This document shows, piece by piece, positions 1 to 58,338 of a stretch of DNA of 58,338 nucleotides (the stretch's first letter is position 1; each line of letters starts with the position of its first letter). Made by a program: the position numbers and the translations under genes. This DNA is from Actinomycetota bacterium (lineage in GTDB: Bacteria; Actinomycetota; Actinomycetes; S36-B12). The stretch spans positions 1 through 58,338 of the forward strand of contig VGBL01000011.1 of assembly GCA_016870515.1 (NCBI GenBank), read 5' to 3'. Under the pieces are notes generated by a model. It was given only the letters and a program-made list of their open reading frames with translations. It was not told the DNA's origin and did no database searches.

Positions 1-398
1 AGGAGCGCGTCTTGCTGGGTCTTGCTAAATCGATGCACCTCATCGATAAATAGCACGGTACCCCTGTCATGCAGGGCAAGTTGATTGCGCGCCGCATCGA
101 TGACCTCGCGCACGTCCTTGACGCCGGCGGTCACGGCAGACAGTTCCACGAAGCGACGTCCGGTTGCCGTTGAGACAAGACTCGCCAGCGTGGTCTTGCC
201 CGTGCCCGGCGGCCCCCACAGGATCACGGATACGGTGGCGGCCGGGTCACCGTCGAGCAGGCGGCGCAACGGAGATCCTTCTGCCACGGCATGCCGCTGT
301 CCGACGAGGTCTTCGATCGATCGTGGGCGCAATCGCACAGCGAGGGGAGCACCCGGCCGATCAGGCCCGGCGCCTACGTCGAAGAGGCTGGCGGTCAT
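1..398 (-). CDS. rarA: Replication-associated recombination protein A (MgsA/RarA), N-terminal part
   Basis: AAA+ ATPase of the RarA/Mgs1/WRNIP1 family, which acts at stalled replication forks with the clamp loader and single-strand binding protein. The gene runs off the left edge, so only 132 codons are visible. They contain an N-terminal [11 protein letters not shown] stretch, Walker A GPPGTGKT at about residues 62-69 and Walker B FIDEVHR at about 118-123. The start is the ATG at 396-398, 11 bp after the stop of the acetyltransferase gene. A TAGGCT hexamer lies 8 nt upstream on the coding strand. RuvB, further along the window, is a related ATPase, but the sequence around Walker A here is RarA-type, not RuvB. 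Cut by the window edge, not visibly broken. Confidence 0.9.
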
Positions 399-409
399 GC
401 GTTCTGAGC

Positions 410-1165
410 CTACGCGGCATCGCGGGGCGTGGCCGGCGCGTGACCTGGCAGCCATCCGGAACGATAGACGCCCACCTCACGGAACCCCAGCGACTGATAG
501 AGCGCCGCTGCCGGAGCATTGCCGGCATACATCTCGAGGTACACCAGCGATGCACCACGGGCGAAGGATCCGAGGACCAAGCTGGCCGTGACCGAGCGAC
601 CGAGTCCGCGGCCGCGCTCAGGCGGTGCGGTGCAGATGCTCACCAGGTGCGGTACGCCCCCGGCTATCTCCGATTCCCCTCCCACAGCCAGCAGTCGATC
701 GCCCTGTGTCACTCCGACCCATCGACGCACGGAGTCGTTCCCGGCGAAGAGGTACGCGGAGTCCGAGTGCAAGAGCACGTCGTCGATTCGTCGATCATGC
801 TCGTCGAGGTCCACCGCCATGGCGGACCAGGGCGCCAGTCGGTGATCGGCCTCCTCGGGGGTGATCGTCCAGATGGACCAGTGACCCGGGTCCGCGATCG
901 TGAACCGATCGGGAAGCGACGGGTAGACCCCGGCGTGCACGTGAATGCCGTCGATGTCACGACCGGTCGAGATGTCGTCGATGAGAGCGGCGACGAGGGC
1001 AGGGTCGTCGCCTAGCGCGCTGACCCACAGTTCCCCTCCTCGGCGTCCGGGACGGATGAAGGCCACGTGGCCGCGCTCGATCCGATAGTCGAGCACCTCG
1101 GTCTCATCGAGGTTGAAGCGCAGGAAGGGGTCAGCCGGACGCGCGGTCCGAAGCGGGTGCGGCAT
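410..1165 (-). CDS. GNAT-family N-acetyltransferase
   Basis: 251-residue protein whose C-terminal half is a GNAT acetyltransferase: the acetyl-CoA pyrophosphate-binding signature RGRGLG is at about residues 184-189, followed by the typical [13 protein letters not shown] helix-strand end. The N-terminal half (about 1-130) has no motif I recognise and may be a degenerate second GNAT domain. The substrate is unknown. The open frame extends much further upstream, but the ATG at 1165 has a strong AAGGAGG ribosome site 9 nt ahead and gives only a 35-bp overlap with the end of aspS, so I chose it. It probably shares a transcript with aspS and hisS. Confidence 0.8.
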
Positions 1166-2885
1166 CGATCCCGGCCTCCTTGCGCTGCTTGGGCGTGATG
1201 GCGGTGGGTGCCCCGGTGAGGGGGTCCTGGCCGCCACCGGTCTTGGGGAAGGCGATGACGTCGCGGATGCTTGGTGCCCCCGCGAGCAGCATGGCGACAC
1301 GGTCGAGCCCGAAGGCGATGCCGCCGTGCGGTGGCGGTCCGTACTGGAAGGCCTCGAGGAGGAATCCGAACTTCGACTGCGCCTCTTCCTCCGACATGCC
1401 CAGGAGGGCGAACACCCGCTCCTGCACATCGCGTCGGTGGATACGCACGGAGCCCCCGCCGATCTCATTGCCGTTGCACACCATGTCGTAGGCCCACGCG
1501 AGTGCCGTGTCAGGCGCAGACTCGAAGGCGTCGATCCACTCGGAGTTGGGCGATGTGAAGGGATGGTGCACCGCCGTCCACCCCTGCGTGCCGTCATCGT
1601 CCTCGGTGCGCTCGAACATCGGCGCATCCACCACCCAAAGGAAGGACCACGCCGACGCGTCGATCAGCCCGAGCCGATTGCCAATCTCCATCCGCGTCGC
1701 ACCGAGGAGCGCGCGAGCATCGGCCACAGGCCCTGCAGCGAAGAACGCGCAATCGCCGGCCGAGGCCCCCACGGCCTGCATGAGTCCGACCTGCTCGGCA
1801 TCGGAGAGGTTCTTGGCGACCGGCCCGCCGATCTCGCCGTCGGCGCCAAAGGTGACGTAGGCCAGGCCCTTGGCGCCGCGCTGCTTGGCCCACTCCTGCC
1901 AGGCATCGAATGTGCGGCGCGGCTGGTCGACGCCCCCCGGCATGACGACCGCTCCGACGTAGGGAGCCTGGAAGACCCGAAACGGAGTCGCGCGGAAGAA
2001 GTCGGTGAGGTCCACCAACTCAAGGCCGAACCGCAGGTCGGGCTTGTCGGTACCGAACCGGCGCATTGCTTCGGAGTAGGGCATGCGGGGCACTTCGCCG
2101 ATATCGACGCCGAGGATCCCCAGCCACAGCGCACGCACGATCGCCTCGCCGACCTCGATGACGTCCTCCTGCTCGACGAACGACATCTCGATGTCGAGCT
2201 GGGTGAATTCGGGCTGGCGATCACCACGGAAATCCTCGTCGCGGTAGCAGCGTGCGATCTGGAAGTAGCGCTCCATCCCCGCCACCATGAGCAGTTGCTT
2301 GAAGAGCTGAGGTGATTGCGGCAGGGCATACCAGTTGCCCGGCTGCAGGCGCGCTGGCACGAGGAAGTCGCGCGCTCCCTCGGGTGTGGACGCGGTGAGC
2401 GTCGGGGTCTCGATCTCGACGAAGTCGCGCGCGAGGAGGGTGTCGCGGCAGATCTGGTTGAGCCTGGAGCGCATGCGCAAATTGCCGCCCACCGAGGGGC
2501 GCCTGAGGTCGAGGTAGCGGTAGCGCAGCCGCGCCTCCTCGCCGATCGTGGCGCGGTCATCGACCGGGAAGGGCAGCGGCGCGGCGGGGCTGAGCACCTC
2601 GATATCGCTCACCTCGACCTCCAAGGAGCCCGTGGGGATATCTGGGTTCTCATTGCCAGCGGGGCGCTGGCGCACCGTGCCGACGACCCTCAGGCAGTAC
2701 TCGTCGCGCAGCCCGTGGGCGACATCGGGATCGTTGACGACAACCTGGACGATGCCACTGGCATCGCGCAGGTCGAGGAACGCGACGCCGCCATGATCGC
2801 GGCGCCGGTCGACCCAGCCGGCGAGTGTGATCTGGGCGCCGTCGTCCGCGCCGGTGAGCATGCCGGCCAGGTGCGTGCGGATCAC
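1131..2885 (-). CDS. aspS: Aspartyl-tRNA synthetase
   Basis: Class II aminoacyl-tRNA synthetase charging tRNA-Asp, 584 residues, the usual bacterial length. An N-terminal OB-fold anticodon-binding domain (about 1-105) precedes the catalytic core. Motif 2 is [11 protein letters not shown] at about 212-222 and motif 3 GIAFGLDRV at about 522-530, with the bacterial GAD insertion between them. Whether it also charges tRNA-Asn cannot be decided from the sequence. Its start overlaps the hisS stop by 4 bp (ATGA), so the two are translationally coupled. Same aspS-hisS neighbourhood as in other actinobacteria. Confidence 0.97.
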
Positions 2886-4216
2886 GTTGCTCCTTCATCG
2901 CCCTCGGCCACGACCACCACGCGCGGTCGCAGGTCAGTATCGGGGGGCGCCCACGTTGTGGCGTCAGCACCCACCTGCTCCCCGCTACGGATGTCCTTGA
3001 CCGTATCGCCAGCAGCGTCCGGAAACCACACGAAGGGAATGCCCCGTCGGTCGGCATGACGGATCTGCTTGCCAAACTTCTCGGCCGCCGGAGCCACCTC
3101 GCAGGGAATGCCGCGGCTGCGCAGGATGTGGGCCACGGCGTTACTGGCCTCTCGCGATTCCTCGCCGACCACGGCAACGAGCACGGCGGAGGGAACCGGG
3201 CGAGAGGCACGGACGAGGTCACGTCCGAGCAGGAGCGACACGAGCCTGGTGACGCCCAGGGAGATACCCACTCCGGGATAGGTCGTCGTGCCGTCCGTCG
3301 CCAGGGCATCGTAGCGACCTCCGGAGCAGATCGAGCCGAACGTCTCGTGGCCGACGACCTGGGTCTCGTAGACGGTCCCTGTGTAGTAGTCCAGACCGCG
3401 CGCGATGTGGAGGTCGACGCCGGCGGCGCCGGGGCGAGCGTGATTAACCACCTCGAGGACCTCTAACAACTCCGCGAGACCCTCGTCCAGCAATGGATCC
3501 TCGATCCCGAGCGCGCGGACCCGGTCAACGAAGGAGCCGTCGGCCGACCGTATGTCAGCAAGTGCCAGGCACAGGTCGGCCTGCTGCGCGGTGAGACCGG
3601 CCGCCTGGAGCAGATCCCTGACCTTGTCGACTCCCACCTTGTCTAGCTTGTCGATGGCGCGCAGCACCGAGGGCGTATCGGCGATGCCCAGACCGCGGTA
3701 GACGCCCTGGAGGACCTTGCGATTGTTGAGCAGGATGACGGTGGGAGGGATCGGCAGATCAGCAAACACGTCCGCCATGACCATGGCCATCTCCGCGTCG
3801 TGATGCTGGGCGAGTACACCGACATCGACGATGTCGATATCCGCCTGAGTGAACTCCCGGAAGCGCCCCTCCTGTGGGCGTTCGCCTCTCCACACCCTCT
3901 GGATCTGGTAGCGGCGAAACGGGAACGACAGTTGCCCGGCGTTCTCCACTACATAGCGCGCAAAGGGCACGGTCAGGTCGAAGTGCAGCGCCAGTGCGGA
4001 CTCGTCGTCATCGTGGAGGCGGCGGACGGCGTAGACCTCCTTGTCGACCTCGCCCTTGCGCAAGAGCACGTCGACGGGCTCGACCGAACGGGTTTCCAAG
4101 GAAGCAAACCCGTGTAGCTCGAACGCACGCCGTGCCGTGTCGAGGATCTGCTGCTCCACGACTCGCCCGCCCGGAAGCCACTCGGGGAAGCCGGAGAGGG
4201 ACGCCCTGAGCGTCAT
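2882..4216 (-). CDS. hisS: Histidyl-tRNA synthetase
   Basis: Class II synthetase charging tRNA-His, 444 residues. Motif 2 ([18 protein letters not shown]), the histidine-specific [13 protein letters not shown] motif and a C-terminal HGTP anticodon domain are all present. The frame opens with GTG-ATG. I chose the ATG at 4216 because the GAGGGGG ribosome site lies 5 nt before it and only 2 nt before the GTG at 4219. The stop of the upstream hydrolase gene overlaps this start region, so hydrolase, hisS and aspS read as one coupled unit. Confidence 0.96.
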
Positions 4217-4935
4217 CACAGCCCCCTCATCGGGCTCGGTGCGACGGGTCCGTCGGCCGCAAGGCCGACGAGGAAGGGATTCGTGGCGCGCTCCTGGCCG
4301 ACCGTCGTGAGCTCGCCGTGGCCCGGCATGACCACCGTGTCGTCATCGAGTGGGAGAACGACACGTCGGAGGCTCTCGACCATCGCTTGAGAGTCACCGC
4401 CGGGCAGGTCGGTGCGGCCAATGGACCCGGCGAAGAGCAGGTCGCCACTCAGCATCACCGGTGGCCGATCGCCTTCACGGGCGGCGATGAATGCGACGGA
4501 CCCCTCCGTGTGACCCGGTGCGTGCGCCACTGACAGCGGAACACCGGCGATCTCTAGGACAGCGTGATCGGCGAACGTGCGCACATCGGATGGCTCGGTG
4601 AGCTCGAGCTCTCCCTCTGTCATGGCGAGTAACTGCTCGCGGGCGTAGGCAAAGCTGGAGCCCGCAGGATCAGCGAGGCGATAGCGGTCATCGGCGTGGA
4701 TGTAGGCGGGTATGTCATAGCCGGCAGTGAGGGGGGCAACCGACCACACGTGATCGACGTGCCCGTGGGTCAGCAGGACGGCCACCGGGCGCAGTCGGTG
4801 ATCGCGGAGTATCTCGGCCAGTGGTCCCGCACTGCCCTGGCCGGGGTCCAACACGAGGCAGTCTTCGCCCTCGCCGGTTGCGACCACATAACAATTCGTG
4901 CCCCACGCACCCGCGGGGAAGCCGGTTACGAACAC
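4216..4935 (-). CDS. Metallo-beta-lactamase-fold hydrolase (glyoxalase II-like)
   Basis: 239-residue MBL-fold hydrolase. The zinc-binding THGHVDH motif and the downstream metal ligands (GHTEGS, SGDLLF, PGHGELT) match the hydroxyacylglutathione hydrolase-like branch. A protein of this type sits beside hisS in mycobacteria. The physiological thioester is not known in organisms without glutathione. The open frame begins at 5088, but the GTG at 4935 has GGAGG 5 nt ahead and yields the family's typical N terminus (FVTGFPAGAWGTNCYVV). It is divergent from the cyclophilin gene, leaving about 110 bp for both promoters. Confidence 0.88.
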   Translation of the reverse strand: MFVTGFPAGAWGTNCYVVATGEGEDCLVLDPGQGSAGPLAEILRDHRLRPVAVLLTHGHVDHVWSVAPLTAGYDIPAYIHADDRYRLADPAGSSFAYAREQLLAMTEGELELTEPSDVRTFADHAVLEIAGVPLSVAHAPGHTEGSVAFIAAREGDRPPVMLSGDLLFAGSIGRTDLPGGDSQAMVESLRRVVLPLDDDTVVMPGHGELTTVGQERATNPFLVGLAADGPVAPSPMRGL

Positions 4936-5047
4936 AGTGGCCTCCACAAGGGTGACGACAAGGGGCGTACCGAGCCTACCTGGGACCGCTTCGTAGACTC
5001 CCGGGTCGGCGCTTCCCGTCTGGGACCAGCGAATGCGAGGAGGGCAC

Positions 5048-5932
5048 GTGACGTCGAGCAAGCGTAGGCGCGAGCTGGCCAGGGCCAAGGCCGAGCGCCA
5101 GGCGTCCCGGCGTCAGGAGTCCTCCCAGCGTCGTCGCCGCCGCAACCAGATAACCGCGGTTCTCGCCGTGCTCGTCGTCGTCGGCGGTGGCATTGCGTGG
5201 TACGTCGCCAGCCGACCGGCCGAGGCCCCTATCGACGCTGCCGTGCCGACCGAATCGCCAGCTCCGACGGACGCGCCCGCTCCCACCGACTCCCCCGCTC
5301 CCAGTGATAGTGCGGCACCTACCGATGCTCCATCCCCGACGGATTCCACGGGGCCGCAGCCGGACTCCGTCTGCCAGGAGGCCCCGCCTGCCCGACCCGA
5401 CAACATGTCGTGGGATGCGGCGCCCGCCGAGGCGTTGGAGCCCGGCAAGGACTACACGCTCACGCTCGCGACCAACTGTGGCGACATCGTGATCGCCACC
5501 GAGCCGCAGACGGCGCCCATCACCGTCAACTCCATGGTCTTTCTCGCCAACCAGGGCTACTTCAACCTCACGGCCTGCCACCGTCTGACCACGGAGGGCA
5601 TTTTCGTGCTCCAGTGCGGGGATCCTGCAGGCAACGGCACCGGCGGACCCGGCTACTCGATTCCCGACGAGAACCTCCCACCCGAGGGCACCGCCAACTA
5701 CCCCGCGGGTACCGTCGCCATGGCCAATGCCGGACCCGGCACGGGCGGCAGCCAGTTCTTCATCGTCTACGAGGACACCACGCTGCCCTCCGGATACACG
5801 ATCTGGGGGCGAGTCGCCGAGGGACTCGATGTCGTCAGGGGCATCGCCGCGGCAGGGGTCGAGGGAGGCGGGAGCGACGGGGCTCCCGCTCAGAAGGTCA
5901 CGATCATCACGGCTGAGGTCACCCCCGCCTAG
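5048..5932 (+). CDS. Membrane-anchored cyclophilin-type peptidyl-prolyl isomerase
   Basis: 294 residues. A short basic cytoplasmic tail (SSKRRRELARAKAERQ) leads to one membrane helix at about residues 34-53, then a Pro/Ala/Ser/Thr/Asp linker with repeated APTDSP-like units at about 60-110, and a C-terminal cyclophilin domain. The domain has the usual landmarks: THG-type CHRLTTEGIF, FQCGDP-like, and ANAGPGTGGSQFFI. It should catalyse proline cis-trans isomerisation of secreted proteins outside the membrane. Start: GTG at 5048 with AGGAGG at 5038-5043. The ATG at 5033 is upstream of that ribosome site and was rejected. The relA/hisS neighbourhood is the usual place for this gene in actinobacteria. 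Confidence 0.9.
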   Translation: MTSSKRRRELARAKAERQASRRQESSQRRRRRNQITAVLAVLVVVGGGIAWYVASRPAEAPIDAAVPTESPAPTDAPAPTDSPAPSDSAAPTDAPSPTDSTGPQPDSVCQEAPPARPDNMSWDAAPAEALEPGKDYTLTLATNCGDIVIATEPQTAPITVNSMVFLANQGYFNLTACHRLTTEGIFVLQCGDPAGNGTGGPGYSIPDENLPPEGTANYPAGTVAMANAGPGTGGSQFFIVYEDTTLPSGYTIWGRVAEGLDVVRGIAAAGVEGGGSDGAPAQKVTIITAEVTPA

Positions 5933-5975
5933 CAGGGATGACAGGATCGGCGGGCCGGGTCAGGAGCGGAGGGTC

Positions 5976-7493
5976 ATGAGCGAGCACGAGCAACCGGAGG
6001 TTGTCGACGAGTCGGCGACTCCGATCGTGCCGTTCGGCGTCCTCGAATCCCGCCAGCCACCCGCTGCCCTGGCCGCCGAGCCGGCGGTCGCGATCGTGGA
6101 GGTCGTCGAGGTGGCCGAGGTAACGGTGGTTGAGGTCGTCGACGTCTTCGAGGTGACTTCTGCCACCCAGGGCGCTGCCATTGCGCTGCCGGGCCCTGCC
6201 CCGACCCCCGCACGCCTCGCCCGGCCCAGGTCCGCGACGTCCGCACCGTCGGTGCCAGCCATGCGGCGCACCAATCCATCGCGCTTCGGTCGGATTGACA
6301 GTGATGGCACCGCCTGGCTCGCCACACCCGCCGGCGACGTCGTCGTCGGCAACTGGGCTGCCGGGACGCCCGAGGAGGGTCTCGCCTTCTTCGGGCGCAA
6401 GTACGACGACATCCTGGTCGAGGTCGACCTTGCCGCCCATCGCCTGCGCGAGGGCCGCGGGATCGATGCGGCTCGCACCGCCGCCGAGCACGGGCGTGCG
6501 GCGCTCGCCTCCCCCGCGTTCATCGGTGACGTCACGCAGCTTGCCGAGGCCTGCGACGAGATCGATCAGCTGATCGCCCTTCAGAGGGCCTGCCGCGAGG
6601 AGGCACGCCAACGTCAGCGCAAGGATGCCCTGGCAGCCCGAGAGGCGATCGTCGTCGAGGCAGAATCCCTCGCTGGATCCAAGCAGTGGAAGTCAACCGG
6701 CGACCGCTTCACGGCGCTCCTGGAGGCCTGGAAGGCTGCACCCCGCATCGATCGGGGTCGCGAGCAGGCGCTGTGGAAGCGCTTTAGTGCAGCACGTGGC
6801 ACCTTCGATCGGGCCCGGCGCCAGCACTTCACGAATCTCGACAGCCAGCGCAAGGAGGCCATCGGTGCCAAGCAGAAGCTGATCGCCGAAGCTCAGGCGC
6901 TATCGACCTCGACGTCATGGGGCGAGACATCCCGTGCCTACCGCGATCTCATGACGCGATGGAAGGCAAGCGGCAACGCCGGACGTCAGGACGAGGACCG
7001 TCTGTGGACCGCGTTTCGGGCCGCGCAGGAAGCCTTCTTCACCGCCCGCGACGCGGCCGACGCCGAGCGCGATGCCTCGTTGCAGGACAACCTGGCTAAG
7101 AAGGAGGCCCTTGTCGCGGAGGCTGAGGCTCTCCTCCCCGTGGCTGACATTGCCGCGGCCAAGCGTGGCCTGCGCAGCGTTCAGGATCGCTGGGAGGTCA
7201 TCGGGCACGTCCCCCGTGGCGACCGCGACCGGATCGATGCACGCCTTCGATCGGTCGAGGAGGCCATCCGCCGGGCCGACCAGCAGCGCTGGTCCTCAAC
7301 CAACCCGGAGGTACGCGCACGCGCCGAGGACACCGCCACCAAGTTCCGCGCGGCGCTCGATCGCGCGGAGACCGCCCTCGCCGACGCGCGTGCCCGAGGC
7401 GATCAGCGGGCCATCGACGATGCCGAGCGAAGCGTCGAGTCCACGCGCGCCCTGCTAGCCGCGGTCGAAGGAACGGTCTCCGAGTTCAGCTAG
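5976..7493 (+). CDS. DUF349 domain-containing protein
   Basis: 505-residue, highly charged, mostly helical protein with three tandem DUF349-type repeats, each recognisable by a W-(K/E)-(A/V) core (LLEAWKAAP, LMTRWKASG, VQDRWEVIG). The N-terminal 100 residues are low complexity, with a Val/Glu-rich run (VEVVEVAEVTVVEVVDV), and precede a conserved RFGRIDSDGTAWL segment. No enzymatic motif is visible. A DUF349 gene beside relA is common in actinobacteria, but its biochemical role is unknown to me. Start: ATG at 5976 after GGAGGGTC. It ends 3 bp from the relA stop and converges with it, with no room for a conventional terminator. Confidence 0.85.
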   Translation: MSEHEQPEVVDESATPIVPFGVLESRQPPAALAAEPAVAIVEVVEVAEVTVVEVVDVFEVTSATQGAAIALPGPAPTPARLARPRSATSAPSVPAMRRTNPSRFGRIDSDGTAWLATPAGDVVVGNWAAGTPEEGLAFFGRKYDDILVEVDLAAHRLREGRGIDAARTAAEHGRAALASPAFIGDVTQLAEACDEIDQLIALQRACREEARQRQRKDALAAREAIVVEAESLAGSKQWKSTGDRFTALLEAWKAAPRIDRGREQALWKRFSAARGTFDRARRQHFTNLDSQRKEAIGAKQKLIAEAQALSTSTSWGETSRAYRDLMTRWKASGNAGRQDEDRLWTAFRAAQEAFFTARDAADAERDASLQDNLAKKEALVAEAEALLPVADIAAAKRGLRSVQDRWEVIGHVPRGDRDRIDARLRSVEEAIRRADQQRWSSTNPEVRARAEDTATKFRAALDRAETALADARARGDQRAIDDAERSVESTRALLAAVEGTVSEFS

Positions 7494-7496
7494 TCG

Positions 7497-9764
7497 TCAC
7501 ACGCGGTAGACGTCGAACACGCCGTCGACCGCGCGCACCGCCTTGAGCACCGATCCCAGGTGCTTGGGGTCCGCCATCTCGAATGTGAACCGGGAGAGTG
7601 CCACGCGCTCTCGGGTCGTCGTCACCGAGGCGCTCAGGATGTTCACGTGCTGGTCGGACAGGGCCCGGGTGACATCAGATAGCAGGCGAGCGCGGTCGAG
7701 TGCCTCCACCTGGATATTGACCAAGAAGACGCTCGAACCAGACGGCGCCCAGTCGACTTCGACGAAACGAGTGGCAGCGCCCTCCTGCTCCTGCAACCCC
7801 GGCACGTTGACGCAGTTGGCGCGATGCACCGACACGCCGCTGCCTCGCGTGACGAAACCCACGATGTCGTCGCCTGGCACCGGCGTGCAGCAGCGCGCCA
7901 GCTTGACCCAGACGTCGTCAGCGCCCCTGACCATCACACCGGCGTCTCCCGTGACCCGGCTTCGCTTGGGGGTGGACGGGGTGAAAGCCTCGGCGGACTC
8001 ATCGGCTGCCGCCTCGACGCCGCCGGCCGCAGCAACGAGGCGCTTGATGATGCTGGGCGCTGAGATGCGACCCTCGCCCACCGCGGCGTAGAGGGCAGAC
8101 ACGTCGGGCTGGTGGAGTTCCGCTGCGATGGTGGCCAGGGCCTGATTGGTCATCAATCGCTGGAGGGGCAGTCCCTCCTTGCGCATGGCTCGCACGATGG
8201 CGTCCTTGCCGTGCTCGATCGCCTCCTCGCGGCGCTCCTTGGAGAACCACGCCTTGATCTTGCTGCGTGCGCGGGCGGACTTGACGAAGTGGAGCCAATC
8301 GCGGCTGGGGCCGGCTCCTTCGGCCTTGGAGGTGAAGACCTCGACGACGTCTCCATTGACGAGCACGGATTCAAGGGGCACGAGCTTGCCATTGACGCGC
8401 GCACCGACGCAGCGGTGCCCAACCTCGGTGTGGACGCTGTAGGCGAAGTCGACGGACGTGCTGCCTCCGGGAAGCGCGACGACATCGCCCTTGGGAGTGA
8501 AGACGAAGACTTCGGACGACGACAGGTCGTAGCGCAGGGAGTCCATAAACTCCTCGGGATCCTCTGTCTCACGCTGCCACTCCAGGAGCTGGCGCAGCCA
8601 GCCGAAGTCGTCCGGGCCCTGCTTGCCCCCGACATCCCTCTGCTTATAGCGCCAGTGGGCTGCGACGCCGAACTCGGCCGCTCGATGCATGTCCCAGGTG
8701 CGGATCTGAAGCTCCACAGGCTTGCCCTCGGGCCCGATCACAGTCGTATGCAGGGACTGGTACATGTTGAACTTCGGCATGGCGATGAAGTCCTTGAACC
8801 GGCCAGGCACGGGGCTCCACCGCGAGTGGACTAGGCCGAGCACCGCATAGCAATCTCGCACTGACTCGACCAGGATTCGCACCCCGACCAGGTCGTAGAT
8901 GTCGGCGAAGTCGCGGCCACGCACGACCATCTTCTGATAGACCGAGTACAGGTGCTTGGGGCGTCCGGTGACGGAGGCCTTGATGCGGGCGGCCCGAACG
9001 TCGGCCTCGATGTTGTCGATGACCTGGGTCAGGTAGTGGTCCCGTGCCGGGGCCCGCTGTCCGACGAGGCGTTCGATCTCCTCGTAGATCTTGGGATATA
9101 GGGTGGCAAAGGCGAGATCCTCGAGCTCCCACTTCATGGTGTTCATGCCGAGGCGATGGGCCAGGGGGGCGTAGATCTCGAGGGTCTCGTACGACTTCTT
9201 CTCCTGCTTGTCCGGCGGCATGAACTCGATCGTGCGCATGTTGTGCAGCCGGTCGGCCAGCTTGATCACCAGCACCCGGATGTCTCGCGCCATGGCGACG
9301 ACCATCTTGCGCACCGTCTCGGCCGCTGATGATTGGCCGTAGGAGACCCGATCGAGCTTGGTCACGCCGTCGACAAGCCCAGCGACCTCGTCGCCGAAGT
9401 CCCCGCGCAGGGCGTCCAGCGTGTAACCGGTGTCCTCCACCGTGTCGTGCAGCAGGGCCGCTGAGAGCGTCGGCACGGTCATGCCGAACTCAGCCAGGAT
9501 GGTGGCAACGGCGAGCGGATGGGTGATGTAGGCCTCGCCCGAGCGCCGGCGCTGGTCGCGGTGCAGGTAGGCGGCCGTCTCGTAGGCCCGCTGGAGCAAG
9601 CGCACGTCAGCCTTGGGGTGGTACTGGCGCAGGGTGCGAATGAGCGGCTCGACCTCAGGAGGCCCGCCGGTACGCCCGCCGGCCAGTCGGGCCAAGCGGG
9701 ACCGCAGGCCGCTCGGCCCCTCGGTCGGGACGGACTCGCGCGAAGTCACGGCCTCCTGTGTCAC
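7497..9764 (-). CDS. relA: Bifunctional (p)ppGpp synthetase/hydrolase RelA/SpoT (Rel)
   Basis: 755-residue Rel enzyme that makes and degrades the alarmone (p)ppGpp. The HD hydrolase domain is intact (HDTVED at about residue 105). The synthetase domain carries [11 protein letters not shown] and VELQIRT. The basic RFKD variant, rather than the acidic EFDD motif of synthetase-only RelA, is typical of bifunctional Rel proteins. TGS ([12 protein letters not shown]), zinc-finger-like helical CCTPVPGD and ACT (C-terminal) domains follow in order. Start: GTG at 9764 with AGGAGG 6 nt ahead. It is the last gene of the sec-ruv block, 76 bp after secF. Confidence 0.96.
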
Positions 9765-9840
9765 CCGCTACCTCCTGCCCGCTCTCCCACCGCCAGTGTA
9801 CGAGCGAATGTTCGCCGGGTGGCGGCGGAGCGGCCGCGGG

Positions 9841-10947
9841 TTACTTCTTGCCGCGCTTCGAGCGAGGTTGACGCTTGGGCTGCGCTCGCTGGCCGGTCAC
9901 GATCGTCGCCTCGGTGCGCAGACCGGTCGACGCGCCGTCTGCACCGGCATCGGGCGCCTCCCGGGACTCCTCCGCGCGCTTGCCGAAGCCGCCTCTGCGT
10001 GCCTTGACGCGTGCATTGAGGGCCTTGATGTCGGCCTGCCCCTCCTTCAGCTGCACGAGGAAGGGGGTGGCGATGAAGATGGAGGAGTAGGTACCGGCAG
10101 CCATGCCGACGCCCAGGGCGACAGCGAGGTCGAGAAGTGTTCCCGCCCCCAGCAGCCCCGCTCCCACGACGATGATGGCCACGATGGGAAGGAGCGCGAC
10201 GATCGAGGTGTTGATCGAGCGCACGAGCGTCTGGTTGACGGCAAGGTTGGCAGCTTCGGCGTAGGTCTGCACGGACTGGCCCGTGATGCCACGGGTGTTC
10301 TCCTTGACCTTGTCGAAGACGACGACCGTGTCGTAGAGCGAATAGCCCAGGATCGTGAGGACGCCGACAACGGTGGCCGGGGTTACCTCAAGTCCAGTCA
10401 GTGCATAGATCCCCACCGTGATGACGACGTCGTGGATGAGTGCGACCAGGGCGGCGATAGCCATGCGCCATTCGAAATAGATCGACAGGAACAGCGACAC
10501 GAGGATCAGGAAGACGATGAGTGCCTGCACCGCCTTGGCCGTGATCTCCTCTCCCCAACTCGGGCCGGTGGCCTGCACGGTGACATCCGAAGCCGACACG
10601 CCGCACGCGGAGCCTAGGGCCTGCGTGACCGACAGGTTCTGCTCCTGGGTCAGCGGCTCAGTCTGGACGCGCATGAAGCCCGCGCCGGTCTGGGTGACGA
10701 TCGGTTCGCCGCCGACCACGCCCTGGGCTGCCTCTCGGGCTGTCTCGACCGAGCACGTTGCCTGCGGAACGGTGAAGACAGCTCCACCCCGGAACTCGAC
10801 GCCGAGGTTGAGCCCGCGGAAGAACAGCGCACCCACCGCGACGAGCAGGATCAGTGCGGAGACGATGTACCAGGTGCGGCGTCGGCCGACGAAGTCGATG
10901 GAGACTTCCCCGTCGTAGAGGCGTGCGCCGAGAGGCTTCTTGGCCAT
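9841..10947 (-). CDS. secF: Protein translocase subunit SecF
   Basis: 368-residue membrane partner of SecD in the SecDF complex that uses proton motive force to pull preproteins out of SecYEG. One N-terminal membrane helix, a periplasmic P1-like domain starting with GVEFRGGAVF, and five C-terminal membrane helices including the conserved TILGYSLYDTVVVFDK segment. The last 55 residues are a basic Lys/Arg-rich cytoplasmic tail ending KRGKK, common in actinobacterial SecF. The secF start overlaps the secD stop (TGATG), so both are made together. Confidence 0.95.
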   Translation of the reverse strand: MAKKPLGARLYDGEVSIDFVGRRRTWYIVSALILLVAVGALFFRGLNLGVEFRGGAVFTVPQATCSVETAREAAQGVVGGEPIVTQTGAGFMRVQTEPLTQEQNLSVTQALGSACGVSASDVTVQATGPSWGEEITAKAVQALIVFLILVSLFLSIYFEWRMAIAALVALIHDVVITVGIYALTGLEVTPATVVGVLTILGYSLYDTVVVFDKVKENTRGITGQSVQTYAEAANLAVNQTLVRSINTSIVALLPIVAIIVVGAGLLGAGTLLDLAVALGVGMAAGTYSSIFIATPFLVQLKEGQADIKALNARVKARRGGFGKRAEESREAPDAGADGASTGLRTEATIVTGQRAQPKRQPRSKRGKK

Positions 10948-12629
10948 CAGGGGCCCTCCTTTCCCTGGTTGCCGGCTTTGCGCGCACCACTGGCAGCGGC
11001 GACTGCTTCGGCTGCCTTGCCCCCCAGTCGCCTGGGATCAAGACCCGTGAGCCAACTACCTCGCTGCATCCATCGCGTACGACCGAAGAGGACTACCGCG
11101 GGCCGCGTGAAGAGGAAGGCCACGCTCACGTCAACCACCGTGGTCAGGCCGAGCGCGAATGCGAATCCGCGGACATTGCCGACCGACAGGATGTAGATGA
11201 CGACCGCACCGAGCAGGGAGACGAAGTCGGCGGCCAGGATGGTACGCCGGGCGCGGATCCAGCCCGCATCGGTCGCCTGGCGAAGCGTGCGCCCATCGCG
11301 GATCTCGTCTCTGATGCGCTCGAAGTAGATGATGAACGAGTCGGCCGTCACGCCGATGGCCACGATGATGCCCGCGATGCCTGCCAGCGTCAGCGTGAAG
11401 CCGATCGCGTTGCCCAGGCCGATCATCAGGAAGTAGAGCATGGCTCCGGCGAGCCCCAGGCTCAGCACGGCAACCACGCCGAGGGCGCGGTAGTACACCA
11501 GGAGGAAGAGGGTCACCAGGGCGAGTCCGAGGGCACCCGCGATGAGGCCCGCCCGCAGTTGGTCGCTGCCGAGGGTGGGCGACACCGTTGTCACCTCGGC
11601 GACATCCAAGGTGACGGGCAGGGCGCCGTAGGTAAGGATGTTGGCGAGATCCTGCGCCTGCTGTGCCGTGAAGTCACCTTCGATCTGCGCCTGCCCACCC
11701 AGGATCGGCTCATTGAAGCGCGGGGCGGACACCACCACGCCATCGAGCACGATCGCAAATGCATTGCAAGGACTCGGTCCGCCAGGCTGGCAATCAGGAA
11801 GTGAAAACAGCTCCTGGGATGCCTTGGAGAGCGCCGCGGCTCCCTCGGAGTCGAAGTTCAGCGAGACGACCCAGCCGCCGACGCCCTGCTGCGGCAGCCC
11901 TGCGCTCGCTCCCGTGACATTGGTGCCCTTGATGAAAGCGGGCTGCAGCGAGTACTTGGCGAGGCCATCCTGGTCGCAGGTGCCGAGCCACTCCTCGGGC
12001 TTGTCGGGTGATCCGCCGGCCTGGTTCTCCGGCAAGAGGCAGTCGAGTTCGGCGAGCTGGGCCTGGAACTCCGGGGAGTTGTCAGGAGCCTGCACGATCC
12101 GCGTGCCGGTGCCGGGCGCTGCGGCAGTGTCGTCAGCGGAAGGCGCCGAGGTGGGCTGTGGCGCTGCACCTGTGTCGTCGGCATTGGCCGGCGTGTCGTC
12201 GACCGGGGCTGACACGCCCGGGGGCGCCACGCTCCACACCGGCCGGAAGTCCAGCAGGGCGGTACGCCCGACGAGCTCCACCAGTCGCTCCTGGCTCACA
12301 TCGGGGACCGACACCACGATCGCGGAGTTGTCGCCGGATCCTTGGACCGTGACCTCTGCCTCAGCCACGCCGATGCCGTCTACGCGCTGCCGGATGATCG
12401 ACACGGTCTGCTCGAGCTGCTGGTCGGTGATCGACTCACCCTCCTGAACCGCTCGTGGAATCAGAATCACCTGGGTGCCGCCGCGCAGGTCCAGGCCCAG
12501 GCGCGGCGAGGAATCCTGCCCCGGGAAGAACGCCCACACTGCTAGCCCAACCACGATGAGTGCCATAACCACGAGGGATCGCCCGACGTGCGTCTGCACA
12601 CCGGTCCGACTGCTCTGGTTTGCGGCCAA
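10947..12629 (-). CDS. secD: Protein translocase subunit SecD
   Basis: 560-residue SecD. An N-terminal membrane helix is followed by LGLDLRGGTQV (first conserved block), a long extracellular region and a six-helix domain with VVAIGVTADSFIIYFERIRDE. The extracellular part carries a Pro/Ala/Asp/Thr-rich insertion at about residues 140-175, likely disordered. The start appears to be a rare TTG at 12629, with GAGG 6 nt upstream and no closer ATG or GTG. Order yajC-secD-secF is the classical one. Confidence 0.95.
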   Translation of the reverse strand: MAANQSSRTGVQTHVGRSLVVMALIVVGLAVWAFFPGQDSSPRLGLDLRGGTQVILIPRAVQEGESITDQQLEQTVSIIRQRVDGIGVAEAEVTVQGSGDNSAIVVSVPDVSQERLVELVGRTALLDFRPVWSVAPPGVSAPVDDTPANADDTGAAPQPTSAPSADDTAAAPGTGTRIVQAPDNSPEFQAQLAELDCLLPENQAGGSPDKPEEWLGTCDQDGLAKYSLQPAFIKGTNVTGASAGLPQQGVGGWVVSLNFDSEGAAALSKASQELFSLPDCQPGGPSPCNAFAIVLDGVVVSAPRFNEPILGGQAQIEGDFTAQQAQDLANILTYGALPVTLDVAEVTTVSPTLGSDQLRAGLIAGALGLALVTLFLLVYYRALGVVAVLSLGLAGAMLYFLMIGLGNAIGFTLTLAGIAGIIVAIGVTADSFIIYFERIRDEIRDGRTLRQATDAGWIRARRTILAADFVSLLGAVVIYILSVGNVRGFAFALGLTTVVDVSVAFLFTRPAVVLFGRTRWMQRGSWLTGLDPRRLGGKAAEAVAAASGARKAGNQGKEGP

Positions 12630-12682
12630 GGGATCCTCACCTCTCAGGCGCGCGCCTCAGGCGCGCTCGTGACGTTTACGTG

Positions 12683-12997
12683 TCAGGCGGGGTTCTCGCT
12701 ACCCGAGGCGGGAGGTGCCTGGTGCTCAGGCGACTCAGGCTCGTCGAGGACGCGCCCGATGGCGGCCTTGACCACCCGTATGACGACCCCCGGCGCGATC
12801 TCGATACTCGCGTTGTCGTCGTCCAATTCGACGACCGTCGCGAAGATGCCAGCCGTTGTCAGGATCCGCGATCCGGGCTGGAGCGCAGCCATCATCGCCT
12901 GCTGCTTCTTCTGCCGATTGCGGGCCGGCCGCATGATGAGCAGATAGAAGACGACACCGATGAGGAGAATGGGGAGCAAAGTGCCCAGGGTCTCCAC
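12683..12997 (-). CDS. yajC: Preprotein translocase subunit YajC
   Basis: 104-residue accessory protein of SecDF-YajC. One N-terminal membrane helix (LLPILLIGVVFYLLIMRP) is followed by the conserved NRQKKQQAMMAALQPG and a small soluble domain; the C-terminal 15 residues are acidic and Pro-rich. The open frame starts at 13126, but GTG at 12997 has GGGAGG 6 nt ahead and gives the standard N terminus, so the upstream 43 codons are not used. It precedes secD by 53 bp. Confidence 0.92.
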   Translation of the reverse strand: METLGTLLPILLIGVVFYLLIMRPARNRQKKQQAMMAALQPGSRILTTAGIFATVVELDDDNASIEIAPGVVIRVVKAAIGRVLDEPESPEHQAPPASGSENPA

Positions 12998-13082
12998 GCA
13001 TAACCTCCCAGATGGCGCCGCGCCCATAGCCGGGCGTCGCGGCTGATTCGACGTGCAGCCTATCCGGCGGCTCCCGGGAGGC

Positions 13083-14159
13083 TCACCCCGTGCCCGGGAA
13101 GTCCAGGGCGTTCTGGGCCGGACCACCGGCAGCGTAGGCCAGCCCCAGGTGCTCCCAGGCCGCGGGCGTGGCCACGCGTCCGCGTGGGGTGCGCAGGATC
13201 AGACCGCGCCGCACGAGAAACGGCTCGGCCACCGTCTCGACGGTCTCGGTCTCCTCGCCGACGGCGACGGCCAGGGTGGACAGCCCCACAGGTCCCCCAC
13301 CGAATCGACGCACGAGCGCATCGAGGACCGCGCGGTCGAGGCGATCGAGGCCGAGGCCGTCCACCTCGTAGAGGTCGAGCGCGGCGCGAGCCGTGGGGAG
13401 CTCGATCGTGTCGTGGCCATGGACCTCTGCCCAGTCTCTGACGCGCCGGAGAAGGCGATTGGCGATCCGTGGCGTGCCACGCGAACGTCGAGCGATTTCG
13501 CCGATCCCCTGCTCGTCTATCGACACCCGCAGCAAGCCGGCCGATCTGCCGAGGATCGACTCCAGGTCGGCCGGGTCGTAGAAATCCAGGTGAGCCGTGA
13601 AGCCGAAGCGATCACGAAGCGGACTTGGCAGCAGCCCCGCGCGGGTCGTGGCCGCGACGAGGGTGAACGGCTCGATGGTCAGGGGCACCGCTGTCGCACC
13701 CGGTCCCTTGCCGATCACGACATCGACACGGAAGTCCTCCATCGCGACATAGAGCATCTCCTCCGCCGCGCGCGACGTTCGATGCACCTCGTCGACGAAC
13801 AGCACCTCTCCTGGATGCAGGCTCGAGAGGACGGCCGCGAGGTCGCCGGCGTGCTGAAGGGCCGGTCCACTGGTGACTCGTAGCGGGGCATCCATCTCGT
13901 GGGCGATGATCGAGGCCAGGGTCGTCTTGCCGAGCCCCGGCGGACCGGACAGCAGCACATGATCGGCTGGGCGCCCCCGCTGCCGGGCGGCCTCCAAGAC
14001 GATCCCCAACTGAGCACGAACGCGTGGCTGGCCGATGAACTCGTCGAGCCGCTCGGGTCGCAGCGCGCCCTCGATGACTCGGTCATCGCCATCGGCATGG
14101 GCGTCGACCAATCGGTCCGCATCGCCGTCGCGCCGCGCCGGGTCAGGGCCGAAGGTCAT
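13083..14159 (-). CDS. ruvB: Holliday junction branch migration helicase RuvB
   Basis: 358-residue AAA+ motor that drives branch migration with RuvA. Walker [10 protein letters not shown], Walker [10 protein letters not shown] and the C-terminal winged-helix domain ([15 protein letters not shown]) are all present. An N-terminal Asp-rich extension of about 25 residues precedes the conserved [11 protein letters not shown]. Its start overlaps the ruvA stop by 4 bp. Confidence 0.97.
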
Positions 14160-14749
14160 GCGCGATCCAAGGAGCGCAGCGCCGCGCGAAGCAGGGCCGG
14201 CACGTCGGGCTCGCCCCCTGCGGCGGCCAGGTGCGCCACGGACGCGATCGCTCCATCAGCCTCGCGGCGCGACCAGCCCAGGGATTCAAGCCCCGATCTC
14301 ACCGGGTCTTCCCAGCCCTCCGCGACAGGTTGACCACCGGCGTCCGGCGCCGGACCGAGTCGATCCTTGAGTTCGAGGACGAGCCGCTGCGCTCCCTTGC
14401 GGCCGATACCGGGCACCTTGACCAGCGTGGGCAGGTCTTCGCTGGCCACCGCGCGGCGAAGCTCATCCGGGCTCAAGGTGGCGAGCAGCGCCAAGGCGGT
14501 GCGCGGCCCGACACCTGACACCATCTGCACCGCCTCGAAAGCATCCCGCTGGTCGGCGTCGCCGAAGCCGTAGACCGTCAGTGAGTCCTCGCGCACCACG
14601 AGAGTGGTGTGCAAGGAGACGACCTCGCCGTGTCCTGCGGTCAGCGCGAGTTGGGGCAGGCACGCCACGCAGATGCCTATCCCTGCGACATCAACGACAA
14701 GCCGGCCGGTCGTCGTATGCGTGACCGTGCCTCGCAGCGACGCGATCAT
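14156..14749 (-). CDS. ruvA: Holliday junction DNA-binding protein RuvA
   Basis: 197-residue RuvA, which holds the four-way junction and recruits RuvB. Domain I is the OB fold (MIASLRGTV), domain II has helix-hairpin-helix motifs ([13 protein letters not shown] and [12 protein letters not shown]), and domain III is a C-terminal UBA-like bundle reached through a Gly/Pro linker. It overlaps both neighbours by 4 bp, so ruvC-ruvA-ruvB is one translationally coupled operon. Confidence 0.97.
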
Positions 14750-15261
14750 CCCGACATCCGCGCCAGTGCCGCCGCACGCTGACGCTCGGCTTGTCCACGC
14801 CAGATCTCGGTGATGGCCAGGGCCAGCGCGTCGGCCGCATCAGGGGGGCGCACGGGAGAGGGAAGGTCGAGCAGCCTGTTGATCATGGCGGTCACCTGGG
14901 CTTTGTCGGCTCGGCCGTTGCCGGTGACTGCGGCCTTTACCTCGCTGGGGGTCCGCAGCGCCACCGGAAGCCCGCGGCGACCGGCCGCCAGGATGGCCAC
15001 GGCGCCCGCCTGGGCCGTGCCCATAACGGTGCGGACGTTGTGCTGGCTGAAGACACGCTCGACAGCCAGGGCCTCGGGCCCGTGAGTGTCGATCAGGCCG
15101 GCCACGGCCTCATCCAGGAGTGCCAGGCGCTCGGCCAGTGGCAACTCCACAGGGGTACGCACGACCGACACATGCAGGGCGCGCAGCGTTCGGCCCGGCT
15201 CACCCTCGACGACTCCGATGCCGCAGCGGGTGAGGCCGGGGTCCACGCCCATGACTCGCAC
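14746..15261 (-). CDS. ruvC: Crossover junction endodeoxyribonuclease RuvC
   Basis: 171-residue Holliday junction resolvase with an RNase H fold. The four acidic catalytic residues are visible in [18 protein letters not shown] and [11 protein letters not shown]. The open frame reaches 15288, but GTG at 15261 follows GGGAGG by about 5 nt; an ATG three codons later is the alternative. First gene of ruvCAB, with 51 bp between it and the end of the acyltransferase gene. Confidence 0.95.
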
Positions 15262-15312
15262 GGGACCTCCCACGGACAGCACCGCCAAGCGATGCGAACA
15301 CCTGTGCGAAGG

Positions 15313-16794
15313 CTACCCGGCGGGCGTGAGGTCGTCGCGGACCGCGTGAGCCTTCGGCGTGCCGTCGGCAGGGCCCGGGGCGCTCAGGGGATCCTCTGCG
15401 CCAACCGGGCCGCCGATCACCGTCGCGAAGCCAGAACGCAGATCGGCGATCAACTCGTGGATATCAGGGACGGCACGTTCGTCGGCCGAGACTCCGATGA
15501 AGGCAGACCCGTCATAGGTGACCATCGTGACATTGACGGCAGCGCCGATAGTGGCCACGAGCGGATACATGCCCACGATTCGTGCTCCGGCAACATAGAG
15601 GGGTGTCGGCGGCCCGGGGACATTGCTCGTCGTGACATCGCTTGCGCGGGCAGCGTAAGCGAGCAGCGGCACCGGTACCAGCCAACTCACCTCGGCCAAA
15701 GGATCAGCCCATCGCAGCGCCGGCTCCAAGCGCCAGCGCTCGACCTGGTCGTGCACCGAATCCATGCGCTCATCGACGGTGAGTCCTGCGACGGGCAAGG
15801 TGAAGCGCGCGATGGTGACGGCATTGGACGCCTGGCCGGAACGGTCACCGGCGTCCCCTCGCAAGGAGATCGGCACGTTGAAGCGCAATTCGTCGACGAC
15901 CACCGAATGGCGCACGTGGTAGCGCTCGAGTCCGAGTCCCACCGCGGCCACGAAGGCGTCGTTGACGCTTCGGTCGCGACTCTTTGCAGCCGCACGCAGT
16001 TCGGTGAATGGCAGGTCGAACGCCGCGAATCGATAGGTGGTGCCACGACCGGTCATGAGTGGCGACATCGGGCCGTCGGGGACGGCCGTGAATCGACCCA
16101 CGGAAGCCAGGGTGGAGAAGGCGGACGACCACGTCGACACCGGATCGCGTAGCGAGCCCCTGGCCAGGTCGGCCACGATCTCGCCCGCGCGCTCGAGCGC
16201 GCCCTTGGCGCGGCGCACGTTGTCGGCGATGTCTGCCAAGCTGACCGCCTGCTGGGTGATGTCGGTCGCCTCGGGCGGCGGTGGCGCAATCGGCTCGTCC
16301 GGGTTGGGGTCGACCCCGAGTTCGACCAGCGACAGGCCGATGAGCACGGTCGCGCGGCCATCGGCGATCGAATGGTGCAACTTCAACAGCAGGGCCGATC
16401 GACCGCCCTCCACGCCCTCGACAAGGACCATTTCCCACAGGGGCCGGTCGCGATCAAAGTCGGTAAGGCTGAGGCGGCGCGCTTCGTCGAGCAGCTCCGC
16501 CCACGTGCCACTGCCTGCCAGGCGCATGCGCCGCAGGTGAAGGTCCAGATCGAAGTCCGGGTCGGACGCCAGCCGCGGCGACGCAACACCGAAGAGCCCG
16601 CGGATCGGCCGCTGCCGCAGAACGGGAACAAGGCAGGTCAGGCGATCGACACGCGCTCGCAGGCGCTCCCAGGAAGGAGTGGAATCCAGAAGGCACACTC
16701 CGACCACGGTCGAGCGCAACGACGGATCTCCGGCCGCCGTGCGCCAGGTAGCCGCGTCCCAGCCGGTGAGCTGCTGGCCAGTGGGCTCGGCCAT
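15313..16794 (-). CDS. Wax ester synthase/diacylglycerol acyltransferase (WS/DGAT) family protein
   Basis: 493-residue acyl-CoA:alcohol/diacylglycerol O-acyltransferase of the bacterial WS/DGAT family. The catalytic HHxxxDG motif is intact as LHHSIADG at about residue 137. The second family signature, an N-P-PLY region (NVPGPPTPLYVAG), lies in the C-terminal third. Members make wax esters or triacylglycerol, though some have other acyl acceptors. Start: ATG at 16794 with GGAGGGGG 1-5 nt ahead; the longer frame to 17025 runs into yebC and was rejected. The overlap-free position between yebC and ruvC is not the usual place for such a gene. Confidence 0.88.
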   Translation of the reverse strand: MAEPTGQQLTGWDAATWRTAAGDPSLRSTVVGVCLLDSTPSWERLRARVDRLTCLVPVLRQRPIRGLFGVASPRLASDPDFDLDLHLRRMRLAGSGTWAELLDEARRLSLTDFDRDRPLWEMVLVEGVEGGRSALLLKLHHSIADGRATVLIGLSLVELGVDPNPDEPIAPPPPEATDITQQAVSLADIADNVRRAKGALERAGEIVADLARGSLRDPVSTWSSAFSTLASVGRFTAVPDGPMSPLMTGRGTTYRFAAFDLPFTELRAAAKSRDRSVNDAFVAAVGLGLERYHVRHSVVVDELRFNVPISLRGDAGDRSGQASNAVTIARFTLPVAGLTVDERMDSVHDQVERWRLEPALRWADPLAEVSWLVPVPLLAYAARASDVTTSNVPGPPTPLYVAGARIVGMYPLVATIGAAVNVTMVTYDGSAFIGVSADERAVPDIHELIADLRSGFATVIGGPVGAEDPLSAPGPADGTPKAHAVRDDLTPAG

Positions 16795-16807
16795 GCCCCC
16801 TCCTCGA

Positions 16808-17563
16808 TCAGGCGTCGAGCGCAGCGAGTACCTCGTCGCTGACATCGACATTGGTATAGACGTTTTGCACGTCGTCACTGTCTTCGAGTGCCTCGACCAG
16901 GCGAAAGACCTTGCGCGCGGTGTTGTCGTCGACCTGCACCTGCATGCTGGGCACGAACGTCGCCTCCGCAGAGTCATAGTCGATGCTGGCCGACTGCAGG
17001 GCCGTGCGAACGGCAACGACGTCACCGGCCTCGGAGATCACCTCGAAGGTGTCACCCAGGTCATTGACCTCCTCGACACCCGCCTCGAGTACGGCCGAGA
17101 TGATGGCGTCTTCGTCCACCCCATCCGCGCGCGGCACCATCACGACGCCTTTGCGACTGAAGAGATAGGACACGGACCCGGGATCGGCCATGCTTCCGCC
17201 GTTGCGGGTCATCGCTACGCGCACCTCGGAAGCCGCGCGATTACGATTGTCGCTGAGGCATTCGACGAGGACCGCGACACCGCTCGGGCCGTAGCCCTCG
17301 TACATGATCGTCTGGTAGTCGGCTCCACCGGCCTCTGCGCCAGACCCACGCTTGACGGCCCGTTCGATGTTGTCGAGAGGGACCGAGTTCTTGCGCGCCT
17401 TCTGCACGGCGTCGTAGAGGGTGGGATTGCCGCCGGGGTCTCCCCCGCCCTGACGCGCGGCAACCTCAACGTTCTTGATGAGTCGCGCGAAGAGTTTGCC
17501 GCGGCGTGCATCGACGACCGCCTTCTTGTGCTTGGTCGTGGCCCATTTGGAGTGGCCGCTCAT
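16808..17563 (-). CDS. yebC: YebC/PmpR family protein
   Basis: 251-residue YebC/TACO1 family protein with the conserved N terminus [14 protein letters not shown]. Members have been described both as DNA-binding regulators and as translation factors helping ribosomes through proline stretches; sequence alone does not separate these. Its start overlaps the pdxT stop by 4 bp. Between pdxT and ruvC in many actinobacteria. Confidence 0.94.
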
Positions 17564-18168
17564 GAGTAGTGCCTCACCATCTCGATGAACATCTCGTGTA
17601 TCCGCAGGTCGCCCGTGAGTTCCGGGTGGAACGACGTCGCCATGAGGGGACCCTGTGTAACCGCCACGATGGTATCCGCTCCACTGGACTCCCCCAGCCG
17701 GGCGATCACCCGCACGGACTCTCCCACCGACTCGACCCAGGGCGCCCTGACGAAGACGGCGGGAAAGGCTCGGTCGTCAAGGCCCTCGATCGAGATATCC
17801 GTCTCGAAGGAATCGACCTGCCGACCGAACGCATTGCGCCGAACCGTGACGTCGAGGCCGCCGATGGTCTGCTGGTCGGGGCGGGCATCCAGGACACGGT
17901 CTGCCAGCATGATCATGCCCGCGCAGGAGCCATACATCGGCATTCCACCCTGTCGCGCTTCACGGAGGGGGTCGAGGAGGCCGTCACGGACAGCGAGCAG
18001 CGACATCGTGGTCGATTCCCCGCCCGGAATGACCAGCCCCGAGACCTCATCGAGGTCGGTAGGAGACCCGACCGTCTGGGCGCGCGCACCTGAAGACTCG
18101 AGCGCCTGGACATGCTCTCGGACGTCGCCTTGGATGGCGAGGACGCCGATGCGCGGTCCGAGCGTCAC
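17560..18168 (-). CDS. pdxT: Pyridoxal 5'-phosphate synthase glutaminase subunit PdxT
   Basis: 202-residue class I glutamine amidotransferase. It releases ammonia from glutamine and passes it to PdxS. Catalytic triad: Cys in MYGSCAGM at about residue 80, and His and Glu in SFHPELTGD near the C terminus. The oxyanion region is [11 protein letters not shown]. It overlaps pdxS by 4 bp, giving coupled synthesis of the two subunits. Confidence 0.96.
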
Positions 18169-19064
18169 CAGCCCCGGTCTTCAAGGCGGTGGTGAACGGG
18201 GATGTCCGCGACATTGATGCCGACCATCGCCTCGCCCAGCCCGCGGGAAACCTTGGCCACGACGTCGGCATTGTCGTAATGCCGGGTGGCCTGCACGATC
18301 GCCTCGGCCCGCTTGATCGGCTCGCCTGACTTGAAGATGCCGGAACCCACGAAGACCCCCTCGGCGCCCAACTGCATCATCATGGCCGCGTCAGCGGGCG
18401 TCGCAATGCCCCCGGCCGTGAAGAGAACCACCGGCAGTTTGCCGCCGCGAGCGATCTCGACCACGAGGTCGTAGGGGGCCTGGAGTTCCTTGGCCGCCAC
18501 GTAGAGCTCGTCTTCGGGCATGGACGTCAGTCGCCGGATCTCGTCGCGGATTCGACGCATATGCGTCACCGCGTTGGACACGTCCCCCGTGCCCGCCTCG
18601 CCCTTCGAGCGAATCATGGCGGCGCCTTCGGTGATGCGACGAAGAGCCTCTCCGAGGTTGGTGGCACCGCAGACGAAGGGAATGGTGAACTGCCACTTGT
18701 CGATGTGGTTGGAGTAGTCAGCGGGCGTGAGGACCTCAGACTCGTCGATGTAGTCGACGCCGAGGGACTGCAGCACCTGGGCTTCGGCGAAGTGGCCGAT
18801 GCGAGCCTTCGCCATGACCGGAATAGTCACCGCTTCGACGATCCCCTGGATCATGTCGGGATCCGACATGCGTGCGACGCCCCCCTGGGCCCGGATGTCC
18901 GCAGGAACGCGCTCGAGGGCCATCACGGCCACGGCCCCGGCATCCTCGGCGATCTTGGCCTGGTCTGCGGTGACGACGTCCATGATCACGCCGCCCTTGA
19001 GCATCTCGGCCATACCGCGCTTCACGCGCGTGGTTCCGGTGACGGGGCTCTCATTGGTGGACAC
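18165..19064 (-). CDS. pdxS: Pyridoxal 5'-phosphate synthase lyase subunit PdxS
   Basis: 299-residue (beta/alpha)8 synthase that builds PLP from ribose 5-phosphate, glyceraldehyde 3-phosphate and ammonia. Highly conserved: [28 protein letters not shown]-type N-terminal region, [23 protein letters not shown] and the phosphate-binding [10 protein letters not shown]. The open frame extends to 19304, but the GTG at 19064 is preceded by GAGAGGTAGCC and gives the normal N terminus. Stops inside the pdxT start. Confidence 0.96.
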
Positions 19065-19165
19065 GGCTACCTCTCGAAGGGGAACGGCCCGCAGCACGGG
19101 GCGTGCCTCCATGGTACTGGCATCGGCCGTGGTCGGCCCCACGAGCGTCCCTCCGGCAGCTGCGC

Positions 19166-20239
19166 CTAGCGGACCTTGGGCTTGAGGGAGCGATCCATCA
19201 GGACGATCCACTCCTGGCCGATGGCGAACGGCATCGGCGTGCCGTCGCTGAGGTAGAAGCGAGTGCCTGACTGCAGGTCGGGCCGCTCCCAGGTGACCGA
19301 CCACATGCGACCGTCCCGCAGCACGAGTGCTGTGCCCTTGCCGATCGTCTGTACGAGTGGGGTCTTGCCGCCGTCACGGTCGCCGTAGCCGGAGTCGGTC
19401 TGCACCACCGACTGGATCACCGCCGTGGCGGCCCGCTGTGGACCGCCCTCAGTGGAGCGGGATTCCTCTCCGTTGAGTCCCACGACGTAGTTGCCAGCCG
19501 CCTCGTCCCAGGTGAACGAGATGTCGGACGACGGCCAGGTGACCGATACGGTGTCGACGGGTTGGCCGCCCGGCGGCGGTTCGGCGGAGAACACCAGTCC
19601 GATGTCCCTGGCCTTGGCAGCATCCGGGGCGTACACCAGGAGTTTGGTCGGGTCGGCCATGTGATCGACCGGAGTCGGACGCCCCGGATCGTCGTAGAAG
19701 GCGTCCCACGCCACGCCTGCGGAGACATCGATGATATTGGCGGCGGCGAGCGCCGGCAGGAGCTTCGTCTGCGCACCGGAATTCGAGAAGGCCACTCGAC
19801 CGAACGGCGCGACGATGTCGATATCGCTGATCCGCGCCGAACGGATCGGGCCGATTTCATCAGGCAGAGTCGTCGAGAACACCGCCGCGAGTCGGGTCAG
19901 GCTCCATTCGACCTCCTCGACGTAGACGAGGTCGGCCGCCTGGAGGCCGGAATGCGGCTGTGCCGCCCGGGTGTTGTCGATCTTGACGACTAGAACGGGC
20001 TTGTCGGCTCCCCCGGGGAGCCCGGAGAACGGCGACGCCCCGACGGGAATGCCGTTGGTGGGCGAAGGGGTCGGCAGCGGCAGTGTCGCGGACGGTGACG
20101 GCGAGGCAGGCGAACTCGACGGGGCCGGCGCACTCGTGCTCGGTGGCGCTGCGTCACCGCCCCCGCAGGCAGCGAGCACGAGAGCCGCGCCAACGGCGAC
20201 GGCATACCGTCGAGCGGGCAGCCCGGATCTCGCGTTCAC
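19166..20239 (-). CDS. DUF3048 domain-containing lipoprotein
   Basis: 357-residue exported protein. An N-terminal signal ends in the lipobox LVLAAC at about residues 21-26, so it should be lipid-anchored; a Ser/Pro/Ala linker (about 27-65) follows. The body matches the DUF3048/YerB family ([31 protein letters not shown]...). The function is not established. GTG at 20239 and GTG at 20242 are both possible starts. No ribosome site is visible, but a TACCGT hexamer sits 6 nt before 20239, which would suit a leaderless transcript. The 101-bp gap downstream separates it from pdxS. Confidence 0.82.
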
Positions 20240-20245
20240 CACACC

Positions 20246-20251
20246 ACGGTA
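20246..20251 (-). promoter_or_regulatory. Possible -10 hexamer, leaderless start of the DUF3048 gene
   Basis: TACCGT on the minus strand, 6 nt before the GTG at 20239, fitting TANNNT spacing for transcription starting at the start codon. No clear -35 and no Shine-Dalgarno sequence. Weak on its own; supported only by the same arrangement at other genes in the window. Confidence 0.25.
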
Positions 20252-20262
20252 CGTCGTTAGGG

Positions 20263-20814
20263 CTAGTGAAGCGCGAGCCCGGGGGGCGGCGTGTCGTCCA
20301 TCTCGAAGGTCTCCGGCCACGGCGTGCGCCCTGCCAGGTTGAACCACCTCACGAAACGCTGCTTGCGCACCTGCCGGCAGGCACGAACACCATCGTTGAG
20401 GAATCGGCGCGAGAGTTGCACCCGCACGCAGGTGGCCCGGAGTTCCGCCAGCATCTGGAGAGCCTTGGCGTCATCACCGAGTTCGTCCACCTCCTCCCTG
20501 TCGGAGAGAGTCTCCGCGAGCACTCGCGTGAGATTGCTCTCAATGAGTGCACGAGCGATGCGATCATCGTCCTGGGCCGCACGCGCAGCGTGGGCGCTGT
20601 CGGCAAGGACCACCGTCGAGGCAGGGTCGAAAATCGCCGTGGAGGCCAGGTCCAGCACCAGGGCCGAGCGGTGCAGGAGCTGCACATCGAGAGCCGTCTC
20701 GCTGGCATCGAGCCGGCGATGCAGGCGATCCAGCCGGCCCGCCGTCATGCTGAGGTAGAGCGCGAGCAGCAGCACGGCCACCGCGCCGATGAGTGCCCAC
20801 CACCACGGATTCAC
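20263..20814 (-). CDS. Conserved actinobacterial membrane-anchored protein next to pimA
   Basis: 183-residue protein with an N-terminal membrane helix (about residues 3-22, WWWALIGAVAVLLLALYLSM) followed by a mostly helical cytoplasmic or extracellular part rich in Ala, Asp and Arg. The start of that part (TAGRLDRLHRRLDASETALD) resembles the LemA-like helical layout. I recognise the type as a conserved neighbour of pimA in actinobacteria but know no function. Start: GTG at 20814 overlapping the pimA stop by 4 bp; the frame continues upstream to 20991 inside pimA and was not used. Confidence 0.75.
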   Translation of the reverse strand: MNPWWWALIGAVAVLLLALYLSMTAGRLDRLHRRLDASETALDVQLLHRSALVLDLASTAIFDPASTVVLADSAHAARAAQDDDRIARALIESNLTRVLAETLSDREEVDELGDDAKALQMLAELRATCVRVQLSRRFLNDGVRACRQVRKQRFVRWFNLAGRTPWPETFEMDDTPPPGLALH

Positions 20815-21983
20815 GCGTCGCTCCCGCGTCCCCGCCCGGCCAGGCGTCCGACGATCTGCCCGCGGAGGTCCTCCTCGACCCGCTGCTGGCCGCTCACCAC
20901 GCTTTCGTACACGCGCAAGACGTCCTCGCTCACGCTGCCCCAGTCGTAGCGCTGTGCTCGTTGGCGCCCGAGTGTGCTGAGCGCCTCGCATCTCGCGGGA
21001 TCACGCAGGAGCTCCTCGATGGCGCCAGCCAGCGCGCGATGGTCACCACCGGGAAACATCACTCCGCACCGTCCGCCATCGAGGACTCGCTCGAAGGCCT
21101 CGAGGTCGCTTGCCACGACAGGCGTGCCTGCTGCCATGGCCTCCAGGAGAACGATCCCGAATGACTCGCCTCCCGTGTTGGGTGCGACGTAGATGTCGAC
21201 AGAGGCAAGTGCCTGCGCCTTGACCTCGTCGTCGACGCGACCGAGACAGGTGATGTGCTCGCGCAGCATCGGATCCACATCCGCAAGCACCTCGCCAGGG
21301 TCACCGGGACCGACGATCACCAGGCGCACGTCCGGCTGGGTCTGCCTCAGGAGAGAGAAGGCATCAAGAAGGACCGGCAAGCCCTTGCGCCGTTCGTCGA
21401 GTCGCCCGAGGAACAGCACGGTGGGAGAGCCCCAGTCGCGCAGTGGGGCGGCACGCGCGAACCGATCGACACGCACGCCGTTGGGGATGAGCACGGCATC
21501 CGCCCCCACATGGTCGACGAGGGTGCGACGGGCATGCTCGCTGACCGCGATGATCGCCGAGACCTTCTCGAGCACCGTCTGAGCGAGGTAGTAGCCGGTT
21601 GCGAGAACGCGCGAGCGCTCGATCGAAGAGTGCACTGTGGCAACGATGGGGCCCCGCGCGGCCCAGCACGCCAGACCCCCGAGTGATGGGGCCAGTGGCT
21701 CGTGCACGTGCAGGACGTCGAAGTCGCCGTGTCGAACCCAGCGACGCACTCGCGCGGTGGCTTTCACTCCGAGCGTCAGTCGCGCTACGGACCCGTTGTA
21801 GGGAATGGCACGCGGTCGCCCGCCATCGACGGCATAGGGAGGCAGATTGGCGGGGTCCTCCACAGGGGTGAGGACGCTGACGTCGTGGCCGCGCTCGATG
21901 AGCGTCTCCGCGAGGTCGCGCACATGCACCTGGACTCCGCCGGGCACGTCCCAGGCGTAGGGGCAGACGATGCCGATTCTCAC
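20811..21983 (-). CDS. pimA: Phosphatidyl-myo-inositol mannosyltransferase PimA-like (GT4)
   Basis: 390-residue GT4 glycosyltransferase that would transfer the first mannose from GDP-mannose to phosphatidylinositol on the inner leaflet. The N terminus (RIGIVCPYAWDVPGGVQVHV) carries the glycine-rich phosphate loop, and the C-terminal Rossmann domain has the EX7E motif in GESFGIVLLEAMAAGTPVV. Start: GTG at 21983, overlapping the stop of the acyltransferase by 4 bp; the upstream extension to 22022 would run into that gene. The pgsA-acyltransferase-pimA order is the conserved PIM cluster. Confidence 0.92.
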   Translation of the reverse strand: MRIGIVCPYAWDVPGGVQVHVRDLAETLIERGHDVSVLTPVEDPANLPPYAVDGGRPRAIPYNGSVARLTLGVKATARVRRWVRHGDFDVLHVHEPLAPSLGGLACWAARGPIVATVHSSIERSRVLATGYYLAQTVLEKVSAIIAVSEHARRTLVDHVGADAVLIPNGVRVDRFARAAPLRDWGSPTVLFLGRLDERRKGLPVLLDAFSLLRQTQPDVRLVIVGPGDPGEVLADVDPMLREHITCLGRVDDEVKAQALASVDIYVAPNTGGESFGIVLLEAMAAGTPVVASDLEAFERVLDGGRCGVMFPGGDHRALAGAIEELLRDPARCEALSTLGRQRAQRYDWGSVSEDVLRVYESVVSGQQRVEEDLRGQIVGRLAGRGRGSDA

Positions 21984-22888
21984 GTGGCGCCCGATTCGCC
22001 GGCGTCCAGGTCGCTCGTCCACAGCGGCTGCATCATGTGCCAGTCCTGCGGATGGGCGCGTATCCCGCGCGCGAAGGAATCGGCCATCTCCTGGGTGATT
22101 CGCCGTATGCGCTCATCGCGCGAACCCTCGGGCGGAACGTCGAGGGCGGCCGCGACCTCGGCGTGGACGCCGTCGGGCGTGTGCCACGTAAAGACGGGCA
22201 TGATCGGCGCGCCCGTCATGAGCGAGAGCACCGCGGGCCCGGCGGGCATCGATGCTTGCTCCCCGAAGAAGTCGACGGGTACCCCCGTGTGCGAGAGGTC
22301 GCGGTCAGCCAGAAGACACACGAGTCGACCTTCGCGCAGACGCCGTACCAGGATGCGGATGACGTCCAGGTCGCCCAGGGGGTGAACCTCCATGCCCAGG
22401 CCCTCCCGGTAGGCGATAAACCTGTCGTACAGGCCCTCGGGCTTGAGCCGCTCGGCCACCGTGGCCAGCGTGCCGTAGCGATCGCATGCCCAAGCGGCCG
22501 CCAGATCCCAATTGCCCATGTGCGGACTCACCATGATCGCCCCGCGTCCACTGGCAAACGCGCTGTCGAGCAGGTCCAGGCCGCGAACAAGGCGGAACGA
22601 TTCCCGCACTCGTTCGTGGCTCCATGCCGGAAGGCGAAAGGCCTCGCACCAGTAGCGCATATAGCGACGGACTCCCTCGTGGGAGATGGAGTCCAGGTGT
22701 GGAAGGTCGTCGTCGGGAACGACGCGCGCTAGGTTGGCGCGAAGTTGCCTCACCCCCTGGCCCTGCTGCTTCCAGGTGCGGTCGGCGACGGACTGGAAGA
22801 GGCGCTGCGCGGCCGGCTCAGGCATCCGCTTGACGACCGACCAACCCACTCCGAAGCCCACGTTGGACAGTGCTTCGGACATCGTCAC
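21980..22888 (-). CDS. Phosphatidylinositol mannoside acyltransferase (PatA-like, LpxL fold)
   Basis: 302-residue acyltransferase of the LpxL/HtrB superfamily with the catalytic HX4D motif as SPHMGNWD at about residue 123. In the PIM pathway PatA acylates the mannose of PIM1/PIM2. Known from the cluster context rather than from a unique motif. GTG at 22888 overlaps the pgsA stop by 4 bp; an ATG two codons later (22882) is also possible. Confidence 0.9.
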   Translation of the reverse strand: MTMSEALSNVGFGVGWSVVKRMPEPAAQRLFQSVADRTWKQQGQGVRQLRANLARVVPDDDLPHLDSISHEGVRRYMRYWCEAFRLPAWSHERVRESFRLVRGLDLLDSAFASGRGAIMVSPHMGNWDLAAAWACDRYGTLATVAERLKPEGLYDRFIAYREGLGMEVHPLGDLDVIRILVRRLREGRLVCLLADRDLSHTGVPVDFFGEQASMPAGPAVLSLMTGAPIMPVFTWHTPDGVHAEVAAALDVPPEGSRDERIRRITQEMADSFARGIRAHPQDWHMMQPLWTSDLDAGESGAT

Positions 22889-23511
22889 GATTCGGCCCTA
22901 TCCGGCTTGGCGTAGAGCTGCCGGCGCACGACGACTATGCGCTGGATGACCGTGACGACGCTGACGACGGCAAGGATGCCGAGGGCAATGGGCAACACGT
23001 ATGGCACGCCAAGGCCGGCGAGCAGCGCGGCGAGCAGCACGACGATCAGGCGCTCGGCTCGTTCGGCGATGCCGACGTTGGCGGTCGCCCCCACGGCCTC
23101 GGCTCGAGCCTTGGCATACGAGATCACCTGCCCCCCGACCAGGCAGGCGAGGGAGGCCGCCGTCGTCCACGCGCTCTGCGTGGCCGCTGCCCACAGCATC
23201 AGCGCCCCGAACACACAACCGTCGGCGATGCGATCGAGCGTTGCATCGAGGAAGTTGCCCCATGGGCCAGCGCGTCCGGAGAGCCGCGCCATAGTTCCGT
23301 CGAGCAGGTCGCAGAGCACGAAGGCGGCGATGATCAAGCAACCGGGAACGAAGTCGCCGCGAGGGAAGAACACCAGGGCGGCCGTGCACGTGCCGAGGGT
23401 TCCGATGAGCGTGACGACGTCGGGAGAGACGTGCAAACGCAGCAGGAGTCGTGCCGGTGGCTCGAGAACGGCCGAGGAGAGCCTCCTGGCCGCGGGATTG
23501 TTGAGCACCAC
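22885..23511 (-). CDS. pgsA: CDP-alcohol phosphatidyltransferase (phosphatidylinositol phosphate synthase PgsA1-like)
   Basis: 208-residue integral membrane enzyme with the CDP-alcohol phosphotransferase signature DGxxAR...G...D...D as DGTMARLSGRAGPWGNFLDATLD at about residues 70-92 and about five membrane helices. Next to pimA it most likely joins CDP-diacylglycerol with inositol 1-phosphate rather than making phosphatidylglycerol. The frame starts GTGGTG; AAGAGGAG lies just upstream, so either GTG (23511 or 23508) could be used. Confidence 0.92.
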   Translation of the reverse strand: MVLNNPAARRLSSAVLEPPARLLLRLHVSPDVVTLIGTLGTCTAALVFFPRGDFVPGCLIIAAFVLCDLLDGTMARLSGRAGPWGNFLDATLDRIADGCVFGALMLWAAATQSAWTTAASLACLVGGQVISYAKARAEAVGATANVGIAERAERLIVVLLAALLAGLGVPYVLPIALGILAVVSVVTVIQRIVVVRRQLYAKPDRAES

Positions 23512-23650
23512 GTCTCCTCTTGCCGCGTACAGCGGATGCTACGGCGTCAGGGGACCGCCCCCGGATGGCCGGGCCTTGGCCGAACCACTTGCCGGGACCG
23601 TCCCGTGAGGTGAAGGGTGGGAGCAGCATGGCGGGAGCCAGGGAGGTGCC

Positions 23651-25795
23651 GTGTCGCAGACATCATCGGGCCGGGAGCTCGGGGCGGGCATTCCACGTGC
23701 CCCCGAAGCCATCCGCAACGTCGTGCTCGTCGGTCCCAGCCATGCGGGCAAGACGACCCTCGTCGAGCACCTGGCCCTGGCCACGGGCGCGATCACGCGC
23801 GCCGGGGTGGTCGAGGACGGTTCCACCCTCAGCGACGGTGACGACGCCGAGCACCGACAGCAACGATCGGTGTCCCTTAGTCTCGTGCCCGTCGACCACG
23901 ACGGCGCACGCATCAACCTGCTCGATACCCCGGGCTACGCGGATTTCGTCGGCGAGGTGCGCGCAGGCCTCCGAGCCGCCGATGCCGCCCTCTTCGTCGT
24001 CTCTGCGGTCGACGGCGTCGACACCGCCACCAGCATGCTCTGGGATGAGTGTGCGGCCGTGGGCATGCCGCGCGCGATCGTCATCACCAAGGCCGACCGA
24101 CAACGTGCCGACGTCGAAGGAACGATCGAGCACTGCCAGGCGCTCTTCGGGGAGGGCATGGGCGTTCTCCCGCTCTACCTCCCACTGCACGCCGACGACG
24201 GTCACGTCGCGGGCCTGCTCGGCCTGCTATCGCGGCGAGTCTTCGACTATTCCGACGGCGTTCGGGTCGAGACGAGTCCCGATCCGGAACACCTGTCGCT
24301 CATCGACGACGCGCGGACATCGCTGCTAGAGGGCATCATCACCGAGTCGGAAGACGAGACCCTCATGGATCGCTTCCTCGCCGGCGACGAGGTCCCCTTC
24401 GACACCCTGGTCGAGGATCTGGAGAAGGCGGTGGCTCGCGGCCACTTCTTCCCTGTGCTCATCACCGCTACCAGCCCGGTGGGTTTCGGCATGAGCGAAC
24501 TCCTGGAGATCCTCGTGCGCGGATTCCCGTCACCGCTCGAACACCCCCTGCCTGCCGTCACCAGTCCTGACGGTGCCCCTGAGTCGCCACTAACGTGCGA
24601 CCCCTCCGGAACCCTGTGTGCGGAGGTCGTCAAGACATCGTCGGATCCGTATGTTGGGCGAATGTCACTCGTACGCGTGTTTTCCGGCACTCTTCGCTCG
24701 GAGTCAACCCTTCACGTGTCCGGACACTTCATGTCCGACCGCGGTCATGACGATCACGACCTCGATGAGCGCGTTGGCGCGCTCATCTCACCGCTGGGCA
24801 AGACACAACGCGCGATCGGCCAGGTCATCGCCGGCGACATCGCAGCCGTGGCGAAGCTAAATCACGCCGAGACCGGCGACACGCTGTCCAGCCCGACTCA
24901 TCCGCTGCTCATCGAGCCGTGGGTCATGCCCGATCCGCTCCTTCCCGTCGCCATCGTCGCCCACGCGAGCTCGGACGAGGACAAGCTCGCGGTTGCCCTC
25001 GCTCGACTCGTCGCCGAAGACCCTACGATGCGGCTGGAGCGCAATCCCGAAACCGGTCAGATCGTCCTGTGGTGCATGGGCGAAGCCCATGTCGACGTGG
25101 TCCTGGATCGTCTCAAGGCCCGCTACGGCGTCAACGTGGACTCCGAGCCCCTTCGCGTCTCGCTCCGCGAGACCTTCACCGGCCCGGCCAAGGGCCACGG
25201 TCGGCTCGTCAAGCAGTCCGGCGGCCACGGGCAGTATGCCGTCTGCGACATCGAGGTAGTGCCGCTGCCGCCGGGCAGCGGCTTCGAATTCGTCGACCGG
25301 GTCGTTGGCGGTGCCGTCCCCCGGCAGTTCATCCCTTCAGTCGAGAAGGGTGTGCGAGCCCAGATGGCCAAAGGCGTGGCCGCCGGCTACCCCGTCGTCG
25401 ATATCCGGGTCACCCTTGTCGACGGCAAGGCACACAGCGTCGACTCATCGGACATGGCCTTCCAGATGGCTGGGGGACTCGCGTTGAAGGAGGCGGCCGC
25501 AGCCGCGCGGATCTCCCTGCTGGAGCCCGTCGACGAGGTGCTCGTCCTCGTTCCCGATGAATACGTCGGTGCCGTCATGTCGGATCTGTCCGGTCGCCGC
25601 GGGCGGGTGACCGGCAGCGAGGGAGTTGGCACCGGGCGCACCAAGATTACCGCCGAGGTGCCGGGCCTTGAGCTGACGCGCTACGCGATCGACCTGCGCA
25701 GCCTTGCGCACGGGACCGCGACATTCACGCGTCACTACCTTGGCCACGAGGCGATGCCCGCGCAGGTCGCCCAGGGCCTGGCCTACACAAGATAG
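23651..25795 (+). CDS. Elongation factor G-like GTPase (EF-G2 type)
   Basis: 714-residue translational GTPase with the five-domain EF-G layout. G1 is GPSHAGKTTL, G3 DTPGYADF and G4 ITKAD, in place of the NKxD of canonical EF-G. Domain IV and V parts (KQSGGHGQYAVCDIEVVPLPPG, PRQFIPSVEKGV) are intact. This matches the second EF-G of actinobacteria, whose role in translation is unsettled. Start: GTG at 23651 with GGGAGGTG just ahead. The gene lies on the plus strand, interrupting an otherwise minus-strand block, and converges with the cupin gene 4 bp away. Confidence 0.9.
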   Translation: MSQTSSGRELGAGIPRAPEAIRNVVLVGPSHAGKTTLVEHLALATGAITRAGVVEDGSTLSDGDDAEHRQQRSVSLSLVPVDHDGARINLLDTPGYADFVGEVRAGLRAADAALFVVSAVDGVDTATSMLWDECAAVGMPRAIVITKADRQRADVEGTIEHCQALFGEGMGVLPLYLPLHADDGHVAGLLGLLSRRVFDYSDGVRVETSPDPEHLSLIDDARTSLLEGIITESEDETLMDRFLAGDEVPFDTLVEDLEKAVARGHFFPVLITATSPVGFGMSELLEILVRGFPSPLEHPLPAVTSPDGAPESPLTCDPSGTLCAEVVKTSSDPYVGRMSLVRVFSGTLRSESTLHVSGHFMSDRGHDDHDLDERVGALISPLGKTQRAIGQVIAGDIAAVAKLNHAETGDTLSSPTHPLLIEPWVMPDPLLPVAIVAHASSDEDKLAVALARLVAEDPTMRLERNPETGQIVLWCMGEAHVDVVLDRLKARYGVNVDSEPLRVSLRETFTGPAKGHGRLVKQSGGHGQYAVCDIEVVPLPPGSGFEFVDRVVGGAVPRQFIPSVEKGVRAQMAKGVAAGYPVVDIRVTLVDGKAHSVDSSDMAFQMAGGLALKEAAAAARISLLEPVDEVLVLVPDEYVGAVMSDLSGRRGRVTGSEGVGTGRTKITAEVPGLELTRYAIDLRSLAHGTATFTRHYLGHEAMPAQVAQGLAYTR

Positions 25796-25799
25796 CGCC

Positions 25800-26237
25800 C
25801 TAGACGGGCCAGGCTCCCGGAGCCCGACCTGTCTCGCGCGCCCCCAGGTCCGCATCGCTCGGTCCGGACCAGCGCAGGGCCCACTCCGCGGGGGTGAGGG
25901 CGCGAAAGCGGTGCTCAGCACCGCTCATGGCCATCACGTCTCCGGCACGAAGCCAGACCGTGACGATCCCGCCATCGGTCATCACCTGAAGAAGGCCCTC
26001 GCCCGATCGCACGAGATGGAGTTCATCGCGCTCGTTGACGTGCCAGGCGCCCATCCCGGAATCCTCCCCGCCGGGGACGGGTGGATCGATCGACACCACC
26101 GCGCGCACTGGATCTTCTCCGATCGGCAGGCGCCGAGCGATATCCGCAGGATCGATGTCGGCGCCGTCGGCCACCCAGAACTCGCTGCCAACATCGGCAA
26201 GCAATGCGGCCGCATCAGGCCGATCGAATCGCGGCAT
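25800..26237 (-). CDS. Cupin-fold protein, function unknown
   Basis: 145-residue protein with a single small beta-barrel domain. The stretch AWHVNERDELHLVRSGEGLLQVM followed by GDVMAMSGAEHRFRAL reads as the two cupin motifs, with His, Glu and a later His as plausible metal ligands, reminiscent of acireductone dioxygenase-like cupins. I cannot assign a reaction. ATG at 26237 with GGGAGA 6 nt ahead, 2 bp after the HIT stop, so it is in the thrS-HIT operon. Confidence 0.7.
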   Translation of the reverse strand: MPRFDRPDAAALLADVGSEFWVADGADIDPADIARRLPIGEDPVRAVVSIDPPVPGGEDSGMGAWHVNERDELHLVRSGEGLLQVMTDGGIVTVWLRAGDVMAMSGAEHRFRALTPAEWALRWSGPSDADLGARETGRAPGAWPV

Positions 26238-26239
26238 GG

Positions 26240-26788
26240 TCAATCTCCCTTGTCCCAGGCGTCCTGAAGTACGCGGCGACTCTCTTCGAGCACCTGAGGC
26301 ATCGTCTTGGTGTGGCCGATGACGGGGAGGAAGTTGGTGTCGCCTCCCCAGCGGGGTACTACGTGCTGATGCAGGTGCCCGGCGATGCCCGCTCCGCCCA
26401 CCTTCCCCTGATTGATGCCGATGTTGAATCCGTGCGCCCGGGTCGTCGCGCGCAGTACGTCCATCGAGCGCTGGGTCAGCACGCCGATCTCGAGAATCTC
26501 GGCCTCGGTGAGGTCGGTGTAGTCCGGCACATGGCGGTAGGGGCACACGAGCAGGTGACCGGCGTTGTAGGGGAACAGGTTGAGGACCACATAGGCCGTC
26601 TTGCCGCGGTGGACGACGAGCCCCTCTTCCTCGGGCATCCCCGGCGAACGGCAGAACGGGCAGTCCTCCCCCGGCCCGTCATGCGCCGGACGACTCTCAC
26701 CCGCGAGGTAGGGCTGCCGGTGCGGCGTCCACAAACGATCCCACCGGTCCGGTAGACCGCCATGATCGCGCCGAACCTCGTCGGTCAT
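26240..26788 (-). CDS. HIT-family hydrolase (Ap4A phosphorylase-type)
   Basis: 182-residue histidine triad protein. [10 protein letters not shown] at about residue 138 is the catalytic HxHxH, and CPFC at about 43-46 forms half of a zinc site. The homologous position between thrS and pgsA in mycobacteria holds a diadenosine tetraphosphate phosphorylase, a likely role here. The start overlaps the thrS stop by 4 bp. Confidence 0.92.
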
Positions 26789-28803
26789 GTCGATGGGGCG
26801 CCGTCGACCTGGACGCGACGCGCGACCGCATCGGAGATCTCAGCGAGCGCCTCGTCGATGGCGATGCCATTGCGTTGGCTGCCGTTGCGATAGCGGAAGG
26901 ACACGGCGCCCGCCGCCACGTCGTCGTCTCCTGCGATCAGCATGTAGGGAACCTTCGACTTCTGCGCCGTGCGGATCTTCTTCTGCATGCGGTCGCCCGA
27001 GTCGTCTACCTCAACGCGTATTCCCGCCTTCCGCAAACGCCCTGCCACGCCATGGAGGTAGTCGGCATGCGCATCGGACACGGGGATACACACGACCTGG
27101 ACCGGCGCGAGCCAGGGCGGGAAGGCACCCGCGTAGTGCTCCAGGAGCACCGCGAAGAAGCGCTCGATGGAGCCGAAGAGGGCGCGGTGGATCATCACCG
27201 GGCGCTGACGCGTGCCATTCGCATCCTGGTATTGGAGGTCGAACCGTTCGGGCAGGTTGAAGTCGAGCTGAATCGTGGACATCTGCCACGTGCGACCGAT
27301 GGCGTCCTTCGCCTGGACCGAGATCTTGGGCCCGTAGAATGCCGCACCGCCCTCGTCGAGCACGAGCTCGAGCCCTTGCTTCTCGGCGGCTTGGCGCAGC
27401 ACCTCGGTGGCCTCGACCCAGACCTCATCGGCTCCCACTGACTTCTCTGGATCGCGGGTAGACAGCTCGAGGTAGAAGTCGGACAGGCCGTAGTCGCGCA
27501 GCAGGTCCAGCACGAATGTCAGCAGCTTGTCGAGTTCGTCGGCCATTTGCTCGCGAGTGCAGTAGATGTGCGCGTCGTCCTGGGTGAATCCGCGCGCCCG
27601 GGTCATACCCTGCACGACGCCGGACTTCTCATAGCGATAGACGGTGCCAAACTCGAAGAGGCGTAGTGGAAGCTCCCGATAGGAGCGACCACGCGCGTCG
27701 AAGATCAGGTTATGCATTGGGCAGTTCATGGGCTTGAGGTAGTAGTCGAACCCTTGGCGACGCACATTGCCTTCGGCGTCGACTTCGGCATCGAGCTGCA
27801 TCGGCGGATACATGCCCTCGGCGTACCAATCCAGATGGCCCGACTTCTCGAAGAGGGTCGACTTGGTGATGTGGGGCGTGTTGACGAACTCGTAGCCGCC
27901 CTCCTCGTGGCGACGCCGCGAGTAGTCCTCCAGGACGCGGCGGACGACCCCACCCTTGGGGTGGAAGACGGCCAGGCCTGAGCCGATCTCCTCGGGGAAG
28001 CTGAACAGGTCGAGCTCTGCCCCGAGCTTGCGGTGGTCGCGCTTCTCCGCCTCCTCCAGGAAGGTGAGGTAGGCCTGGAGCTGGTCCTTGCTCGGCCACG
28101 CCGTGCCGTACACGCGCTGCAATTGCTCGTTGGCCTGATCTCCGAGCCAGTGCGCCGCCGCGGTGCGCATCAGCCGGAACCCATTGGGAGCGATATAGCG
28201 GGTATCTGGCACATGGGGGCCGCGGCAGAGGTCGCCCCAGCACACGGCACCGGTCTTGGGGTCCACGTTGTCGTAGATGGTGAGTTCGCTACCACCGACC
28301 TCCATGACCTCGGCGCCACCCTCGCTGCCGATCAGGCGGAGTTTGAAGCGTTCGCCGGCTAGCTCGTGGCGCGCGTTGTGATCGGTGACAACGCGTCGCT
28401 GGAAACGCTGGCCCGACTTCACGATTTCCTGCATGCGCTTCTCGAGAACCTTGAGGTCCTCGGGGGTGAACGGTCGGTCGACGGAGAAGTCGTAGTAGAA
28501 GCCGTCCTTGACGGGTGGACCTATGCCAAGCTTGGCCTCGGGAAAGGTGTCCTGCACGGCCTGGGCAAGCACGTGCGCGGTGGAGTGCCTGAGGACAGCG
28601 AGCCCCTCCGGGGTGTCGACGGCGATTGCCTCCACTGTGTCACCGTCTTGGAGAGGCGTGGTGAGGTCTTGCACTTCGCCATTGATGCGAGCAACGACGA
28701 TGCTGCGGTCGGCACCAATCACGTCGAGGGCGGTCGTTCCCGGCGCGACCGACTGCGCACTCACGCCATCGGGCTCCACCACGGAGATAGCCAGGTCGGC
28801 CAC
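26785..28803 (-). CDS. thrS: Threonyl-tRNA synthetase
   Basis: 672-residue class II synthetase. N-terminal TGS domain (about 1-65), editing domain with the HxxxH pair in [12 protein letters not shown], then the catalytic core ([10 protein letters not shown], class II motifs 2 and 3) and an HGTP anticodon-binding domain. GTG at 28803 has AGAGGCAGGG just upstream and starts the protein at the TGS domain; the longer open frame would include the region of the upstream tRNA gene and was rejected. Confidence 0.97.
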
Positions 28804-29136
28804 TGCCCTGCCTCTCGTCGCACGCGCTTTCCGGCGCCACGCTATCGTCCCTGGCTTGGCCGAAGATCGAAGCGGCACCCCCCTTGGCACTCCCCCGCAT
28901 CGCTGCGACCTGCTCGGTCGGCTGCGCAGTCTCCTGCCCCGATGACTCACCCTGCTGAGCACCCTGACGGGGCTTTTCCTGCTGCTGGTCCCGTTCGGCG
29001 TAAGGCACGTCGAATTCGTGTTCCCGGCTGGATAACGGTCGTGAGCGCCTACCTCCTCATCACTGATCCAGGGGACAAGTGGCGTAGCAAAGCCGGCACG
29101 GCGACCCACTGGATCCGCGACTGGCTGGCCAAGGGT
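28804..29136 (-). other. Untranslated leader region of thrS, 333 bp
   Basis: No gene found. It should hold the thrS promoter and leader. The most visible structure is an inverted repeat at 28936-28973 (GCCCCG ... CGGGGC with a nested CTCA/TGAG pair), followed on the plus strand by TTTT. I looked for a T-box core motif and did not see a convincing one. Confidence 0.4.
28936..28977 (+). terminator. Possible intrinsic terminator or attenuator hairpin in the thrS leader
   Basis: Stem GCCCCG/CGGGGC with a nested 4-bp CTCA/TGAG stem in the loop, followed on the plus strand by a run of T. The T run favours a plus-strand terminator, but no plus-strand gene ends nearby, so on the minus strand it could be an RNA structure in the thrS leader instead. 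Confidence 0.25.
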
Positions 29137-29207
<71 letters not shown>

Positions 29208-29264
29208 GCGATCTGAGCGTTGTCAGCACCGCGTTCTGGCGGGCGAGACTACCGCAGGCGGCCA

Positions 29265-29768
29265 TTAGCCAGGAATGAGCCCGGTGACCGGTCCCAGGGT
29301 CAGGCCGAATGCCGAGACGTACCATGCGCACGCCACGACCACCACCGCCAGAAGAGCACCGCCGATGATCAGATTGCGGCGGCGCACGCGCGGGTCGAGC
29401 GCGGCGTCGGCCGCCTTCTTGGCCCAGCGGCGCACGGGTTCGAGCAGCCGACGAGCCCACGCGTATTCCGACGCCAGGACGATAAGTCCTAGGATGATTG
29501 TTGCCCAGCCTGGTCCCGGCAGGACCAGCATCGCGATGCCGGCCACGACTAGGGCGAAGCCCAGCACCAGGACGGACGCCTGCCAGATTTTATGGGTCGA
29601 CCGACGACGCCGTGCCCACGCACGTGCCCGCAGATGCGGCGGCAGGACGCGATCGATGGCCTCCTCGTAGCCCTCGACGAGTCGCTCGGATACCTCTTCG
29701 ACTTCCTCTTCGAGTCGCTCCCACGCCGTGTCTGGCTCGTCGTCATCGTTTCGCCCGGCCTCGCTCAC
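29265..29768 (-). CDS. TIGR02611-type (PGPGW) transmembrane protein
   Basis: 167-residue membrane protein of the family marked by PGPGW: the central segment [27 protein letters not shown] is at about residues 93-119. Three membrane helices in all (about 68-90, 98-114, and 138-158), with an acidic cytoplasmic N terminus ([14 protein letters not shown]) that looks like a short coiled coil. Function unknown. The frame runs to 30107 but GTG at 29768 follows GGAGGG and clears the pabC gene. Confidence 0.8.
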
Positions 29769-29803
29769 CCCTCCACGGTAGCCGCGGACCGCTCCGAGCG
29801 CTG

Positions 29804-30637
29804 TCACGGATCGAGGATGGACGCGGCCCTCGCGCGGAACTCCGATTGCACGGCCAGCGTGGTGGGGCCGGGCGCGGCGTATGACGTCGCATCGCAGCGG
29901 TGCACCGGCTGGACGTCTCGCGTCGAGGACGTCAAGAAGACCTCGTCGGCGTCGGCAAGGGCCTCGACGGGTATGTCGACCTGTTGTGCGTTGCTCCATT
30001 CCAGGACCAGCCCGCGAGTCACCCCGGGGAGGCACCCGGTCTCGAGTGTGGGTGTCATCAACCGACCGTCGATGACGACAAAGACGTTGGACCCTGTCCC
30101 CTCGCACAGTCGCCCGCCGGTATCGGGCATGAGTGCCTCGCCGGCACCATGCCGATGGGCCTCTGCAAGCGCGAGAACGTTTTCCATGTAGGACGTGGAC
30201 TTGATGCCAGCGAGCGGGCTGCGCTCATTGCGCGGCCATGGCACGGTGATGACCGCGGCTGACTCAGGCCAAGGGTGCGCCCCAGACATCGCGACGACGA
30301 GCGTGGGCTCGGACTCGCCGCGATCACTGCCGAGAGGGCCAACCCCGGCCGTGTAGGTGATGCGCAGGCGTGCCAAGGGGCCGACCGCAGCGTGGTTAGC
30401 CCGTACGGTTGCCGTCACGGCCTCCGTGACGGCGTCGCGTGATGGAATCGGCAGACCGATGCGATCGGCAGAGCGGTCCAGGCGATCGAGGTGGCGGGTC
30501 AGGGCAAAGGGCATGCCGTCAACCACCTTGAGAGTCTCGAATACTCCGTCGGCCACGGTGAAGCCGTGATCAAGAATCGACACCGTGGCTGCGTCAAGGT
30601 CAACCAGGCCACCGCGGTCGGATACCCAGTACTTCAC
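29804..30637 (-). CDS. pabC: Class IV aminotransferase, probable 4-amino-4-deoxychorismate lyase
   Basis: 277-residue fold-type IV PLP enzyme. N-terminal YWVSDRGG and ILDHGFTVADGVFETLKV are typical, and the PLP-binding lysine is in GIKSTSYMENVLA. The family also contains branched-chain aminotransferases, but the gene overlaps a chorismate-binding PabB by 4 bp (GTGA), which favours aminodeoxychorismate lyase producing p-aminobenzoate for folate. The GTG at 30637 is used; the longer frame lies inside pabB. Confidence 0.87.
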   Translation of the reverse strand: MKYWVSDRGGLVDLDAATVSILDHGFTVADGVFETLKVVDGMPFALTRHLDRLDRSADRIGLPIPSRDAVTEAVTATVRANHAAVGPLARLRITYTAGVGPLGSDRGESEPTLVVAMSGAHPWPESAAVITVPWPRNERSPLAGIKSTSYMENVLALAEAHRHGAGEALMPDTGGRLCEGTGSNVFVVIDGRLMTPTLETGCLPGVTRGLVLEWSNAQQVDIPVEALADADEVFLTSSTRDVQPVHRCDATSYAAPGPTTLAVQSEFRARAASILDP

Positions 30638-31695
30638 CGCGCACCTCCGACGTGCAGCATCCCAGACCCGCCTTCCACCGACCACGCGCCGGAGGCCACC
30701 CCAATAAGACGAGCAGACTTGAGCTCGGTCTCGTCCCATTCGGCGTCGGCGTCCGATCCCCACGTGATGCCCGCTCCGGTGCCGAAGCGGACGACGTCGC
30801 CTACGCGCCAGAATGTGCGAATCGCAACGGCGAGCTCAGCCGAACCCGCGTCGGCGTCGACCCAGCCGAAGGCACCGCAGTAGATCCCTCGCGGCGCCGG
30901 CTCCAGGTCACCGAGCAGCTTAACGGCGGCGATCTTGGGTGCCCCGGTCACGGACCCGGGCGGGAAGGTCGCCGCGACGATGTCGCGCCACCCCGCGTGG
31001 GGCACGAGATGGCCACTGACCCGCGACACCAGGTGCACGAGCCCGGGGTGCTCCTCGACCGCTAGCAGGTCGGGGACACTGACCGTGCCGGGTGCGCAGA
31101 CCTTCGACAGATCATTGCGCACCAGGTCGACGATCATGACGTTTTCGGCCTCGTCCTTGGACGTCAGGTCGGCTGGCGTGCGCCCGGTGCCCTTGATGGG
31201 GCCGGACGTCAGCCTCTGGCCGTGGCGGCTGAGGAAGAGCTCGGGCGATGCGCACGCGATGTGAACGTCATGGTCGGGTAGGCGCAGCATCCCGCCGTAG
31301 GGGGCCGGATTGCCCGCACACAGAAGTGCGTGCAGGCCACCCACGTCGCCGGCTGCAGGCACGGGCAGGTCCGCCTCCATGACCCGGCACACGTTGGCCT
31401 GGTAGACCGCGCCCTCGGCGATGCGACTGCGAACGCGCTCGACAGCGTCGATGTATCCGCGCCTATCCAGGGACGTGCGCCACTGGCGCGGGCCGTGCCA
31501 CGGACCGGCGACCGCCTCCGGCGATCCCGGCTGCCAGCGATCAAAGCGCGCCAGGACGATGGGCCCCGAATACGGAATGGCGACAGCCCACCGACCCGAG
31601 CCGTCGAGCACCGCCGGATCATCGGAGACGTCGCTCAGCCCGGTGGCTACCAGGCCCCCCGCGTGCGCCGCTGGCTCGCCTGGCCGCACCTTCAT
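30634..31695 (-). CDS. pabB: Aminodeoxychorismate synthase component I
   Basis: 353-residue chorismate-binding enzyme. The catalytic PIKGTGRT motif (Lys nucleophile of PabB, where anthranilate synthase has PIAGT) is at about residue 168, followed by ENVMIVDLVRNDLSKV and FPPGSVTGAPK. Shorter than E. coli PabB because the N-terminal region is reduced, as in other actinobacteria. No glutaminase subunit (PabA) is in the window. ATG at 31695. Confidence 0.92.
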   Translation of the reverse strand: MKVRPGEPAAHAGGLVATGLSDVSDDPAVLDGSGRWAVAIPYSGPIVLARFDRWQPGSPEAVAGPWHGPRQWRTSLDRRGYIDAVERVRSRIAEGAVYQANVCRVMEADLPVPAAGDVGGLHALLCAGNPAPYGGMLRLPDHDVHIACASPELFLSRHGQRLTSGPIKGTGRTPADLTSKDEAENVMIVDLVRNDLSKVCAPGTVSVPDLLAVEEHPGLVHLVSRVSGHLVPHAGWRDIVAATFPPGSVTGAPKIAAVKLLGDLEPAPRGIYCGAFGWVDADAGSAELAVAIRTFWRVGDVVRFGTGAGITWGSDADAEWDETELKSARLIGVASGAWSVEGGSGMLHVGGAR

Positions 31696-31781
31696 GTGAC
31701 CATCCTGGCCCCGCTGGGGCGCTTTGAGCCAGATTCGGCCGGTCGGCTATCGTCGTGGGACTTGGCGGCGATCCCGCCTAC

Positions 31782-31854
31782 GCGGACGTAGCGCAGTTGG
31801 TAGCGCATCACCTTGCCAAGGTGAGGGTCGCGGGTTCGAGTCCCGTCGTCCGCT
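31782..31854 (+). tRNA. tRNA-Gly (anticodon GCC)
   Basis: 73-nt cloverleaf: acceptor GCGGACG/CGTCCGC, anticodon stem TCACC/GGTGA with loop TTGCCAA, T arm GCGGG/CCCGT with TTCGAGT, discriminator T. CCA is not encoded. First of a three-tRNA cluster. Confidence 0.97.
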
Positions 31855-31879
31855 CGAAGGTCCTCACCCCAGGACCTCT

Positions 31880-31950
31880 GGTGGAGTGGCCGAGAGGCGA
31901 GGCAAGGGACTGCAAATCCCTCTACACGGGTTCAAATCCCGTCTCCACCT
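31880..31950 (+). tRNA. tRNA-Cys (anticodon GCA)
   Basis: 71-nt cloverleaf: acceptor GGTGGAG/CTCCACC, anticodon stem AGGGA/TCCCT with loop CTGCAAA, T loop TTCAAAT, discriminator T. CCA is not encoded. 25 nt after tRNA-Gly. Confidence 0.97.
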
Positions 31951-31974
31951 CAGAGCACGACACGCATGACCGCA

Positions 31975-32047
31975 GGGCGATTGGCGCAGGGGCTAGCGCG
32001 CTTCCTTGACACGGAAGAGGTCACAGGTTCAAATCCTGTATCGCCCA
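31975..32047 (+). tRNA. tRNA-Val (anticodon GAC)
   Basis: 73-nt cloverleaf: acceptor GGGCGAT/ATCGCCC, anticodon stem CTTCC/GGAAG with loop TTGACAC, T arm ACAGG/CCTGT with TTCAAAT, discriminator A. CCA is not encoded. 24 nt after tRNA-Cys. Confidence 0.97.
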
Positions 32048-32232
32048 CTCGAAACCCCCGGGTCGCTAACGCGGGCGCAGGCCTTCGCAAGTCCACGCGG
32101 CCTCAACCCTCCCCCGCGACCAATGCGGCTAGTCGCCGCCAAGCCCGCCGATGACGGGCCCGAGGTCGGTATTCGTGTCAGGTATGGACCCGCCAGGAGG
32201 CCGTTTGGGGCGGCTCGCGCCACGTCGTCGGC

Positions 32233-32545
32233 TTACTCCTGGGCCACAAAGGCCCATACGTCGTAGTCGTCGAGCGCCACTCCGCCGAAGCCGCTGACCT
32301 CCAAGGCACACGCGATCTGGGCCCGGTGCTCGGTCGAGTGCAAGCACGCCTGCGTGAGGGTCGTCGAGCGCAGCGCTGAGCGAGGATGGTCCTCGTCTTC
32401 GAACTCCACCCACTCATCGGGCAGCGCCGCCTGGGCGATGAGGTGGTATCGCGATCGGCGAGTCGCGTGCGCAGGCGCTCGACACCGGCAACGTCTCCGG
32501 ACTCGCCACGCGCATAGTCGATGCAGTAGTGGCGACCGGACTGGA
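32233..32545 (-). pseudogene. DinB-family (DUF664-like) remnant, truncated and frameshifted
   Basis: The last 65 residues (HLIAQAALPDEWVEF, LTQACLHSTEHRAQIACAL, DYDVWAF) match the C terminus of DinB-type putative metal-dependent hydrolases, including the TEHRAQ histidine. The preceding family segment (GRHYCIDYARGESGDVAGVERLR) is present just upstream but in a different reading frame, so a frameshift lies near 32445-32460. The N-terminal half is missing and the remnant abuts the stop of the GlsB gene. Not expected to be functional. Confidence 0.6.
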
Positions 32546-32569
32546 GTGGCCGAGTCGCCCCCTGACACG

Positions 32570-32836
32570 CTAGGCGGAACTTCGACGGAAGAGCGCCGCC
32601 ACAATGGCGACGAGGATGACGGCCACCAGGATCTGGACCAGGAACGTCACCCAGCTAAAGCCCCAGTCCTGACCCAGGAACGACGCCCCGATCCAAAGGC
32701 CGACACCCGCACCCACGATGCCGCAGATGATCGTCATGATGCATCCGATGGGCTGCATGCTCGGCACGAGAATTCGCGCGATAAGTCCTATGACGATTCC
32801 CACGCCCAGAATGCTGAAGAACCCGTACATCTGCAT
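32570..32836 (-). CDS. GlsB/YeaQ/YmgE family stress-response membrane protein
   Basis: 88-residue protein with three predicted membrane helices. The family features are visible: IVIGLIARILVPSMQPIG followed by IICGIVGAGVGLWIG. Small members of this family are linked to general stress responses, with unknown mechanism. ATG at 32836 or 32830. No Shine-Dalgarno sequence is seen; a CATAGT hexamer lies 6 nt before 32836. Confidence 0.85.
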   Translation of the reverse strand: MQMYGFFSILGVGIVIGLIARILVPSMQPIGCIMTIICGIVGAGVGLWIGASFLGQDWGFSWVTFLVQILVAVILVAIVAALFRRSSA

Positions 32837-32842
32837 GCGGCG

Positions 32843-32848
32843 ACTATG
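32843..32848 (-). promoter_or_regulatory. Possible -10 hexamer, leaderless start of the GlsB-like gene
   Basis: CATAGT on the minus strand, 6 nt before the ATG at 32836. One mismatch to TATAGT. No -35 or Shine-Dalgarno sequence is visible. Confidence 0.3.
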
Positions 32849-33063
32849 GCATGCGGCGGGACCCAACGGGTGGACTTCGCGTCGTGTTGCCTGGACCCGA
32901 CGCGCTCCTCGGCGTCCCCGAACGGCCCTGTGAGCCTTGTCAGAATCGTGTAAGGGAACGCTGGGGAAGCCCTGTGAGGGAGGCATCCCACGGTTGCGGC
33001 CTGCCACGATCGAGGCATCGCATCGGTGCGCGCCCCCGCGCACCGCCTGACCTGGGAGGTCCC

Positions 33064-33747
33064 ATGGGGATCCGACGCCCGGTGGCTGCCGCCGCAGCCG
33101 CACTTGTCCTCGGCACCGGCGTTGTCGCCACCACCGCTACCACCGCCTCAGCGCACGAGCGCCCGGGCCAGTTGCAGGGCGTGCGGCCCGGACACGGCCA
33201 CCTCGCGCATCAGCAGGGGCACGGCGTGGATCGGTGGCTGGACTCTCACGTCGACCGCACGCTGACCCCGGAGGCGACGGCAGCACTGAAGGCCGCCCGC
33301 CAGTCGGCACGCGAGACGCTGCGGGTGACCCTGGAAGCAGCGGCGGGTGAGTTGGCCGCAAAGGATGCTGCTCTTGCTGCCTATGCAGCGGCCATGTCGG
33401 CGGCCCTCCTGGCCTACGACACTGCGACCCTTCCGGCCGACCAGGTCGCCGCAGTCACCGCCTACCGTGCGGCGATGGCAGCCAACGAGCAGTCATTGCG
33501 AACGGCCTTCACGACGGCGAAGTCAGCGCTGAGGGCCGCCACCGACCCGGCACGTGAGGCGTTTCGTGCGGCCTTGGCCGCGGCGACCACCCGCGAGGAG
33601 CGCCTCGCTGCCGTGGAGTCCTTCCGCGACGCGATGGGCGGGGCCAAGGATCAGTTCATAGCCGCTCTCACGACAGCACGAGACCAGGCCCTTGCCGCCA
33701 CGCAGGCCGCGCGAGCAGTCCTGGAGGCGGCGATCCCACGGTCGTAG
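33064..33747 (+). CDS. Secreted Ala-rich helical protein, function unknown
   Basis: 227 residues. Signal peptide MGIRRPVAAAAAALVLGTGVVATTATTASA, probably cut after the last ASA at about residue 30. A His/Gly-rich stretch (RPGHGHLAHQQGHG) follows at about 40-53 and could bind metal. The remainder is Ala-rich with Ala/Arg/Glu heptad-like repeats, predicted as long helices. No family recognised. ATG at 33064 with GGGAGG 4 nt upstream. Confidence 0.72.
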   Translation: MGIRRPVAAAAAALVLGTGVVATTATTASAHERPGQLQGVRPGHGHLAHQQGHGVDRWLDSHVDRTLTPEATAALKAARQSARETLRVTLEAAAGELAAKDAALAAYAAAMSAALLAYDTATLPADQVAAVTAYRAAMAANEQSLRTAFTTAKSALRAATDPAREAFRAALAAATTREERLAAVESFRDAMGGAKDQFIAALTTARDQALAATQAARAVLEAAIPRS

Positions 33748-33882
33748 GACATCGCTCGGGAAGTGGCCAGCCATGGCCGGCCCCCTCGCCTGTCTCCGTC
33801 GCGTTCTGGCCGCCGGACCAGGCCCTTCGCCCCGTCGGCCCCGATCGTGGGACGATGCGGCCGTCGCACGAGAGGGGCGGGC

Positions 33883-35319
33883 ATGCAGTTCTACGGGCAC
33901 ATCGTCGACGGCCAGGAGGTGCCATCACTGGACGGCGCCACCATGGCCGACGTCGACCCCTACACGCGCGAGCCATGGGCAACCATTGCTCTGGGGGGCA
34001 AGGCCGACGCCGATCGCGCGGTTGCCGCGGCGAAGAACGCCTTCGACAACGGCCCGTGGCCACGCATGGGCTACGAGAAGCGCCAGCAGCTCATGCATCG
34101 ACTGGCCGACCTCATGGAGCAGAACGCCGAAGAACTCGCCATGGCCGACACGCAGGACATGGGCAAGCCGATCACCCAGTCCCGCCATGACGTCGCCCGC
34201 TCGGTGCTCAACGTCCGCTTCTTCGCTGACCACGCGCGCATGTCCGCCGGCGAGGCACTGCCGATGGACACCGGGCACCACGCCTACACCCGATGGGAGC
34301 CGGTGGGCGTCGTCGCAGCCATCTCACCGTGGAACTTCCCGCTCATGCTCGGCACGTGGAAGGTCATGCCCGCTCTTGCCTGGGGCAACACGGTCGTGTG
34401 GAAACCCGCCGAAGACACACCCGTCTCCGCCACGATCATCGGCCGGCTGGCCATCGAGGCGGGATTCCCCCATGGCGTACTTAATGTCGTGCACGGCTAC
34501 GGGCCCGACTCCGCCGGATCAGCCCTCACCGAGAACCCCGACGTCAAGCGCATCACGTTCACCGGCGAATCCGGGACAGGCAAGATAATCAGCGCAGTCG
34601 CGTCTCGCAATCTCACTCCGGTGAGCCTCGAACTCGGCGGTAAGGGCGCCAACATCGTCTTCGACGACGCCGACCTCCACAACGCGGTGCACTGGGCAGT
34701 GGAGGCCATCTTCCGAAACGCCGGCCAGGTGTGCCTGGCGGGCAGCCGCCTCTACGTCCAGCGCGGCATCTACGAGGAGTTCATGGTCCGCTACAAGGCC
34801 GCGGCCGAGGCGCTCGTCGTCGGCGATCCTAAGGACCCGGCGACGACGTTTTCGGCGGCATTGGCCAGCCAGGAGCACTTCACGAAGGTCAAGGGATACC
34901 TCCAGGCAGACTCACTCGGTGGCGGCAGCATCCTGACGGGTGGGCTGGGCGACGGTTGGAGCGTGCGGCCCACGATCATCACCAATGTGCCCCACACGGC
35001 GCGCGTGATGAGGGAGGAGATCTTCGGCCCGGTCACGGTGGCGACGGCGTTCGACACCGAGGCCGAAGCGATCTCGTTGGCCAACGATACCCGTTACGGA
35101 CTCAACGCCATGGTCTTCACCGAGAATCTCTCGCGAGCGCACCGTGTCGCGGCGCAACTCCACGCGGGCACCGTGTGGGTCAACTGCTTCTTCATTCGCG
35201 ACCTACGCGCCCCGTTCGGTGGATTCGGCGAATCGGGTATCGGTCGCGAGGGCGGCAATTTCAGCCGCGATTTCATGACCGAGCCCAAGGCCGTGGTCAT
35301 GCAGATCGACCCCGCCTAG
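33883..35319 (+). CDS. NAD(P)-dependent aldehyde dehydrogenase
   Basis: 478-residue ALDH superfamily enzyme. Cofactor-binding region ISPWNFPLM and WKPAEDTP, catalytic Glu in LELGGKGANIV and catalytic Cys in NAGQVCLAGSR. Overall it resembles the semialdehyde/HpaE-like branch, but substrate cannot be read from sequence. Placed 52 bp before a copper amine oxidase on the same strand, it most likely oxidises the aldehyde that enzyme releases. ATG at 33883 follows GAGGGGCGGG; the open frame to 33763 was not used. Confidence 0.9.
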   Translation: MQFYGHIVDGQEVPSLDGATMADVDPYTREPWATIALGGKADADRAVAAAKNAFDNGPWPRMGYEKRQQLMHRLADLMEQNAEELAMADTQDMGKPITQSRHDVARSVLNVRFFADHARMSAGEALPMDTGHHAYTRWEPVGVVAAISPWNFPLMLGTWKVMPALAWGNTVVWKPAEDTPVSATIIGRLAIEAGFPHGVLNVVHGYGPDSAGSALTENPDVKRITFTGESGTGKIISAVASRNLTPVSLELGGKGANIVFDDADLHNAVHWAVEAIFRNAGQVCLAGSRLYVQRGIYEEFMVRYKAAAEALVVGDPKDPATTFSAALASQEHFTKVKGYLQADSLGGGSILTGGLGDGWSVRPTIITNVPHTARVMREEIFGPVTVATAFDTEAEAISLANDTRYGLNAMVFTENLSRAHRVAAQLHAGTVWVNCFFIRDLRAPFGGFGESGIGREGGNFSRDFMTEPKAVVMQIDPA

Positions 35320-35359
35320 CGCCGACGACGCAGAGCGGGCGACGACCGCAGGCTGGCCC

Positions 35360-35365
35360 TACAGT
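35360..35365 (+). promoter_or_regulatory. Possible -10 hexamer, leaderless start of the copper amine oxidase
   Basis: TACAGT, 6 nt before the ATG at 35372. The only ribosome-site-like bases (AAAGG) lie within 1 nt of the ATG, too near to work, which favours a leaderless mRNA. No clear -35. Confidence 0.4.
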
Positions 35366-35371
35366 AAAGGC

Positions 35372-37255
35372 ATGAAACACCCCCTCGACCCGTTATCGCC
35401 TGCCGAGCTGACATCGGTGTGCGACGTCCTTCGCACCGAGGGGCTGATCGGTGGTCATCGGCTGCTCACGATGCTGCAGCTCGAGGAGCCAGCGAAGGTC
35501 GCCGTTCGAGCGTGGCGACCGGGCGACACGCTGCGCCGCGTGGCTCGGGCGACGCTCTGGGATAGCAATGAGCACACAGTGCACATCGCACTCGTAGCGG
35601 TCGGCGGTGGCGTGCTCGACGTGCAGGAGGCCCCCGGTGCTCTCGCTTCGATTCTCGCGCTGGACTGCCAGCGCGCGAGGGACGCCGTACGCAAAGATGA
35701 GCGGTTCCTCGCTGCACTCGCCCGCCGTGGCATCCTAGACATCGACTCGGTGCACGTCGAGGCCTGGTCATTTGGCTCCGAAGTGCCCGCCGGTATCGAC
35801 TCCACGCGCCGCCTGGTGTGGACTCCGCTGTGGCTGCGACCAGAGCCCGACTCCAACGTTTACGCGCATCCGATCGAGGGCCTGCGTACCATCGTCGACC
35901 TCGACTCGTGCGAAGTGCTGCGCGTCGAGGAGGACGAAGACCCTCCGCCCATCCCACTGACGCCGGGCCCCTACCGGGCCGACCAGACCCACGCGGACGT
36001 GCGCTTGCGCGACCTCGCCATCGTGCAAAAGGACGGCCCGTCATTCACTGTCGACGGCTGGGCTGTGTCATGGGAGCGCTGGCGGCTGCGCGTCGGCTTC
36101 GATCAGCGCGAGGGACTTGTGCTCCACGACGTCCGCTTCGTCGACGAGGGCCGCGAGCGCATAGTCGCCTACCGGATGTCCATCGCCGAGCTGGTGATTC
36201 CCTACGGCGACCGAGCCCCCGGAGCACAGCGCAAGCAGGCCTTCGACACCGGGGAGTTCAGCCTGGGCAACTTCACGAACTCCCTCACACTCGGATGCGA
36301 CTGCCTCGGCGAGATCGTTTACCTCGATGTGGCGGTGGCTGATGCCCTCGGCAATGTGCAGGAGATCCCACAGGCGATCTGCATGCACGAGGAGGATCAC
36401 GGGATCCTGTGGAAGCACACCGATCAGAGCGATCACGTCGAAGTTCGGCGCTCGCGCCGCTTCGTGGTGTCATCGATCGTCACGGTCAACAACTACGAAT
36501 ACGGCTACTTCTGGTATCTCTACCAGGACGGCTCCATCGAGTTCGAGGCCAAACTCACCGGGATCGTGCTCACCACCGCGGGGCAGCCGGGCGCCCCAGC
36601 GCCCTCGGCCACCGAGATCGAGCCGGGACTCCTGGCCCCCTACCACCAGCACATCTTCTGTGCGCGGCTCGACCTTGACGTGGACGGCGGACCGAACACC
36701 CTCGTCGAGGTGGACTCCGAGCCTCTCCCGCCTGGGCCGCTGAATCCCGAGGGTTCGTCTTACACGACCCGCCAGACCGTGCTCGCCCGGGAATCAGCCG
36801 CTCAGCGTGAAGTCAATTCATTCACCGGCCGGTACTGGAAATTGGTCAACCGTCAGGCGACGGGGCATCTGGGCGGACCGGTTGGCTACAAGCTCGTGCC
36901 GGGTGCTGTCACGTGGCCGATGGCGTTGCCCGAATCCGTCATTGGGCGTCGTGCAGCGTTTATGTACCACCACCTGTGGGCAACTCCCAACCGCCGCAAC
37001 GAGCGATACCCGGCGGGCGAGTTCCCCTACCAGCACGCGGGTGGTGCAGGGCTGCCTGAGTGGACGGCGCAGGACCGCCCTCTCGAGGACACCGACGTTG
37101 TGCTGTGGCACGTCTTTGGCACCAACCACATCCCCCGCTCCGAGGACTGGCCGGTGATGGCTGTCGAGCGCACCGGGTTCATGCTCAAGCCAGTGGGCTT
37201 CTTCCGACGCAACCCCGGCATCGAGGTTGCCCCTCCTGGTGCCCACTGCCACTGA
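35372..37255 (+). CDS. Copper-containing primary amine oxidase
   Basis: 627-residue quinoprotein amine oxidase: R-CH2-NH2 + O2 + H2O gives aldehyde, ammonia and H2O2. The TPQ-forming tyrosine is in VNNYEYGY (about residue 377, consensus NY[DE]Y). The catalytic base is in FDTGEFSLG. Two copper-binding histidines are in YHQHIF and the third in GTNHIPRSEDWPVM. N-terminal D2/D3-like domains precede the catalytic D4 domain, and length is normal. The physiological amine (tyramine, phenethylamine, histamine or a polyamine) is not determined. Confidence 0.93.
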   Translation: MKHPLDPLSPAELTSVCDVLRTEGLIGGHRLLTMLQLEEPAKVAVRAWRPGDTLRRVARATLWDSNEHTVHIALVAVGGGVLDVQEAPGALASILALDCQRARDAVRKDERFLAALARRGILDIDSVHVEAWSFGSEVPAGIDSTRRLVWTPLWLRPEPDSNVYAHPIEGLRTIVDLDSCEVLRVEEDEDPPPIPLTPGPYRADQTHADVRLRDLAIVQKDGPSFTVDGWAVSWERWRLRVGFDQREGLVLHDVRFVDEGRERIVAYRMSIAELVIPYGDRAPGAQRKQAFDTGEFSLGNFTNSLTLGCDCLGEIVYLDVAVADALGNVQEIPQAICMHEEDHGILWKHTDQSDHVEVRRSRRFVVSSIVTVNNYEYGYFWYLYQDGSIEFEAKLTGIVLTTAGQPGAPAPSATEIEPGLLAPYHQHIFCARLDLDVDGGPNTLVEVDSEPLPPGPLNPEGSSYTTRQTVLARESAAQREVNSFTGRYWKLVNRQATGHLGGPVGYKLVPGAVTWPMALPESVIGRRAAFMYHHLWATPNRRNERYPAGEFPYQHAGGAGLPEWTAQDRPLEDTDVVLWHVFGTNHIPRSEDWPVMAVERTGFMLKPVGFFRRNPGIEVAPPGAHCH

Positions 37256-37724
37256 CTGCCATCGGCTCAGTGATGAGGCTCTCACTGGAAGGGACCGTGA
37301 GCTGGATCTGCGTGGAGGACTCCTCATGCAGGACGATGGGTACGGCTCCAGGGATGCCTCCAGACGACCGCGCAACAGATGAATGTCTTGCCCCTGGGCG
37401 CCCTGGCCCCGCAGACCGCCAGGTAAGGGATTTGTTGATGAACCTACCCTCACCTCACGAGAATGCGAACTGTCTACGCAGTCGCCCCGGGGAGGTGACT
37501 CCGGATGTAATCATGATGAGTGCGTTGCTCCACCCCTGAGCTACGGCGGCGGCTATCGCCCGGTGCGGGATGCCCGCGGCCGCGAACAGGTGCGCGAGCG
37601 ATGGGACTTGAGGGTGAGTCATTGGCCAGCTCACGCGCGTGCCGGGAATCGCCGGGGCTTCCTCGGCTCTGCCGCGGGTGCCAGCGCCTGAAGTCTCTGC
37701 GTCTTGCATCGACAGTGTGAGAAG
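37256..37724. other. Gene-free stretch, 469 bp
   Basis: No credible gene; the open frames here lack starts with ribosome sites and known motifs. It holds a 37-nt tRNA-like 5' half on the minus strand (37514-37550) and a short imperfect palindrome near 37480-37500 (AGTCGCCCCGGGGAGGTGACT). Both suggest past recombination. Confidence 0.5.
37514..37550 (-). other. tRNA 5'-half remnant with CAT in the anticodon position
   Basis: The minus strand reads GCCGCCG-TA-GCTC-AGGGGTG-GAGC, then ACGCA and loop CTCATCA: acceptor 5' strand, D arm and anticodon-loop start of a tRNA with CAT at 37516-37518. Nothing downstream pairs with the anticodon stem or the acceptor. The break at the anticodon loop is where many tyrosine integrases recombine, so this may be the relic of an attachment site. 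tRNA identity is not certain. Confidence 0.4.
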
Positions 37725-38495
37725 TCACCCGATGACAATCACGTCGTCGCCGACGCGGATCTCCCCGGGCTCGACGCACCGTGCGTAGACACCGAAGTTG
37801 AAGCCGGCGCCGAAGACCGATTTCTGCCGGCCGCGGTACTTGCCGATGAGGGTGAGGGTTTTGAGGTCGACGACTCCGGTGTCGGGGTGCCGGGTCGTGC
37901 CTGCGCACCGCTGCACGGGATCGCCTCCCACGAGTGTGGCATCGCCGATTCGGATACCTCTGCCGAGCCACGTGTCCTCGACATGCGGCAGGCCCCCGTC
38001 GAACTCGATGAGCATGCGGAAGCGGCGCGCATCGACGGGCACTCCGGCGACATGACTAAGTTGATCAATGGACCCAGTGCCGACGAGCGTAAGTGGCTCG
38101 ACATCGTGCCCGCGCAACGAATCCGTGGCCTGCACGAGCATCAAGGGGCGCCCTGCGCGCGCGGAGAGGATCTCGGAGAAAGGGCCCTCGACGATGCGGC
38201 CGGGCGCGGTACGGAAGGCAAAGAAGTCGGCATCCAGCCCATCGCCGAGGCGAACCTGGTCGTCCGCGAGCACCGTGTCCCCCTCGCGCAGCACCAGCCG
38301 CCGAGACGCGGCGTCGTAGTCGGCGGTGATCCCGACGAGCGCGCCGGTCTCGCTCACGGAGACCAGAGAGGGTCGTGCGTTGGCGAGGTAGAACAGCCGA
38401 TCGCCCGCAGCCCCCGTCTCGTCGACGCGGACTGATTGTGGATGGTGAAGGGATAGGCCCTTGATGGGAGTGGTCGACAGTCGGGTCACGCGCAT
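37725..38495 (-). CDS. MOSC domain-containing protein
   Basis: 256-residue protein with an N-terminal beta-barrel (TRLSTTPIKGLSLHHPQSV) and a C-terminal MOSC sulfurase-type domain with a conserved cysteine in VQRCAGTTRHP. MOSC proteins act in molybdenum-cofactor sulfur transfer or in reduction of N-hydroxylated compounds (mARC, YiiM). No partner is adjacent, though a molybdenum hydroxylase region starts 15 kb away. ATG at 38495 gives the usual N terminus; an in-frame ATG at 38513 is an alternative. Confidence 0.83.
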   Translation of the reverse strand: MRVTRLSTTPIKGLSLHHPQSVRVDETGAAGDRLFYLANARPSLVSVSETGALVGITADYDAASRRLVLREGDTVLADDQVRLGDGLDADFFAFRTAPGRIVEGPFSEILSARAGRPLMLVQATDSLRGHDVEPLTLVGTGSIDQLSHVAGVPVDARRFRMLIEFDGGLPHVEDTWLGRGIRIGDATLVGGDPVQRCAGTTRHPDTGVVDLKTLTLIGKYRGRQKSVFGAGFNFGVYARCVEPGEIRVGDDVIVIG

Positions 38496-38541
38496 TGCGT
38501 AACCATGGCACATCCACTCCGCCTGCAGCGGACCGCGGTGG

Positions 38542-38785
38542 CACCAGGGCGGCCATGCCCGCCGTCACCGGCGCGACCATCGATGTGCCGCTCAGCGACT
38601 CGCCTCCTGCCCAGGTGCCCACAGCGGCGGGGAAGATCGTGCCGCCCAGCACGCTCACGTCGGGCTCGACGTTGCCCGCTAGGGCGGTGCCGCGCGGAGT
38701 GGAGTCCGTTGGCGTGGCGGTCGGGTCCGCGGGCCCGGAGAAGATCGCCTCAGTGGTGGCGCAATCGCTTGCAGTCCTGGTGGGG
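38542..38785 (-). pseudogene. Subtilisin-like (S8) protease fragment
   Basis: About 80 codons on the minus strand, upstream of the MOSC gene. They contain the active-site serine motif GTSMVAPVTAGMAAL and the preceding family region (GTALAGNVEPDVSVLGG, a PDVSAPG-like block). The Asp and His halves of the catalytic triad are absent, there is no start codon, and the reading frame runs into the MOSC gene in another frame. The fragment looks like what is left after a deletion. Confidence 0.6.
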
Positions 38786-38841
38786 TGACGACGCGCCCCT
38801 GGGCTGGCCGGAGTGGTTGGGCAGGTGCCTGCGCCGAGCTC

Positions 38842-38847
38842 TATAGT
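38842..38847 (+). promoter_or_regulatory. Probable -10 hexamer, leaderless start of the Rieske oxygenase
   Basis: TATAGT at 38842-38847, 7 nt before the ATG at 38855. A weak -35 (TTGGGC, 38817-38822) lies 19 bp upstream. No Shine-Dalgarno sequence precedes the gene, so initiation at the ATG itself is likely. Confidence 0.45.
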
Positions 38848-38854
38848 TCATCGC

Positions 38855-40039
38855 ATGGTCCTATCTTTAATGCCCGCCCCTCTGCCTGCCGATCAGCTCG
38901 CCCGCTCGCTTGCCCCGTTCGGTGAGAGCCGGATGCTGCCGGTCGCGGCATACACCTCCGATCAGGTTTTCGCCTGGGAGCAGCAGCACTTCTTTCGCGG
39001 CTGGCAGTGCATCGGTCGCAGTGACGAGATCGCCGAGCCGGGCATGCAGCGCGCGGACAAGGTGGGGGACACTTCGGTGCTGCTTGTCCGTCAGCAGGAC
39101 GGCACGCTAAGGGCCTTCGCCAACGTGTGTCGTCACCGCGGGCACGAGATCCTGCCGTGCGGGGCCTCCACCAAGGCACGAGCGATCACGTGTCCTTATC
39201 ACTCGTGGTCCTACAAGCTCGACGGGGATCTGTTCAGTGCCGCGGGCTACGGCGGCTTCGGCGACTTCGAGATGGCGGACTTCCCGCTTCGGCCCATCAG
39301 GCTTCAGGAGTGGCATGGCTGGATTTTCCTGGACATCTCCGGTCTCGCCGGGCCGCTGTCGCGGCACGTGACAGGCTTGGAGGAGCGCATCGCGCAGTAC
39401 TCACCCGAGCGACTGGTCGTGCAGGGCCGCCACGAATATGTCATCCAGGCCAATTGGAAGATCGTCATCGAGAACTACCACGAGTGCTATCACTGTTCCT
39501 CCATCCATCCCGAGCTTTGCCAGGTGAGCCCGCCGGAGAGCGGGGAGAACTGGGCGCCGAGCGCGGGTGCCTGGGTCGGCGGGTGGCAGGACCTGCGTCC
39601 CCACGCGATCACGATGTCCTTGGACGGGCACAGCGACGGGGTCTTCATCCCGGGGCTCAACGATGTGGAGAAGCGGCGCATCGACTACATCGGCATCTTC
39701 CCCAACCTGCTAGTGAGCTTGCATCCGGACTACGTCATGACGCACCGGATGGTGCCGCTGTCTGCCCGCGAGACATGGGTGGAATGCCAGTGGGCCTTCC
39801 CGCCGGAGGCACTGGGCAAGCCCGGCTTCAGCCCGGCGTACGCCATGGACTTCTGGGACATCACCAACCGCGAGGACTGGGGCGCCTGCGAGTCGGTGCA
39901 GCGCGGCATGGATAGCGGCTTCGCGCAGCCTGGGCCGCTGTCACCCGACGAGGACGGTATCTACCAGTTCGTCTCCATGGTAGCCCGCGGCTACGTCGGT
40001 CAGCCGCTACCGGCCGTGCAGCAGCACGCGACCGCCTAG
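38855..40039 (+). CDS. Rieske non-heme iron oxygenase alpha subunit (GbcA/Stc2-like)
   Basis: 394-residue oxygenase. The Rieske [2Fe-2S] ligands are in CRHRGH and CPYHSW (about residues 91-116), and the mononuclear iron ligands in NYHECYHCSSIHP with the Asp in FWDITNREDW. The layout matches betaine-demethylating Rieske enzymes (glycine betaine or stachydrine type), and the flanking genes support an N-methyl substrate, but the exact substrate is inferred. No dedicated reductase (GbcB/Stc4-like) is in the window. ATG at 38855; 38870 is an alternative. Confidence 0.85.
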   Translation: MVLSLMPAPLPADQLARSLAPFGESRMLPVAAYTSDQVFAWEQQHFFRGWQCIGRSDEIAEPGMQRADKVGDTSVLLVRQQDGTLRAFANVCRHRGHEILPCGASTKARAITCPYHSWSYKLDGDLFSAAGYGGFGDFEMADFPLRPIRLQEWHGWIFLDISGLAGPLSRHVTGLEERIAQYSPERLVVQGRHEYVIQANWKIVIENYHECYHCSSIHPELCQVSPPESGENWAPSAGAWVGGWQDLRPHAITMSLDGHSDGVFIPGLNDVEKRRIDYIGIFPNLLVSLHPDYVMTHRMVPLSARETWVECQWAFPPEALGKPGFSPAYAMDFWDITNREDWGACESVQRGMDSGFAQPGPLSPDEDGIYQFVSMVARGYVGQPLPAVQQHATA

Positions 40040-40274
40040 CCACTGCCGCCAACGACTCGTTCCCCGCCTGCGTGAACCCGGGAGGCAATCAGCCCCGCCG
40101 CCGGCGCAGGTCCGCTCCCACCTCGGCCCATGGCGGCAGGGGATCGGAGCGATCGGGCATCCGGGATGGGCTTACGCGGTCCTCCTACGGTGTCGTTAGG
40201 ATCCTCGCCAAAGGCCGATCCGTGGGTCAATCTGATTCTCCAACACCGTTGCCGAGGGAAGTCGAGGAATTGCT

Positions 40275-41570
40275 ATGTCATCGTCCCTCCGTCGTTCCGT
40301 CTCCCGTCGGCGTCTCCTGCAGGCGTCGGCCCTGGCCCTGCCTAGCGCGTGGGGGCTGGCAGCGTGCGCGCGAGAGTCGCCCCTGAGTGGCCCGATGGGC
40401 GCGGGATCCTCTGCCGCAGGATCGGCTGGTGGGGGCGCGACTTCCGCTCCGGCCGAACTCCCGATCGCTTCGCCGACCAATCCGGTCAAGTGGCCGATCA
40501 ACCCCGGCAACGAGCCCATCGCCTCGGGCCTTGAGCCCGAGGCCAACGCCACACTGCGCGTCTACAACTACGCGGACTACATCGACCTGGGCGTCATCGA
40601 TGATTTCCAGAAGGAGTACGCCGACTACAACGTCAAGGTCGAATACTCCACGTTCAACGACTACGATGAGGCGCTCATGAAGATCCGCAGCGGCAGCATC
40701 CCCTTCGATCTAACATTCCTGGGTTACCAGCTGATCGCACGCCTGGTGTACGGAAACCTGATCCGGCCGCTGAACCAGGACTACATCCCCAACATCGTCG
40801 ACGTGTGGGAGGAGTTCCAGAATCCGTGGTACGACCAGGGCTGGCAATACACCGTCCCCTACGTCGTCTACACGACCGGTATTGGCTGGCGCAGCGACCT
40901 GATCCCCGAGGACATCGGAGCTCGACCCAACCCCTACGACGTGCTTTGGGATTCCAAGTACGCCGGGGAAATCGCCGTGCTGGACGACTACCGCGAGGTC
41001 ATCGCGATGACCGTCCTGCGGGACGGTGGCACCGATGTGAACACCGCCGATCCCGCCGTCCTGGGGGCAGCGCGTGATGCGATGCTGGAGATGCTCCCGC
41101 TCAGCCAGCCGCGTGTGACTATCACTGGATACACCGACATCCCCGAGGGGGTGCTATCACTTGCGCAGTGCTGGTCTGGAGACCTGATAACCGGCCAGTA
41201 CTACATGCCCGAGGGAGCCGATCCCTCGGTCCTGCGCTACTGGAGCCCGCCCGATGGGCGAGGCAGAATCGACAATAACTTCATGTGCATTCTGACAGGC
41301 GGCGAAAACCCAGTGCTCGCCCACCACTTCATAAACTACCTGACAGGTGACGCCGTCTCGCGCAAGAACCTGTCCTGGACCGGCTACCAGCCCCCGCTAA
41401 GGTCACTGTCACCCGACTCGATGGTGGCCGAGGGACTCGTGCCGGCGAATCTCGCTGGCGCGGTGGTAATGCCGGAGTGGTTCCAGGTCGGCTATCCAGT
41501 CCTGGAGCTGCCACCAGAGGTGGAGGCCGAGTACCAGGCGATCTGGCAGCAGTTCAAGGCAGGTGCGTAA
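40275..41570 (+). CDS. PotD-like ABC transporter substrate-binding lipoprotein
   Basis: 431-residue extracellular solute-binding protein of the spermidine/putrescine (PotD/PotF) class. The signal has a twin-arginine run (SRRRLLQASALAL) and a lipobox at LAAC (about residues 28-31), followed by a Gly/Ala/Ser-rich linker. The body has the family look (LRVYNYADYIDLGVIDDFQKEY; YTVPYVVYTTGIGWRSD). In this cluster the ligand may be a quaternary or methylated amine rather than a polyamine. ATG at 40275 after GAGGAAT. The permease genes it needs are broken (next entry). Confidence 0.87.
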   Translation: MSSSLRRSVSRRRLLQASALALPSAWGLAACARESPLSGPMGAGSSAAGSAGGGATSAPAELPIASPTNPVKWPINPGNEPIASGLEPEANATLRVYNYADYIDLGVIDDFQKEYADYNVKVEYSTFNDYDEALMKIRSGSIPFDLTFLGYQLIARLVYGNLIRPLNQDYIPNIVDVWEEFQNPWYDQGWQYTVPYVVYTTGIGWRSDLIPEDIGARPNPYDVLWDSKYAGEIAVLDDYREVIAMTVLRDGGTDVNTADPAVLGAARDAMLEMLPLSQPRVTITGYTDIPEGVLSLAQCWSGDLITGQYYMPEGADPSVLRYWSPPDGRGRIDNNFMCILTGGENPVLAHHFINYLTGDAVSRKNLSWTGYQPPLRSLSPDSMVAEGLVPANLAGAVVMPEWFQVGYPVLELPPEVEAEYQAIWQQFKAGA

Positions 41571-42101
41571 GTGGGCAGTCGCTCCACAAGATTTCTCTGG
41601 CCCGTCCTTGGCCTCCCCGCGATGCTGGGGATCGCCCTGTTCTTCCTCATCCCGCTGTACGTCGTCTTCTGCGTTGCCTTCGGCACCGTGGACCCGATCT
41701 TCCGGTCGCCGGTGCCGATCTGGAACCCGCTCGAAGAGCAGTTCACCCAGATGGGAGTCGTCTGGGACCGGCTCCTCGGCCCGGACATTTTATACCTTCC
41801 GGCCGTGCTGAGGACGCTTCCTGACGTCATCGTCGCGGTCATAGCCTACCTCATCATCGCCATTCCCGTCGCTTACTTCACAGCAACATTCACCGGGAAG
41901 TGCCGCGGTCTGGTGCTCCCGCTGCTTGTCGCACCGTTCTTCATCCTCGGCGCCAGCGTCGGTCTGGCGACCGTCAACCACGCGGACAGCGTGACGGACG
42001 AGTGGTTGTCGGCGGACTTGACAGTCGTTATCGATGGCACGTCCTACCCGGCAACGCTGCACTTTGCGCCGTTCTACGATCCCGAAAGGCGGCTTCGCTA
42101 A
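41571..42101 (+). pseudogene. Chimera: PotB-like permease N terminus fused in frame to a GcvT-like C terminus
   Basis: 176 residues. Residues 1 to about 125 are the start of a PotB/PotH-type permease (N-terminal helix, long loop, then VLRTLPDVIVAVIAYLIIAIPVAYFTA and VLPLLVAPFFI). At about 41945 the sequence changes to LGASVGLATVNHAD and YPATLHFAPFYDPERRLR, the C terminus of a GcvT/DMGDH-type protein. It matches in kind the end of the FAD/GcvT gene at 44143-46608. The rest of the permease and most of a GcvT gene are missing. GTG at 41571 follows the potD stop directly. It is unlikely to work as a permease. Confidence 0.7.
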
Positions 42102-44139
42102 TGGCGATGGACCTGCGTCATGCCCTCCTGTTCGAGCCGGTGCAGATTGGTCCGAAGACGCTGCCCAATCGGTTCTACCAGGTCCCGCACGCCACGGGCT
42201 TCGGCTCAATCAAGCCACGGAGCCAGGCGGCCTTCCGTGGCATGAAGGCGGAAGGCGGCTGGGGGGGAGTCTGCGTCGAGTACGCGCCCGTGTCGCGCGA
42301 TTCTGAGGAGACGCCAGCAGTTGCGGCCGAAATTTGGGACGACCTTGATACGGCCAACCTGCGTTTGACCGCCGAGGCGGTGCACAAGCACGGTGCACTT
42401 GTGGGCATTGAGCCTTCCATGGTGGCGCCCTCAGCGTCAATGGAGCGTCGCGGGCTATGCGAATCGCCCCAAGCCCCCAGGGTGCTGAAATGATCTGGGC
42501 AAGCGGTGCCCGCGAGATGACAATGGGCGATATCTCGCGTGTGCAGGCGGACTTTGTGAACGCCGCGCGTCGTGCACGGGATGCGGGCTTCGACATCGTC
42601 TACGTCTACGGAGCCCACGGTTACCTCCTGACGCAGTTCCTGTCCTCCGTCACCAACCACCGACTCGATGCCTACGGCGGATCGCTCGCCAATAGGGCGC
42701 GATTCCATCTTGAGACGGTGGAGGCCGTCAGGCAGGCTGTTGGCGCTGATTGTGCGATCGCCACCCGCATGTGCGTCGACGGCCGTGACAGCATCCCTGG
42801 GATCCATGTCGACGAAGTGCTCACGGTCATCTCGTGGCTCGATCCCCTCGTCGATCTCTTCGACGTCAATGTGGGCGAGTGGGCCGAGGACTCTGGCACC
42901 TCGCGCTATTTCGACGAGGGGCACCAGCGACCCTGGGTGATGCGTGTACGCGAGGCGACGGACAAACCGATCGTCGGAGTGGGCCGCTACACCAGCCCCG
43001 ATGTCATGGCCTCGATCATCCGCAGTGGAGCGGTTGATCTCATCGGGGCCGCACGGCCAGCGATCGCCGACCCCTTCCTGCCGCGCAAGATAGCTGAGGG
43101 GCGGTACGGCGATATCCGCGAGTGCACGGGATCCAATATCTGCATCCTCAAGGAGGAGACCTTCGCGCAGGTGGGGTGCGTGCAGAATCCCACGGCGGGC
43201 GAGGAGTACCGCCGAGGATGGCACCCAGAGGAGGTTCCCCCCATTGATCAGCCCGAGCGAGCAGCGCTCGTGGTGGGTGCCGGGCCGGCGGGCATGGAAT
43301 GCGCCCTGACCCTTGCCCGCCGCGGCCTGGCAGCCGTGCACCTTGTGGAGGCTGAGCCGCAGATTGGCGGCCACCTGCGCTGGACCCGGCAACTACCTAC
43401 GATGGGCGACTGGGGTCGCATCGTCGACTGGCGTGTCATACAACTCGGGCGGGAGCCGGCCATCGAGGTCGTCACGGGACGCCGCCTCACGGCCGATGAG
43501 GTAGCCGACTACGGCGCCGACATCGTGGTCATCGCCACTGGCTCTCGGTGGGCCTTCGATGGGACGCAGCCGGGCACGGACGCGATCATCGCGAATTCCG
43601 ATCGTGCCCTCACCCCCGAGCGCATCATGGCGGGCGAACGCCCGGCAGCCGATCAGCCGGTCGTGGTGTACGACGCGGAGGGTTACTACGTGGGACCAGG
43701 CATCGCCGAACTGCTGGCCCAAGAGGGCTACGACGTACACCTCGTGACGAGTCACTCGGTGGTCTCACCCGTGTCGGATGCCACACTGGAGGGTGACTTG
43801 CTCAGACGTCACCTGCACCAGATCGGAGTGCACATGCACACCAACATTGTCATCTCATCCCTCGCGAACGGCGAGGTGCGTGGTCAGACATCAGTGGAAC
43901 AGGAATGGTTTCTACCGGCTGCCTCGGTGGTGCTCGTCACCCACCGGCAACCGGACGATGAACTCGCACGGCAACTGCAGGAGCAAGGACTCACTGTGCA
44001 CGTCATCGGCGACGCCTTACTGCCGTCCATGACGTCGGAGGCGATCTTCGACGGCCACCGGCTCGCGCGTGAAATCGATGGGCCGCATCCGGACTACCCC
44101 CTGGCCTATGCGCGTGAGCGAGCGGACGGGGGAGCCTGA
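42101..44139 (+). pseudogene. Trimethylamine dehydrogenase/StcD/DgcA-like flavoenzyme, frameshifted
   Basis: Family of TMADH, DgcA and StcD: N-terminal (beta/alpha)8 FMN domain, Fe-S motif, then FAD/NAD-binding domains (VVGAGPAGMECALTLARRG). It demethylates dimethylglycine, methylproline or trimethylamine. Residues up to ASMERR are in one frame (from ATG 42101, overlapping the previous stop as TAATG). From SRAMRIAPSP the protein continues in another frame up to the stop at 44139, so there is a frameshift near 42445-42455. The Fe-S cluster motif reads ECTGSNIC then VGC: one of four cysteines is Ser. Full length would be about 680 residues, as in the family. Confidence 0.78.
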
Positions 44140-44142
44140 CAC

Positions 44143-46608
44143 GTGGACAGGCTTGCGGATCGCACTCTGTCGGCGGCGAACATCGCCGCCGACGCGCGAC
44201 AGGCTCCGCCGCGGAAGGCAGACGTGGTCATCGTCGGCGGGGGGATCATCGGATCGAGTATCGCCTACCACCTTGCCCTTGAGGGCGTGACCGATGTCGT
44301 CGTGTGCGAGCGCAACACCCTCACCAGCGGAACCACCTGGCATGCCGCGGGCCTGGTCGCCGGAGCACGCGGGACGATCACCATGACCGAGCTGGCGTCC
44401 TATGGCCGGGCCTTCTACTCGACGCTCGGCGCGCTCAGTGGCCTCGACGTGGGCTTCAGTGCTCCCGGATCGCTCAGCCTCGCGCGACGACCGGAACGTG
44501 CCGACGAGCTCGCTTACGCGTGCGATATCGCTGACCACTGCGGCATCGAGGCGCGCATGGTCGATGTATCCCAGGCACAGCGGCTGTGGCCCCTGCTGGA
44601 TCCGGATGGGATCGTCGCGGGCCTGCACTTCCCTGGGGATGGCTACGTGAATCCTGGATATGCAGCGCTGGCATTGGCGAAGTCGGCGCATGCGCTCGGA
44701 GTGGCGTTGCGGGAGGACTGCGGCGTCACAGCAATCGATGTCGACGGCGGCCGAGTGCTCGGGGTCCAGACAACGCGCGGCGCTATTGGTGCGCGCACGG
44801 TCGTCCTTGCCGGCGGCCTGTGGACCCGAGACCTGGCTGCCACAGTCGGTGTGGCCGTGCCGCTTTATGCCGCGGAGCACGTGCACGTGCGGTCGGCGCC
44901 CCTGGGTGCCGACGTCACGGGGTTGCCCGTGCTCAGGGATGTGGACAACAGCTACTACATCCGCGCGGAAGCTGACTGTCTCCTCCTTGGGGCCTTCGAG
45001 CCGCGCGGACTACCGCGAGCATCCACCCGGATCGGGATCGATGGCCACGCGACCTTCGAGCCGGACTGGGATCACATCGCTGGCATAAAGGCGGCAGCGG
45101 AATGTGCCGTGCCGGCTCTCACCGACGCGGGCTACGACCGCTTCATCAACGCTCCCGAGAGCTTCACCCCGGACACGTCATTCGTCATGGGGCAGACCGC
45201 CGAGATCGGAGGCCTCTTCGTCGCGGCGGGCATGAATTCGCAGGGGATCATCTATGCCCCGGGAGTGGGCCGGGAGATGGCTCGCTGGATCAGGCAGGGC
45301 TCCCCGTGCTTTGACTCCAGCGCCGTCGATGTCAAGCGCTTCTCCCCGCACCAGGCGAACCGCCGCTACCTGCACGAGCGCACGCGCGAGAGCCTCGGGC
45401 GCCTCTACGCGATGCACTGGCCGGGCTATCAGTCGCAGACCGCCCGCGGCGTCCGCCTGAGCCCGCTGCACTCTCGTCACCGAGAGCTCGGTGCGGTCAT
45501 GGGCGAGGTGAACGGCCTCGAGCGACCCCTGTGGTACGGCGCCCCGGCCCTCGAGGATGCCTACGACTTCCGTCGGCCGGGGTGGCATGACGCCGTCGGC
45601 CGGGAGCACGCGGCAGTGCGCGAAGGGGTCGGCATCATCGATCTGAGCGGCTTCGCGAAGTTCGAGGTGGCGGGTGCGGGAGCACTCAATGCACTCCAGC
45701 GCGCGTCGACCGCCGACGTCGACCTGCCGATCGATGGGGCAGCGTACACGCTCTTCCTCAACGATGCTGGCGGCATCGAGGCGGACGGCACCATCACGCG
45801 GGTCGCGCCCGATCGATTTCTCGTGGTGACGCCGTCTTTCAGTCGTCACCGGATGCTCTGGCACCTCAGGCGACACGCGACGGCCGAGGGCGCCGTGGTG
45901 GTCGACGCGACCGCGGGGATGGGGGTGATCGGCGTCTTTGGGCCACAGAGCCGCAACCTCATGTCCCGCGTGTCACCGGAGGACTGGTCGGGCACTGCGC
46001 AGCCCTATTTCACGGGCCGCTGCGTGGAGATCGGCGATGGCTTCGCCTACGCGCTGCGCGTGAGCTTCACCGGTGAATTGGGCTATGAGGTCTACTGCGA
46101 CAGTGACCTCGCGATGAATGTCCTGGACGCACTGCTAGTAGGCGGCGAGGATCTGGGCGTGGTCATGATCGGGTACCTCGCGCTGGATTCTCTCCGACTG
46201 GAAAAGGGCTACCGTCACCTCGGTCATGACATGGGGCCGGTAGATGATCCGCGATCGGTGGGGCTGGGATTTGCGGTGGCATGGGACAAAAGTGTCGACT
46301 TCACGGGCCGGTTGGCACTTGCTGGTCGAGGCGGACCGACCTCACAGGCGATTCACGTGGCGGTCGCGGACCCTGCGGTGCGGCTCTGGGGTGAGGAGAC
46401 CGTCTACGCAGGCGACGAGCCGGTCGGTCGCATCACCAGTGGGACCTTCGGCCATACCCTCGGCCGTTCGGTGGGCATCGCTACAGTGAATGCGCGCGTC
46501 GATCCTCACGAGGACGAGCTGAGCGTTCGAGTGCGAGGTGCTCGGCATCTTCTCGAGGCGAGCACGCGCGCGTTCTACGACCCCTCCGGGGAGCGAGTCC
46601 GGGCCTGA
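44143..46608 (+). CDS. Dimethylglycine/sarcosine dehydrogenase-like FAD-GcvT protein
   Basis: 821-residue fusion of an N-terminal DAO-type FAD domain (VVIVGGGIIGSSIAYHLA at about 28-45) with C-terminal GcvT domains. SGTTWHAAGL carries the histidine that covalently binds FAD in dimethylglycine and sarcosine dehydrogenases. The GcvT part (from about residue 430) would receive the methyl-derived carbon on tetrahydrofolate, giving 5,10-methylene-THF. Length and motifs look complete. GTG at 44143 with GGGGGAG upstream. Likely in one operon with the flavoenzyme upstream. Whether it uses dimethylglycine or sarcosine is not resolved. Confidence 0.88.
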   Translation: MDRLADRTLSAANIAADARQAPPRKADVVIVGGGIIGSSIAYHLALEGVTDVVVCERNTLTSGTTWHAAGLVAGARGTITMTELASYGRAFYSTLGALSGLDVGFSAPGSLSLARRPERADELAYACDIADHCGIEARMVDVSQAQRLWPLLDPDGIVAGLHFPGDGYVNPGYAALALAKSAHALGVALREDCGVTAIDVDGGRVLGVQTTRGAIGARTVVLAGGLWTRDLAATVGVAVPLYAAEHVHVRSAPLGADVTGLPVLRDVDNSYYIRAEADCLLLGAFEPRGLPRASTRIGIDGHATFEPDWDHIAGIKAAAECAVPALTDAGYDRFINAPESFTPDTSFVMGQTAEIGGLFVAAGMNSQGIIYAPGVGREMARWIRQGSPCFDSSAVDVKRFSPHQANRRYLHERTRESLGRLYAMHWPGYQSQTARGVRLSPLHSRHRELGAVMGEVNGLERPLWYGAPALEDAYDFRRPGWHDAVGREHAAVREGVGIIDLSGFAKFEVAGAGALNALQRASTADVDLPIDGAAYTLFLNDAGGIEADGTITRVAPDRFLVVTPSFSRHRMLWHLRRHATAEGAVVVDATAGMGVIGVFGPQSRNLMSRVSPEDWSGTAQPYFTGRCVEIGDGFAYALRVSFTGELGYEVYCDSDLAMNVLDALLVGGEDLGVVMIGYLALDSLRLEKGYRHLGHDMGPVDDPRSVGLGFAVAWDKSVDFTGRLALAGRGGPTSQAIHVAVADPAVRLWGEETVYAGDEPVGRITSGTFGHTLGRSVGIATVNARVDPHEDELSVRVRGARHLLEASTRAFYDPSGERVRA

Positions 46609-46681
46609 TCGCGGCCGTCCGCGTAGCGGGCTTGCGCCCGTGACGACGATACCTGGCACGACGGACCCGGATACCTAGATC

Positions 46682-46810
46682 ATGGAGCCCGGCAGCCCCA
46701 TCTCCCTGCAGACTCATGACTTTCCGACCTTCCTCGAGGTGAGCGCAGACGTCGACGGGGTCGCCGAGTCGCGGGCTCGCCACCGCGTCACCGCACTCGC
46801 CAGCCAGTAG
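46682..46810 (+). CDS. Possible small protein, 42 residues
   Basis: ATG at 46682 to TAG at 46808. Sequence begins MEPGSPISLQTHDF. No ribosome site and no recognisable family; reported only because it occupies the otherwise empty gap before the SGNH gene. Its stop codon lies inside the TAGCGT hexamer proposed as a promoter for that gene. May well be chance. Confidence 0.15.
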   Translation: MEPGSPISLQTHDFPTFLEVSADVDGVAESRARHRVTALASQ

Positions 46811-46813
46811 CGT
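46808..46813 (+). promoter_or_regulatory. Possible -10 hexamer, leaderless start of the SGNH esterase gene
   Basis: TAGCGT, 6 nt before the GTG at 46820. No ribosome site is present. The same TAGCGT-6 nt-GTG arrangement recurs at the next gene (47606). Confidence 0.35.
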
Positions 46814-46819
46814 AGGCGG

Positions 46820-47608
46820 GTGCTTCGAGCTGCCCTTGCCTGTGCTGCCGTCATCGCGACGGCGAGCCTCGGGTTCTCCTTGGCTGCGGCGGCGCCTCCG
46901 CAGGTGGCGGCCCTGGGCGACTCATACATGGCTGGAGTCGGGGCGGGCGACTACGCCGTGACCGACGACTGCCGGCGCTCGGCGCGCTCCTACGCCGCCG
47001 ACGCGACCCGGCGCACCGCGTCGGCGCTGATCGACGAGTCATGCCCCGGGGCCCGCATCCCCCAGGTACTCCAGCAGGCCAGCCTCGTGCCTGCCGGCGC
47101 CAGCTTCGTGCTGGTGCAGGTGGGCGGCAACGACGTCGGCTTCTCCTCAATCGCCATCGCGTGTCTCGTGCCACAGGGCGGCAGCTGCCTGGATCGAATC
47201 GCCGAGTCCGAGGCAGCCCTTCCGGCCATCGGCGCAGGGCTGCAGGACATTGCGCGGGCCGCGCGCACCCGTGCGCCACGAGCCACCATCGTCTTTGCCG
47301 GCTACCCGAGCCTCCTCTCCGGAGCTCGCGCGTGCGCGTCATCAGCGATCGGCTCACTGCTAAACATCGCTGAGATCCGGGCCATCATCGAACTGCAAAG
47401 GCAACTCGACGCGACCATCGCCGCGGCCGCCAAGGCTGCCGGTGCCCGCTACATCGACTGGCCCCGAGCGGTCGACCAGCATTCCCTGTGCTCCCCCAGC
47501 CCGTGGTTCGTTACCCCGTTCTCCGGTGACCCCCAGGACTCGCTCCATCCCACCGCCAAGGCCTACGCGAACATGGGCCGATCCGTCGCAGACCTCCTGC
47601 GCCGATAG
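46820..47608 (+). CDS. Secreted SGNH/GDSL-type esterase
   Basis: 262 residues with an N-terminal signal (about 1-25, ending AAAAPPQ). Blocks of the SGNH hydrolase fold are present: block I ALGDSYMAG with the nucleophile Ser, block III VGGNDVGF with Asn, and block V DSLHPTAKAY with the catalytic Asp and His. Substrate is unknown; related enzymes are lipases or esterases. It has several cysteines, consistent with disulfides in an exported protein. GTG at 46820. Confidence 0.88.
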   Translation: MLRAALACAAVIATASLGFSLAAAAPPQVAALGDSYMAGVGAGDYAVTDDCRRSARSYAADATRRTASALIDESCPGARIPQVLQQASLVPAGASFVLVQVGGNDVGFSSIAIACLVPQGGSCLDRIAESEAALPAIGAGLQDIARAARTRAPRATIVFAGYPSLLSGARACASSAIGSLLNIAEIRAIIELQRQLDATIAAAAKAAGARYIDWPRAVDQHSLCSPSPWFVTPFSGDPQDSLHPTAKAYANMGRSVADLLRR

Positions 47609-47611
47609 CGT
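47606..47611 (+). promoter_or_regulatory. Possible -10 hexamer, leaderless start of the small membrane protein gene
   Basis: TAGCGT spans the stop codon of the SGNH gene and lies 6 nt before the GTG at 47618. No Shine-Dalgarno sequence. Confidence 0.3.
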
Positions 47612-47617
47612 TCTCCC

Positions 47618-47908
47618 GTGTCCGTCGCCGCCATCACATTCTGGTTCCTCGGGATCTTCCTCGCCCTCATCGGCCTGGTCTTCGCCCTCTATGGCATGTC
47701 GAGCGAGAGGTCCTACTGGGCCCAGCGGGACCCTTCCGGCAATGCAGCACGGGAGGCCACGCCTTTCTCACGGGTCTTCACTCACTTCTGGCGCATCGCC
47801 ATCAGCGACGAGCGGGCGCCCCTGCGCATCGCCGCCATCGGCGTCACCCTGGTCTTGCTCGCGATCGTGGCATTCATCTTCGCGATCATTTTCACCGCCA
47901 CGGGCTGA
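47618..47908 (+). CDS. Small two-helix membrane protein, function unknown
   Basis: 96 residues with membrane helices at about 6-26 and 70-92, separated by a polar loop (SSERSYWAQRDPSGNAAREATPF). No family assigned. 9 bp separate its SGNH neighbour's stop and its GTG, and it is followed immediately by the YihY-family gene, so all three may be co-transcribed. Confidence 0.6.
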   Translation: MSVAAITFWFLGIFLALIGLVFALYGMSSERSYWAQRDPSGNAAREATPFSRVFTHFWRIAISDERAPLRIAAIGVTLVLLAIVAFIFAIIFTATG

Positions 47909-47925
47909 CCTTGGCTTCAACCTTC

Positions 47926-48786
47926 ATGGCACGGGCCCTCGAGCAATTGGCCAGTTACCTTCGGGCCCACTCCCGCCTCAATTGGCTCGTCGACCTTGTG
48001 CGGGCCGTCATCCGCGAGCAGGGCACCGAGCGCATCGGATTGAGCGCCGCTGGTGTGGCCTTCTGGTTCGTCATAGCTATCTTCCCCGCACTGATCGCGA
48101 CGTTGATGGTGCTCGGCTTGGTGCTCGATGCTCAGCAGTTGAGCGCGGCCGTCACTGAACTCGAGAAGGCGAGCCCGGACAGCATGAACAGCGTCGTGCT
48201 CAAGCAGGTTCTCGTCGCGGCCGAGCAGCAACCATCGACCCTCTCAATCGCCTTCGTCGTCGCCCTCGTCGTCGCACTGTGGTCGACGTCCTCCGGCTAC
48301 TACAACTTCTCCAGAGGCGCCCGCCTGGCCTACGGGCTGCCCCCGGCGCCCTACCTCGTCGCACGCACGCGCGCCTTCGTGGGTGCCAGCGTCGGAATCC
48401 TGATCACCGCTGGCGCGGTGGTTGGCGCCGCCCTGGCCATGGGCTTTGCGAGCCGACAGTCCGGGGCCTGGAAATTCGTGGTCTCCGCCGCCGTCGCCGT
48501 GACCGTCCTGGTCGTTCTCGTGGTCTTGCTCGTCGGGCTGTTTCGGTTTTCGACTGGACGGCAATGCCCCACGCCGAAGTATCTGCCGGGCGCTGTGCTG
48601 GGAGCGGTCGGCACCGTCGCCATCGCCATCGGTTTTAGCATCTACCTGGCCTACGCCGGGGACTACGAGGTCGTCTACGGGGCACTCGCCGGAGGAATCA
48701 TCCTGATGCTCGGCGTCTATTTCTCGGCGTACGCCGTGCTCGTCGGTGCCGTGCTCAACGCACAGTGGCGCACGGTGAGCAACTAA
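47926..48786 (+). CDS. YihY/BrkB family membrane protein
   Basis: 286 residues with about six membrane helices. The family pattern is visible: AAGVAFWFVIAIFPALIATLMVLGL early on, ALWSTSSGYYNFSRGARLAYG in the middle and YGALAGGIILMLGVYFSAYAVLVGAVLNAQ near the end. Often called ribonuclease BN in old records, which is wrong; function unknown. ATG at 47926 is chosen; a TTG at 47911 would add five residues. Its stop overlaps the convergent PPK2 stop by 3 bp. Confidence 0.85.
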   Translation: MARALEQLASYLRAHSRLNWLVDLVRAVIREQGTERIGLSAAGVAFWFVIAIFPALIATLMVLGLVLDAQQLSAAVTELEKASPDSMNSVVLKQVLVAAEQQPSTLSIAFVVALVVALWSTSSGYYNFSRGARLAYGLPPAPYLVARTRAFVGASVGILITAGAVVGAALAMGFASRQSGAWKFVVSAAVAVTVLVVLVVLLVGLFRFSTGRQCPTPKYLPGAVLGAVGTVAIAIGFSIYLAYAGDYEVVYGALAGGIILMLGVYFSAYAVLVGAVLNAQWRTVSN

Positions 48787-49685
48787 TCCCCCTTCGTGGA
48801 CTTGGCCTTCTTCACCTTTGCCTTGGCGTTGCCGGTCATCGACCGAGCCTCCAGGAGTAGTTCACCGGCGTAGTCGGGAACGAACCGGCTGAGATCACGG
48901 GGCGGGCGCTCGTAGCCGTGCCCCTTCGGACGCTTGGGCAGGGTGAGTGGCTCGCGCATGACAGGCTGGTAGGGAACGGTCGATAGCAGGTGGTGGATCA
49001 TGTTGATGCGCGCCTTGCGCTTGTCGTCGGCCTCGACGTCGAACCAGGGCGACTCCTCGGTGTCGGTGTGCACCATCATCTCGTCCTTGGCCCTCGAGTA
49101 GTCCTCCCATCGCGTGATGGACTCGAAGTCCATCGGCGACAGTTTCCACTGCCTCATGGGGTCATTGAGCCTCGAGGCGAACCGCTTCTCCTGCTCGTGA
49201 TTGCTCACGCTGAACCAGTACTTGCGGAGGAAGATTCCATCTTCGATCAACAAGCGCTCGAAAATAGGTGCCTGGTGGAGGAAGCGACGGTACTCCTCAG
49301 GGGTGCAGAATCCCATGACTCGCTCGACACCAGCGCGGTTGTACCAGGAGCGGTCGAAGAGCACGATCTCTCCGGCAGCCGGCAAGTGCTCGACGTAGCG
49401 CTGGAGGTACCACTGGGTCCTCTGTCGCTCGGTGGGGGTCGGGAGGGCCACGATACGAGCTACGCGCGGATTGAGGTATTCGGTCACCCGCTTGATGGTG
49501 GATCCCTTGCCGGCGGCGTCTCGACCTTCAAACACGACCACCAGTCGCGAGCCGGAGGCCTTCACCCATTCCTGCATCTGCACGATTTGCCCCTGGAGCG
49601 TATAGAGGGTCTCCTCGTAGAACTCCCGAGGCAGGCGCTTGACCTTGGCAGGCGGCAATGCATCAGGACTGACGAACTGGCCCAC
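48783..49685 (-). CDS. ppk2: Polyphosphate kinase 2
   Basis: 300-residue class I PPK2 that transfers phosphate between polyphosphate and nucleoside diphosphates. Walker A is FEGRDAAGKGST at about residues 54-65, Walker B FDRSWYNRAG at about 118-127, and the lid region includes RTQWYLQRYV. The C terminus is Lys-rich (KAKVKKAKSTKGD). GTG at 49685 has GGAGGAGG 6 nt upstream; the long open frame to 50522 is out of the question because it overlaps the oxidoreductase gene. Confidence 0.93.
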   Translation of the reverse strand: MGQFVSPDALPPAKVKRLPREFYEETLYTLQGQIVQMQEWVKASGSRLVVVFEGRDAAGKGSTIKRVTEYLNPRVARIVALPTPTERQRTQWYLQRYVEHLPAAGEIVLFDRSWYNRAGVERVMGFCTPEEYRRFLHQAPIFERLLIEDGIFLRKYWFSVSNHEQEKRFASRLNDPMRQWKLSPMDFESITRWEDYSRAKDEMMVHTDTEESPWFDVEADDKRKARINMIHHLLSTVPYQPVMREPLTLPKRPKGHGYERPPRDLSRFVPDYAGELLLEARSMTGNAKAKVKKAKSTKGD

Positions 49686-49746
49686 GGCGAACCTCCTCCG
49701 TGGGCATCCAAGCACGCCCGAGGGACGCCCGTGGGCCCTTCGACGC

Positions 49747-50877
49747 CTAGGGTGCCGCCAGACCCTGGCCCTGCCATGACCGAAGGGCAGCATCGAATAC
49801 CCGGTGCGCATCGAGGGCCTCCGCCGGCGTGGCCGTGCCGAATCGATCGCCCAGGGCACCGGCTCGCTCGGCCAGGTAGGACGCCCACATCTGCAGGAGC
49901 GCATCGCCGAACCCGAACTCGAAGATGGCGCCCGAGACCACGGGCCAGGACGACACATTGCCCGGCTGGAGTTCCTCCCAGACATGCTCGCTGCCGTCCA
50001 GACGGAAGCGGTGCAGGAGCGTCGGCTGGCGAGTGCTGAAGCGCACTCCACCGTCCATACCGACCGCGTTGAAGAACCACGTGTTGACATGGCCCGGTGC
50101 GATGCGGCGAGTCTCCCAGAGCATCGTGAAGTCACGGCCGCCGGCTCGTGGATGCACCCCGCACACGAGGAGGGCGTTGTCCCAGGTGTCGCAAGCGACG
50201 AGCGTGCCATCGGGACCCGGCCGCTCACTGACGACGTCATCGAGCCGGGCGTAGACCGAAACCGGCCGCCAGCCCAGGCGCAGTGGCATATGCGCGACGT
50301 GGAGCCCCAGATCACCCATGACGCCCACGGGGCCGCAGGTCTTTGCACGCCGCTTCCAGTTGATGGGCTTGGCCCTGTTGAGGTCAGAGGAGTGCCAGAA
50401 GCCCGCCCGCACGTCGAGGATGTCACCGAGGGCGCCGGATGCCGCATATGCGTAGGCCCGCTGCGCTCCCGGATAGAAGGGGAACTCGCTGGACACGCGC
50501 ACGAACGCCGACGAGGCGTCAATCGCCGTCACGACACGCTCGGCGGCGCCACGATCGATTCCGAAAGGCTTCTCGGCAAGGAAGTCGCGCCCCGCCTGCG
50601 CTGCGGCCGTGTAGATCTCCTCGTGTAGATCGTGCGGCACGGCGATGTAGAGCACGTCGATGTCGTCCGACCCGACGAGATGCCGCCAGTCGTCGGTCAG
50701 CGTCGTGACAGAGTCCACGCACGCAAACCATTCGCGCGCCGCGGGTGCTGGATCGGCGACGGCGACCACGCGCGCTCGAGCCGGGTGGTCGACGAGCAGG
50801 TCCCACCGCCCGCACACTCCCACCAGCTCACGACCCATGAGGCCGCCGCCGATGATGCCGATGCGCACGTCGGTCAT
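49747..50877 (-). CDS. Gfo/Idh/MocA family oxidoreductase
   Basis: 376 residues. N-terminal Rossmann fold (IGIIGGGLMGRELV at about 6-19), the LAEKPFG motif carrying the catalytic Lys at about residue 101, and the usual C-terminal beta-sheet domain. Members oxidise sugars or inositols with NAD(P). Start overlaps the stop of the aldolase gene by 4 bp (ATGA), so the two form a coupled pair. Confidence 0.87.
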   Translation of the reverse strand: MTDVRIGIIGGGLMGRELVGVCGRWDLLVDHPARARVVAVADPAPAAREWFACVDSVTTLTDDWRHLVGSDDIDVLYIAVPHDLHEEIYTAAAQAGRDFLAEKPFGIDRGAAERVVTAIDASSAFVRVSSEFPFYPGAQRAYAYAASGALGDILDVRAGFWHSSDLNRAKPINWKRRAKTCGPVGVMGDLGLHVAHMPLRLGWRPVSVYARLDDVVSERPGPDGTLVACDTWDNALLVCGVHPRAGGRDFTMLWETRRIAPGHVNTWFFNAVGMDGGVRFSTRQPTLLHRFRLDGSEHVWEELQPGNVSSWPVVSGAIFEFGFGDALLQMWASYLAERAGALGDRFGTATPAEALDAHRVFDAALRSWQGQGLAAP

Positions 50878-51713
50878 GAGGAGCGCAGAACCGCCATCGC
50901 CTGTTGGGCGTCCGCGCCGTCGTGCAGCATGGCCATGAGCGCGCGGGTCATCCCGGCCGGGTTGTCGTGCTGGATGATGTTGCGCCCGTAGACGAGCCCC
51001 GCGGCTCCCTGCTGAAGCAGGGCCTGCGTGCGCCGGAACACTTCCTCGTCGGAGACCCTTCCGCCTCCGCGGATGAGGACGGGGATGCCGGAAGCCGTGC
51101 GAATGACCTCGTGGTAGATGGCCGGATCGTCGGTGGGATCGGCCTTGATGACGTCAGCGCCCAGCTCCACCGCCTGCCGGACGATCGGCACGATCTGCTC
51201 GACGTCGCCGTTGACGGTGTAGGGCCCGGCCGCGGTCTCCTTCATGACGAGGGGCTCGACCATCAGGGGCATGCCGTAGTCATCGCAGTCATTGCGCAGG
51301 TCCATGACGTTGCGGATGCACGCCTCCCTGACCTCCGGGCGCCCCGGAAGGTCGAGGAGGTTGACCACGACACAGGCCGCGTCGAGTCGGACAGCCGTCA
51401 GGACCGCGTCGCGTGCGATCACGCTGAACATGTGATCGGGCAACTGCGACCCGTAGACATTGGCCACGTCCGTGCGCATCACGAGGGCGGGACGCTCGCG
51501 ACCCCCTTGGCCCTGCAGGAGACGGGACTGACCTGGGGTGAGCTGGATGGCATCGGGACTCGCCGCCACTAGCACGCTTACCGCGGCCGGAAGGTCCTCG
51601 ATGCCCGAGAGGAAGCCTCCCTGGCCAAAGAAGCCGTGATCGACCGCGATGTCGAGGCAGCGCCCAGAGGCTGGATTGAAGAGCCGCCGCATGCGGTAGG
51701 CGCTGTTGGACAC
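50874..51713 (-). CDS. Class I aldolase (LsrF/FbaB/Cgl0159-like)
   Basis: 279-residue (beta/alpha)8 aldolase. N-terminal CLDIAVDHGFF, the Schiff-base Lys in ADVIKADPTDD at about residue 192, and phosphate-binding GGGRVSDEEVF and VYGRNIIQHDNP. The fold class includes fructose-bisphosphate, LsrF and inositol-linked enzymes; substrate not determined. GTG at 51713 has AAGGAG 5 nt upstream. Paired with the Gfo/Idh gene and divergent from the ManA-like gene. Confidence 0.82.
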   Translation of the reverse strand: MSNSAYRMRRLFNPASGRCLDIAVDHGFFGQGGFLSGIEDLPAAVSVLVAASPDAIQLTPGQSRLLQGQGGRERPALVMRTDVANVYGSQLPDHMFSVIARDAVLTAVRLDAACVVVNLLDLPGRPEVREACIRNVMDLRNDCDDYGMPLMVEPLVMKETAAGPYTVNGDVEQIVPIVRQAVELGADVIKADPTDDPAIYHEVIRTASGIPVLIRGGGRVSDEEVFRRTQALLQQGAAGLVYGRNIIQHDNPAGMTRALMAMLHDGADAQQAMAVLRSS

Positions 51714-51801
51714 CGGTGCTCCTTAACCTGGGGGCGGCCCACACGGGGCTGGCCGCCGCGACCCGTGCACCCTATCCCCCGGAGGATGCGACCATGGGGC
51801 C

Positions 51802-52842
51802 GTGACGACTCCTTCGCCGGTGCTTCTCCCGGTCAACCAGTTCGACCACTTCTACCGTGGCGGCGACCGCATCGGCGCTTTGCGCCAGGGCCCCGGGGGG
51901 CCCCGGCGCCCCGAGGAGTGGCTGGGCTCCACGACCACGCGGTTCGGCGACCCGGTGCAGGGGCTCAGCGCGCTGCCTGACGGGCGTTACCTGCGCGATG
52001 CGGTCATCGCCGACCCCATCGCGTGGCTGGGCGCCGCGCACGTCGACCGATACGGCACATCGGTCGCGGTATTGGTGAAGTTCCTCGACCTGGGCCAGCG
52101 CCTGCCCGTGCACCTGCATCCCAACCGCGAGTTCGCGCGTACGCACCTCGGACTCGCGCACGGCAAGACCGAGGCATGGTATGTCCTCGACGCGCCCCCC
52201 GGAGCCCGTGTCGGCGTGGGATTCGCCCAGCCCATGGCACTAGCCGACGTTGCCGCCATGGTCGCCGCGCACGACAGCCAGGGGCTTCTCGACTCCCTGC
52301 GCACGCGAGAGGTGCGCGCGGGCGACGCCATGCTCGTGCCGGCCGGACTCCCCCACACCGTGCAGGAGGGAGTGTTCGTGCTCGAACTCCAGGAGCCCAC
52401 CGACCTGTCCATCCTGCTGGAATGGCAGGACTTCGCGGTCGATGGCGCCCGCGACGGGCATCTCGGCCTGGGATTCGACGTCGCGCTGCAGGCCGTCGAC
52501 ACCTCGGCCGTCACCGACGCCGACCTCAATCGCCTCGTCGTGCGCCGGGAGGAGATCGCCCGTGCGGGACTGACCTCGGCACTCCCCAGCGAGGCTGACG
52601 CCTACTTCCGGGCCCAGCACCTGGACACGAGCGACGCGCCCGTCACGGTCGACGCCGGGTTCGCCGTCGTGGCCGTCCTCGACGGGGCCGGCACGATCAC
52701 GACCCCCGCTGAGACCCTCGCGGTGTCCCGGGGCGACGTCCTCGTGCTGCCCCATGCCGCGGGCGACTGGATCGCCGACGGTGCCCTCGTCGCGGTGGCC
52801 TGCCGTCCCCCGGCTCCCGACGCGCCCACGGACGCCCGCTAG
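51802..52842 (+). CDS. Class I mannose-6-phosphate isomerase-like protein
   Basis: 346 residues of the type I PMI cupin fold. Metal-binding LPVHLHPNREFART (HxH) and KTEAWYVLDA (Glu) are followed by GDAMLVPAGLPHTV, which supplies the last His. A second cupin repeat at the C terminus (GAGTITTPAETLAVSRGDVLVLP) completes the fold. It could interconvert mannose and fructose 6-phosphates or a related sugar phosphate used with the aldolase and Gfo/Idh enzyme across the 88-bp divergent gap. GTG at 51802. Confidence 0.82.
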   Translation: MTTPSPVLLPVNQFDHFYRGGDRIGALRQGPGGPRRPEEWLGSTTTRFGDPVQGLSALPDGRYLRDAVIADPIAWLGAAHVDRYGTSVAVLVKFLDLGQRLPVHLHPNREFARTHLGLAHGKTEAWYVLDAPPGARVGVGFAQPMALADVAAMVAAHDSQGLLDSLRTREVRAGDAMLVPAGLPHTVQEGVFVLELQEPTDLSILLEWQDFAVDGARDGHLGLGFDVALQAVDTSAVTDADLNRLVVRREEIARAGLTSALPSEADAYFRAQHLDTSDAPVTVDAGFAVVAVLDGAGTITTPAETLAVSRGDVLVLPHAAGDWIADGALVAVACRPPAPDAPTDAR

Positions 52843-52906
52843 CCCCTTCGCCGATCTGCGCGTGCCCGGGCCCGCTGTTACCCTCGCGTAGGACAAGGAG
52901 GTATCG

Positions 52907-53155
52907 ATGGCAGACGATCCCCAGGGCCCGGCTGACATTCTTCGTGCCGTGTGGCAGGGCGTCCCCGGCTCTGTCAGCGATCTCGACGCAGAGTGCAGCC
53001 CCACCAAGGCCTGCCGCAACATGAAGGACGTCACCTTCGACGGCTACGCCGAGGAGGGCGGCGACCTGGCTACGGCCTGGCGCAATACCCTGGCCCGCGA
53101 GGGCAAGCTCGGCTCCGGCTCGCTGGCCGACCTTGTCTTCGGCAACTCCGACTGA
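52907..53155 (+). CDS. Small acidic protein leading the coxDE genes, function unknown
   Basis: 82 residues, soluble and acidic, with two cysteines in DLDAECSPTKACRNM. No family recognised. ATG at 52907 with a perfect AAGGAGG 6 nt upstream, so it is surely translated. It ends 8 bp before the CoxD-like gene and is probably co-transcribed with it. Confidence 0.7.
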   Translation: MADDPQGPADILRAVWQGVPGSVSDLDAECSPTKACRNMKDVTFDGYAEEGGDLATAWRNTLAREGKLGSGSLADLVFGNSD

Positions 53156-53163
53156 CGGCGGCC

Positions 53164-54036
53164 ATGACCACATCCCCCGCTGACCTGAGTATCCCCGGGC
53201 TCACGTCCGTCTTGCGCGACCAGGGCTACATCGCCGACCGCGGCCTGGCCACGGCTCTCCTGCTGTCCCTCAAGCTCGGCAAGCCGCTCCTGCTCGAGGG
53301 CGAAGTCGGCGTAGGCAAGACCGAACTCGCCCGCACCCTGGCGTCGATGCTCGGACGCGACCTCATCCGCCTGCAGTGCTACGAGGGCATCGACGTTCAC
53401 CACGCGCTCTACGAGTGGGATTACGCCCGGCAGATGCTCCACATCCGCTCCATGAGCCAGGCTGATGCTGCGACCTCTGACGATGACCTCTTCGGCGAGC
53501 GCTTCCTGCTCGAACGCCCGCTGCTCCAGGCCTTGCAAGCGGGCGATCGGTGTGTCCTACTCATCGACGAGATCGATCGAGCCGACGACGAATTCGAGGC
53601 CTTCCTGCTCGAGCTTCTCGGCGACTTCCAGGTCACCATTCCCGAGGTCGGCACGATCCGCGCCGAGACCCGCCCCATCGTGATCCTGACGTCCAACCGC
53701 ACCCGCGAGCTCCACGATGCGCTCAAGCGCCGGTGCCTCTACACCTGGATCGGCTTCCCGCCGCCCGATCGCGAGGTCGAGATCGTCCGCACAAGGCTGC
53801 CCGACGTCGGTGCCGCGCTCGCAGGTCAGGTCGTGGCGGCAGTCAATCGCCTGCGCGAGATGGACCTCGAGAAGCCCCCCGGCGTCGCCGAGACCATCGA
53901 CTGGGCCCAGAGCCTCGACGCCCTCGGCGTCGAGGCTCTGACAGACGATGCCGCCATCGACACCCTCGGCGCGGTGGTGAAGGATCGCGACGATCTCGAG
54001 TACGCGACGAAGAGCATCCAGGATGTCGTCGCCTGA
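53164..54036 (+). CDS. coxD: MoxR/CoxD-type AAA+ ATPase
   Basis: 290-residue MoxR-family ATPase. Walker A is LEGEVGVGKTELA at about residues 41-53, Walker B VLLIDEIDRAD at about 131-141, and sensor 1 VILTSNRTREL. CoxD-type proteins act as chaperones that mature the [CuSMoO2] or Mo site of CO dehydrogenases and related hydroxylases. Overlaps the CoxE-like gene by 14 bp. ATG at 53164 has only a weak ribosome site. Confidence 0.88.
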   Translation: MTTSPADLSIPGLTSVLRDQGYIADRGLATALLLSLKLGKPLLLEGEVGVGKTELARTLASMLGRDLIRLQCYEGIDVHHALYEWDYARQMLHIRSMSQADAATSDDDLFGERFLLERPLLQALQAGDRCVLLIDEIDRADDEFEAFLLELLGDFQVTIPEVGTIRAETRPIVILTSNRTRELHDALKRRCLYTWIGFPPPDREVEIVRTRLPDVGAALAGQVVAAVNRLREMDLEKPPGVAETIDWAQSLDALGVEALTDDAAIDTLGAVVKDRDDLEYATKSIQDVVA

Positions 54037-55174
54037 ACCCCAGTCGCATCCCGACGGATTCGACGCACTCTTGGTGGCGTTCGGGCACGCCCTGCGCGGG
54101 GCTGGCCTGCCGGTAGGCACCGACGACATCCTTTCGTTCTGCGCCGGCACCGCCTCGCTCGACGTGACCGATGTCATGGATGTCTACTGGTCGGGGCGCG
54201 CCACGCTCGTGCGTCGCCGCGACCACGTCCCCGTCTACAACGCGGTCTTCCAGCGATTCTTCCTCGACGCCACTGCGGCGTCAGACGACGAGCGCAAGCG
54301 CACGATGCGCTCCTCCGCCACCGCCGGGGCGACCCTCGAGATCCCCAACACCGAGGAGGGCCTCCCCGGACAGATCAGCCCCGAGGAAGCCAAGCTCGGC
54401 TACCTGGCCAGCACGTCCGAGGTCTACCGCCACAAGGCGTTCTCCGAGTGCTCCGACGATGAGCTCCGTCGATTGCGTCGCCTCATGCTGCAGATGCGCG
54501 TGACCCCACCGCGCAAGCGCACGCACCGCACCATGCGCGCCCGCCGGAGCGCCATGCTCGACATGCGTCGCATGGCCCGAGACACCATGCGCTCTCTCGG
54601 CGAGCCGCGCGACCTCGCCTACAAGAAGCGTCGTCACCGCCTGCGTCCCCTCGTGCTCATCCTCGACGTGTCAGGCTCGATGGCCGACTACTCGCGCAAC
54701 CTCCTGCAGTTCGCCTACTCGGCCCGGCGAGCCAACGCGAAGGTCGACGTCTTCTGCTTCGGCACCCGCTTGAGCCGCATCACCAAGGCACTCGATCGCC
54801 GGGATCCCGACGACGCTATGCGGATCGCCGGCGAGGCCGTGCTCGACTGGGATGGCGGCACCCGTATCGGCGACAGCCTGCGGCAGTTCACCCGTGAGGC
54901 ACGACGTTCGCGGCTGGGACGAGGAGCCATCGTCGTCATCTGCTCCGACGGCCTCGATCGCGGCGATCCCCTCGCCCTCGAGGAATCCATGGAGACCCTT
55001 GGCCGCCTGGCCCACCGGATCATATGGGTCAACCCCCACAAGGGCGATGTCGTCGACTACGTGCCCGCCTCCCTCGGCATGATCGTCGCCGACCCCTACA
55101 TCGACGAGGTGCACTCAGGGCACAACCTCGCTAGCCTCGAGCATCTAGCTGCTCGTCTATCGAAGGTGGGTTAG
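54023..55174 (+). CDS. coxE: VWA-domain protein, CoxE-like
   Basis: 383 residues with a C-terminal von Willebrand A domain. The metal-ion-dependent adhesion site DVSGSM is at about residues 214-219, with the later Thr and Asp positions in GGTRIGDSL and CSDGLDRGD. The N-terminal helical region is basic. CoxE-type proteins pair with CoxD in Mo-hydroxylase maturation. Coupled to coxD by a 14-bp overlap. Confidence 0.86.
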   Translation: MSSPEPQSHPDGFDALLVAFGHALRGAGLPVGTDDILSFCAGTASLDVTDVMDVYWSGRATLVRRRDHVPVYNAVFQRFFLDATAASDDERKRTMRSSATAGATLEIPNTEEGLPGQISPEEAKLGYLASTSEVYRHKAFSECSDDELRRLRRLMLQMRVTPPRKRTHRTMRARRSAMLDMRRMARDTMRSLGEPRDLAYKKRRHRLRPLVLILDVSGSMADYSRNLLQFAYSARRANAKVDVFCFGTRLSRITKALDRRDPDDAMRIAGEAVLDWDGGTRIGDSLRQFTREARRSRLGRGAIVVICSDGLDRGDPLALEESMETLGRLAHRIIWVNPHKGDVVDYVPASLGMIVADPYIDEVHSGHNLASLEHLAARLSKVG

Positions 55175-55176
55175 CC

Positions 55177-55464
55177 ATGAGGTTCAGCGTCTCATTGCAG
55201 GCAGAGGGCGATCGCGAGGTCACCCTGGATGAAGTGGTCGAGCTCGCCGATGCGGTGGCCGGCCTGGGCGGCATTGCCTCCGGCTTCGGCACCATGAGCT
55301 ACGGCGCCCAGATCATCGTCGACGCCGAGACATCCGACGAAGCCGTCGAGATCGCCCTCGAGCAGTTCAATCGCGCCGTGGCCAGCACCTCCCTCCCCGC
55401 CTGGCCCGTGGCCCGCGCCGAGACCATCGGCGAGGATGACGACTATGGCGACCTGGACCCCTGA
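55177..55464 (+). CDS. Small acidic protein in the cox region, function unknown
   Basis: 95 residues, mixed alpha/beta (MRFSVSLQAEGDREVTLDEVVELADAV...). It ends in an acidic tail EDDDYGDLDP. No family recognised. 2 bp after the CoxE stop, with AAGGTGGG ahead of the ATG, so it is part of the same operon. Its end overlaps the next gene's start by 20 bp. Confidence 0.65.
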   Translation: MRFSVSLQAEGDREVTLDEVVELADAVAGLGGIASGFGTMSYGAQIIVDAETSDEAVEIALEQFNRAVASTSLPAWPVARAETIGEDDDYGDLDP

Positions 55465-55897
55465 GGTGATTCGCCTCGGCAGCCTCGCCGGCTACTCCTT
55501 CGAGGGCCCTCGATCCCTGGCTGGCTGGACCCCGCCGCATGTGCCTGCCGTCTACGCGATCCTCGCCAAGGGCAATCCGCAACGTCCGCACGAGTTCGCG
55601 GTGATCTACGTCGGCCACTCCGACGACCTCACGACCGAGGGCTTTCCCTTCCGCCACCCCCGATCAGCCGCCTGGGTCAAGCGCGCCGACGGCAAGTTCA
55701 ACCTCCATGCGTGCTGGCTGGAGGTGCCCGGCGGCACACGAGCCCATCGAGAGCAGATCGCCCGCGAGCTCATCGCCATCTACGACCCCAGCTGCAACCT
55801 GGAGAAGTTCGACCAGGCCTGGAAGGACGAGTGGATCGGCGAATACGCCACGCCCGTCACCGACCCATTGACGACGGGCCGCGACCCCCAGCAGTGA
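55445..55897 (+). CDS. GIY-YIG-like protein
   Basis: 150 residues. The order VPAVYAILAKG, then AVIYVGHSDDL, an Arg in the following helix and a late ELIAIYDPSCNLE recalls a compact GIY-YIG nuclease fold (two Tyr, Gly, Arg, Glu, Asn). The second Tyr motif is YVG rather than canonical YIG. Whether it cuts DNA is unknown. ATG at 55445 has GAGG at 55432-55435; the ATG at 55436 abuts that site. Confidence 0.5.
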   Translation: MATWTPEVIRLGSLAGYSFEGPRSLAGWTPPHVPAVYAILAKGNPQRPHEFAVIYVGHSDDLTTEGFPFRHPRSAAWVKRADGKFNLHACWLEVPGGTRAHREQIARELIAIYDPSCNLEKFDQAWKDEWIGEYATPVTDPLTTGRDPQQ

Positions 55898-55933
55898 GGG
55901 TCCCGGCCCGTCGGCAGGTCAAAGCGGCCAGCG

Positions 55934-56299
55934 TCAGTCGAGGTTGACTCCCACGCCCTCCATTAGGCGCGTGCGGCGCGTGCCCATAGCGGGGCGCGCC
56001 GTGCCATCGGCAACGTTCTCGTCGTGCTGGTAGGTCGCCCCGACGACGATTCCCTCGCCCATCCCGTAGAGCAGGGGCAGGGCGCCGGCCACGACACGGC
56101 CGGTCGTGTTGATCGACGTCAAGCCGGGCTCGATCGCCTCGGCATCCTTCTTAATCTGCCAGACGAGATCGGCGCACTCCTCGAGGTCTGAGGCAACGGC
56201 CTTGAGCTGCGACCCCACGATGTAGAGGTAGATGGCCAGGCCCGCGATGAGGGCAACGATGTCGGCGACTGACCACCAAGCCAGCGCGCTGGCGCTCAC
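55934..56299 (-). CDS. Small membrane protein E of a five-gene array, function unknown
   Basis: 121 residues. One membrane helix at about 10-30 (VADIVALIAGLAIYLYIVG), then an acidic amphipathic helix (AVASDLEECADLVWQIKKDAEAI) and a second weakly hydrophobic segment (VVAGALPLLYGMGEGIVVG). The last gene of the array and the longest. GTG at 56299 overlaps the previous gene's stop by 4 bp, without its own ribosome site. Confidence 0.65.
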   Translation of the reverse strand: MSASALAWWSVADIVALIAGLAIYLYIVGSQLKAVASDLEECADLVWQIKKDAEAIEPGLTSINTTGRVVAGALPLLYGMGEGIVVGATYQHDENVADGTARPAMGTRRTRLMEGVGVNLD

Positions 56300-56571
56300 G
56301 ACCGCACCTTGTCAAGGACGCGGCCGAGGAAGAGGTGGTGCTCCAGGCCTTCCTGGAGCACCAGTTCAACACCCCCGCCGGTGGCGGTGATCAGCGCGGT
56401 GTCGGCGGTGTTGGCCTGCGCGGCGATAAGCGTCGCCTTGATGGCCGCGACACGCTTGCGAATGCGGGCCACCAGGATGACCAGAATGGTCAGCAGCGCG
56501 GCGACGGCAACAACGACGATGATGCCGAGGCTGTTCGCCACCTGCCAAAGTTGTTCGACCTGGGGATCCAT
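56296..56571 (-). CDS. Small membrane protein D of a five-gene array, function unknown
   Basis: 91 residues. One membrane helix at about 13-35 (SLGIIVVVAVAALLTILVILVA), a basic stop-transfer ARIRKRV, then an Ala/Thr-rich amphipathic helix. ATG at 56571 with GGGAGG 5 nt upstream, 1 bp after the end of gene C. Open frame to 56610 is not used. Confidence 0.65.
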   Translation of the reverse strand: MDPQVEQLWQVANSLGIIVVVAVAALLTILVILVARIRKRVAAIKATLIAAQANTADTALITATGGGVELVLQEGLEHHLFLGRVLDKVRS

Positions 56572-56572
56572 G

Positions 56573-56827
56573 TCAGCCTCCCAGCCGGCTACGGCCGCGC
56601 TTGAGGCCATCGATGATGGCCAGCGCGGATGCGATGGTCTCGTTGAGACCCTTGAGCCCTGCGGTGTTGATCTCGGCCTGCTGAAGCCCTTGCAGAATGC
56701 TGCCCGCCTGGTTGCCGATGCGCGCGGCGAGCATCAGGATCGGCACCACTAGGGCCACCACGGCCAGGACGACGACCAGGCCGATGATGTAGCCGATCAG
56801 CCAGCCCTCATGTCCGGTGAAGTCCAC
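56573..56827 (-). CDS. Small membrane protein C of a five-gene array, function unknown
   Basis: 84 residues. Membrane helix at about 9-34 (LIGYIIGLVVVLAVVALVVPILML), then AARIGNQAGSILQGLQQAEINTAGLKGLNETI, a Gln/Asn/Ala-rich amphipathic helix like that of a receptor stalk. GTG at 56827 with AGGAGG 4 nt upstream. Confidence 0.65.
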   Translation of the reverse strand: MDFTGHEGWLIGYIIGLVVVLAVVALVVPILMLAARIGNQAGSILQGLQQAEINTAGLKGLNETIASALAIIDGLKRGRSRLGG

Positions 56828-56835
56828 GTGACCTC

Positions 56836-57063
56836 CTAGATCGATTCCGCGAAGCTACGCACCGGGGCGAGGCTTGCGTTGACGGACGAGACGACGGGCG
56901 GAACGGTCGACGTCTGGGCGACGATCACCTTGACGCCTCCGTCGAGTGCAGCCAGCGACTTGGAAGTCGCTGCCAGGTGGAAGATGACGCGGAGCAAGCC
57001 GATGGCCGCGGCTGCGATGATCAGCGCGCCGAGGATCAGTGTGATGATGGCTTCGATTGGCAC
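56836..57063 (-). CDS. Small membrane protein B of a five-gene array, function unknown
   Basis: 75 residues. Membrane helix at about 4-28 (EAIITLILGALIIAAAAIGLL), then an Ala/Ser/Val-rich stalk with SLAALDGGVKVIVAQTSTV. GTG at 57063 with AGGAGG 5 nt upstream. 8 bp before gene C. Confidence 0.65.
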   Translation of the reverse strand: MPIEAIITLILGALIIAAAAIGLLRVIFHLAATSKSLAALDGGVKVIVAQTSTVPPVVSSVNASLAPVRSFAESI

Positions 57064-57072
57064 GGGAACCTC

Positions 57073-57327
57073 CTAGCCCAACAGCTTCGAGACGGGGCCC
57101 GCGTAGCGAACCGCTCCATTGGCAACTTCCTTGATGACCCCGTCGGTGGTCTCGAGTAGCTCCGGGGTGTTGTGGAGTTCCCCGATCAGCGCGACCCCTC
57201 CAGCGAGGGTGTCATCTGTGGCGCCGCGGATCCGCTCCGTAGCCGCGAGGAGGCGGTTGAGCAGGGCAACGAGCACCGGCACGATGACGATGAGGAGGAG
57301 CAGGTTGCCGATCATCCATTGGCTCAT
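57073..57327 (-). CDS. Small membrane protein A of a five-gene array, function unknown
   Basis: 84 residues. Membrane helix at about 5-27 (MIGNLLLLIVIVPVLVALLN), then a helical acidic stalk (ATERIRGATDDTLAGGVALIGELH). ATG at 57327 with GGAGG 6 nt upstream, 14 bp after the CoxG stop. Confidence 0.65.
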   Translation of the reverse strand: MSQWMIGNLLLLIVIVPVLVALLNRLLAATERIRGATDDTLAGGVALIGELHNTPELLETTDGVIKEVANGAVRYAGPVSKLLG

Positions 57328-57341
57328 GACATGCCTCCGCT

Positions 57342-57932
57342 CTACCGGCTCGGTGCCGGCTTGTAGGGAAGGAAGAACCGGCCGAAGACGCGCTTGACCG
57401 CGCGCATGAAGGCCGTGAGGCCGATCGCGATGCCGCTAGCAGCCTTGGGCTCGCCCACCGCATAGGGATCCTGCCCCTGGGCGAGCGCCTGCATGCGCAC
57501 CTTCATGGACCCGGCAGTTTGGTCGATGAGCACGCCGGTGACGTCCTGCACGAGCCCACGGCCGTATTGCGCGGCCGCGCCCGAGATCTGCAGGTCCATG
57601 GCGATATTGACGCGAGTGGATGCACCGCCCATGGGCTGCAAGGTGACGTCAAGGACGGTCGAGGCATTGCCCCGGCCCTTCTTGTCGGCACCGACACCGT
57701 CGAGCACGAGGGCCTTCTTGACCTCGTCGCGACTAGTGATCTTGAGCTCCCCGGTGAATTCGAGCTTCACCGGACCTGCCGAGATTACGACGTCGCCCTG
57801 GTAGTGGTCGCCGGCGATCTTGTTGGTCAAGTCCGCGCCGGGGACGCACGCGGCCACGAGCGGCACGTCATCGAAGAACTCCCAAACCTTGTCAACCGGC
57901 TGGTCGATATCGAAGGAGCGGGCAATGATCAT
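57342..57932 (-). CDS. coxG: CoxG-like SRPBCC protein
   Basis: 196 residues. The N-terminal 145 residues are a SRPBCC lipid-binding fold of the CoxG type (RSFDIDQPVDKVWEFFDD and VAACVPGADL are the family hallmarks). The C-terminal tail has hydrophobic segments (GIAIGLTAFMRAV and FFLPYK), which may anchor it to the membrane. CoxG binds quinone-type or lipid partners and recruits CO dehydrogenase to the membrane. Between the CoxL-like gene (4-bp gap) and gene A. ATG at 57932. Confidence 0.87.
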   Translation of the reverse strand: MIIARSFDIDQPVDKVWEFFDDVPLVAACVPGADLTNKIAGDHYQGDVVISAGPVKLEFTGELKITSRDEVKKALVLDGVGADKKGRGNASTVLDVTLQPMGGASTRVNIAMDLQISGAAAQYGRGLVQDVTGVLIDQTAGSMKVRMQALAQGQDPYAVGEPKAASGIAIGLTAFMRAVKRVFGRFFLPYKPAPSR

Positions 57933-57936
57933 ATCG

Positions 57937-58338
57937 TCACTCCCCCCTCATCGGCGGAGCACCGGAGACGTCCTTTCCGGACTGCAGCGCCTCGTAGACC
58001 CGGTTGGGCATGAGCGGCATGTCGATATTGCGGACTCCGGTGTGCTCGAGGGCGTTCATGACCGCGTTGACGAAGGCGGCGGGCCCACCCACGGTCGCGC
58101 ATTCCCCAACACCTTTGGCGCCGATCGGATGATGCGGGCACGGCGTTACGACCTCGTGCAATTCGAAGCCTGGAGTCTCCCATGCGGTGGGCAGCAGATA
58201 GTCCATGAAGTTGGACCCGATGCAGTTGCCCTCCTGGTCGAAGGTGATGTATTGCATGCTCGCCATGGCATAGGCCTCGGTGAGACCGCCCATGATCTGG
58301 CCCTCGACGACCATCGGATTGATACGCACTCCGCAGTC
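57937..58338 (-). CDS. CoxL-like molybdopterin hydroxylase large subunit, C-terminal part
   Basis: Runs off the right edge; the last 133 residues are visible. DCGVRINPMVVEGQIMGGL and HHPIGAKGVGECATVGGPAAFVNAV are typical of CO-dehydrogenase and xanthine-dehydrogenase large subunits, and the Glu in GVGE is the active-site glutamate. The CO-dehydrogenase active-site loop (AYRCSFR in form I) is outside the window, so form I CODH, form II CODH or another hydroxylase cannot be told apart. CoxG, CoxD and CoxE neighbours favour the CODH-type family. Confidence 0.85.
   Translation of the reverse strand, partial: DCGVRINPMVVEGQIMGGLTEAYAMASMQYITFDQEGNCIGSNFMDYLLPTAWETPGFELHEVVTPCPHHPIGAKGVGECATVGGPAAFVNAVMNALEHTGVRNIDMPLMPNRVYEALQSGKDVSGAPPMRGE

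Follow-up and report, generated by a model that had tools for sequence, protein, structure and literature searches.

The window, by which we mean the whole analysed stretch of 58,338 nucleotides, is an entire contig of a 2.4 Mb genome assembled in 61 contigs. It carries five successive small genes on the minus strand, which are named here A to E. Gene A (57327-57073) codes for a protein of 84 aa with one membrane span at residues 5-23 and is HylTM-like, as described below. It is followed by B (57063-56836; 75 aa, span at residues 6-24), which is related to E, C (56827-56573; 84 aa, span at residues 14-32), which is related to D, D (56571-56296; 91 aa, span at residues 17-35), predicted to form a single long helix, and E (56299-55934; 121 aa, span at residues 11-29), which has an extra C-terminal tail. 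A home-made codon-usage gene caller picked exactly these five genes at this place. A preliminary description, made from the sequence alone, had listed five minus-strand genes of 75-121 residues, a membrane helix near each N terminus, four GGAGG ribosome sites and a fifth gene coupled by a 4-bp overlap, and all of this was borne out. Each protein contains exactly one hydrophobic span near its N terminus, GGAGG precedes A, B, C and D, and the stop codon of D overlaps the GTG start of E by four bases (GTGA). The dN/dS ratio was 0.03-0.17 in all 20 comparisons of A-E between the window and four relatives. A-E are thus under purifying selection, and the low ratios, together with the ordered retention in related loci, show that they are not chance open reading frames.

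Immediately upstream of A lies coxG (57342..57932, minus strand, 196 aa; Pfam COXG, E 6e-16), whose product has a domain of the lipid-binding type (COXG, plus a weak Polyketide_cyc2 match). It is preceded by the C-terminal 133 aa of coxL (57937..58338, minus strand), which is interrupted by the contig end before the AYRCSFR motif, so the active site falls outside the window. We take this motif to be the signature of form I CoxL. It is present in the form I CoxL of the related locus L023, a protein that among PDB entries matches the CO dehydrogenase large chain 8uem best. The window CoxL was assigned to form I because its last 133 residues are 86% identical to the L023 protein and an N-terminal coxL piece on contig C53 of the same genome, assumed to belong to the same gene, is 88% identical to it. 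The C-terminal hydrophobic stretch of CoxG was compared in three sequences only; no value above 1.2 was found in the window, against 1.44 in L023 and 1.97 in the CoxG of pHCG3 (L317, 15371-15988). A-E might replace the C-terminal anchor of CoxG in the window clade.

The other side of the array is met by a convergent block on the plus strand. It consists of a conserved 82 aa protein adjoining coxD (52907..53155), coxD itself (53164..54036; AAA/MoxR-type ATPase of 290 aa, 74% identical to the L023 coxD, whose best Pfam match is AAA_5), coxE (54023..55174; VWA protein of 383 aa, VWA_CoxE E 1e-47), a conserved 95 aa protein (55177..55464) and a conserved 150 aa protein (55445..55897), which is the next gene after E on the opposite strand. 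The 82, 95 and 150 aa proteins have no Pfam match. The array had been placed between coxG and the convergent coxDE genes, which is correct on the coxG side, but two convergent genes (150 and 95 aa) separate E from coxE. In relatives with longer contigs, coxM-coxS-coxL-(xdhC)-coxG-A-B-C-D-E meets a convergent 82 aa-coxD-coxE-95 aa-150 aa block. Homologues of the 82, 95 and 150 aa proteins occur in 66, 76 and 79 of the best 80 related loci, respectively, and they are possibly new accessory proteins of CO dehydrogenase (CODH).

To learn how far the set is retained, 84,980 species genomes were scanned with an alignment of E. The scan yielded 209 confirmed loci; we retained the best 80 of them and examined every one. 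All five genes in the order A-E were found in 72 of these best 80 of 209 loci; A is matched twice in one of them and E twice in another. The remaining eight (E alone in four, B-E in four) are truncated by the contig start, which lies no more than 122 bases from the beginning of the first gene seen. Within the same 80, coxG lies upstream of A in each of the 71 loci whose sequence extends that far, the 150 aa gene comes after E on the other strand in 78, and coxL was found in 62, with AYRCSFR visible in 51. The view that the five genes act as a single unit, linked to coxG and in relatives also to coxL of form I, is supported.

When E is compared, the nearest relatives prove to be genome bins of actinobacteria, many of them labelled Candidatus Nanopelagicales. 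The labels of the loci include Nanopelagicales, Nanopelagicaceae, Planktophila, Ilumatobacteraceae and Acidimicrobiales, a few bins looking mislabelled, and one named strain, Rhizocola hellebori NBRC 109834 (L311), carries the cluster. A published survey describes CO dehydrogenases in Nanopelagicales S36-B12 and in Ilumatobacteraceae (PMC10305171). The distribution of A is patchy within the order (48 of 166 genomes). Across the phylum, E was detected in 27 of 396 genomes, and a wider profile for D detected that protein in 41 of them. A tblastn search of a plasmid collection with E gave no match.

The orientation of the proteins in the membrane was deduced from 73-80 sequences of each of the five families. 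The mean number of K/R in the 15 residues after the span was 1.8-3.9, compared with 0-0.33 before it. This excess places the N terminus outside, and the tails are predicted to be cytosolic. A and E carry a slightly negative net charge after the span, and the topology assignment is therefore based on the K/R counts. Helical periodicity after the span exceeded that of shuffled sequences in B (p 0.033), C (p 0.0035) and E (p < 0.0005); it received no significant support in A (p 0.11) or D (p 0.59). An amphipathic helix had been ascribed to all five proteins, and by this measure the claim holds for B, C and E but not for A and D. Structure models were made for D and E, with low pTM in both. The D model is one helix from residue 3 to 90 (pTM 0.43; mean pLDDT 81, falling to about 70 along the stalk), and the E model shows a helix at residues 3-63, a short helix and a low-confidence tail (mean pLDDT 71, pTM 0.36). 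No credible family was found for A-E in searches of Pfam, NCBIfam and PHROGs, in which E was also used as an alignment, and PDB profile searches of A, B, C, D and E gave chance-level matches only.

In TatA, an amphipathic helix comes after a membrane span that runs N-out, C-in. The same arrangement in B, C and E would suit a dedicated translocation or pore system of the TatA type. This reading was dropped for want of a family match; A-E reach the cut-off of no Pfam family, no TatA family appeared up to E 1, and we regard such a system as very improbable. A cytochrome-like reading was also rejected, with neither a family match nor ligands to favour it. The CODH-linked A-E sets contain no conserved cysteine and no conserved histidine within the membrane span. 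The histidines kept in at least 80% of the CODH sets are H29 of B, just past the span, and H78/H79 of D, near the C terminus. Heme or iron-sulfur binding inside the membrane is therefore unlikely, and direct electron transfer by A-E is unsupported. The preliminary description had offered a scaffold that docks the enzyme or passes electrons; the docking scaffold fits the predicted topology and the long helices, but with no conserved ligands the passing of electrons does not stand.

The D tail HHLFLGRVL occurs in 75 of 76 D proteins from the best 80 of the 209 CODH-type loci. In E, residues R108, R109, R111 and G117 are present in all 80 aligned rows from the same best 80 of 209, and taken singly, positions P103, R108, R109, R111 and G117 are retained in 79-80 of the 80. 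The strict pattern RP[AS]xGxRRxR fits only 33 of the 80 E proteins because residue 102 varies. The GALPLLY motif of E is conserved in the 80 loci by construction, as the genome scan used that pattern.

More distant relatives of the set form five-gene groups, mostly in the order C-D-E-A-B, adjoining [NiFe]-hydrogenases. Profiles of the CODH sets (24-25 sequences per family) were compared with those of the hydrogenase sets (3-4 sequences per family), and each CODH protein paired with one hydrogenase protein. The hydrogenase proteins had been assigned by gene position, first suggested by best matches, so the real test is the gap between diagonal and off-diagonal scores. The diagonal scores of A-E were 99, 63, 83, 79 and 85. 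A mere resemblance of small membrane helices would draw on the fact that hydrophobic spans inflate similarity, and within one set C does resemble D and B resembles E in the profile comparison; the small hydrogenase profiles and the knowledge of HylTM here by description rather than by sequence also speak for it. Nevertheless, equally hydrophobic off-diagonal pairs scored only 2-36, and the five profiles matched none of the 692 other window ORFs and none of 1810 ORFs in eight other CODH, coxG or hydrogenase loci. These controls comprised CODH loci of Afipia carboxidovorans pHCG3, Thermomicrobium roseum and Nonomuraea, hydrogenase loci of lower identity from Cupriavidus necator pHG1, Streptomyces fungicidicus and Mycobacterium intracellulare, and the coxG loci of a same-genus genome and of the second coxG in the window's genome. 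We give chance resemblance very little credence.

Three loci outside the training set, L224, L225 and L232, have exactly five such genes between the small and the large hydrogenase subunit, and the five profiles match all five proteins there at 28-59 bits. This is the layout described for HylTM1-5, five short single-span proteins of the group 1l [NiFe]-hydrogenase encoded in the order small subunit, five genes, large subunit (PMC9561532). The view that no described component resembles the array was thus overturned. Like HylTM1-5, the window set consists of five short single-span proteins in one block, and its profiles match one-to-one in the hydS-five-hydL loci. It differs in following coxG of a CO dehydrogenase instead of lying between hydrogenase subunits, in its order A-B-C-D-E as against C-D-E-A-B, and in the D and E tails, which were not seen in the hydrogenase-linked copies. 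Compared by described layout and not by published sequences, A-E are probably the CO-dehydrogenase version of HylTM1-5, a judgement made jointly with the stalk role proposed below. If the HylTM numbering follows the gene order from the small subunit, we infer that C-D-E-A-B corresponds to TM1-TM5. No hydrogenase large subunit was matched in the window genome at E 1e-80. Searches of titles, abstract openings and text passages, mostly without subscription papers and supplements, found no literature tying such proteins to CO dehydrogenase; a report of the link beyond these sources is possible. On sequence grounds, this would be a known but uncharacterised hydrogenase-linked set in a new context, on a different enzyme.

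The hydrogenases concerned are of more than one kind. Among PDB entries, the large subunit of L104 best matches 5aa5 (466 bits; next 174), which is the group 1h enzyme of Cupriavidus necator (PMC9561532). For the group 1m hydrogenase, two small membrane proteins of 82-92 aa have been noted (PMC9561532). L104, L106, L222 and L226 share the companions described for that group (CooC-type ATPase, TPR, BirA and protease; PMC9561532), and all five proteins, against the two described, were found in these loci, which we place in group 1m by neighbourhood only. L104 has a single C-D-E-A-B block; in L106, L222 and L226, the subunit genes stand between C-D-E and A-B. Genes like coxD and coxE (MoxR ATPase and VWA) lie beside hydrogenase sets in L103 (6052-8227) and L107 (1712-3818), although a Mo-Cu site is not expected there. 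Both CODH- and hydrogenase-linked A-E sets also come with a trio of proteins about 190-240 aa long, which all combine a single span with a coiled-coil-like body (L098 2899-4868, L099, L104 12328-14401, L108 6259-8375, L103, L109, L214 and L220). The trio was found in none of the best 80 of the 209 window-type loci, and it may be a second shared module.

The linkage to both enzymes was counted in 396 Actinomycetota genomes with 51 D sets, using a single fixed limit of 12 kb and counting coxL at 55% or higher identity to L023. Within this limit, 35 of the 51 D sets lie near an enzyme, 12 near coxL and 23 near a hydrogenase large subunit, compared with about 0.7 expected by chance. The linkage is banded by identity. 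A D set is near coxL in 8 of 8 cases at 80% or higher identity to L023 (window included), in 1 of 6 at 66-80% and in 3 of 50 at 55-66%; for hydrogenase large subunits, by identity to L104, the counts are 6 of 9 at 65% or higher, 15 of 20 at 48-65% and 1 of 37 below 48%. This pattern indicates that the module marks particular clades of both enzymes and not the enzymes in general. Of the 50 form-I-like CoxL in the 55-66% band, 47 lack a D set within this distance, so most CODH works without the module. The idea that homologues occur only with coxL was dropped once the hydrogenase loci appeared. Homologues without coxG or coxL linkage had been named as evidence against the proposal; they do exist, with 23 sets beside hydrogenases against 12 beside CODH, and they widen the reading rather than refute it.

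For the other 16 D sets, neither enzyme lies within 12 kb. Some linkages were missed because contigs are broken or sets are split, for example in G225, in which A-B lies at a coxL locus (L214) and C-D-E elsewhere (L100). Four of the 16 are weak matches (E 1.7e-4 to 9.4e-4). In G269 (L105), a hydrogenase small subunit adjoins at the contig end; in G172:C13 (L229), a C-D-E set stands next to hydrogenase genes whose small and large subunit matches are split into numerous fragments; and in G247:C71 (L098), coxG is present. Eight further sets are unexplained, among them L097 and L102, which adjoin an ORF of about 1600 aa, and L230 and L231, in which A-E are present and no enzyme was found. L097, L100 and L102 have C-D-E without A-B beside this ORF; in L100 it contains a DUF255/thioredoxin-like domain, and a gene of the penicillin-amidase type comes next.

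The five proteins of 30 loci were joined for an unrooted tree, which separated a CODH side from a hydrogenase side with 100% ultrafast bootstrap. The CODH side consists of the window clade, the clade of L098/L099 with coxL of 71% identity and the C-D-E sets by the ~1600 aa ORF. The HHxFL motif of D occurs in all 14 tree loci on this side and in none of the 16 on the other, L218-L220 included. The four hydrogenase-linked E proteins in the alignment lack the window-type tail, and the E proteins of L097 and L100, on the CODH side, likewise are without most of it. L218-L220 adjoin a different CODH lineage (coxL of 55-56% identity, AYRCSFR present) yet group with the hydrogenase side, whose gene order they retain; a position inside rather than beside that side has only 72% support. 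In the simplest reading of these sequences, the partner enzyme would have changed more than once.

Taken together, these data lead us to propose that A-E probably form an enzyme-independent, membrane-anchored heteromeric stalk that docks cytosolic trace-gas oxidases for access to quinone; the complex, the docking and the quinone handling are what we infer here. The five spans would lie in the membrane as a heteromeric bundle, and the cytoplasmic tails would form a helical stalk. Such a stalk would position an enzyme that is soluble on its own above a site of menaquinone extraction and reduction in the membrane. With CODH, CoxG may carry or present quinone at the stalk site, and the conserved tails of D (HHLFLGRVL) and E would be the likely docking surfaces for CODH or CoxG. 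The M. smegmatis CODH was found mainly in the cytosol (PMC6794299), the side that the A-E tails are predicted to face. For the hydrogenase Huc, a hydrophobic-lined stalk able to carry menaquinone was proposed from cryo-EM and AlphaFold modelling; HucM is required for the Huc oligomer, and its C-terminal region was modelled as a hydrophobic-lined tube from the enzyme to the membrane (PMC10017518). By analogy, this helical stalk joining an atmospheric-gas enzyme to the membrane may serve as a model for the role of A-E. Unlike A-E, HucM is one protein of 188 residues that forms a tetramer and is peripheral on the membrane (PMC10017518), and PDB profile searches with each of the five proteins did not find it at any E value up to 10. 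CoxG is likewise a proposed link between CODH and the quinone pool (PMC13240472); it differs from A-E in being a lipid-binding-type domain and not a one-span helix protein. ORFs with at least three spans were called in six of eight hydrogenase-linked loci by a crude gene caller, and they overlap other genes or lie kilobases from the module; a cytochrome b elsewhere is possible.

A simpler role would be that of a plain membrane anchor or clustering scaffold, with no part in quinone movement. The simple one-span architecture is consistent with it, as is the hydrophobic C-terminal stretch of CoxG, weaker in the window clade than in pHCG3 among the three sequences compared. One anchor would be enough for this purpose, however, and five distinct subunits retained across CODH and hydrogenase loci suggest a defined heteromer, which makes a plain anchor unlikely.

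The metal sites of CODH and [NiFe]-hydrogenase are unrelated, and so are their maturation pathways. This bears on the possibility that A-E act in assembly or maturation, as a membrane platform for building the enzyme that stands outside the working electron path. The set adjoins coxD/coxE in the window, similar genes stand beside the two hydrogenase sets of L103 and L107, and A-E have no conserved cofactor ligands, all of which would suit such factors. On the other hand, the pHCG3 CODH locus, which is without the module, also has MoxR and VWA genes, and the common feature of enzymes that share the module despite unrelated metal sites is electron delivery to the membrane. We consider a maturation role rather unlikely and retain the docking stalk as the preferred reading.

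CODH and the group 1l/1m hydrogenases consume CO and H2 at trace levels, and their electron path to the membrane is open or has been argued only recently (CoxG, HucM). The shared five-part module suggests a common answer for unrelated enzymes, and the uncharacterised HylTM proteins gain a second, independent context. Tentatively, and with somewhat less confidence than we place in the stalk itself, one five-protein stalk could be a portable quinone-coupling device used on MoCu-CODH of two lineages and on several clades of group 1 [NiFe]-hydrogenases. If true, such a portable stalk would set the route by which these trace-gas oxidases gain access to the quinone pool.
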